From an uncultured Flammeovirgaceae bacterium (lineage in GTDB: Bacteria > Bacteroidota > Bacteroidia > Cytophagales > Cyclobacteriaceae), in the NCBI GenBank assembly GCA_937884755.1, contig CAKZYJ010000102.1:1-32961 (forward strand): DNA of 32,961 bases, in the 5' to 3' direction. Positions 1 to 32,961 of this stretch are shown here, piece after piece. Under the pieces are notes generated by a model, which saw nothing but the letters and a program-made list of their open reading frames with translations, did no database searches and was not told the DNA's origin. A program made the translations under genes and the position numbers. Position 1 is the first letter of the stretch. Every line of letters starts with the position of its first letter.

Positions 1-15
1 GCACCAAAAAATATC

Positions 16-1362
16 ATGATTGTATCATTTGCGGTATTGAGGTACAATATGTTGGGGATATTGTTTGGCTTAATGCTAGGACCGATACTTTCGGCCCAAA
101 CGCCAATCAACCAAGTGCCTTTCGAGGGCCAATACCGCGATATAGTCATTCCCCAAAATATTACCGCCAAGTACCTCGTACTAACGGCCGTAGGGGGAGA
201 CGGTGGATGGATTGAACGCAACCAATATAAATTTGGGGGCGGAGAAGGCGCCTTTGTCAAAACGGCCTTTGCTATTGGGAAAGGTGCCAACCAGCTTCAT
301 CCTGGCGATACCATTCGGTTTATGGTTGGCGGAAAAGGCGATAGCCAACAATACACCGATAAGAGTGGAGCGCCTACCGGGGTGGGTGGCGGGGGTGGTA
401 CCGGAATTGCCGCTAGGGGGTTAGACGGAAAATGGAAGATTTTACTGGTAGCCGGTGGTGGCGGCGGAGCCTATTGGAGTTGGAGCGGAGGAAGCGCTGG
501 AAATCCGGGACATGCCTATAAAAATGCATCCTCAGCCATCGGAGATGGACAAGCGGGCGTACGAATCCGTCCCAAAGAAAACGAAGGTGAATCCTGCGGT
601 GCCGGTGCCTTTGGATCATCCTACCCATTTCCGCTAAGCCTGGGAAGCATAAAAAGTAATGCCGGCTGGCCGGCGGGTCCCGATTACGGGGAACCAACCG
701 GCGGGTCTGGTTCCGACCAGGGAAATGGTTCGTTTTTTTCCGGAGGTTGGGGCTTTGGGGCAGGTGGCATTGGTCAGACAAAATACATTCTAGGTGGTGG
801 TGGTGGCGGTTATTCCGGCGGAGCGGGCGGCCAATCCGGTAAGGGAGGCAGCAGTTTTGTCAATGAGCAATTAGAGCATGGCCCCATCCTCACCTACGCC
901 GGAGCCACCATCCAACAGCCGATGGATGGGTACGCCCTGTATGAATTTACGGATTCCAACACCTTATACCGCACCGTCCGTTTGGAAAAGGCCCTACATA
1001 AATGCCTGGACGTGTACGAGGGAAAAACAGTCAGTCCGAGGAATGTGCAGCTAGCTCCGTGTACGGATAGTAGTTCACAACATTGGTTGCTGGACGGGCT
1101 CTTCGTCAGAATGGCTCAGAATCCTGGCAAATGCCTGAACTTGAAGGACTCCCAGACCGAGAATTACGCCAACATCGAGGTTGATGATTGCCACGGCGGA
1201 ACCAACCAGCAGTGGATCTTCGACGCTCAAGCCCGAGTTTTTCGAACTGCCGTAGATCCGGAAAAATGCCTGGATGCCGATAAGGGACTCCTTACGGATG
1301 GTACTAACGTTCATTTGTACGATTGCAATGGATCCGATGCTCAGCGCTGGTTGATTCAATAA
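16..1362 (+). CDS. Secreted glycine-rich protein with C-terminal ricin-type lectin domain
   Basis: This is a predicted exported protein of 448 residues. A hydrophobic signal peptide ends near ILSAQ (residue 27). The true start may be the second ATG at position 49, which leaves a more usual signal peptide. Residues about 30-310 are very rich in glycine, with runs such as VAGGGGGAYW and GGGGGGYSGGAGG. They are clearly related to the protein at 7802-8830 (shared features: a DGGWIE block, GGGGGTG, LLVAGGGGG). Residues about 315-448 form a ricin B-type beta-trefoil, with three repeats containing KCLD/KCLN and QxW-like endings (SSQHW, NQQW, AQRW). Such domains usually bind sugars. The role is probably cell-surface or extracellular carbohydrate binding. 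It may be the first gene of an operon with the next two genes. Its promoter lies outside the window. Confidence 0.8.
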   Translation: MIVSFAVLRYNMLGILFGLMLGPILSAQTPINQVPFEGQYRDIVIPQNITAKYLVLTAVGGDGGWIERNQYKFGGGEGAFVKTAFAIGKGANQLHPGDTIRFMVGGKGDSQQYTDKSGAPTGVGGGGGTGIAARGLDGKWKILLVAGGGGGAYWSWSGGSAGNPGHAYKNASSAIGDGQAGVRIRPKENEGESCGAGAFGSSYPFPLSLGSIKSNAGWPAGPDYGEPTGGSGSDQGNGSFFSGGWGFGAGGIGQTKYILGGGGGGYSGGAGGQSGKGGSSFVNEQLEHGPILTYAGATIQQPMDGYALYEFTDSNTLYRTVRLEKALHKCLDVYEGKTVSPRNVQLAPCTDSSSQHWLLDGLFVRMAQNPGKCLNLKDSQTENYANIEVDDCHGGTNQQWIFDAQARVFRTAVDPEKCLDADKGLLTDGTNVHLYDCNGSDAQRWLIQ

Positions 1363-1399
1363 TTTGAAATTTAAGTAATAACCAAAATTAAAAAATGTC

Positions 1400-1828
1400 A
1401 TGTCTAAATACCTATTAATTCTCTTTCTTTCGTTTTTCTCTATTCCCACTTTTGGACAAAGTGAAACCGAAAAGCCTTATGTCATTGAAAATTACTATCG
1501 CATAAAATGGGGTCATCAGGAAACATTTATTGAATTGTATAAAAAGAACCATTATCCGATAGTCCGGAAAATGCAAGAGCTAGGATACATCACCGAGATC
1601 ATTGCTGAGAGATCTCCTTTTCACACCCCGGAACCCAATCGGTGGGACTTCCGCATCCGATTGGTCTTTAAAAACCTGGCGGCCGCCTTTGAAGAAGAGG
1701 CTTGGGCAGAGGTTTCTAAAGAATTATTTCCCGACCGAGAGCGCCTCAAACAGGAAGAACAAAAGCGTTTTGAATTGCTATTGGCGCATTGGGACTTTAT
1801 CCTGACCCCGGTCAATTTAAGTGAATAG
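1400..1828 (+). CDS. Small secreted protein of unknown function
   Basis: The gene encodes 142 residues beginning with a clear signal peptide (residues 1-20, ending PTFGQ). The mature part is charged, has no cysteine pairs, and contains the segment YYRIKWGHQETFIELYKK. Its pattern of alternating strands and helices would suit a small ferredoxin-like alpha+beta barrel, but I cannot assign a family from sequence alone. It starts 37 bp after the glycine-rich lectin gene and ends 58 bp before the methyltransferase gene, on the same strand, so co-transcription is likely. It is predicted to act in the periplasm or outside the cell. Confidence 0.7.
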   Translation: MSKYLLILFLSFFSIPTFGQSETEKPYVIENYYRIKWGHQETFIELYKKNHYPIVRKMQELGYITEIIAERSPFHTPEPNRWDFRIRLVFKNLAAAFEEEAWAEVSKELFPDRERLKQEEQKRFELLLAHWDFILTPVNLSE

Positions 1829-1886
1829 CCGCAATAGCTCACTTTCGCACCACCCACAATTTTTCTAATCATTTAAGATCTTGACG

Positions 1887-2624
1887 ATGAATACTTCTGA
1901 CTATAATTTCATTGCTGAAGCGTATAAACGCTCCAAACAGCTACCCTTCCGGCTCTACGTGGAATCTTACTCGCTCCATCAGATGATGGGCGATATAACC
2001 GGATTCAATATCCTGGATCTGGCTTGTGGAGAAGGGTTTTACACCCGTAAGTTGAAAGAAGCAGGGGCAAACCGGGTACTTGGGGTAGACCTGTCCGCTA
2101 AAATGATTGAACTGGCCGAAGCCCACGAGCGAACCCATCTGATAGGATGTCAGTACCTGGTGTCGGACGTGGCTAAGTTGCCTTATTTAGGGATATTCGA
2201 TAAAGTGGTGGCTATGTACCTACTCAATTATGCCCGAACCAAGGAAGAGTTGGTAAGCTACTGTCGGGCGGCCTATCACCAGTTGCGGTCCGGCGGTTTC
2301 TTCATTGGTTATAATGACAATCCGTTTAATCCGGTCGAAGAATACTCGAGCTACCGCAAATATGGATTTACCAAACAAGCCAAAGAAGACCGACAGGAAG
2401 GCGATCCGATCCACTATACCTTCTATAACACAGATGATACGGTTTTTACCTTCGATAATTACTACCTCCGTCCGCAGACCTATGCGGAAGCCTTTACCGA
2501 AGCCGGCTTTACCAGATTTCAGTGGGTAGCGCCTGAATTGCATCCTTCTCAACTCGACGATCCATTTTGGGGGCAGTTCATGACCCATCCGCCAGTGATT
2601 GGTTTCCTAGCGGAAAAAAAGTAA
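1887..2624 (+). CDS. Class I SAM-dependent methyltransferase (copy 1)
   Basis: The 245-residue protein has the Rossmann-type SAM-binding motif I, ILDLACGEGFYTRKL, at about residues 42-56. An acidic end of strand 2 (VLGVDLS) and a motif resembling post-I/II (YLVSDVAKLP, then FDKVVAMYLLNYA) follow. It has no signal peptide and is cytoplasmic. I chose the ATG at 1887 over the in-frame TTG at 1881 because the ATG start gives the same N-terminus (MNTSDYNFIA) and length as its paralogue at 21511-22248 (METAVYDSIA). The two are obvious duplicates along their whole length. The substrate is unknown. The paralogue lies under repeat-controlled promoter P7. This copy has no such repeats immediately upstream and is probably read from a promoter outside the window. 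Confidence 0.85.
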   Translation: MNTSDYNFIAEAYKRSKQLPFRLYVESYSLHQMMGDITGFNILDLACGEGFYTRKLKEAGANRVLGVDLSAKMIELAEAHERTHLIGCQYLVSDVAKLPYLGIFDKVVAMYLLNYARTKEELVSYCRAAYHQLRSGGFFIGYNDNPFNPVEEYSSYRKYGFTKQAKEDRQEGDPIHYTFYNTDDTVFTFDNYYLRPQTYAEAFTEAGFTRFQWVAPELHPSQLDDPFWGQFMTHPPVIGFLAEKK

Positions 2625-2654
2625 TGACGCTTGACATTTGAGCCTTAAGAAACA

Positions 2655-2756
2655 ACAATAGTACACATCATACAACGATAGTGCACGCTTAGATACAATA
2701 GACCACATATTAAAGACCATAGTTCACACTTATTTTTCTATTGTGAACCAAGTTTG
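2655..2756 (+). promoter_or_regulatory. Promoter P1 with four tandem ACAATAG-type operator repeats
   Basis: Four direct copies of a 14-bp core begin at 2655 (ACAATAGTACACAT), 2675 (ACGATAGTGCACGC), 2695 (ACAATAGACCACAT) and 2716 (ACCATAGTTCACAC), so the spacing is 20, 20 and 21 bp. The TTTG of a -7 element (CAAGTTTG) begins at 2753, 37 bp after the start of the last core. Transcription would start shortly after 2756, giving a leader of about 18 nt before the ATG at 2779. The arrangement matches P2-P7 in this window. An inverted repeat, GTTCACA (2722-2728) and TGTGAAC (2742-2748), overlaps the last site. That these are activator sites is inference; the repeats themselves are seen directly. Confidence 0.8.
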
Positions 2757-2778
2757 TATTAATCAAAAAATACTAACT

Positions 2779-4209
2779 ATGAATTCTATTAAAATATTTT
2801 TTGCGCTGTTTCTAACCCTCCTTATTGGTAGTCGTCATAATGATGAGGCGCAGACGGAATCAAATCATGCTGCTGAAATTGTCATTAGGATCAATGGATT
2901 ATCCGATGTTTGGATCTATCTGAATGGTGTACACCAGAACGTAAAATCGAGAATAGATTCCGCTTACGTTAATACGGAAGGCAAGGCTAACTTCCGCCGT
3001 CAAGTAGGCTATGAGCCAGGGGAGTATACGGTTATCCTACCCGACAGCTCTTTCTTTCAGCTACTACTGGACCAGGATCAATCTTTTAGCCTGGAAACCG
3101 AGTTTCCTGACCTTACTGCCCAAATGCAGGTGGAAGGTAGTCTCGAAAATGAATTGTTATACAAGAGCATCAAATTTTCGATGGATCAGGAAAAACGGTT
3201 TCATAACGAAATCCAACGGCTACAAGAAGAAAATTCCTTACAACCGGAGGATGATCAAACTCAACAGCTGAGACAGCAATATTTTGCTGAACAAACTGAT
3301 TTTTTGGGTAATATTTTCAATCAGTACCCGAATGCCTTGTTTACAAAATATCAAGCGGCCCAGCAGCAACCCGCCGTCCTTCGAAGTATATTATCCAATC
3401 CTACTATTGATAATGCGGAACGACAGTACTTAATGCTGGATCATTTTTGGGACAATGTCGACTTTTCTGATGAAAGGCTACTGCACACGCCCGTCGTCTT
3501 TACTAAGCTTCTGGAGTACTTATATAATTATGTGCCCGACCAAACCCGCGTCAAGATCCAAGCCATTGATCTACTGATGCATAAAGTGCTTCCATTCCCG
3601 AAATATTATCGCTTCTTCGCGGAATGGATAGCGCAAGAGTATCAACCGCCGCAAGATCCATATTTAGATTCGGAAGCCATCTACGTGCACATGGTAGACC
3701 ATTATCTGACCTACGAACGAGCTTTCTGGGCCGATTCCGTACAGGTCTATGCCTGGCAATTCCGTACCGAAGACAAGATCAATAGTTTAATCGGGAAAAA
3801 AGGCACTGACATTAAGGCGAAGGATCCACAAGGTCGTATCCGTGCTCTGTATGATGTACGAGCCCCGTACGTTGCCCTGTTCTTTTATCACGCGGAATGC
3901 GATCACTGTATTGAGGCTACCCCTAAGCTGATGCAACTGTACCATGAATACAAGAATAAAGGCTTGGAAGTATACGCCATTGCTATGGACACCCCGGATA
4001 AGGAATGGAAGAAATTCATAACCGAACAAGGCGTGCAATGGATCAATGTAACCGATCAGGATAACCCAGAAATCCGTTCTAATTACTACATTCCGGGTAC
4101 CCCTTATATATACCTATTGAATCCGAACCGGACAATTATCGGAAAAGATGTACCCATCGAGGCCATCCCACTCCTGATGGAGCAAGACCGGCGGGTGGCC
4201 TCCCAATGA
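2779..4209 (+). CDS. TlpA/ResA-like thioredoxin-domain envelope protein (copy 1)
   Basis: The mature protein has an N-terminal DUF4369-like beta domain (residues about 35-125), a long mostly helical middle resembling the DUF5106 region, and a C-terminal thioredoxin-like domain with the redox motif C374-D-H-C377. A following cis-proline segment, YIPGTPYIYLL, is also present. Such proteins handle disulfides or reduce oxidised targets in the periplasm. I chose the ATG at 2779 over the in-frame GTG at 2743, because that GTG lies upstream of the likely transcription start of promoter P1. The paralogue at 11490-12941 is a lipoprotein candidate. Here the expected lipobox cysteine is replaced (IGSR), so anchoring may differ. 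The gene starts a plus-strand run that continues through the secretin. Confidence 0.85.
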   Translation: MNSIKIFFALFLTLLIGSRHNDEAQTESNHAAEIVIRINGLSDVWIYLNGVHQNVKSRIDSAYVNTEGKANFRRQVGYEPGEYTVILPDSSFFQLLLDQDQSFSLETEFPDLTAQMQVEGSLENELLYKSIKFSMDQEKRFHNEIQRLQEENSLQPEDDQTQQLRQQYFAEQTDFLGNIFNQYPNALFTKYQAAQQQPAVLRSILSNPTIDNAERQYLMLDHFWDNVDFSDERLLHTPVVFTKLLEYLYNYVPDQTRVKIQAIDLLMHKVLPFPKYYRFFAEWIAQEYQPPQDPYLDSEAIYVHMVDHYLTYERAFWADSVQVYAWQFRTEDKINSLIGKKGTDIKAKDPQGRIRALYDVRAPYVALFFYHAECDHCIEATPKLMQLYHEYKNKGLEVYAIAMDTPDKEWKKFITEQGVQWINVTDQDNPEIRSNYYIPGTPYIYLLNPNRTIIGKDVPIEAIPLLMEQDRRVASQ

Positions 4210-4242
4210 GGTAGACTTATTCAAAACTAATGCTGCTAGATT

Positions 4243-5346
4243 GTGAAAAATAGTATAATACGAATAATGTTCCTGCTCGTGGTCGGGTGGTTATTGCCCC
4301 TTGAAGTGTGGTCTCAGCAAATTGTACGCGAGTACAAAATCCAGAACCTCATTTCAGAAGTAGTGTTGCAACAATTTCAACAGATCAACCAAAACGTAGA
4401 CATCTACGAACACAAAGAAGGCAACCGCCTCATTCTGGTAGGCCAGCCAAACGATATCGTGACCGCTATAGAACAGTTGGAGCTGCTGGATACCCAACAG
4501 ATGATGATCACTATTGACTTCATGCTCGTGGAGTATTTTCATGAGCGTGATTTTGATTGGGGCATTGATATTACTCGAGGTACTACTGGTAACTTTAATA
4601 ATATCGGCTATACCCCAGGGACGGTTGGCAGCAATCTATCTTTTGCTTTTGATGCTTTAACCAAACTCACCCCTAATTTCCAGGTTAACATACGGGCACT
4701 GGTATCCAACGGAAAGGCCAAGATATTGACCAATCCCCATGTGGTGGTGGAAAGTGGAAGAGAAGCGAACCTGAATATCAAGGACCGTCGAACCATTGTA
4801 CTAGAGACGGCTACTATCAATGGGGTCACCACTACTTTACAGAATATTGAGGCCGGCATTGATCTGAGAGTAACCCCGGTGTCCACTCACGATTCCCTGA
4901 TCCACCTGAATGTGCAAGGGGTCATCTCCGAATTTTTGCCTTTTTCCAATGCTGGCGAATTCCTCATTGAAGAAAATAGCATCTTTACCCAAGTAGATGT
5001 AAAAAGTGGTCATACACTGATTCTGGGGGGGCTAATTCTGGAACAAACCAACGTTGTAGAAGGTGGCACGCCCGGCTTGAGAAAAGTCCCCCTGCTGGGG
5101 TTGCTTTTTAGAACTAGAAGAGAGATAAAAAACTATGTAGAGCGGGTACTTTATATCACACCCTACTTACATCCAGTTGCAGATATTGGAGAATATGAGC
5201 AAATCCGTAAGATGACGCCTTTTGAAAATGAGGTGGAAAAGATCATTGAGCAGGATCCTGAGTTCTTGAAATACCGTAAAACAAAACAGTCGATGAAAAG
5301 GAACCGGAAAGAAAGCCGGAGAAATAGAAACGAACCGCCCGAATAA
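4243..5346 (+). CDS. Short orphan secretin-domain outer-membrane protein
   Basis: The protein has 367 residues and starts at GTG, giving a signal peptide that ends EVWSQ (residue 25). A single small N-type domain (about residues 28-90, EYKIQNL to EQLELLD) leads into a secretin core (about 95-310). The core contains LTNPHVVVESGREANL, the TPVSTHDSLIHLNVQ strand, the VDVKSGHTLILGGLI block and the typical GxPGLRKVPLLGLLF ending. Secretins form ring-shaped outer-membrane channels in type II/III secretion and type IV pili. GspD and PilQ are much longer and carry several N-domains, so this is a minimal version. No other secretion genes are nearby. A basic C-terminal tail (KRNRKESRRNR) is unusual. 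It begins 33 bp after the TlpA-like gene and is probably in the P1 operon. Confidence 0.85.
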   Translation: MKNSIIRIMFLLVVGWLLPLEVWSQQIVREYKIQNLISEVVLQQFQQINQNVDIYEHKEGNRLILVGQPNDIVTAIEQLELLDTQQMMITIDFMLVEYFHERDFDWGIDITRGTTGNFNNIGYTPGTVGSNLSFAFDALTKLTPNFQVNIRALVSNGKAKILTNPHVVVESGREANLNIKDRRTIVLETATINGVTTTLQNIEAGIDLRVTPVSTHDSLIHLNVQGVISEFLPFSNAGEFLIEENSIFTQVDVKSGHTLILGGLILEQTNVVEGGTPGLRKVPLLGLLFRTRREIKNYVERVLYITPYLHPVADIGEYEQIRKMTPFENEVEKIIEQDPEFLKYRKTKQSMKRNRKESRRNRNEPPE

Positions 5347-5372
5347 TTGTAGTTCCGAAAAAATTGTCAAAG

Positions 5373-6059
5373 ATGAAAAATACGCTCCCAGTAATTACTC
5401 TCCTTACTTTTGTTGGCCTGTTATCTTGTGATCAGATTGACTTTCTTCCCATCAAGGGAACTATAGAAGGCATTATCACGGACAATAATGGAGTACTCCT
5501 GCCAGGGATAGACATTACGGCAACTTTTGAAGCTCCTTCTGAAAGTGGGCAGGCCCAGGAGGAAATCCTTACAACAACCACCGATGCGGAGGGGTATTAC
5601 CGTTTAACCGAACTCTGGGATGAGGTTTCCCTCAGTATAAACAATCCGGGTTTCCGCCCGGTATTCAGACAGGTTGACTTGGCAGAAAAGTATAATCCGC
5701 AGTTGGATATTACGCTGGAAGGCAGTCCTAGCATTCTGGCTATAGTGCCCAACGCCACCGCACTTTCAGCTAGCACCCAGGATACCCTGATCGTGGATAT
5801 AGAGGTATCGGACACTTTCAACAGCGAGGAGCGATTTTATGAGGTGAATCTTTTGTTGCAAAATGAAGCCGGAGTTACCCAGGCCATCATACCGGCTACG
5901 AACACCTTTGCGGGCAGCGAACGGTTTCTTTTTGAGGCATTGGCTATGGTGGATGATCTACAACTCCCCCTAGGCAGCTATACAATAACCGCAGAGGTTC
6001 TTGATTCGGATGGAAATATTCAGCAAAAGCAGGGAGAGCAAGCAGTAATTATAGAATAG
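5373..6059 (+). CDS. Lipoprotein with carboxypeptidase-regulatory-like beta-sandwich domain
   Basis: The gene encodes 228 residues starting at the ATG at 5373; an in-frame TTG three codons upstream is less likely. The signal peptide ends with a good lipobox, GLLSC, at residue 19, so it should be a lipoprotein. Residues about 27-115 look like a CarboxypepD_reg/Cna-B type domain (GTIEGIITDNNGVLLPGIDI, DAEGYYRLTEL). A second Ig-like beta domain covers about residues 120-228 and ends SYTITAEVLDSDGN. Such modules are structural or adhesive parts of Bacteroidota surface proteins. It lies 26 bp after the secretin and may be a partner of it, for example as an outer-membrane assembly or pilotin-like component, though that is only inference from position. 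Confidence 0.75.
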   Translation: MKNTLPVITLLTFVGLLSCDQIDFLPIKGTIEGIITDNNGVLLPGIDITATFEAPSESGQAQEEILTTTTDAEGYYRLTELWDEVSLSINNPGFRPVFRQVDLAEKYNPQLDITLEGSPSILAIVPNATALSASTQDTLIVDIEVSDTFNSEERFYEVNLLLQNEAGVTQAIIPATNTFAGSERFLFEALAMVDDLQLPLGSYTITAEVLDSDGNIQQKQGEQAVIIE

Positions 6060-6071
6060 CTTAAATTTGGC

Positions 6072-6611
6072 ATGGATACTATTGAAAAGGAAAAAACGCT
6101 AGCTGTCATTGATGTCCAACAAGGATTTATTTCCTCAGTCTCAGCCCATGTTCCTAGTAGAATACGAAAATTAATTGATAGGGTAGATTTTACGCACAGA
6201 ATATTCACTAGATTTAATAATACGTCAAACAGTCAGTATGAAAAATTACTAGGATGGACGAAGCTTAAGCATAAATCAGAAACTGACATTGTCACTGATC
6301 TTCAAAATAAGGCCACAATCACTATTGATAAGTATGTATATTCTAGTCTAACACCTGAATTCTTAGAATATTTAAATACTCATACTATTCGAGAAATATA
6401 CTTAGCGGGTATAGATACTGATATTTGTGTGCTAAAAACAGCCGTTGATTTATTTGAACACGGATTCAGACCTATTGTATTAGCTGATTGCTGTATGAGC
6501 CACGCTGATATATCTTACCACCAAAAAGCGTTGGATATACTGCCGAGATTTATTGGCAGGGAACAAATCGTTTATGATAGCGCAGAATATTTTAGAAGCT
6601 GTTTCAGTTAG
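6072..6611 (+). CDS. Isochorismatase-family cysteine hydrolase
   Basis: The 179-residue protein has the family catalytic triad. Asp14 lies in AVIDVQQGF, Lys87 in TIDKYVYSS, and Cys119 in GIDTDICVLKTAVD, which follows the usual cis-peptide-type motif. The family includes nicotinamidases, ureidoacrylate amidohydrolases and N-carbamoyl hydrolases; the exact substrate is not evident. It is cytoplasmic, with no signal peptide. It starts 12 bp after the preceding lipoprotein. Its base composition is visibly more AT-rich than its upstream neighbours, which hints at a separate origin. The last codons (about FRSCFS and the stop) lie inside the left arm of a palindromic element (6592-6786), so the C-terminus may have been rewritten by insertion of that element. 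Confidence 0.85.
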   Translation: MDTIEKEKTLAVIDVQQGFISSVSAHVPSRIRKLIDRVDFTHRIFTRFNNTSNSQYEKLLGWTKLKHKSETDIVTDLQNKATITIDKYVYSSLTPEFLEYLNTHTIREIYLAGIDTDICVLKTAVDLFEHGFRPIVLADCCMSHADISYHQKALDILPRFIGREQIVYDSAEYFRSCFS

Positions 6612-6786
6612 TTTTTTCGGGCTGCAAACACGAATTTTGGGCTACAACCGCTCGGCGGTCCGAGTCGTTACTTTTTCAGCCCGTAGCTCTAGCTACGAAC
6701 TTCAAAAGTGCCTCGTTTCGCTCCAAAATTCGTTGTTTTCGTCGGGCGCCGAGCGCTCTCGAACGAATAACTAAAACAGCTTCTTA
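6592..6786. repeat. 195-bp imperfect palindrome (MITE-like or bidirectional terminator-like)
   Basis: The outer arms are TTAGAAGCTGTTTCAGTTA at the left and TAACTAAAACAGCTTCTTAA at the right, nearly perfect reverse complements. A second pair, ACGAATTTTGG and CCAAAATTCGT, lies inside. The centre is GTAGCT-ct-AGCTAC at 6683-6696, which is almost exactly midway between the arms. A third pair, CGCTCGGCG and CGCCGAGCG, is slightly offset. The whole could form a long cruciform or hairpin. It overlaps the stop codon of the isochorismatase gene and carries no gene of its own. Confidence 0.7.
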
Positions 6787-6842
6787 AGCTTGATAAGCCT
6801 ATAATGCCTGGTTGAACAATATCCGTTCGTTCCTTCCTACAT

Positions 6843-7090
6843 TAGGGCAACCTTTAGGTAAGCATAAATTGAATTATTTTGGCCTTGAATAATATCAAAT
6901 GGCCACAAATCACTGATTTGGAGCATTTACACTGGTCAATGATAAGCAGTGAATATAATTTGTTTGCTGCGCTTTTCTCCAGAAACCCTCAAAATGAAGG
7001 CGTTTTGTTCAAAAACGAGGGTTTTTAACAGCAATTTACATACGTAACTTTCTGTATATCAGTATACTAAGTTACCTAAAGGATGCCCTA
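6843..7090. mobile_element. 248-bp MITE-like element with 19-bp terminal inverted repeats
   Basis: TAGGGCAACCTTTAGGTAA at 6843-6861 and TTACCTAAAGGATGCCCTA at 7072-7090 are inverted repeats with one mismatch. Both ends are flanked by CAT (6840-6842 and 7091-7093), which could be a 3-bp target duplication. There is no open reading frame large enough for a transposase, so if mobile it would move with help from another element. An internal terminator-like hairpin is listed separately. Confidence 0.55.
6983..7026 (+). terminator. Rho-independent terminator-like hairpin inside the MITE-like element
   Basis: AAACCCTC (6983-6990) pairs with GAGGGTTT (7017-7024). Within the loop CGTTTT (7001-7006) pairs with AAAACG (7012-7017). 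A run of five T follows (7022-7026). It could end plus-strand transcription coming from the isochorismatase gene. Confidence 0.5.
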
Positions 7091-7124
7091 CATTACAGTA
7101 CGTAAGAATGTTGACGGTACTTCC

Positions 7125-7796
7125 CTATTGGATGTAATTAGTTTTCATCTCCCTTTCTACCTGCTTTACTATTTGACTAACATCGGTTGTATCTAAATAC
7201 TTATCTGCATCCTGATTAATCTTCTTCAGATCATTTAGTGTAAGGTAGTCTGGATGATATACCTCTGAGATTATTGCATATTGATAGCTTTTGTTAGCCT
7301 TTTTTATAGTAAATCCATAAGTATACATTGCCAATTTGGAAGGAGCAATATTCCCCATAAGTTTATAGATGTCCCTATAATCAGAGGAAGGCATAATCTG
7401 GCCGAAAAAAAAGCTTTTCTTTTCGATTTCCCATTGGTTCTCTTTAAAAACTTCTCCAATAGACTGACCCTCCAAAATTTTTCTGTGTTCTTCTATGAAA
7501 ACGCTGTCTATAATCTCGGGGTAAAAAACAAAAGCAAAGATTATAATAATATTCTAATAAACAAGTGAGCTGTAAAAATAAGACACTCTTAGTTTAGCAT
7601 TTTTAGTAAGGACTTGGATGCCATAGCTTCCAAATTTCATTTTAATTCTTTCGCTATTCAGTAATTTAGGGGATAATATAGCGTCAGGAGAGACTGAAGG
7701 TAATTTTGATTGAGGATTTTTATCAGTACAACTAACAAGACCATATAATAAGCCTATCAGTAGAAAAAGAATATGTATAGGATGTACGTTTCTCAT
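7125..7796 (-). pseudogene. Lipoprotein gene of unknown function, interrupted by in-frame TAG
   Basis: Reading leftward from the ATG at 7796, the frame encodes a signal peptide with lipobox LVSC (Cys23) and runs 80 codons to a TAG at 7554-7556. The same frame continues without another stop to 7125, adding 142 codons (for example FYPEIIDSVFIEEHRK and SIGEVFKENQW). The downstream part has no good start of its own and begins with a hydrophobic stretch, so this looks like one gene of about 222 codons broken by a nonsense mutation. The sequence near the stop is also low in complexity, so a small indel may be involved. It is the last gene of the minus-strand operon, 5 bp after the glycine-rich gene, and is more AT-rich than that gene. 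I do not recognise the family. Confidence 0.6.
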
Positions 7797-7801
7797 TTTT
7801 T

Positions 7802-8830
7802 TTAATTGGCTACAACAAACTGATAGCGAACATGTCCGTCTCCGGGATTATCCGTATCTCCATTCTGCTGTTTGGAAACGTTCAATGCTCGGGCAACCAT
7901 CGTTTCCACATAGCTACTACCGCCACTTCCACCGTAGCCCGGCAAGCCGGCCCCACCGCCAGAATAACCACCGCCGCCACCTCCACCTTTATTGCCCGAA
8001 CCGCCACCGCCAAACCCCCAGCCGCCATCTCGGCTTTCTCGATGAGTACCTCCTAAGCCTCCTAGTGGCTGTTCACCAAAGTTGCGATTTTTCCAACCGG
8101 CATTGCCGTAATACAACCTGCCATTTTCGAATTTACCGTCTGTAAAGGCTCCCCCGCCGCCGCCAGTTAGGAGGGGAAACTCTCCACCATCGCCAGTGTT
8201 ACCACTGGCTTTTACCTGACGGGTATAGGTATGGCTAGTATTGGTTTGCTCGGTGACACCCGGTAATCCCTGACTAGATTTAATATCATCCTCCTCCATT
8301 TTGATGGCACCCCCGCCCCCGCCCCCGGCAACTAAAATTATATGCCAGGTAGTTCCTCGGTCTTTAGAGAGCAGCACTCCGGTGCCACCTCCACCTCCGG
8401 CACCAATACCCTCAGCGGGCACCACATCAATCTTTTCGCGCTCAGCCCGATTTCCCACGATAAACCGCAAGTGGGCACCCGGCGGAATTTGTCCAGCCCC
8501 TGGACCAATCTCGAAAGTAGCACTAATTGTAGCTCCTTGCCCTCCGTTCACCCGCTGCGTGCGGGTTGAGCGAAACCGGTCGTAATAATTATACTCAATC
8601 CAGCCTCCGTCAGCGCCTTCTACCTCCAGGTTCAACTCTTGTAAGGAATTATTCTGCGGCACAATGAAGTCCTGATAATTTTCTAGTACGGCGGCAATGG
8701 TATGTACTTCTCCATTGGTATTCATCACTTCCTGGGCCGAAGCAGCAAAAGCGAATATCAGTAAGTTCATGAGAAGTACCGATACTTTGTATAGCCCATC
8801 AATAATCTTCTTGTGAAGTGCTAAGTTCAT
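7802..8830 (-). CDS. Secreted glycine-rich protein without lectin domain
   Basis: The protein has 342 residues with a signal peptide ending AFAASAQ near residue 33. The rest resembles the glycine-rich part of the protein at 16-1362: a leading beta region (QDFIVPQNNSLQELNLEVEG), then DGGWIE, then multiple glycine runs (GAGGGGGTG, LVAGGGGGG, GGGGGGGYSGGGAG). It ends shortly after GDGHVRYQF and lacks the ricin-type domain of its paralogue. The glycine-rich part probably folds as a repetitive beta structure exported to the surface. It starts 32 bp after the binding-protein gene and is in the operon headed by the TlpA-like gene at 12941. Its sites of action and ligand are unknown. Confidence 0.75.
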   Translation of the reverse strand: MNLALHKKIIDGLYKVSVLLMNLLIFAFAASAQEVMNTNGEVHTIAAVLENYQDFIVPQNNSLQELNLEVEGADGGWIEYNYYDRFRSTRTQRVNGGQGATISATFEIGPGAGQIPPGAHLRFIVGNRAEREKIDVVPAEGIGAGGGGGTGVLLSKDRGTTWHIILVAGGGGGGAIKMEEDDIKSSQGLPGVTEQTNTSHTYTRQVKASGNTGDGGEFPLLTGGGGGAFTDGKFENGRLYYGNAGWKNRNFGEQPLGGLGGTHRESRDGGWGFGGGGSGNKGGGGGGGYSGGGAGLPGYGGSGGSSYVETMVARALNVSKQQNGDTDNPGDGHVRYQFVVAN

Positions 8831-8862
8831 GATTAAAAGTTTTACTAGGTCATTAAAGTTAA

Positions 8863-10038
8863 TTATGGGTTGGGCACTTTTTGAGGTATAAACTGTTTGA
8901 TAAAGACTCGCTGGCCATCCTTGGCTTCCATGATGGTGACCGATTTATGCGGAATCTGTTGGCCATTCTTGAAGCTAATCTCTCCGGTCACTCCCGAAAA
9001 GTCAGCTATTTGGGATAAAGCTTCCTGTACTGCGCTCGGCTCCGTGCTACCGGCATCCTGAATGGCTTGAGCCAACAGGTTAATAGCGTCAAAATTTAAC
9101 GCGGCAAAGGCATCCGGTTCGTTACCGCCGAAAGCTTTATGGTAAGCCGCGCGAAAATAGGCGACCTGCTCATCCGGATTTTCTACTCCTAAAAAAGCAT
9201 GAGTAGTATAATAAATATCGGTCATTTCCGGGTTAGCTTCCCATACAGTCTCAGAATCGAGGCCATCGCCACCGACTACAGGCACATCGTACCCAGAGCT
9301 TCGTAGCAATTCTATTATTCGTTGGGCATCATTGGCCGAACCTGCCGAGAGAAAAACGAAGTCAGCATTTGGTAAACCCTGTCCAATGCTAGCCATATCC
9401 GTTGGGTTGTAGCTTCGTTCACCTACTATTTCGCCACCTAATGAGGTAAAGCGATCAATAAAGTAGCCTTGTAGAAGTTTGGTATACGTAGTCGTTGAAT
9501 CGTAGATGACCGTTGCGGTTCTGGCCTTAAGCGCATCAAAAGCCCATTCGGCGGCAGCGGCCGCTTGAACATTATCCCCAAAACAGGCTAAAAATAAATT
9601 ACCGGGTACCTGGGCGGGTAGCAAGGGCGAAGTTGCCCCGGAAGTCAAAAATATCCTATTATTTTGCTGGGCTTCCTTGGCCGCGGCTTCGGCTAAATCG
9701 CTATCGCAGAACCCCATAAAAGCCACCGTATTGGGGGCCTCACTCAGTATTTCACCCACCATTTCTTTTCCTTGCTGAGCATCACTTTTTCCATCTCTGA
9801 TCAGCAACTCTACATTCTGACCTAGAATGCCGCCGTTTTCATTGAGTAGGTTGATGGCTAATTGAGCACCTTTGGAGGAAGGAATACCCATATCAGACTT
9901 AGCACCAGTGAGGCTAAATAGGCCGCCAATTTGAATAGGCTCTGAAGCTTGGTTGTTTTCAGGGCGCTGACAACTGCTGAACAGCATGGCCAGAAGAAGA
10001 CACCCGATCAGTAACCGTAATTTATATAGAATTTTCAT
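8863..10038 (-). CDS. ABC-type periplasmic-binding lipoprotein, branched-chain amino acid/amide family
   Basis: The protein has 391 residues with a lipobox LFSSC (Cys23). The body is a type I periplasmic-binding fold of the Leu/Ile/Val-binding (Peripla_BP_6) family. Seen features are PIQIGGLFSLTGAKSDMG near the start, GAQLAINLLNENGGILGQ, AVIYDSTTTYTKLLQGYF-like central strand, and the late GVTGEISFKNGQQIPHKSV segment. Family members bind amino acids, amides, urea or aromatic acids for ABC importers. No ABC permease or ATPase gene is in the window, so it may deliver ligand elsewhere or act as a sensor. It lies between an MHS-type transporter (46 bp upstream) and a glycine-rich protein gene, all on one minus-strand operon driven by P2. 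Confidence 0.88.
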   Translation of the reverse strand: MKILYKLRLLIGCLLLAMLFSSCQRPENNQASEPIQIGGLFSLTGAKSDMGIPSSKGAQLAINLLNENGGILGQNVELLIRDGKSDAQQGKEMVGEILSEAPNTVAFMGFCDSDLAEAAAKEAQQNNRIFLTSGATSPLLPAQVPGNLFLACFGDNVQAAAAAEWAFDALKARTATVIYDSTTTYTKLLQGYFIDRFTSLGGEIVGERSYNPTDMASIGQGLPNADFVFLSAGSANDAQRIIELLRSSGYDVPVVGGDGLDSETVWEANPEMTDIYYTTHAFLGVENPDEQVAYFRAAYHKAFGGNEPDAFAALNFDAINLLAQAIQDAGSTEPSAVQEALSQIADFSGVTGEISFKNGQQIPHKSVTIMEAKDGQRVFIKQFIPQKVPNP

Positions 10039-10084
10039 AATCTTTTGAGTGGTTTGAGTTGTGCACTAGTAGAACGCTTGGACG

Positions 10085-11356
10085 TCAATCAATTAAATCT
10101 TCTTGGTGGTTCTTATAGGAGATGGACAATGCAATTCCCAGCGAGATAACTGCGGCACCGATAATGTACCAGACAAAGGCCAAATCATCGTGTTGCTTTT
10201 CGATTAGCCAAACGGCGACCATCGGGATGGTACCCCCGAATATAGCATAGGCTAAATTATATCCTACACTCACCGCACTTACTCGGATATTGGATGGAAA
10301 CATTTCGGTCAGGGTAACCGGAATAGATGCCATGTAAGCCGCGGCTAGTAAAGCCATTCCGGCACCACCCGCGATAATCATGAGTTCGCTGTGATGATGC
10401 ATGAGCCAGAAAAGCGGGTAGGCAAATAGGATAATAGCAAGGGCTCCGCCCACAATTACGGGTTTCCGACCGACTCGATCCGATAAAGAAGCAAATATCG
10501 GTAACGCAATAAGGAAGATTACCAAGCCAATGGAATTTAGGCGTAAGGCAACAGTTCGAGGTTCATGCACATAATCTACGAGCCAGGTTACCGAAAAAAC
10601 AAATAAGGCGTAGAAGGTAATTGCCGCTAACAGGTTTAATCCGCCTACGCTGATGACTTGCTGCCAGCTATTGCGCATGACCAACAGCGGATTCTCAACT
10701 TTTCCCCCTTCATCAATCGTTTCGGGCATATGGCGTCGCAATAAAAACCCCACTCCAGCCACCAGAATGCCCAGTAAAAAGGGGATTCGCCAGCCCCAGG
10801 CTTGTAGCTCTGCCTCCGTTAACATGTCGGTAATAATAGACCCGAAAAAGGAGCCGAGTAATATACCTCCCGTTCCCCCGACGATAGAAGTACTGGTGTA
10901 TAGTCCTCTCTTTCCGTTGGGAGTACTCTCGGCTAAGTAGACAATGGAACTAGTATATTCTCCTCCTACCGAAAGCCCTTGTAGCATCCGCAGGAGTACT
11001 AAAATAATGGCCGCAGCAAACCCAATTTGCGCATGAGTAGGCATAATCCCAATCAAAAAAGTGGGAATAGCCATCATCAGCACTGAGATATTGAGTGCCT
11101 TTTTACGACCATATCGGTCGCCGATATGACCAAATACAGCACCACCGATGGGTCGCATTAAAAAACCAGCGGCAAAAGCCCCAAAGGATGCGATTAGGGA
11201 GGTGGTTGGGTCATCCGAAGGAAAAAATAGTCTTCCTAATATGGGGGCAAAAAAACCGTAGATGGCAAAATCATACCACTCTAGTACATTACCGATCATG
11301 CCGGCAACGATGGTCATATTTCTGCTTTTGGCGGTGTGCTTATCTACTACTTTCAT
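10085..11356 (-). CDS. MFS transporter, metabolite:H+ symporter (MHS/ProP-like) family
   Basis: The 423-residue membrane protein has about 12 hydrophobic segments. The start GNVLEWYDFAIYGFFAP (residues about 22-38) is the hallmark of the MHS branch of the major facilitator superfamily. The conserved loop 2-3 motif GHIGDRYGRKKAL and the block LLRMLQGLSVGGEY also fit. MHS proteins import organic acids and osmolytes such as proline, betaine, citrate, shikimate or alpha-ketoglutarate with protons; the substrate here is unknown. The length is normal for the family and no defects are visible. It is the second gene of the operon after the TlpA-like protein. The 133-bp gap before it holds a hairpin that may tune relative expression. 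Confidence 0.9.
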   Translation of the reverse strand: MKVVDKHTAKSRNMTIVAGMIGNVLEWYDFAIYGFFAPILGRLFFPSDDPTTSLIASFGAFAAGFLMRPIGGAVFGHIGDRYGRKKALNISVLMMAIPTFLIGIMPTHAQIGFAAAIILVLLRMLQGLSVGGEYTSSIVYLAESTPNGKRGLYTSTSIVGGTGGILLGSFFGSIITDMLTEAELQAWGWRIPFLLGILVAGVGFLLRRHMPETIDEGGKVENPLLVMRNSWQQVISVGGLNLLAAITFYALFVFSVTWLVDYVHEPRTVALRLNSIGLVIFLIALPIFASLSDRVGRKPVIVGGALAIILFAYPLFWLMHHHSELMIIAGGAGMALLAAAYMASIPVTLTEMFPSNIRVSAVSVGYNLAYAIFGGTIPMVAVWLIEKQHDDLAFVWYIIGAAVISLGIALSISYKNHQEDLID

Positions 11357-11426
11357 GATTAATAGTTTTATAGGTTCTAAGTTTGGTAGCGTTGTAGCGC
11401 TGGCGAAGAGAAGTGGTTAAGAGGGG

Positions 11427-11454
11427 AAGGAAAGACCCTTGCGAGTCTCTCCTT
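11427..11454 (-). promoter_or_regulatory. Intergenic hairpin in the minus-strand operon
   Basis: On the plus strand AAGGAAAGAC (11427-11436) and GTCTCTCCTT (11445-11454) are reverse complementary apart from one G-T type pair, with an 8-nt loop. There is no T run after it on the minus strand, so it is not a standard terminator. It may be an RNA-stability or processing element between the TlpA-like and MFS genes. Confidence 0.35.
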
Positions 11455-11489
11455 GTACCCCCTACTTGAAATGCTATGTTCTTAACTGA

Positions 11490-12941
11490 TTAATTTACTT
11501 GTTCTACGCTAGTAGCTGCCCTCGCTTGCTGATCCATGTACATATATCGGGGAATGTCTTCTACGTTCAGGTTCTTACCGATGATCGTCCTTTCCGAATT
11601 AAGCAGGTAGATATAAGGGGTACCCATGATGTAGTAATTAGAGTACATGTCATAGTTATCCTGATCGGTTACATTGATCATATCTTCCATATTGTATTTG
11701 GTAAGGAATGATTTCCACTCTTCTTCAGGTGCTCCCATGGCTACGGCATATACTTCCAGGCCACTGTCCTTCCATTCCTGATAGACTTGGGCTAGTTTGG
11801 GAGCGGTCTCCTGGCAGTGATCACATTCGGGATGGAAGAAGAAGATAGCCACGTACGGAGATTCAATATCATAGAGGGCGCGGGTTTTTCCTTCAGGATC
11901 TTTCGCTTCAATATTTTGTCCTTGCTTACCAACTAAACTCTTAGCTTTATCTCCGGCGCGTAGTTCCCAGGCATAAAGTTGGGTAGAATCGGCCCAGAAG
12001 GCGCGTTGCTCATTCAGGTAATTATCCACCAGGTGCACATACAATAGTTCTTTGTCTATTTTCGATTCTTTATCGGGATCGTAATCTTCGGCAATCCACA
12101 CCGCAAAAAACCTATAGTATTCCGGGTAATTAGCCACTTTGTTCATCAGAACATCTATGGCCCGAAGCTTAGTCATCGTTTGATTAGGGGAATACTGATA
12201 AAAATAATTGGTTAGCCTATTAAAGATTACGGGGGTACGAAGTAGTCTAGTATCACTGAAGTCTACGTTATCCCAATAATGATCGAGCATTAAGTAGGTT
12301 CTCTCATTTTCATCAAGTGTTGTATCGGCCACAATCCTATTTAGGAATGCCTTAGGTGGTTCCTGTGCACTTTGGTATTTAGTAAATAGAGTATTGGGGT
12401 ACTGCGCGTACAGTTTTGCCATAAAAGCATCCTTTCCATCAAACAGTCTTTGTCGTATCTGATTGACCGCGTTCTCGTCTAATTCCTGATTGCCATTGGC
12501 TTGTAACTGCTGAACCTCAAATTGAAATTGCGCTGACATACCCACGTCGTATTTCAAGCTGGTGTAGAGTACTTCATTTTCCGTGCTTCCCGCTACCTTC
12601 ATATCCTGAATCAAATTCGGATAAGAGGTTTTTAAAGAGAAGACCTGATCGTTATCCAGCAATACTTCCAGAACCGAGCTATCGGGGAGAATAATGCTGT
12701 AGGCGCCGGGTTCATATTTCTCTTGGTGTTTGAAGTAGGCGTTACCTTCAGTATCTAATCTCGCTGAATCTACTCTTGAAATTTTATTGGCATACACATC
12801 ATTCAAATAAATCCAAGTGGAAGACAGACCATTTACTTGAAGGTGGATATTGGTTTCTTCTTTCGTTATTCCGGTCGCTTTATGGGTGCAATAAGAAAAT
12901 AAGAAGAGACCCATTACAAAAATAATAGTTAAGTATTTCAT
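11490..12941 (-). CDS. TlpA/ResA-like thioredoxin-domain lipoprotein (copy 2)
   Basis: The gene encodes 483 residues, closely related over the full length to the protein at 2779-4209. The N-terminus (MKYLTIIFVMGLFLFSYC) ends in a cysteine at residue 18 and is probably lipidated, although Tyr at -1 is not ideal. A DUF4369-like domain (VNGLSSTWIYLNDV to LDNDQVFSL) and a helical DUF5106-like middle follow. The C-terminal thioredoxin domain has C373-D-H-C376 in FFHPECDHCQE and a later GTPYIYLL cis-proline segment. The likely role is thiol redox chemistry in the periplasm. It heads the minus-strand operon reaching at least 7125 and sits under promoter P2, with a leader of roughly 50 nt. Both TlpA-like copies lie directly behind operator arrays. 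Confidence 0.87.
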   Translation of the reverse strand: MKYLTIIFVMGLFLFSYCTHKATGITKEETNIHLQVNGLSSTWIYLNDVYANKISRVDSARLDTEGNAYFKHQEKYEPGAYSIILPDSSVLEVLLDNDQVFSLKTSYPNLIQDMKVAGSTENEVLYTSLKYDVGMSAQFQFEVQQLQANGNQELDENAVNQIRQRLFDGKDAFMAKLYAQYPNTLFTKYQSAQEPPKAFLNRIVADTTLDENERTYLMLDHYWDNVDFSDTRLLRTPVIFNRLTNYFYQYSPNQTMTKLRAIDVLMNKVANYPEYYRFFAVWIAEDYDPDKESKIDKELLYVHLVDNYLNEQRAFWADSTQLYAWELRAGDKAKSLVGKQGQNIEAKDPEGKTRALYDIESPYVAIFFFHPECDHCQETAPKLAQVYQEWKDSGLEVYAVAMGAPEEEWKSFLTKYNMEDMINVTDQDNYDMYSNYYIMGTPYIYLLNSERTIIGKNLNVEDIPRYMYMDQQARAATSVEQVN

Positions 12942-12994
12942 GGTTAAACGGGTTAGGGATTTAGAAATCAGATAGTTTTTGATTTTTGTTTTTT

Positions 12995-13097
12995 CAAAGA
13001 TGCAAGGCCCTCAAGAAACATGTGTGACCTATTGTTTCAATTCGGTGCACTATTGTTTCATTTTTCAGAATACTTGTTCTCAGACTAAGACTATTAC
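12995..13097 (-). promoter_or_regulatory. Promoter P2 with operator array (minus strand)
   Basis: Reading the minus strand, two strong cores begin at 13056 (ACAATAGTGCACCG) and 13035 (ACAATAGGTCACAC). Two degenerate cores lie further upstream at 13097 (GTAATAGTCTTAGT) and 13077 (ACAAGTATTCTGAA). The spacing is 20, 21 and 21 bp, the same as in P3. The -7 element is CATCTTTG, with TTTG starting at 12998, 37 bp after the last core start. The block 12995-13060 is a near-identical inverted copy (63 of 66 bases) of 13543-13608. It drives the operon starting at 12941. Confidence 0.8.
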
Positions 13098-13102
13098 TTT
13101 TG
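13074..13102 (+). promoter_or_regulatory. Candidate constitutive-type promoter facing right
   Basis: TTG at 13074-13076 and TACTTTTG at 13095-13102 are separated by 18 bp, which fits the Bacteroidota -33/-7 promoter (TTTG, 17-23 bp, TAnnTTTG). It overlaps the degenerate distal sites of P2 and points into a region with no credible coding frame but several hairpins. Confidence 0.35.
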
Positions 13103-13108
13103 CGGCTT

Positions 13109-13331
13109 GGAGTATTATACTAAAACCTCTTAGTAAAGTGCTGATAATCAATTTTTTGATATAAGGATTCTGATAAAGAAAATTTTTTGGTGACAGGCTG
13201 CTTGACAGTGAAAAAAATATCAGAGCTTTGTAGCTCTTGATTAAAAAGTTTTATAATTGACCACTTAGGTGAGTACATTTCTACGTACGGAAGTACGTTA
13301 AAATGACTTTCCAGGTGGTTCTCTTTTTTTT
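13109..13331 (+). ncRNA. Candidate small RNA between the divergent promoters P2 and P3
   Basis: This stretch lies between a good promoter match (13074-13102) and a hairpin plus T run. It contains AGAGCT-ttgt-AGCTCT (13222-13237), a perfect stem-loop. It ends with ACCAC (13260-13264)/GTGGT (13315-13319), which encloses the perfect ACGTAC-GGAA-GTACGT stem (13283-13298), followed by a run of eight T (13324-13331). The only open frame here is a TTG-started one without a family resemblance. I do not recognise an RNA family; the call rests on promoter, structure and terminator together. Confidence 0.3.
13260..13331 (+). terminator. Long hairpin with T run
   Basis: An outer ACCAC/GTGGT stem and an inner ACGTAC-GGAA-GTACGT stem are followed by CTC and eight T. 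It would terminate transcription on the plus strand before P3, insulating the AraC promoter from rightward read-through. Confidence 0.45.
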
Positions 13332-13505
13332 AGCCCCCCTCTACTGTTTCCCGTTTCTAATTTTTTCAGCTAGTCTTACGAATTAGTTCAACGTATTCAT
13401 CGCTACCTTATATGTAGGGTTAAGCCTATTAGGGGAATGAATGTGTCACTCTGTCACTTTTATAGTAGCCTGTGTTCTATAGCAAACTAATAATCAAAGC
13501 CAAAG

Positions 13506-13608
13506 ACAATAGTCCAAGTGTGTGAACAATAGTGCACTGAATTGAAACAATAGTGCACCGAATTGAAACAATAGGTCACACATGTTTCTAGGAGGCCTTG
13601 CATCTTTG
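13506..13608 (+). promoter_or_regulatory. Promoter P3 with four operator repeats, upstream of the AraC gene
   Basis: Cores begin at 13506 (ACAATAGTCCAAGT), 13526 (ACAATAGTGCACTG), 13547 (ACAATAGTGCACCG) and 13568 (ACAATAGGTCACAC), with spacing of 20, 21 and 21 bp. The -7 element CATCTTTG has its TTTG at 13605, again 37 bp from the last core start. No -33 TTG is seen at the right distance, as expected if an activator replaces that contact. The likely meaning is autoregulation of the AraC-type regulator that starts at 13664. Confidence 0.85.
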
Positions 13609-13663
13609 CTTATGTAATCAGTAGATAATTCAGGAGATGTAGAACCAAAAAATTATTTTAATC

Positions 13664-14188
13664 ATGAACGTCCAACTTAAACATATTCAACAACAAGCAT
13701 CGGAGCTATCTTCTCTACAGGCAAGTAGAGACTTCTACAATAATGATAGTACCCGAATTGTCAGCATAGATCAGGCTAATCTGACCAATCGAGTGCGTGA
13801 GCCATCAGCAGAAGCCCAGGAACGTCTCGACAAAATGTTCTTCCCCAAATACTTAGGAGTGCACAGCCGCTTTGTGGAACGGATCATTCATCTAATAGAA
13901 AATAACCTAGGTAACGAAAGCTATGGTATACTACAACTATGTGATGATGCGGGAACCAGCCGTACGCAGTTACACAATAAATTGAAGAAGCTCACTGGTT
14001 TCTCTACTTCCATTTTCATCCGCTTGGTGCGGTTGCGTAGAGCTCAATTATTGCTGAGAACAACGGATCTCAGCATTACTCAAATAGCATTTGAAGTGGG
14101 CTTTGATGATGCCCTATATTTTTCTCGGGTGTTCTCTCAAATGTTCCGTCAGTCTCCTAGAGCCTTTCGGAAGCATAGTTTAATCTAA
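13664..14188 (+). CDS. AraC/XylS-family transcriptional regulator, candidate regulator of P1-P7
   Basis: The 174-residue protein has a C-terminal AraC-type DNA-binding domain with two helix-turn-helix units. The first covers about residues 88-112 (LQLCDDAGTSRTQLHNKLKKLTG), the second about 137-165 (SITQIAFEVGFDDALYFSRVF), then the family ending SPRAFRK. The first 65 residues are polar and too short for the usual ligand-binding or sensor domain, so the signal may come through another protein or through its level. In related hybrid two-component systems this domain is joined to a sensor; here it stands alone. The start ATG has the AATCATGA context seen at other genes here. It sits behind four operator repeats (P3) and 16 bp before the VOC gene. 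That it binds the repeats is inference from position and from the match between 21-bp repeats and the two-groove footprint of an AraC monomer. Confidence 0.88.
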   Translation: MNVQLKHIQQQASELSSLQASRDFYNNDSTRIVSIDQANLTNRVREPSAEAQERLDKMFFPKYLGVHSRFVERIIHLIENNLGNESYGILQLCDDAGTSRTQLHNKLKKLTGFSTSIFIRLVRLRRAQLLLRTTDLSITQIAFEVGFDDALYFSRVFSQMFRQSPRAFRKHSLI

Positions 14189-14204
14189 CATTGATAATAA
14201 TAAC

Positions 14205-14738
14205 ATGCTTACAAAAACCAACATCATCGGATTATCGCACATCAACGTTATTGTGAATGACATTGCCGAAGCCACGGACTTCTACTCACGAACCTTGGGC
14301 TTCGGGTTAGCTATTGATAAAGAAGGTAATATAATGGATTACCCTCATTTTCAATTAGAAACCTTTGCTCGCGATGCTGGTATTCTCGATGGGAAAGTGG
14401 ACGTAGATATTCGCTTCCTTCGTCATCCTAAGGTAGGTATCTACCTCGAGATTATGAAATACAACTATCCCGTAGGGGAAAGAGCGTTTACGGTAAAACG
14501 AACCTATGATATGGGGGGCGTACGACATATCGCTCTGGAAGTAGTGGAGATAGAACAGCTCTTTGAGCATATTAAACGCCAGGAAGGGGCCAATCTTATC
14601 AATCCGTCGGAAAAGTACGGCCCCCCCGAGATGCTTACTCCCGTACCCGTTAAGTTTTTCTATTGGATAGATAAGTACGGCGTGCAGTGGGAATTTGAGC
14701 AAGGCCGCCCGGTAGGAGATATGAGGGGCATTGTGTAA
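14205..14738 (+). CDS. VOC-superfamily (glyoxalase/dioxygenase fold) protein
   Basis: The 177-residue protein opens with GLSHINVIVNDIAEATDFYSRTLGF, the classic first beta-alpha-beta module of the vicinal oxygen chelate fold. Four probable metal ligands are in family positions: His12, Glu82 (YLEIMKY), His108 (VRHIALEV) and Glu163 (QWEFEQG). The family includes glyoxalase I, fosfomycin-modifying enzymes, epimerases and extradiol dioxygenases, so the reaction is undetermined. No signal peptide is present and it should be cytoplasmic. It follows the AraC gene by 16 bp and is surely co-transcribed with it from P3, so its metabolite is a candidate substrate or signal for the regulon. Confidence 0.87.
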   Translation: MLTKTNIIGLSHINVIVNDIAEATDFYSRTLGFGLAIDKEGNIMDYPHFQLETFARDAGILDGKVDVDIRFLRHPKVGIYLEIMKYNYPVGERAFTVKRTYDMGGVRHIALEVVEIEQLFEHIKRQEGANLINPSEKYGPPEMLTPVPVKFFYWIDKYGVQWEFEQGRPVGDMRGIV

Positions 14739-14754
14739 CCTTTCGATCATTTTA

Positions 14755-15033
14755 ATGATGACTAATACTAAGCAATATTTTATCTCTATGGACTGGAATC
14801 AAAAACCCAACGTTCTGTGGAAAATGCCTTCCGCATCAGCCGTTGTAGCCGAGAAGTTCTTTGCTAAACTCTTCGAGATATCATACTTGCAATCTTTTAA
14901 AAAAAGGATGATCAATTCCAATTTGGTTGAAATTGAGATTCACCTCAATGCGGATGAATTCATCTCTATTCAAGAATCTGTACTAGAAGTCATGAGCAAA
15001 CATGAAGACCAAGACATAGAAGAGGGGGATTAA
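14755..15033 (+). CDS. Small protein of unknown function, third gene of the AraC operon
   Basis: The most likely start is the ATG at 14755 (or the next codon, 14758), giving about 92 residues; a TTG at 14731 overlapping the VOC stop is less likely. The protein is soluble and ends in an acidic tail (SKHEDQDIEEGD). It has segments such as SASAVVAEKFFAKLFEISY and VEIEIHLNADEF. I see no known domain. It lies 16 bp after the VOC gene and ends before a strong terminator, so it completes the AraC-VOC transcription unit. Confidence 0.6.
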   Translation: MMTNTKQYFISMDWNQKPNVLWKMPSASAVVAEKFFAKLFEISYLQSFKKRMINSNLVEIEIHLNADEFISIQESVLEVMSKHEDQDIEEGD

Positions 15034-15146
15034 GGTGTGTGCTGCCTTAACAGATTTAGCTACTACAAACCCCGCTTCTAAAAAGTCAACCAATGTGTTG
15101 TGAGGGAGCCAATATGAAGAGGTAAACATGCATGGTTGACGATCAG

Positions 15147-15183
15147 ACACCTCATCTTTCCTAAGGATGGGGTGTTTTGTTTA
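15147..15183 (+). terminator. Rho-independent terminator of the AraC operon
   Basis: ACACCTCATC (15147-15156) pairs with GATGGGGTGT (15166-15175), ten pairs with one G-T, around a 9-nt loop, followed by TTTTGTTT. It closes the AraC-VOC-small protein unit. Confidence 0.75.
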
Positions 15184-15438
15184 TCTCATGAGTACACGTT
15201 AGAGAATTACTAGGTATCTACCGTCCTTGGGGGACCAATAGGCTAAGGTCGTTTCCTTATTAGGAAGTTTGCTGACGGGGAGAATTCCTTGCTGACCCAG
15301 TGAGCTTAGCTACTTTCTAATGAATATACCACCAGCTCCTTATAGTTAGCGAAAGCAGTGCAACAGGATTACCAAGTTTTTGTTTCCCTTTAAATACTTC
15401 ATAATACCTGCTTCCCTTGCTTACGATAGTTCCATTAA
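15184..15438. other. Non-coding spacer before P4
   Basis: I see no credible gene, RNA family or repeat here. Scattered short inverted matches and an isolated ACGATAG at 15423, out of phase with the P4 repeats, are the only motifs. Confidence 0.5.
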
Positions 15439-15500
15439 ACAATAGTCCATGTATTTAAGACAATAGTGTATGTTTAGCACCGGGAGGTAGTCCACCTTTG
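15439..15500 (+). promoter_or_regulatory. Promoter P4 with two operator repeats
   Basis: Cores begin at 15439 (ACAATAGTCCATGT) and 15460 (ACAATAGTGTATGT), 21 bp apart. The -7 element is CACCTTTG with TTTG at 15497, 37 bp from the second core start. The downstream gene begins at 15554, leaving a leader of about 50 nt. Confidence 0.8.
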
Positions 15501-15553
15501 TAGTAGGCTGATAGGCCGGGTATATTTTATAAACTATTCAATACATCACTATT

Positions 15554-15859
15554 ATGCATTCATCGATCAAACTTAGCGGTATACTTTTGTTGAGCCTGTT
15601 GTTGAGCCAGGCGGGCTTTGAGCAAACCGAACATCGCTTGGAAGTGAATCTGGTTTTTAGTGGTGAAGCCCAGGATGAGCGTACGGGAGTGGGTATCTAC
15701 CATCTGTCGGGCAAGCGCGTCCGACGACGGGCAAGAAGAGTTCGTGTGAAGAATAGCTTCCGAATTAACCACAGTGACTTGCACTCGGAAGTTTATATGG
15801 TGCAGGTGCAGGTGCAGGACAGGGAGCGACTTAAAACCCTGCGTACAATGAAGAAATAG
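15554..15859 (+). CDS. Miniature secreted protein resembling a free-standing type IX sorting tail
   Basis: The gene encodes 101 residues. Residues 1-22 form a signal peptide. Almost the whole remainder looks like a Por-secretion (type A) C-terminal sorting domain: VGIYHLSGKRV (46-56), then INHSDLHSEVYMVQV (71-85), then a lysine-rich end TLRTMKK. In normal cargo this domain is the last 70-90 residues of a much larger protein; here there is no passenger. It is also very basic, with RRRARRVRVK at 57-66. It could be an escaped or relict tail, a secreted peptide, or a competitor for the sorting machinery; these are inferences. It is the only gene of its unit, driven by P4, followed by a structured region and a terminator. 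Confidence 0.6.
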   Translation: MHSSIKLSGILLLSLLLSQAGFEQTEHRLEVNLVFSGEAQDERTGVGIYHLSGKRVRRRARRVRVKNSFRINHSDLHSEVYMVQVQVQDRERLKTLRTMKK

Positions 15860-15995
15860 GAAGGTCAGGCTACGAAGGGAGGGTAGGTACTCCTTGCTCA
15901 GCTAAGGGCACGGCAAGAGCATAGGATGTATTGGGTGCCGAGACTACCTGAAAAGGTAAGATTGGTGCCCGTCCTTCGCGTAGCCAACCTTCCTT
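15858..15995 (+). other. Structured 3' region with long-range stem
   Basis: AGGAAGGT (15858-15865), GGCTACG (15868-15874) and AAGG (15875-15878) are complementary in order to ACCTTCCT (15987-15994), CGTAGCC (15979-15985) and CCTT (15973-15976). This closes a loop of about 95 nt that itself holds TACCT-GAAA-AGGTA and a GGGCAC/GTGCCC pair. The stem begins at the stop codon of the small gene. It may be an RNA element or a decayed palindromic repeat. Confidence 0.45.
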
Positions 15996-16014
15996 ATCTT
16001 AGTTGTTGACCGAA

Positions 16015-16044
16015 AATCATCAGACAGGTGTCTGGTGGTTTTTA
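16015..16044 (+). terminator. Rho-independent terminator after the structured region
   Basis: AATCATCAGACA (16015-16026) can pair with TGTCTGGTGGTT (16029-16040) including G-T pairs (the innermost pairs open as the loop), followed by a T run. It ends the P4 transcript. Confidence 0.7.
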
Positions 16045-16096
16045 CTTTCAATTACAAATAGTCCTCATTAATTTTATATAGCAGAACCCATTAATC

Positions 16097-16744
16097 ATGA
16101 GATACATGCAGCAAGAAATTATCAGCAGCGACCATACTAGTTCCCAGGTTCTACCAAATGGGGGATTTATTGCTAAAATTGGCGTTTTGGCCATGAGCTC
16201 GACTCCGCTCAATCAACTTCGAGATTTATCTTTAGTCCTAGTCTTGCTTTTCTTGATAGATGGCTGTAGACCGTCAACTGTTTCTGATCCTTCCGGTGAC
16301 GCTACCCAATCCTTTGTAATGAATGGTTTGGTAGAGCAAGTACAGAGGATTACATACACTGATTTACAAAAAATGAACCAGCACAAGTTGGGTGCCATAC
16401 GACTTACGAAAGGGAATGGAGAGGTGTACCTGGAATTGGAGGCGGCTACCGGGATTCTACTGAAAGACATATTGCATTCCGTGGGGGTGAAGGGGCTAAA
16501 CAATAAGAATTACAGTTCCTACTATGTAGTCTGTACTGCTACCGACGGATATAAAACACTGTATTCGTGGAACGAGCTCTTCAATAGCCCACTAGGTGAT
16601 CAAGCCTATTTGATTATGAAGGCCAACGAGCAATCTTTACCCGAATTGGAGGAGTCCATCATGATGGTATCGCTGGCAGATAAGATCACGGGAAAACGCA
16701 ATCTGAGGAAGCTGGAAAGCATTACAGTGATGACTGCTATCTGA
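16097..16744 (+). CDS. Lipoprotein with molybdopterin-oxidoreductase (SUOX)-fold domain
   Basis: From the ATG at 16097 the product has 215 residues; its AATCATGA start context matches other starts in this region. A second ATG at 16193 would give a compact lipoprotein signal (Cys at residue 57 of the long form, in LIDGC). Residues about 75-215 resemble the small oxidoreductase molybdopterin-binding domain: a TYTDLQKM segment, then GILLKDILHSVGVK, then VVCTATDGYKTLYSWNEL and a late LADKITGKRNLRKLESI. Proteins of this size lack much of the sulfite oxidase core, so catalysis is uncertain; it may bind a ligand instead. It is predicted to be in the periplasm. It sits between the P4 terminator and P5, and no operator repeat lies in register upstream. 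Confidence 0.7.
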   Translation: MRYMQQEIISSDHTSSQVLPNGGFIAKIGVLAMSSTPLNQLRDLSLVLVLLFLIDGCRPSTVSDPSGDATQSFVMNGLVEQVQRITYTDLQKMNQHKLGAIRLTKGNGEVYLELEAATGILLKDILHSVGVKGLNNKNYSSYYVVCTATDGYKTLYSWNELFNSPLGDQAYLIMKANEQSLPELEESIMMVSLADKITGKRNLRKLESITVMTAI

Positions 16745-16792
16745 GTTTTGCCACAATAGAAGTGAAAGTATTTGTGTGTTTTCGCACAGCGA

Positions 16793-16854
16793 ACAATAGT
16801 CCATATTTTCAAGACAATAGTGCATGTTGTTCATGATTAAATGTAGCATCTTTA
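16793..16854 (+). promoter_or_regulatory. Promoter P5 with operator repeats
   Basis: Cores begin at 16793 (ACAATAGTCCATAT) and 16814 (ACAATAGTGCATGT), 21 bp apart. The -7 element is CATCTTTA, its TTTA at 16851, 37 bp from the last core start. A third, weaker ACAATAG begins at 16753, exactly 40 bp before the first core, so an ancestral four-site array with one lost site is likely. Confidence 0.78.
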
Positions 16855-16874
16855 AATCATAAAACTTAGTAATC

Positions 16875-17108
16875 ATGAATGACCCAAAAGCACCCCCATT
16901 ACTACAAGAAGAGACATCTAAGGTTGATGTTGGCTCTTTATTAGAAAACAATGATTATGCTCCCTATGGCTTTTGCGATCCCTTTCTGGGGTTTGTATAC
17001 TTCCCGGTTGAGCACTATGATGAGCTAGTTTCGGACATGAAGCAGGGTGGAATTAGCTTGATTGGCTGGTTGAAGAAGCGTTATAAATCATTCTTAGGTA
17101 AAAAATAA
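16875..17108 (+). CDS. Small protein of unknown function under P5
   Basis: The 77-residue product starts at an ATG in the AATCATGA context, about 20 nt after the P5 -7 element. It has no signal peptide. The first 20 residues are polar (PKAPPLLQEETSK), followed by an aromatic-rich core (NNDYAPYGFCDPFLGFVYFP) and a basic amphipathic C-terminus ending WLKKRYKSFLGKK. I do not recognise it. It is a single-gene transcript, closed by a strong terminator at 17160. A dedicated regulated promoter and terminator make it a credible gene in spite of its size. Confidence 0.65.
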   Translation: MNDPKAPPLLQEETSKVDVGSLLENNDYAPYGFCDPFLGFVYFPVEHYDELVSDMKQGGISLIGWLKKRYKSFLGKK

Positions 17109-17159
17109 TTCTAAGCGAATAGATAGATACTATGTGGTAATAATTAGGTAGAACTGTAC

Positions 17160-17189
17160 AAGACCCGCTTTGGTGGGTCTTTGTATTTT
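17160..17189 (+). terminator. Rho-independent terminator of the P5 unit
   Basis: AAGACCC (17160-17166) pairs with GGGTCTT (17175-17181) around an 8-nt loop, followed by a T-rich run. Confidence 0.75.
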
Positions 17190-17199
17190 GTCTCTACTA

Positions 17200-18029
17200 G
17201 CGCTTTAGAAGCAATAAAATGGTAGAAAGGTTCAGCCGGGCAATTAGCAGATCCGTAGAAAATTTGCAGCTGGGGCAACTTGGAGTAGGTGCTTTCGATT
17301 CCGCTGACTTTGTGGCTAATCGGCTGGTAGGTGAGAAGGGGACTAAGAAGCCGGAATTTATCTTTCCGGTGGCTCAGCAATACTCCGGTCGGAAGGCTAT
17401 TCTAGGTTCCTTTGATGCGGACGCTACTATACTTAGCGGTGATAATATGCTGTTCAGCGGTGAGTATCCGGGCCACTAGCAACGAAAACGGGAAAACGCT
17501 GGGGCAGATTTAGCCGTCTTTCTCGCCGGTAGCGTTGGTAGTCATGAGCCAGTATCCCCCGGCGAGAAGTTTGACAAGCTCAGGTTTATCGGCGAAGCTC
17601 TGGTCGATAGCGTACTGAAGTATAAGAATATGATCTCTTTGCGTGATAGTATCACCCTGGCCTCGGTAAACCGGGAAATGGATTTACCGGACTTTCATGT
17701 GCGGGTAAACGATGGTATTCGCTCGTGCCGACTATCAGCCAAAAACTGTTTCCGCCCATTGGTAAGGTCTACCTACAGGCCGCCTGTGTTGGGAACCTGA
17801 TCTGAGCCACCATCCCTTGCGATTTTAGCGGTGAAACGGTCATCGTGCTTAAAAATGCTATATACAAAAAAGCTACCGGGCTTTGGTCACCAGCTTCAAC
17901 ACCGAGGCTGTTGTGGCCAATGCGTTGGATGATCATCTCAGCCTGATTGATTTAGCTACCTGGGAAGTGCGACCCTTGGAGAGAGTAGACCGGCTCAACG
18001 GATTTGGGTTTATTCCGGTCGGAAGGTAA
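17200..18029 (+). pseudogene. Decayed neutral/alkaline ceramidase-like gene fused to a beta-propeller-like tail
   Basis: Translated segments match the C-terminal part of neutral/alkaline non-lysosomal ceramidase-like hydrolases: VANRLVGEKGTKKPEF, AILGSFDADATILSGDN, FSGEYPGH, DLAVFLAGSVGSHEPVSPGE, SITLASVNREMDLPDF and PCDFSGETVIV. Damage is clear. A TAG at 17476 stands where W is expected after YPGH, a frameshift lies near 17740, a TGA replaces another likely W in NLIWAT, and a further frameshift lies near 17880. The N-terminal half with the catalytic residues is absent. After the ceramidase segment ALVTSFN the same frame continues into VVANALDDHLSLIDLATWEV, which resembles a YVTN-type propeller blade, and ends at a TAA (18027-18029). 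No intact copy is in the window. Confidence 0.7.
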
Positions 18030-18127
18030 TTAAATCAATCTTTTCCAAAGCTTTTAGAGACAGAACAAAGTTATAGTGCGGTAGAATTACCTAAGCATCT
18101 TCCCAACTTTCTCCTAGCCATGAACCG

Positions 18128-19009
18128 TTAGGTGACTGCCTTTGAACGATAGGCAGCTTTACTTTTTCTTAAACCCCAGTAAATAACTACTCCTCCGGTG
18201 AGAAACATCAGTAGGCTATAGATAGCCGGGGTGATGGCGTAGGCATTGTTCTCTAATAGCACCACCGCAATCGTAATGGCTAATGTCCCATTTTGTATGC
18301 CGGACTCAATTGCAATGGATAAGGCACTTTTATCCGTGACATTTATGAGTTTGGCTGAATAATAGCCTACCAACATGGTGATAATATTTAAGCATAACGC
18401 TATGATACCTGCCTGTTGAAAATACGATAGTACGTTGGCCCGTTCTTTGACGATCAGCCCGGCGATCACTAACATCATCACCACTCCAGAAGCTTTTCGC
18501 ACCGGGTTCCCCATTTTGAGCGCAAAACCCGGACGATAACGCCTGATCAGCATTCCAATACTGATGGGAATAACGATGATGACCAGAATTTGTAGGATCG
18601 TCTCTAGCACATTCAATTGAATCATTTGCCCCTGCTCCAAGAAGTGGATGAGGGCGATGTTGACTATAAAGGGAATCGTGATAATGGTGATCAAGCTACT
18701 CAAGGCGGTCAGGGTGACCGATAAGGCAGTATTGCCCTTGGCCAGATGCGCTATCAAATTGGAAGTAGGCCCGCCGGGACAAGCCGCTAAAATCATCAAA
18801 CCGATGGCAATCTCTGGTTGAATCGGAAAGGAAACCGCTAGCGCAAAGCCAATGAGAGGTAATAAGATGATCTGGTTGGTGAGCCCTACCAGAATAGCTT
18901 TGGGATGACGAAAGATTCGTTGGAAGTCGGCAGCAACCAGCGATAATCCCATCCCTAACATGATGATAATCAGGGCGGCGGCTAAAATGATGGTTGAAAG
19001 TTGATCCAT
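18128..19009 (-). CDS. BASS-family (bile acid:Na+ symporter type) transporter
   Basis: The 293-residue inner-membrane protein has about nine to ten hydrophobic segments. The family signature ILAACPGGPTSNLIAHLAKGN (CPGGPTSN at 77-84) and the early GMGLSL block are present. Later segments such as ESGIQNGTLAITIA carry the conserved E-xGxQN motif of the second crossover helix. Family members import organic anions (bile acids, pyruvate, pantoate, glucosinolate-like compounds) with Na+. It follows the SSS symporter gene by 20 bp in a three-gene minus-strand operon. The pairing of SSS and BASS transporters, both Na+-linked, suggests uptake of related organic acids. No terminator is evident after it. 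Confidence 0.9.
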   Translation of the reverse strand: MDQLSTIILAAALIIIMLGMGLSLVAADFQRIFRHPKAILVGLTNQIILLPLIGFALAVSFPIQPEIAIGLMILAACPGGPTSNLIAHLAKGNTALSVTLTALSSLITIITIPFIVNIALIHFLEQGQMIQLNVLETILQILVIIVIPISIGMLIRRYRPGFALKMGNPVRKASGVVMMLVIAGLIVKERANVLSYFQQAGIIALCLNIITMLVGYYSAKLINVTDKSALSIAIESGIQNGTLAITIAVVLLENNAYAITPAIYSLLMFLTGGVVIYWGLRKSKAAYRSKAVT

Positions 19010-19029
19010 GATAATGAAATATAGGTTTG

Positions 19030-20481
19030 TTATTGTACTTTGCGTATTCTTTTAGTCAATGTGTTTTGCCCAATAAAGCAAGTCAGAAGGTTTAGCATGA
19101 GGCCGACTAATCCGGATTGAATACCGTAGAGGGTTGAATAGGCTAAAAAGAAAGTCGTGAGGGAGAAAACCAACCCCACGACTAAGCCGCACATAATAGC
19201 GATGGGTTTCACCTTAGGAAAATGCACTCCCAATATAAAGGCCGGGGCGACCTGTACCAGCAGTTGCATTTTTAGTTCAATCAGTCCCCAGAGCGTGATA
19301 GTCGGATGTAGTGACCATAACACAATACCCAGCATGATCCCCCAGGATAACCACTTTCCGATTCTTGTTAACTGGGCATCCGTAGCATTTTTCAGCACCG
19401 AAGCCCCTAGTATATCTTTGGTCAGAATGGAGGATAAGGAAAGCAATACCGAATCGGCAGTGGACATGATGGCGGCTAACAACCCCACAATCACCAGGAT
19501 TGTCATGGCGAAGGTAAAGGTAGATTGCTCACCCCAGCGCCGGAGCATTTCCGGTAACACACTGTCTCGGGGCAGACCTTCTACCTCCGCTAACACGGGA
19601 ATGCTGATGATACCCAGTAAGAATAAGATCAGGATGGTGAACAGGGGCATAAATACCATGAAACTCAGTGAGCGTTTGAGGGAGCGAAGGTTCTTGGCGG
19701 CGTAGATCCGCTGAATAGACTGAGGATACATGGCGGCTCCCAGCCCAACCATCAGCACGGTGGAGGCCCAGTAGCGGCGAAAGTCTAGATCCGGGACCTG
19801 TACTTTTTCCGGTTCATGCGCTATGAGCCAGGAAGTGATCTCACCGAGTTGATCGGTCCCTGGGAAAACCATGAGGAAAATCCCAAGCAGTCCGGTCAGC
19901 AGTAGGCACCCCTGTAGTACATCCGTCCAAGCCACCGCCCGCATGCCTCCCAGCGTTTCGTAAACGATCATGATCAATGCCAAAAAGATCACTCCCGCCC
20001 AGTAAGGAACCTGACCGTCGGTGATGCTATGGGCGATTTCGCCCGCGGCGATTAACTGCGCTAGCAGAAAATTGACCAATACCAATCCATAGATCAGATT
20101 GATCAGTAAGGTCAGGGCAGGAAACTGATAGCGGTAGCTTAGCCAATCACCGGGAGTGATCAGGGGCCGTTGGCGAGATACCGCGAACAACTGGGGGGCA
20201 AAAGTGAGATAGATCACGACCACTGCCGTCATATACCCCAGAATCAAGATCATACCTACCCCCTGATGCCGAACCTCAGCGGGCACAATCAGCATGGTAT
20301 TGGCGCTATATTGGGTGGCGTACAGGGTGAGTAGTAATACAAAGGAACCTAATCCGTTACCGGCAAGATAGAAATCCTTCAAAGACTTGGACGAACCTGT
20401 TTTGTTAGCGTACAGCCCCAGCAGGATCAGCAGCACCAAGTAGCCGCCTATACATACTAGAATAATGGTTGAGTTAGTCAT
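19030..20481 (-). CDS. Sodium:solute symporter (SSS), pantothenate-symporter-like
   Basis: The 483-residue membrane protein has about 13 hydrophobic segments. The signature GGMRAVAWTDVLQG (about 178-191) is that of the SSS family, closest in style to Na+/pantothenate permeases. The early DFYLAGNGLGSFVLLLTLYATQYSANTM-type block (within residues 37-63) is also typical. A pantothenate role is possible but unproven; the family also takes up proline, acetate and other organic acids. A 69-residue membrane protein is encoded 9 bp upstream, as in E. coli, where panF follows the small yhdT gene. It is probably co-transcribed with that gene and the BASS gene, perhaps from promoter P6. Confidence 0.88.
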   Translation of the reverse strand: MTNSTIILVCIGGYLVLLILLGLYANKTGSSKSLKDFYLAGNGLGSFVLLLTLYATQYSANTMLIVPAEVRHQGVGMILILGYMTAVVVIYLTFAPQLFAVSRQRPLITPGDWLSYRYQFPALTLLINLIYGLVLVNFLLAQLIAAGEIAHSITDGQVPYWAGVIFLALIMIVYETLGGMRAVAWTDVLQGCLLLTGLLGIFLMVFPGTDQLGEITSWLIAHEPEKVQVPDLDFRRYWASTVLMVGLGAAMYPQSIQRIYAAKNLRSLKRSLSFMVFMPLFTILILFLLGIISIPVLAEVEGLPRDSVLPEMLRRWGEQSTFTFAMTILVIVGLLAAIMSTADSVLLSLSSILTKDILGASVLKNATDAQLTRIGKWLSWGIMLGIVLWSLHPTITLWGLIELKMQLLVQVAPAFILGVHFPKVKPIAIMCGLVVGLVFSLTTFFLAYSTLYGIQSGLVGLMLNLLTCFIGQNTLTKRIRKVQ

Positions 20482-20490
20482 GAGGGTGCT

Positions 20491-20700
20491 TTAGTATTCT
20501 TTCCAGAAGTAGGAGATTACCCAGGCCGTAAAGCCTGCTGTCAGTAATATCGCGCCGATAGAGCAAAGCAACCATAGGGGTAACGCCAGTACTAGTTTCA
20601 TACTAGTTTTAGCGGGTAGGTACCAAGGAATTGAGACAGTGAATAAAACACCGTATACCCCCCAAATCCAGTGGGGAAAGGGATTCGTTTTTTGGCTCAT
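20491..20700 (-). CDS. Small two-helix membrane protein, likely symporter accessory (DUF3311/YhdT-like)
   Basis: The 69-residue protein has two hydrophobic helices, about 13-28 (WGVYGVLFTVSIPWYL) and 37-62 (LALPLWLLCSIGAILLTAGF). It ends in WKEY just before the symporter start. Short proteins of this kind (DUF3311, or DUF997/YhdT) are regularly encoded directly before SSS symporters. The position and topology fit that group, though the sequence alone does not decide which. The ATG at 20700 is clear and the spacing to the symporter is 9 bp. It probably assists assembly or activity of the symporter, which is inference. Confidence 0.7.
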   Translation of the reverse strand: MSQKTNPFPHWIWGVYGVLFTVSIPWYLPAKTSMKLVLALPLWLLCSIGAILLTAGFTAWVISYFWKEY

Positions 20701-21007
20701 TTTGCTGGTTAAGATTCGTTAGTCGTGATAGTCTTTTCGGCTCTGTTGAAAAATCAGTTTAGTTGCATTTTAGTATCTAAACACATCCACTCTGCTAAAG
20801 AGAATAGGTATCAAATTGCTGCTCAATAAGACGGATTTCTCTCGTGCCACGGCCGGCCTGTAGTCTCATTTTACGATCCAGACATTAGGATGAAATCCAT
20901 ACCATAGCTCAAACTGTACCTTAGATCGTACTAAGAAGTCAAATAAAGATAAATATTCTCGGACTTTGCAATAGAGCCCATGGTTCTCGTGCAACATAGT
21001 GACGAGA
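20701..21007 (-). other. Possible 5' leader of the symporter operon, with a 43-codon frame
   Basis: This is the stretch between promoter P6 and the symporter operon. A frame from ATG 20997 to the stop at 20866 encodes 43 residues (MLHENHGLYCKVREYLSL at its start). It begins only a few bases after the predicted transcription start, so it would be nearly leaderless. It shows no known family. The remaining 165 bp to 20700 carry no clear motif or terminator. Confidence 0.3.
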
Positions 21008-21069
21008 CAAAGGTAGAACATAGGTGGAAGACGAGTCTGCACTATTGTATTGAAAACATGGATTATTGT
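21008..21069 (-). promoter_or_regulatory. Promoter P6 with two operator repeats (minus strand)
   Basis: On the minus strand cores begin at 21069 (ACAATAATCCATGT) and 21048 (ACAATAGTGCAGAC), 21 bp apart. The -7 element is TACCTTTG, a perfect TAnnTTTG, with TTTG starting at 21011, 37 bp from the last core start. It points left toward the small membrane protein, SSS and BASS genes, with a leader of about 300 nt before the ATG at 20700. Confidence 0.75.
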
Positions 21070-21219
21070 TTTTTTTAGAATACGAAACGACAACTTAGTG
21101 AACCAATGGTGATCTGCTTTCCTACCCACTGATAAAAGTCAGACTGGAAGGTTGAGCAGAAGCGTATTTCTGCTGGGCAGGCTCCGATCTAAGTATAGAT
21201 AACTCCTAGTGGAATCCAG

Positions 21220-21343
21220 GCCATTATGGCTAATGCATCAGACGATCACTTTAGTTTTTTTAAATTTAGTGGTTTGGAGGTTCCAATCATTTGGGAAAGT
21301 AGACTAGCCCAAAGGATTTGGGTTTATCCCAGCCGAGGAATAA
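21220..21343 (+). pseudogene. Remnant of a second copy of the propeller-like tail
   Basis: The fragment reads AIMANASDDHFSFF and later RLAQ, then after a 1-nt shift GFGFIPAEE and a stop. This parallels AVVANALDDHLSLI, RLN and GFGFIPVGR and a stop at the end of the ceramidase pseudogene. Similarity continues at the DNA level past both stops (TAATTAA, then AATCTTT/ATCTTTTCC). It is a decayed duplicate of the 17.9-18.0 kb tail. Confidence 0.5.
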
Positions 21344-21409
21344 TTAAGTTAAATCTTTCCGACGCCTTTCAACTGAAGGCGGGCCCTTCTTGAGCCCATC
21401 CGCGGCAAA

Positions 21410-21471
21410 ACAATAATCCATGTTTTTGAAACAGTAGTCCATGTTTTGTAGTAGGCAATTGATCAAATTTG
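21410..21471 (+). promoter_or_regulatory. Promoter P7 with two operator repeats
   Basis: Cores begin at 21410 (ACAATAATCCATGT) and 21431 (ACAGTAGTCCATGT), 21 bp apart. The -7 element is CAAATTTG with TTTG at 21468, 37 bp from the second core start. It precedes the methyltransferase gene at 21511, and through it probably the NCS1 permease. Confidence 0.8.
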
Positions 21472-21510
21472 TAAGGTATTGAATTATAAATTTTATTAAT
21501 CAATTCTACG

Positions 21511-22248
21511 ATGGAAACAGCAGTATACGACAGCATCGCCCGGCAATACCAAGAATCTAAAGAACTTCCGTTTCGCCAGTACGTGGAAACTTATTCCCTA
21601 TTTACGATTCTGGGTAAAATAAAAGATTTAACAGTGCTCGATCTAGCCTGTGGAGAAGGGTTCTATACCCGCAAGCTGGCTCAAACAAGCGCTAAAGAAG
21701 TAATTGGGGTAGACATTTCCTTAGAAATGATTCAGCTAGCATTGGAGCAGGAACAAAAAAAGCCGCTGGGGTGCCAGTATCACGTACATGATGCAGCTAC
21801 CTTGCCTAAACTAGGGAATTTTGATCGAGTAGTAGCAATGTACCTACTCAATTACGCTAGATCAAGAAGTGAGCTTCAAGACTTCTGTCGTGCCGCTTAT
21901 CGGCAACTTAGACCCGGAGGATATTTCGTGGGTATAAACGACAATCCTCTAAACGGATATGTTTGGTACGAAAGCTATCGCAAATACGGTTTTGTTAAGG
22001 ATAGTATTCCTTTCCGAAGGGAGGGCACTGCAATTAAATATACGTTCTACAATAGTGACGGTGGCCAGTTCCAATTCAACAATTACTATTTTCATCCCAA
22101 TACCTACGAAGAAGCCTTTGCTGCGGCTGGATTTACCAACTTTCAGTGGAGAAGTGTTTCGCTAGACCCGGCCCAACAGGGAAATAGATTTTGGGATCAT
22201 TTCTTAGCCCATCCACCCATCATCGGCTTCTCCGCCCAGAAAAAATAA
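21511..22248 (+). CDS. Class I SAM-dependent methyltransferase (copy 2)
   Basis: The 245-residue protein has motif I VLDLACGEGFYTRKL (about 42-56), the acidic VIGVDIS strand end, and the FDRVVAMYLLNYARS segment. It is a full-length paralogue of the enzyme at 1887-2624, with the same length and a closely similar C-terminus (HPPIIGFSAQKK against HPPVIGFLAEKK). It is cytoplasmic; its methyl acceptor is unknown. The ATG at 21511 is the only sensible start and follows the P7 -7 element by about 40 bp. It ends 20 bp before the NCS1 permease gene, so a metabolite link between permease substrate and methyl acceptor is possible. Confidence 0.87.
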   Translation: METAVYDSIARQYQESKELPFRQYVETYSLFTILGKIKDLTVLDLACGEGFYTRKLAQTSAKEVIGVDISLEMIQLALEQEQKKPLGCQYHVHDAATLPKLGNFDRVVAMYLLNYARSRSELQDFCRAAYRQLRPGGYFVGINDNPLNGYVWYESYRKYGFVKDSIPFRREGTAIKYTFYNSDGGQFQFNNYYFHPNTYEEAFAAAGFTNFQWRSVSLDPAQQGNRFWDHFLAHPPIIGFSAQKK

Positions 22249-22268
22249 GTGAATATCACGCTTAAATC

Positions 22269-23765
22269 ATGCGGGTTAACACCCAGGAAGTCCACGTTGT
22301 TATGACCGGCTCATCGTTGTACAATAAAGATTTTGCTCCAGTGCCTCCGGCAAATCGTACTTGGGGCATATGGAACATCGCGGCTATCTGGATTGGTATG
22401 GCGGTCTGTATCCCAACCTATATGTTGGCTGGTAGTCTGGTTAAGGAGGGTATGAACTGGTGGCAGGCATTGTTAACCATCTTGTTGGGTAACCTCATCG
22501 TATTGATCCCTATGATCCTGAATGCCCGGGCTGGAACTACTTATGGGGTTCCCTTTCCGGTATTGATCCGATCCAGTTTCGGGACGCGGGGAGCTGTACT
22601 CGCAGCCTTACTGAGAGGATTGGTAGGATGTGGATGGTTTGGTATCCAGTGCTGGATTGGTGGCGAGGCGATCTATCAACTACTATTGCAGATCTTGCCA
22701 AACCTGGCAGATAGCCTCTATCTGGGAGGTTTTATCGACCTGAATATAGCCCAAGCCAGTAGTTTCCTTCTATTCTGGCTGCTGAACATCTGGGTCATCT
22801 ACCGGGGTATCAGTACTATTCGGCGACTTGAAAGTTGGGCTGCCCCTTTTTTATTACTTTTGGGGCTGGCATTATTGATTTGGGCTTGGCAGAAAGTAGG
22901 CTCAATAGCTTCTATTCTAGAAGCTTCGAATCGGTTAACAGGGCAATCTGATGGTGATTTCTGGACGATATTTTGGCCTAGCCTTACGGGCATGGTGGGT
23001 TTTTGGGCTACGCTGTCACTGAATATTCCAGATTTTACCCGCTACGCCCGCAACCAAAAGGCGCAAGTGTGGGGGCAAATAGTCGGCTTACCTGCTACGA
23101 TGGTTTTGTATTCATTTATTGGCATTGCCGTTACCAGTGCTACTCTTCTGATCTTTGGAGAGGCTATATGGAATCCGGTCAAGCTACTAGGGCGTTTTAG
23201 CCATCCATTGATGATAATCGTGGCAATGTTCGGGCTTAGCTTAGCTACCTTATCCACCAATATCGCGGCCAACGTAGTTGCCTCGGCCAATGATATTGCT
23301 AATATTTCTCCGAAAAGAATTTCTTTTCGAATGGGAGGTTACATTACCGCACTAGTTGGTATTCTGATCTTTCCATGGAAGTTAGTGGCCGACCCCCACG
23401 GTTTTATTTTCGTCTGGCTCATCGGGTACTCGGCATTATTAGGGGCCATAGGAGGCATCATGATCTGCGACTATTACTTGGTGCGAAAGACCAGATTGAA
23501 TGTGGCTGCTTTATTTGATTCTCAAGGTGCTTATCGGGGTTGGAACGCCCCCGCCTGGATAGCTTTATGCTTCAGCCTAATCCCGGTGCTTCCCGGATTC
23601 TTGGTAGAAATAGGCTTAGTATCCTCTGTATCACCACTTTGGTCAGCCCTCTATTCGTATGCTTGGTTTCTTACCTTCTTCCTCGCCTTCGGCATTTATT
23701 GGGGATGCGCTCGGTATAAAAGTATTCAGTCCCAGGAAGGACGTAAGGCATCCTATAGCCGATAG
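22269..23765 (+). CDS. NCS1-family nucleobase/hydantoin:cation symporter
   Basis: The 498-residue protein has about 12 hydrophobic segments and the family start: SLYNKDFAPVPPANRTWGIW (about 16-35), then NIAAIWIGMAVCIPTYMLAG, with conserved helix breaks. Further blocks are VPFPVLIRSSFG, GCGWFGIQCWIGGEA, LNIPDFTRYARNQK and LSTNIAANVVASANDIANI. Such proteins import purines, pyrimidines, allantoin or hydantoins with Na+ or H+. The start at 22269 gives an 11-residue extension before a second ATG at 22302, so either is possible. It follows the methyltransferase by 20 bp and precedes an amidohydrolase, which supports uptake of a cyclic nitrogen compound that is then hydrolysed. Confidence 0.9.
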   Translation: MRVNTQEVHVVMTGSSLYNKDFAPVPPANRTWGIWNIAAIWIGMAVCIPTYMLAGSLVKEGMNWWQALLTILLGNLIVLIPMILNARAGTTYGVPFPVLIRSSFGTRGAVLAALLRGLVGCGWFGIQCWIGGEAIYQLLLQILPNLADSLYLGGFIDLNIAQASSFLLFWLLNIWVIYRGISTIRRLESWAAPFLLLLGLALLIWAWQKVGSIASILEASNRLTGQSDGDFWTIFWPSLTGMVGFWATLSLNIPDFTRYARNQKAQVWGQIVGLPATMVLYSFIGIAVTSATLLIFGEAIWNPVKLLGRFSHPLMIIVAMFGLSLATLSTNIAANVVASANDIANISPKRISFRMGGYITALVGILIFPWKLVADPHGFIFVWLIGYSALLGAIGGIMICDYYLVRKTRLNVAALFDSQGAYRGWNAPAWIALCFSLIPVLPGFLVEIGLVSSVSPLWSALYSYAWFLTFFLAFGIYWGCARYKSIQSQEGRKASYSR

Positions 23766-24020
23766 GCAATTTATTCAAATAAGCCGGTTCTCATATTGAT
23801 CGCCAAAAGCTAATAGAGAAAAATAGTCATACTATGCAAAATGTAAACCGATGGAAGTATCAGAAGTCATACAGTATTTTGCTGTTGTGACTGACCTAAT
23901 CATCTATGGGTTAGACCTACAAATTTTTCAGAGATCAGTAACTAATAAGAAAGCAGGGCAGAATCGTATTAGACTTCTCATTACCGTTTTTAAATTTCTA
24001 AACCCATTAACAAAGTTATC

Positions 24021-25367
24021 ATGAACCATAATACAGATTATTTCCCTAATGCTAATTCAGGAGAATTGCCTGTTTCCGACAACCCTCTTGCCGGGCCGGA
24101 CGAATTACGTAAATGTACCAATCAGGATTTCGATTATCTGGAAACACTTTATCTCCATCTCCATCAGCATCCTGAATTGTCTTTTCAAGAAAAGGAGACT
24201 TCGGCCAGGATGGCGACTGAGTTGCGATCTGTAGGTTTTGAGGTGACAGAAAATGTCGGTGGATACGGCCTGGTAGGGGTTCTTAAAAATGGGGAAGGCC
24301 CCACCCTGCTAATCCGTACCGATATGGATGCTTTGCCGGTAAAAGAAGAAACACATAAGCCCTATGCGAGTACGGTGACTGCCAAAAATGAGGAGGGGCA
24401 AATAGTGCCAGTTATGCACGCCTGCGGTCACGATATGCATATGACAGTATGGACAGGTACGGCCAGGTTGTTAGTAAAATTGAAAAATCAATGGCAAGGA
24501 ACCCTGATCTGTGTAGCCCAGGGAGCGGAAGAGTATGGGGCTGGTGCGCAAGCCATGCTAAGGGATGGGCTTTACAGGCGTTTTCCAGTACCCGATTGTG
24601 CCCTTGCTCTCCACGTTAATTCCGAGCTTCCGGTAGGCACGATAGGCTATACCCCTAGGCATACTTTTGCGGCAGTAGAACTTATGGAAATCACGGTACA
24701 TGGGAAAGGTGGGCATGGCGCCTATCCCCACACCACCAAAAATTCTATCCTGCTAGCGACTCGTATTGTAGAGGCACTACAAAGTCTCACATCCACCGAA
24801 TTATCCCCCATGGAACCGGCCGTTATTGCAGTGGGTACAATTCACGGTGGTACTAAAGCCAATGTAATACCGGATGAAGTAAAAATAGGCTTAGCGATAC
24901 GCTTCTATTCGGATGAAGTTCACATCGCCATTCGCCGGAGGATTCAACAAATCTGCCACGGCTTAGCGAGGGCCGCTGGCCTGACTGAAGAGCAGTATCC
25001 TATCATCTCGATCAATAATCCGTACGCACCGGCTACCTACAACGATCCTACGCTCACCAAAACAATCGTTGCCTCTTTTACCCAAACTTTTGGAAAGGAT
25101 AATGTCAGAAAAATTCAGCCTACGATGACAGGAGAAGACTTTGGTCAATTCGGTTACACCCAGGAGAAGGTGCCTCTCTTTTTGTACTGGTTAGGGGCGG
25201 TAGCACAAGAGCAATATGAAGCAGCTTGTAAGGACAAATATAGCCTGCCTTCTCTCCACAATTGTCGATTTATCCCGGATTACCCTGACACGCTAAAAAC
25301 GGGGGTAGTAGCCATGACCACTGCCGCTCTTAAGATTTTTAGAGAGGGGTCTCGAGCTCAGCCATAG
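24021..25367 (+). CDS. M20-family metallo-amidohydrolase (hippurate/N-acyl amino acid hydrolase type)
   Basis: The 448-residue protein has the M20 amidohydrolase signatures. LHLHQHPELSFQEKET (46-60) opens the domain, TLLIRTDMDALPVKEE (95-110) and HACGHDMHMTVW (133-144) carry metal ligands, and GAEEYGAGAQAML (168-180) carries the catalytic Glu-Glu pair. The GHGAYPH segment marks the lid domain. These enzymes use two metal ions to cleave amide bonds of N-acylated amino acids, hippurate or carbamoyl compounds. There is no signal peptide and about 25 extra residues precede the usual start, a mild oddity. It begins 255 bp after the NCS1 gene with AATCATG-like start context, so it may have its own promoter. 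Confidence 0.9.
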   Translation: MNHNTDYFPNANSGELPVSDNPLAGPDELRKCTNQDFDYLETLYLHLHQHPELSFQEKETSARMATELRSVGFEVTENVGGYGLVGVLKNGEGPTLLIRTDMDALPVKEETHKPYASTVTAKNEEGQIVPVMHACGHDMHMTVWTGTARLLVKLKNQWQGTLICVAQGAEEYGAGAQAMLRDGLYRRFPVPDCALALHVNSELPVGTIGYTPRHTFAAVELMEITVHGKGGHGAYPHTTKNSILLATRIVEALQSLTSTELSPMEPAVIAVGTIHGGTKANVIPDEVKIGLAIRFYSDEVHIAIRRRIQQICHGLARAAGLTEEQYPIISINNPYAPATYNDPTLTKTIVASFTQTFGKDNVRKIQPTMTGEDFGQFGYTQEKVPLFLYWLGAVAQEQYEAACKDKYSLPSLHNCRFIPDYPDTLKTGVVAMTTAALKIFREGSRAQP

Positions 25368-25429
25368 CAGACTAATCAGCATAATAATACGAACTGAAAG
25401 TAGTCATTGAGGAATTGTTGTTTAACGAG

Positions 25430-26086
25430 TTAGGATAGGGTTGGAAATAGTACCGCTCGTACCGGGGAAGCTTCCACTTCGGAAAGTGCCAGGGGCAGAC
25501 CCATGAAATAGTAAGGTCCTGGGTCAACCTTTCGGAGATCCAAACAGACGTATACCGGAACATCCGCCCGAGCCATTATCTTGTGGGCCTCAAAGGAAGT
25601 GGAAGTAGCCGGGTCTAGGCTGTAATAATCAATACCGATAGAAGCAGGAGCGTAAGAAACTAATTGGCGAGATGCGTCTTCACTTAGGTAGCAGTAGTCA
25701 CTGGTAAATTCCGTACGGTTGAGTAAGTCCGAATTGTCGGTTTTCAGTAATATATGAGTGTTTCGGGGTAATTCTAGTTTTGGCAGGTCCTCGGTCCGAA
25801 TGATGTTGGTATTAAAAATCTCAATGACCACGGCCATTCCCACAAAATTATCAATAACATACTGATCGAGGCACTTGGCTTGCTCCAGGAAATGAGCCGG
25901 GAGATCTATATGGGTGCCCGCGTGCAGGCCCAGCGAACCGAACTCAGACAGGTTTAGTGCATCACCTTTGGAAATTTGTAGCACGTTCTTGATGCTAACC
26001 GGAGGGTCGCCGGGATAAAGGATCGTATGCTGGTCTAACCGCAGCGTGATGTCTATTGGATGGGAGTAATTTATCTGTTTTTCCAT
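25430..26086 (-). CDS. Cyclase-family metal-dependent hydrolase (kynurenine formamidase-like)
   Basis: The 218-residue protein from the ATG at 26086 has the family motif HAGTHIDLPAHF (55-66), containing the metal-binding His and Asp residues of the HxGTHxDxPxHF signature. I chose this ATG over an in-frame one at 26128, because the extra 14 residues (MDYYCRIATSSNLI) do not fit the family start (an ITL strand after a short lead). Family members include kynurenine formamidase and other amidases or lactonases. The gene converges on the M20 amidohydrolase with a 62-bp gap, so the two are near neighbours but not one operon. Both could act on the same imported compound. Confidence 0.85.
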   Translation of the reverse strand: MEKQINYSHPIDITLRLDQHTILYPGDPPVSIKNVLQISKGDALNLSEFGSLGLHAGTHIDLPAHFLEQAKCLDQYVIDNFVGMAVVIEIFNTNIIRTEDLPKLELPRNTHILLKTDNSDLLNRTEFTSDYCYLSEDASRQLVSYAPASIGIDYYSLDPATSTSFEAHKIMARADVPVYVCLDLRKVDPGPYYFMGLPLALSEVEASPVRAVLFPTLS

Positions 26087-26206
26087 AATTAGATTAGAAG
26101 ATGTGGCAATTCTGCAATAATAATCCATTAATGTAAAACAGAGGGAAAGTTACAATATACTGCTTCTAGAATTATGTATCTCTCATTTTGGGTCGGGTTA
26201 TTGTTA

Positions 26207-26503
26207 CTACTTATGTACTTTTAGAGCAACTGAAGAGTAAACCTCACCTAATCCAATCGAGCGGCAGCACACCCAACGATGGCTACGGCTAGCATCTCTG
26301 TCGAGCGGTAGACCACTCCAGGTACTCGGTAACATAATTGGTACCTCTTCAGCGTAGAACACTACAACTACCCCAATCTGTCCACCCTCTTCATAATTGT
26401 AATGAACTTCTTCCATATCCCAGAAGGGAAATTGCTGGCCAACCCACTCATTAAGCATTCGTATATCACCATTAGGCAGTTCAGATAGATTAAATACTGT
26501 CAT
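26207..26503 (-). CDS. Small hypothetical protein, possibly decayed at the C-terminus
   Basis: A 98-codon frame from ATG 26503 encodes a soluble protein. The first half (MTVFNLSELPNGDIRM, NEWVGQQFPFWDMEEVHYNY, VVVVFYAEEVPIMLP) has the composition of a real small alpha-beta protein. From about residue 65 the sequence (RSHRWVCCRSIGLGEVY) looks less natural, as if a frameshift had replaced the original end. I know no family. It is isolated, with no clear promoter or terminator around it. Confidence 0.35.
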   Translation of the reverse strand: MTVFNLSELPNGDIRMLNEWVGQQFPFWDMEEVHYNYEEGGQIGVVVVFYAEEVPIMLPSTWSGLPLDRDASRSHRWVCCRSIGLGEVYSSVALKVHK

Positions 26504-27273
26504 AGCTTGCGCATGTTAAACTAGGCTAAATAACGTGAGATTTTTTAGACGATATGTATTATCAGTAAGGATATACTAGAATAACAGAAAACTAAGTCTA
26601 TACTAAATAAAGAACGGGTTTAACGCCTCAAAATCACAACTATCTGTAGGTTAATATTTATTTGAGTTAATGGAAGCAAAAAAAGTTGATAAGTTTGGTT
26701 ATGTTAAAAAAGATAAGTGAATAAAAATCCTAAAGTAAGATGTCAAAATATTCGGTTCCCTAATCGGTGACCTATAGTATAAATGTAATTGTAAGCTTCT
26801 GAAAATCAACATATTGTTAACGCAGTTGCAGAGCCTCACCCTCTGCATCTTAACATTCATTTAACATCAAAACCCCTTAAGTTTCAGGATTTGAGGGGTT
26901 TTTTCTTTTTTGAGGAAACCATATTATTCATGAATTCCTATAACTTATGAGCCCTATGCGGTGCCCTATTTCTTAATGATCAGTAACTAACTGTCAATAT
27001 AGTTTACTTCTTGTACGGTATCACCACCCTGATCTTTAAATGGAAGCAGGGCTGCTTGTTGAAAGGAAATTTGTGCCCACCACTCCTCCGCACTAGCAAG
27101 ATTGGTGCGGTGAGACCTGAGTTATTATTCCAGGCCTACTGTGGGCAGTATTTTTTTCCTCTACTTAACAAATACTATGTCTCCCCTAATCTTTACAGAG
27201 TACCTTTTACCCTCATATTTTACTGTAAAGCAAGCCTGTTAATAAGATATTTGAGGCTTTATGAGGTTGAATA
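26504..27273. other. Non-coding region with possible RNA transcript
   Basis: This 770-bp AT-rich gap holds no credible protein gene. A -7 match, TAAGTTTG (26690-26697), without a well-placed -33 element, precedes about 200 bp ending at a good terminator (26869-26910). Between them lies GCAGAG-cctcac-cCTCTGC (26827-26846), a small stem-loop. The rest of the region, up to the adhesin gene, shows no structure I can name. Confidence 0.35.
26869..26910 (+). terminator. Rho-independent terminator
   Basis: AAAACCCCT (26869-26877) pairs with AGGGGTTTT (26894-26902), followed by a T run (26899-26910 with one C). It has no protein gene immediately upstream on this strand. Confidence 0.7.
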
Positions 27274-29625
27274 ATGAATCAGAAAGCACACAAAATATCC
27301 TTTTTATCAGTAATAGTAGTAACGTTACTTCCATTCATTACTTGGAAAAACAGCTTTGGGCAGACAATAATTGGTATGGGTACCGATTCACCCAACCCCC
27401 GTGCAGTATTGGAACTTGTAGCTACCGAAAATGATCAGGGGCTGCTAGTTCCTCGCCTTTCCGATAGTAACTTAACCACTTTAGCCAACCAACTCACCGC
27501 TAACGACCGGGGATTACTCGTATTCGCGCAAGATCAAGGTGTGTTTTGTTACTGGTGGAATGATCAGTGGAAAGTTCTTCAGGTGACTGCGCAGGAAGAT
27601 TCGCCAGCCTCTGGAGGTTTGGAGTATTTATCTGGTAATGGGATTACTATTGAGGGACAATACATTCGGAATACTGGCGATTTGGATAGTACTAACGAAC
27701 TGCAAAGCTTGGCTTCCGTCTTGCGGAGAGGCCAAGATGCTGATCAACAACGCATTACGAACGTGGCTGACCCGGTTGATGAACAAGATGTAGCCACTCG
27801 AGCGTTTGTTACTAGGCAATTATCCACACTTACTGTTCCCACCCTACAATATAACGATACCACAAAAGCACTGAGTCTGTCTGGCAGTAGCGCCGTAGAT
27901 TTAGGTGCGGTTAATACCGATGAACAAGACCTCTCTCTGGATGGAAATACGCTATCACTGACCAACGATAGTTCTCCCGTTAGTTTATCGGCTACTTCCC
28001 CGGTAAACGGTCAGGTACTTACCTGGAATTCAACATTGAACCGATGGGAGTCACAAGCAGTGGTTGGCGGCACCTCGTATACCGCTGGCAGCGGCATCTC
28101 TATCAATGGCAGTAATCAGATCGCCAATACCGCACCGGATCAGACTGTAAACCTTAGTGGAGGCGGGTCAGTAACTATTGGTGGTACTTATCCAAATTTT
28201 ACCATTACGGGGACTGATTTGGTGGATGACGCTGATAATAGTCCCACCAATGAAATACAAGACTTGTCGTTAAGCAGTAATACCCTAACCATCACTAATC
28301 ATGGTTCGGCAACCCCTATCAACCTAAGCCCTTACTTAGATAATACGGATCAGCAGACTCTCTCGCTAACCGGCACTTCATTGGCTATTAGCGACGGGAA
28401 TAGCGTAAACATCGGTGGAATTAATTCTGATAACCAAACTTTATCTTTAAGCTCAAATACATTGAGTATTACTGACGGTAATGCAGTAAACTTAGCTGGT
28501 ATTAATACTGACGCCCAAGAACTATCTTTAAGTGGCACGACATTAGGGATCAGCGGTAACCCAACAACTGTGGACTTGAGTGTTGTACAAGATGGTACTG
28601 GTACCGACAGTCAAAGCCTTTCCAATAGTAAAACAGCAACCGATGTCTCGGTCACCATTAGTGGGGGGAATACTACGACTTTCTCAGTAGCCGATAACGA
28701 CAATGATACCACCAATGAAACCATCACCTCAGCCAGTTTGGAAACCGGCGATATACTTCGTATTACTGAGGCTGGCACTAATCATGATGTAGATCTATCC
28801 GGATTTCAAAAAACGGCTTTACCCGCCGGGCAAGTGCTGGTCGGCAATGCCTCCAGCGTAGCCACCCCCATGAGCATCTCGGGGGATATTACCTTTAATT
28901 CCGATGGTACTATGACCATTAACCTGGATGCAGTGACTACAGCTAAGATTCTTAACCAAGCGGTTACTACGGCTAAACTGGCGGACGATGCAGTGACCAA
29001 AGAGAAAATTAACAGCGATGTGGCCGGGAACGGGCTAAGCCAGGCTGCTGATGGTAGCTTACAGACGGTTAATACCGCCAGTGGGGAACTCTTAATCGGA
29101 CAAGGTAGCGGGGCATCGGCCCAGGTAATTTCTGGAGATATTGCATTAGCTGCCGATGGTAGTACGACCGTAGAAGGCATACAAGGCCGCCCGGTAAGCA
29201 CCACCGCACCACTAAGCGGACAGGTACTTACCTGGGATGGTTCTAGCTGGGTACCTGAAGATGCGGGTGGGTTAGCGCTCTTTGGGTCACAAGGGTGGTA
29301 CTCCGGAAGTGGCGCACCTACGGCACTCAATCCGCTTTTACCCTCCAATGGCGACTTCTATTTTGATAGAGACAATGAGATCGTTTACTACCGAGAAAGC
29401 GGAAGTTGGAGGGCGCTAGGCGGGTTTAATACCGCTTCACCAGCCCCTATTAATATGGGCGGAGATGCTGACTCTTACCGTACTCCAATCACTTACATTG
29501 GTGATGCTGGACCAGTAGATGGAGATGATATTGGGGCAGATGGTGACTTTTATTACAGCCGGGATGAAGAACAGCTATATTACCGATACGACGACACAGG
29601 CACGATAAGGTGGAAAGTTTTCTAA
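27274..29625 (+). CDS. Large secreted repeat protein, adhesin or tail-fibre-like
   Basis: The 783-residue protein has a signal peptide (residues about 1-30, ending NSFGQ). Residues 32-103 carry the segment GMGTDSPNPRAVLELVATE and DRGLLVFAQDQGVFCYW, which is common in Bacteroidota surface proteins. The middle has serine/threonine/asparagine-rich repeats, with units of the type LSLSxNTLSITDGNAVNLxG. Three copies lie in an exact 81-bp period with TLSL-type starts at 28357, 28438 and 28519. A heptad-like segment LNQAVTTAKLADDAVTKEKI (about 567-590) resembles trimeric tail fibres. Two similar C-terminal units (FYFDRDNEIVYYRESGSWRAL and FYYSRDEEQLYYRYDD) close it. It is probably extracellular and filamentous. 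No C-terminal sorting domain is obvious. Confidence 0.75.
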   Translation: MNQKAHKISFLSVIVVTLLPFITWKNSFGQTIIGMGTDSPNPRAVLELVATENDQGLLVPRLSDSNLTTLANQLTANDRGLLVFAQDQGVFCYWWNDQWKVLQVTAQEDSPASGGLEYLSGNGITIEGQYIRNTGDLDSTNELQSLASVLRRGQDADQQRITNVADPVDEQDVATRAFVTRQLSTLTVPTLQYNDTTKALSLSGSSAVDLGAVNTDEQDLSLDGNTLSLTNDSSPVSLSATSPVNGQVLTWNSTLNRWESQAVVGGTSYTAGSGISINGSNQIANTAPDQTVNLSGGGSVTIGGTYPNFTITGTDLVDDADNSPTNEIQDLSLSSNTLTITNHGSATPINLSPYLDNTDQQTLSLTGTSLAISDGNSVNIGGINSDNQTLSLSSNTLSITDGNAVNLAGINTDAQELSLSGTTLGISGNPTTVDLSVVQDGTGTDSQSLSNSKTATDVSVTISGGNTTTFSVADNDNDTTNETITSASLETGDILRITEAGTNHDVDLSGFQKTALPAGQVLVGNASSVATPMSISGDITFNSDGTMTINLDAVTTAKILNQAVTTAKLADDAVTKEKINSDVAGNGLSQAADGSLQTVNTASGELLIGQGSGASAQVISGDIALAADGSTTVEGIQGRPVSTTAPLSGQVLTWDGSSWVPEDAGGLALFGSQGWYSGSGAPTALNPLLPSNGDFYFDRDNEIVYYRESGSWRALGGFNTASPAPINMGGDADSYRTPITYIGDAGPVDGDDIGADGDFYYSRDEEQLYYRYDDTGTIRWKVF

Positions 29626-30245
29626 GTAAGTGCTGCGACGCAATTAAGCTGTAGACAGGAAGAATTCGGAAAGATCAATGCAAGCTGCATTATCATATTT
29701 TATAATAATGTTGAAAGAGGCTTTTTTTGGTGTGTAACCTGGCGTATAACCCTAGGTACTTAACTCTTCATATCGCTCGGTGAACCTTAGCACAACATTA
29801 TTCACTACCAAAACCGCAGGTTATTGCTTTGAAAGAGACAACGCTTCAAAAGATGTAAGCTTTTTACTAGTCACGCGTTAAAGGGTTTCTATTTGTTCAT
29901 GAAAAGGTTAGGTATTTATCAAAAAAACTAACCAATAATGGTGAACTTACCGTTACATCGGGGCTATTTTGCTAATCTAATTACCAGTGTAATCTTTTAA
30001 TCAGAAAGTCTATTTTCTAATAAAACCTTTTCTGGCAATCTATTTCTATACATAGAATTTACATCAGCCACACTAACCCCCTTCTTTTGTATCATATTCA
30101 GCTATAATATCATTTCAGATGAAATGCTGATACTACATTAATTGCAATACTGGCTTACCCCCCGTTTTTGGAGATGTTTTTAACTTCTTCATTTCTTTGT
30201 TTCTCTCTTTGTTAGAAAGATCTAAATAGGAAAGCTAATATTCTC
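29626..30245. other. Non-coding spacer before the type B CTD gene
   Basis: No gene is visible in this 620-bp AT-rich stretch. A hairpin, AATGCA-agc-TGCATT at 29677-29691, follows the adhesin gene and could help end its transcript, though the T run is weak. CTCTCTTTG-like sequence near 30205 may be a -7 element for the gene at 30246. Nothing else stands out. Confidence 0.4.
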
Positions 30246-31406
30246 ATGCCAGTAAGTAATATTCTTTGTTTATGGGGCACATTCTCAAGAAGTATTAATT
30301 GCATAAGAATATTGGTGGTTTGGCTTACTATTGTTCACTCTAGCTTGGCTCAAATTACGGTACAGAAGGGAAAGGTAGTAAGTGAGTCTAGTTCTCTTAT
30401 TTCCAGTAATACCCCAATTGTAAACTACGGTGAAATAGTCCAGCGAGGCACGCTATCCACCGAAAGTGATCTCCTAAACTACGGAAACTACGACGCAACA
30501 CAGGGCTCCCTAGCGTTACAAGGATCTAATCAGCGTATTGTAAGCGACAGCTTAACCGTAGCTCAACTACATATCAAAGGAGGGAATGTTAAGATTCTGG
30601 AAGGAAAACTAGAAATAAAAAGCAGCCTGTACCTAGAGGGTGGATTGTTACAGGTGACTGAATCCAGCCAGTTAACTCTGGATGAGCAAGTAGCTATCAA
30701 CCAAAACAACGAAACCTCTTATGTTTGGGGTGGTGTATGTCATCGGGGAAACGGAAGTAAATTCTTTCCGGTAGGTACGCGAGATGTGTATGCTCCTCTA
30801 ACGCTCACCAACGTTCAGGGTAATAACCCATTGGTTAAGGCGACTTATGAATCGATAGATGGAAACCCCTACTGGACGCAGACCCAGTTAGCTGGTACTT
30901 ACGACGGCTCACCGGTTACAATTACATTTAACAGTAACAACCCCGACTACGAAGCCTACGCACAGTTGCTATCAATCACAGCCGGACCAGCCTCTCAGCA
31001 GACCGATATCGTTCTTGGAAGTAGCTTATTACGCCAAGATCAGTCTCGATATACACTTGCTAGTAATCAGCCCACTTCACTTCCCTGGATTTCGGTAGGT
31101 TTTACTACGGAAGAGCTTCAGGAAGAAGTTTACGTACCCAATGCCTTCTCCCCAGAAGCCACTAACCCCGAGGATAAAGCCATTAAAGTCTACGGACGCT
31201 ACCTCTCTTTCAACAACTTTCATTTCGGTGTACAAGATTCCTGGGGAAAGTGGGTCTATCAGACAACTTCTTTAGAAGAGGCCACGCAAACTGGTTGGAC
31301 AACTGCTGGTCTCAACGCTTCTACCACTAAGTTTCGGTACGTTGTATCGGGTAGATTTTTGTCCGGTAACTCTTTTCAGCATTCAGATATCATTGTGAAG
31401 TTTTAG
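30246..31406 (+). CDS. Surface protein with gliding-type (CHU_C, type B) C-terminal sorting domain
   Basis: The 386-residue protein starts with a long signal region (hydrophobic segment about 20-34, ending SSLAQ). Residues about 40-290 look like a beta-rich stalk, with SLYLEGGLLQVTESSQLTL and a G-W-G-x-x-C-like VWGGVCHRG. The last 90 residues begin EVYVPNAFSPEATNPEDKAI and contain SWGKWVYQTTS, the pattern of the gliding-motility C-terminal domain. Such type B domains direct export through the type IX secretion system. It is followed after 2 bp by a PorP/SprF gene, the pairing seen for SprB and SprF in Flavobacterium. Confidence 0.85.
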   Translation: MPVSNILCLWGTFSRSINCIRILVVWLTIVHSSLAQITVQKGKVVSESSSLISSNTPIVNYGEIVQRGTLSTESDLLNYGNYDATQGSLALQGSNQRIVSDSLTVAQLHIKGGNVKILEGKLEIKSSLYLEGGLLQVTESSQLTLDEQVAINQNNETSYVWGGVCHRGNGSKFFPVGTRDVYAPLTLTNVQGNNPLVKATYESIDGNPYWTQTQLAGTYDGSPVTITFNSNNPDYEAYAQLLSITAGPASQQTDIVLGSSLLRQDQSRYTLASNQPTSLPWISVGFTTEELQEEVYVPNAFSPEATNPEDKAIKVYGRYLSFNNFHFGVQDSWGKWVYQTTSLEEATQTGWTTAGLNASTTKFRYVVSGRFLSGNSFQHSDIIVKF

Positions 31407-31408
31407 GT

Positions 31409-32470
31409 GTGAGAGATTGGGGTAACATATCATCGTTCTGGCTTAGGCCAATTCTGTACCTCTGCTTGGTATTTGGCACCCATCATCTGTTTGCCCAGCA
31501 AGTTCCAATGAGTCAGTACTATGTATCGCCTATCAATATTAATCCTGCCCTGGTTGGCAGCTCGGACCTCCCTTTAGTAACTACTCAGTATCGGTCGCAG
31601 TGGAACGATTTTGCTTACAGCTACCCAATTAATATTGCTTCGGCTATCTACCCGATCACCCAACCCTACTCCCCTAGAATTCCGGTAGGCGGATTAGGAG
31701 TGGCTTTCGTACGGGAGAGGGCTGGTATGCAAGGATGGCTAACGCATACTGAATTGCAGTTGGCCGGAGCTTATAATTTGCCGATTGATTTTCGCCAGAA
31801 GCACGTTATTTCGCTGGGGTTGGCTACCAGTTACCTGCAACGAACGCTAAATTTTGAGAGTATCCGGTGGGGGTCGCAGTATGACGCTACGGTAGGATAC
31901 GACCCCAGTATATCTTCCTCGGTGCCCGTTGTTCGAAATCGGTTAGGATACTTCTCGGCTGATGCGGGGATTGTTTGGTCGTACAACAGCTTTAAAAATA
32001 CGCTAATTAGCCCCTGGGAGTGGACTAGCGGCTTGACTATTTCGCACCTAAATCGCCCGGATGTATCATTTACTGATTCGGAACAACAATTACCAGTTAC
32101 TCTCACCTGGCATGGGAGCGCATCTTACCGAAAGTATTACTGGAAAATAAGCCCGCAAGCCCTGGTTCTTTGGCAGCAATCCAGGTACCACATCAATATT
32201 GGCGCCTACACCCAGTATCAAGTAAGAAAGAACAGTCCCAGGCAACCCAAGACCGTAGTCATGGGTGGACTATGGTATCGGTGGGGCGATGCTGTTGCTT
32301 TATCGGGGGGGCTACAGCACCACAATGTGCAACTAGCCTGTAGTGTGGATTTTGCCCAATATCCTAGCTTAGGATATTACAGTGTTGGCGGGGCCTGGGA
32401 GGTTTCTTTAGTAATTATGATCCCCACTAAAAACTCAACTTACCAGAGACGATCTACCCCATTGATATGA
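31409..32470 (+). CDS. PorP/SprF-family outer-membrane protein
   Basis: The 353-residue protein starts at GTG and has a signal peptide ending HHLFAQ (about residue 29). The mature start QVPMSQYYVSPININPALVGS is the family hallmark. The rest is a beta-barrel with alternating aromatic strands (VTTQYRSQWNDFAYSYP, LGLATSYLQ, GGLQHHNVQLA) and ends SLVIMIP. PorP/SprF proteins assist export or attachment of type IX cargo with type B tails. It begins 2 bp after the type B gene and overlaps the next gene by 4 bp (ATGA). No upstream ATG would provide a signal peptide, which supports the GTG. Confidence 0.9.
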   Translation: MRDWGNISSFWLRPILYLCLVFGTHHLFAQQVPMSQYYVSPININPALVGSSDLPLVTTQYRSQWNDFAYSYPINIASAIYPITQPYSPRIPVGGLGVAFVRERAGMQGWLTHTELQLAGAYNLPIDFRQKHVISLGLATSYLQRTLNFESIRWGSQYDATVGYDPSISSSVPVVRNRLGYFSADAGIVWSYNSFKNTLISPWEWTSGLTISHLNRPDVSFTDSEQQLPVTLTWHGSASYRKYYWKISPQALVLWQQSRYHINIGAYTQYQVRKNSPRQPKTVVMGGLWYRWGDAVALSGGLQHHNVQLACSVDFAQYPSLGYYSVGGAWEVSLVIMIPTKNSTYQRRSTPLI

Positions 32471-32961
32471 GAGCACAAGGATTATACATATTGCTATTTA
32501 TAATCGTGTCGAGTTATACTGGTTACGGTAAGCCTGATCCTACCCGAATGCTTTTACGGGCTGCTCAAGAAAAATACCAACAGGGCCAATAATATGAAGC
32601 TATCGCCTATTATGAAAAAGTTCTTTCAATAGACAGCACCCAAAGTGAAGCCCACTACTATTTAGCCGATTGTTTTCGCTACTTGTTTGAGTACGAAAAA
32701 GCCTTGACTCACTACCAACGAGTAGACGCAAATGATAAAGCAAGACATCCCTTGCTAATGTTCAATCTAGGTATCACTCATAAGTCCCTGGGCCACTACT
32801 CGGAAGCTACAAATTTTTTACAGCAATTTGTTCAGTCCGTAGCTGACGATGACGAATATCGCTACTGGCAATCAAGAGCGAAAGTTGAATTAGAAGGCAT
32901 ACAAAAGACTCAGAATGCACCCTTCACACCAGTACTGAATGTTAAGGTGCGTAAATTACCG
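32467..32961 (+). pseudogene. TPR (PorE/SprE-like OmpA-PD40) lipoprotein-type gene, in-frame stop, cut by window end
   Basis: From the ATG at 32467 the frame gives a signal-like start (LLFIIVSSYTGYG) and a TPR-type helix (LRAAQEKYQQGQ), then a TAA at 32590-32592. Reading on in the same frame gives YEAIAYYEKVLSID, EAHYYLADCFRYLFEYEKAL and NLGITHKSLGHYSEAT, clear tetratricopeptide helices that continue to the window end. The TAA stands where a YEEA-type tyrosine or similar residue would be. In this position family members usually have TPR, PD40 and OmpA-like parts and act in the type IX secretion complex or near the cell wall. A single base change from TAT or TAC would explain the stop. The gene is otherwise collinear with PorP/SprF. 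Confidence 0.65.

Follow-up and report, generated by a model that had tools for sequence, protein, structure and literature searches.

The mini-gene on the plus strand of the window (the whole analyzed stretch of DNA, 32,961 nucleotides) very probably descends from a large type IX cargo gene that lost its body and of which the 3' end is left. Two lines of evidence argue for this origin, namely, the homology of its tail to cargo tails and the homologous non-coding DNA that follows both the mini-gene and a cargo gene of the same genome. The reading that we prefer for the present-day gene, to which we give about an even chance, is that it encodes an expressed, lineage-specific, tail-only working protein. 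The likeness of the tail and of the untranslated hairpin behind it to the end of a large cargo gene was overlooked in the earlier note on this DNA; since both elements show this likeness, the layout of the mini-gene is probably the result of a cargo body having been lost or replaced.

The mini-gene and its predicted product

The open reading frame (ORF) covers exactly positions 15554 to 15859 of the window and runs from ATG to TAG over 101 codons; the features in and around it are collected in Table 1. The 101-residue protein was described earlier as highly basic, and it is, with a pI of 10.88 and 19 lysine and arginine residues versus 10 aspartate and glutamate residues. Two related cargo tails of the same genome have pIs of 5.64 and 6.11. 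The hydrophobic core of its N terminus (GILLLSLLLS) has a mean hydropathy of 2.53 over 10 residues and falls within the range of 2.50 to 2.96 that was obtained for the cores of six secreted proteins used for comparison (five from the same genome and one from a sister species). We take the cleavage site to be SQA/G (residues 18 to 21). Together, the ORF, the hydrophobic core, and the profile match of the tail bear out the layout first proposed for this protein, a signal peptide joined almost directly to a tail-like stretch without cargo.

The coding score of the ORF was higher than that of 1,997 of 2,000 shuffled sequences and well above those of the other two frames of its own strand. Of 62 windows taken from real genes, only 1 scored lower, and nearly the same score was obtained on the opposite strand for the codon-aligned frame (-0.058 versus -0.038). 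The codon score is weak support for coding.

Table 1. Features of the mini-gene and its surroundings (positions in the window)
Feature	Position	Strand	Details and basis
AraC-family regulator, 174 amino acids	13664..14188	+	PF12833, 76.9 bits
Operator (predicted), direct repeat ACAATAGT-N13-ACAATAGT, 21-base period	15439..15467	+	Repeat family D1 in the window; genome pattern count
Promoter-like elements	15497..15528	+	TTTG (15497-15500) and TATATTTT (15521-15528)
Signal-peptide-like start	15554..15613	+	Residues 1-20 (MHSSIKLSGILLLSLLLSQA); hydropathy; cleavage point predicted
Degenerate type IX type A tail	15644..15856	+	Residues 31-101; first strand (YPNP) missing; profile matches and alignment
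Long RNA hairpin	15859..15996	+	Directly after the stop codon; in common with the C145 cargo gene
Intrinsic terminator	16012..16043	+	14-pair stem and T-rich tail; counterpart after the C145 cargo gene

Relationship to large cargo proteins

The genome from which the window derives comprises 8.35 Mb in 528 contigs. When it was searched with the mini-protein at E values up to 10, the only other matches were the ends of two large proteins, a 1,227-residue protein encoded on contig C43 and a protein on contig C145 that is truncated at the contig end and comprises at least 668 residues. The mini-protein is 43% identical to both tails (E 1.3e-7 and 1.8e-7, respectively). A sister species (uncultured Flammeovirgaceae MAG, CAKZYA01) has two homologues among its cargo proteins, 982 and 983 residues long, and over the cargo tails of both genomes the identity to the mini-protein amounts to 42 to 45%. 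With all of these proteins the mini-protein has a homologous tail and a similar linker in common, but it has 101 residues, compared with 982 to 1,227 (at least 668 for the C145 protein); only with the C145 cargo gene does it also share the hairpin and the terminator at the 3' end.

The residues that precede the tail resemble the linkers of the cargo proteins, with 16, 34, and 103 of 2,000 shuffles as good for three linkers, which lends modest statistical support to this likeness. Descent of the signal peptide from the cargo signal peptide was also considered and found no support (747 of 2,000 shuffles as good). Synonymous sites are saturated in the comparison with the C145 gene (pS of 0.84), suggesting an ancient split between the tail and the known cargo lineages. 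A full-length copy bearing the tail of the mini-gene was not found in the assembly of its own genome.

A degenerate type A sorting domain

Residues 31 to 92 match positions 10 to 69 of the Por_Secre_tail profile (PF18962) with an E value of 1.3e-4 and 22.7 bits (cut-off, 27), and TIGR04183 (NCBIfam) gave 16.8 bits (cut-off, 23); the stretch is tail-like yet below the threshold for both the Pfam and the NCBIfam model. The first strand is absent, since profile positions 1 to 9 are unmatched and the nine columns of the YPNP strand are missing in the alignment with the four cargo tails, and the glycine of the LPxGxY strand is lost. The resemblance to the type A sorting domain of these models consists of a detectable match and of closest relatives that are cargo tails of the family, whereas the scores below the cut-offs, the missing strand and glycine, the missing cargo, and the pI near 11 set the mini-protein apart.

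The layout IY-x-LSGK ... L-x(3)-VY ... C-terminal KK is kept. By eye, IYHLSGKRV aligns with I694 to V702 of RgpB, and RTMKK aligns with the C-terminal motif. In the available text of PMC11285876, the L-beta3-beta4 and C-terminal motifs are surface motifs reported to be relevant to the type IX machinery of P. gingivalis. The same text holds an intact, well-folded tail to be needed and reports a lack of conservation of the L-beta3-beta4 motif in the tail of Tannerella mirolase (PMC11285876), so that the two motifs alone prove little. It also quotes earlier work according to which the signal of HBP35 sits in the last 22 residues (PMC11285876).

Type A sorting domains have an Ig-like 3+4 beta-sandwich, and the earlier note had proposed structure prediction as a check; an Ig-like sandwich was predicted when related tails were supplied, but not without them. 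With 19 such tails in the alignment, a beta-sandwich was obtained, with pLDDT block means of 64 to 89 over residues 31 to 100, whereas the single-sequence model of residues 22 to 101 failed (mean pLDDT of 48). The sandwich fits type IX tails (mirolase 8qb1, Z of 9.2 with an rmsd of 2.3 over 79 aligned residues; PorU 6za2, Z of 8.7) and also the DUF3244 structures 3d33 and 4g5a (Z of 8.8 and 8.9, respectively). Unrelated Ig and Fn3 domains tie with type IX tails in this comparison, and many Ig-like domains of complement proteins and glycosidases rank level with or above them. Because Ig-like domains rank as high, and because Foldseek returned no match at an E value of 0.001 for the model, the fold match alone proves nothing. 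A profile of five tails, searched against structure chains at E values up to 1, found seven chains, of which the best was 5jvk, an uncharacterized protein (E 0.00021), followed by the type IX tail structures 8glj (E 0.0048) and 8qb1 (E 0.0061).

A hairpin and a terminator shared with a cargo gene

The similarity to the C145 cargo gene continues beyond the stop codon. Positions 15849 to 16048, which begin with the final bases of the ORF and take in the terminator, align over 203 bases with 73% identity to the DNA that follows that gene, and about 190 untranslated bases, hairpin and terminator included, lie within this stretch (the copy of the hairpin at the C145 locus is located at L016 3141-3279, minus strand). 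Different DNA is present 3' of the other three cargo genes, as judged partly by eye. The terminator with which the mini-gene had been credited is in place and has its counterpart 3' of the C145 cargo gene; in the region from 12900 to 18200, eight terminator-like sites were found, with 4.4 expected from shuffles.

The 138 bases after the stop codon fold strongly (z of -5.5), and their C145 copy has a z of -2.9. Of the 51 base pairs predicted from the mini-gene copy, 43 can also be formed by the C145 sequence; when the 37 substitutions were placed at random, a mean of 36.0 pairs was left, and 9 of 5,000 trials did as well. In the reverse direction, 37 of 44 pairs predicted from the C145 copy are kept (248 of 5,000 random placements as good). 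Changes on both sides of a pair are not above chance, since 703 and 790 of 5,000 placements had as many. These comparisons point to probable conservation of the hairpin, limited to two copies. A covariance model of it recovered its two source copies and nothing else from four genomes of the genus. With Rfam, no known RNA family was found over the window at gathering thresholds, and a search of positions 15030 to 16100 at E values up to 5 gave only two matches, both far below the thresholds.

Constraint on the tail and its distribution

Over 68 aligned codons, the mini-gene differs from the cargo consensus at 23 first, 27 second, and 42 third codon positions (Fisher P value of 0.00098). Its residue identity to the consensus is 0.456, compared with a maximum of 0.426 in 2,000 neutral simulations, and its tail frame contains no stop codon, as was the case in 4% of the simulations; when only the last quarter of the divergence was made neutral (300 runs), 16% of the runs were free of stops and 6% reached the observed identity. 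These simulations place all change on one branch and take the consensus as the ancestor, both of which are simplifications. The pattern of divergence points to protein-level constraint on the tail for most of its separate history, and the constrained form may have been a short or a full-length protein. The earlier view that the mini-gene is not simple debris draws support from this pattern, with third positions changed most and no stop acquired.

Orthologues of the same short length, which the earlier note had proposed to look for, were not found: there was no acceptable match among 389 other genomes of the family, among 389 other genomes of the order (the two draws overlap), or in three sister species. 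The sole match outside the genus (genome G333) is 35% identical in a frame of 58 residues with two stops, and it looks like chance. A mobile or viral origin found no support: no relative is encoded in the viral contigs searched (77 stretches fit the search pattern, and none was confirmed), and plasmids gave no match at E values up to 0.01.

Promoter, operator, and candidate regulator

The operator-bearing promoter that had been placed upstream of the mini-gene is backed by the recurrence of its direct repeat. With at most one mismatch, the pattern occurs at 10 sites in the genome, compared with none for the reversed control. Six of these sites are in the window (at 13028, 13526, 13547, 15439, 16793, and 21041), and the repeat is also present on contigs C11, C56, and C194. 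Among 117 other genomes of the family, there were 37 matches in 26 genomes versus 72 for the control, i.e., the pattern is not commoner there than chance, and a cluster of sites is seen only in the genome of the window; one other genome, G126, carries one exact site and four with one mismatch, with no match for the control. We take the TTTG and TATATTTT elements to be a promoter of the Bacteroidota type. A scan for sigma-70-type promoters was uninformative (7 found versus 10.0 expected in shuffles).

Over 76 bases, the block from 15435 to 15509 shares 78% identity with the DNA upstream of a response-regulator-like gene (assigned by eye) on C194, and its identity to contig C11 is 74%. Counted by hand, the ATG lies 61 bases downstream of a common CACC here and 58 bases downstream of it on C194. 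The same operator repeat is found twice upstream of the AraC-type gene of the window (13526 and 13547), and a paralogue of this gene on C11 likewise has the repeat upstream. The C11 block is collinear: it contains the AraC-family gene, which is 71% identical at the DNA level over 633 bases, a terminator region that is likewise shared, and the promoter, just after which the contig ends. Since the same repeat precedes both genes, the product of the AraC-type gene is likely the regulator that acts at the predicted operator of the mini-gene. A 21-base period would suit AraC- or LytTR-type binding.

Some further occurrences of the repeat were observed. On C56, a terminator-like stretch resembling window positions 17140 to 17187 comes no more than about 170 bases after the repeat; no ORF of 60 codons or more lies between the two on that strand, which might possibly indicate a small RNA. 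A 108-base inverted repeat (82%; 12995-13102 and 13501-13608), the arms of which contain operator repeats, is located between the divergent thioredoxin-domain and AraC-type genes. Two similar thioredoxin-like genes (DUF4369, DUF5106, and AhpC-TSA) lie on opposite strands at 2743-4209 and 11490-12941, each with an operator-type repeat nearby, and the repeat before 2743 is only 70% like the reference copy.

Other short tail proteins and known systems

The genome contains 76 tail matches, the mini-gene included, and PorV-family genes that score over the cut-off, which suggests that a system able to read the tail of the mini-protein is probably present. One PorV-family match (G000 contig C113, 53181-54259) is split over two reading frames by a frameshift or an assembly error. 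Seventeen of the 76 tail matches, mostly ones with short open frames, were inspected: five frames run off the contig end, four tails are preceded by a stop that closes a long open frame upstream, and eight read as self-contained, three of which (C348, C174, and C496) also have open stretches upstream in another frame. The upstream frame of the four tails behind a stop is the same frame for C237 and another frame for C357, C399, and C447b (L062, L063, L066, and L070); we read these four as broken cargo genes or assembly errors.

The proteins on C348 (127 residues, 40.3 bits), C463 (123 residues), and C174 (about 127 residues, with an uncertain start) consist of a signal-peptide-like start, a tail, and little more. 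C118 and C175 (L074 and L075) encode short secreted proteins with two tail-like matches each; C118, the one of the two that was scanned, matches DUF3244 with 55 bits (cut-off, 25). The C463 protein has matches at E values up to 0.001 in 27 of 148 genomes of the family, its own included, most of them in longer frames, and frames of similar length without stops are present in G046 (125 residues) and G140 (123 residues). The cargo-less layout is thus met again in the same genome, in short signal-peptide-plus-tail proteins and in a DUF3244 protein. DUF3244 proteins (PF11589; 3d33, 3sd2, and 4g5a) and the C348, C463, and C174 proteins resemble the mini-protein in having a signal-peptide-like start, a tail-like Ig domain, and little else, but none of the latter three was recovered by the search of the genome with the mini-protein at E values up to 10, and PF11589 gave no match to the mini-protein at E values up to 1. 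What sets the mini-gene apart is that it unites descent from a cargo tail, a missing first strand, a strongly basic charge, and control by an operator.

A precedent for a modulating role is PorA of P. gingivalis, which the available text of PMC7712824 describes as a tail-bearing type IX protein with an effect on how the system is regulated and with a tail that binds PorV. The same text gives PorA an N-terminal domain of its own and calls PorA conserved (PMC7712824), whereas a regulatory role of the mini-protein would be hypothetical. Among the literature matches listed, no title or abstract opening was recognized as dealing with tail-only type IX proteins.

Origin and possible fates of the mini-gene

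The course of events that we propose would begin with a cargo gene that lost its body, leaving its 3' end (linker, tail, untranslated hairpin, and terminator), which now would stand directly behind a short signal-peptide start and an operator promoter of the type found next to the AraC gene. The mini-protein would be made on the signal of the regulator, be exported by Sec, and fold as a tail that does without the first strand and has counterparts of the two type IX surface motifs. It might then be picked up by the translocon and PorV as a cargo-free substrate and, being small and basic, would end up as a protein of the cell surface or of the medium. Two further roles are quite improbable in our estimate: as an operator-controlled type IX signal free of cargo, it could occupy PorV or the translocon and so throttle or prime secretion while its regulator is active, or a basic patch could anchor it to anionic lipopolysaccharide on the cell surface.

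The searches give no sign that the gene has been conserved in its short form, as no orthologue turned up in the sister species or in the family and order genomes covered. The mini-gene may instead be a recent remnant, a reading that we consider somewhat less probable than a working protein, although a serious candidate: a diverged cargo gene would have lost its body by deletion, and an open but useless tail frame would persist beside a promoter that perhaps still works. The 3' untranslated region and terminator in common with a cargo gene would fit such decay, as would the missing orthologues (three sister species, 389 family and 389 order genomes), the lost first strand and conserved glycine, the low coding score, and the 4 of 17 inspected tails of the genome that lie behind a stop, be they broken cargo genes or assembly errors. 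A tail frame that is open, free of stops, and strongly biased toward third-position changes is harder to reconcile with it, and so are the spacing of start codon and promoter, which is nearly that of another transcription unit (C194), and the lack of a full-length copy with this tail in the assembly.

Two other explanations are less probable still. The first is that the gene encodes a soluble periplasmic protein, small and Ig-like in the manner of DUF3244, that is no type IX substrate. This would suit the presence in the same genome of short proteins that combine a signal peptide with tail-like domains (C463, C118, and C175), and also the DUF3244 structures, the fit of which to the model is about that of type IX tails (Z of 8.8 and 8.9 versus 9.2 and 8.7), but the DUF3244 model finds nothing in the mini-protein at the permissive limit used (E up to 1), and its closest sequence relatives are cargo tails; we regard this as very unlikely. 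About as unlikely is the reading in which the product under conservation is the structured RNA that follows the stop codon (hairpin and terminator), with the reading frame incidental. Although both copies fold well (z of -5.5 and -2.9) and pairs are kept between copies that differ at about a quarter of their positions, both-side changes do not exceed chance, the only two copies in four genomes of the genus each lie directly after a tail frame, and the codon-position bias indicates that this frame was translated.

If the mini-gene is a remnant, it represents ordinary gene decay with a well-preserved 3' end. If, as we prefer, it encodes a working protein, a secretion tail would have been cut loose from its cargo and put under separate control, and the mini-gene would be a natural test of how the type IX machinery handles a signal with nothing attached to it.
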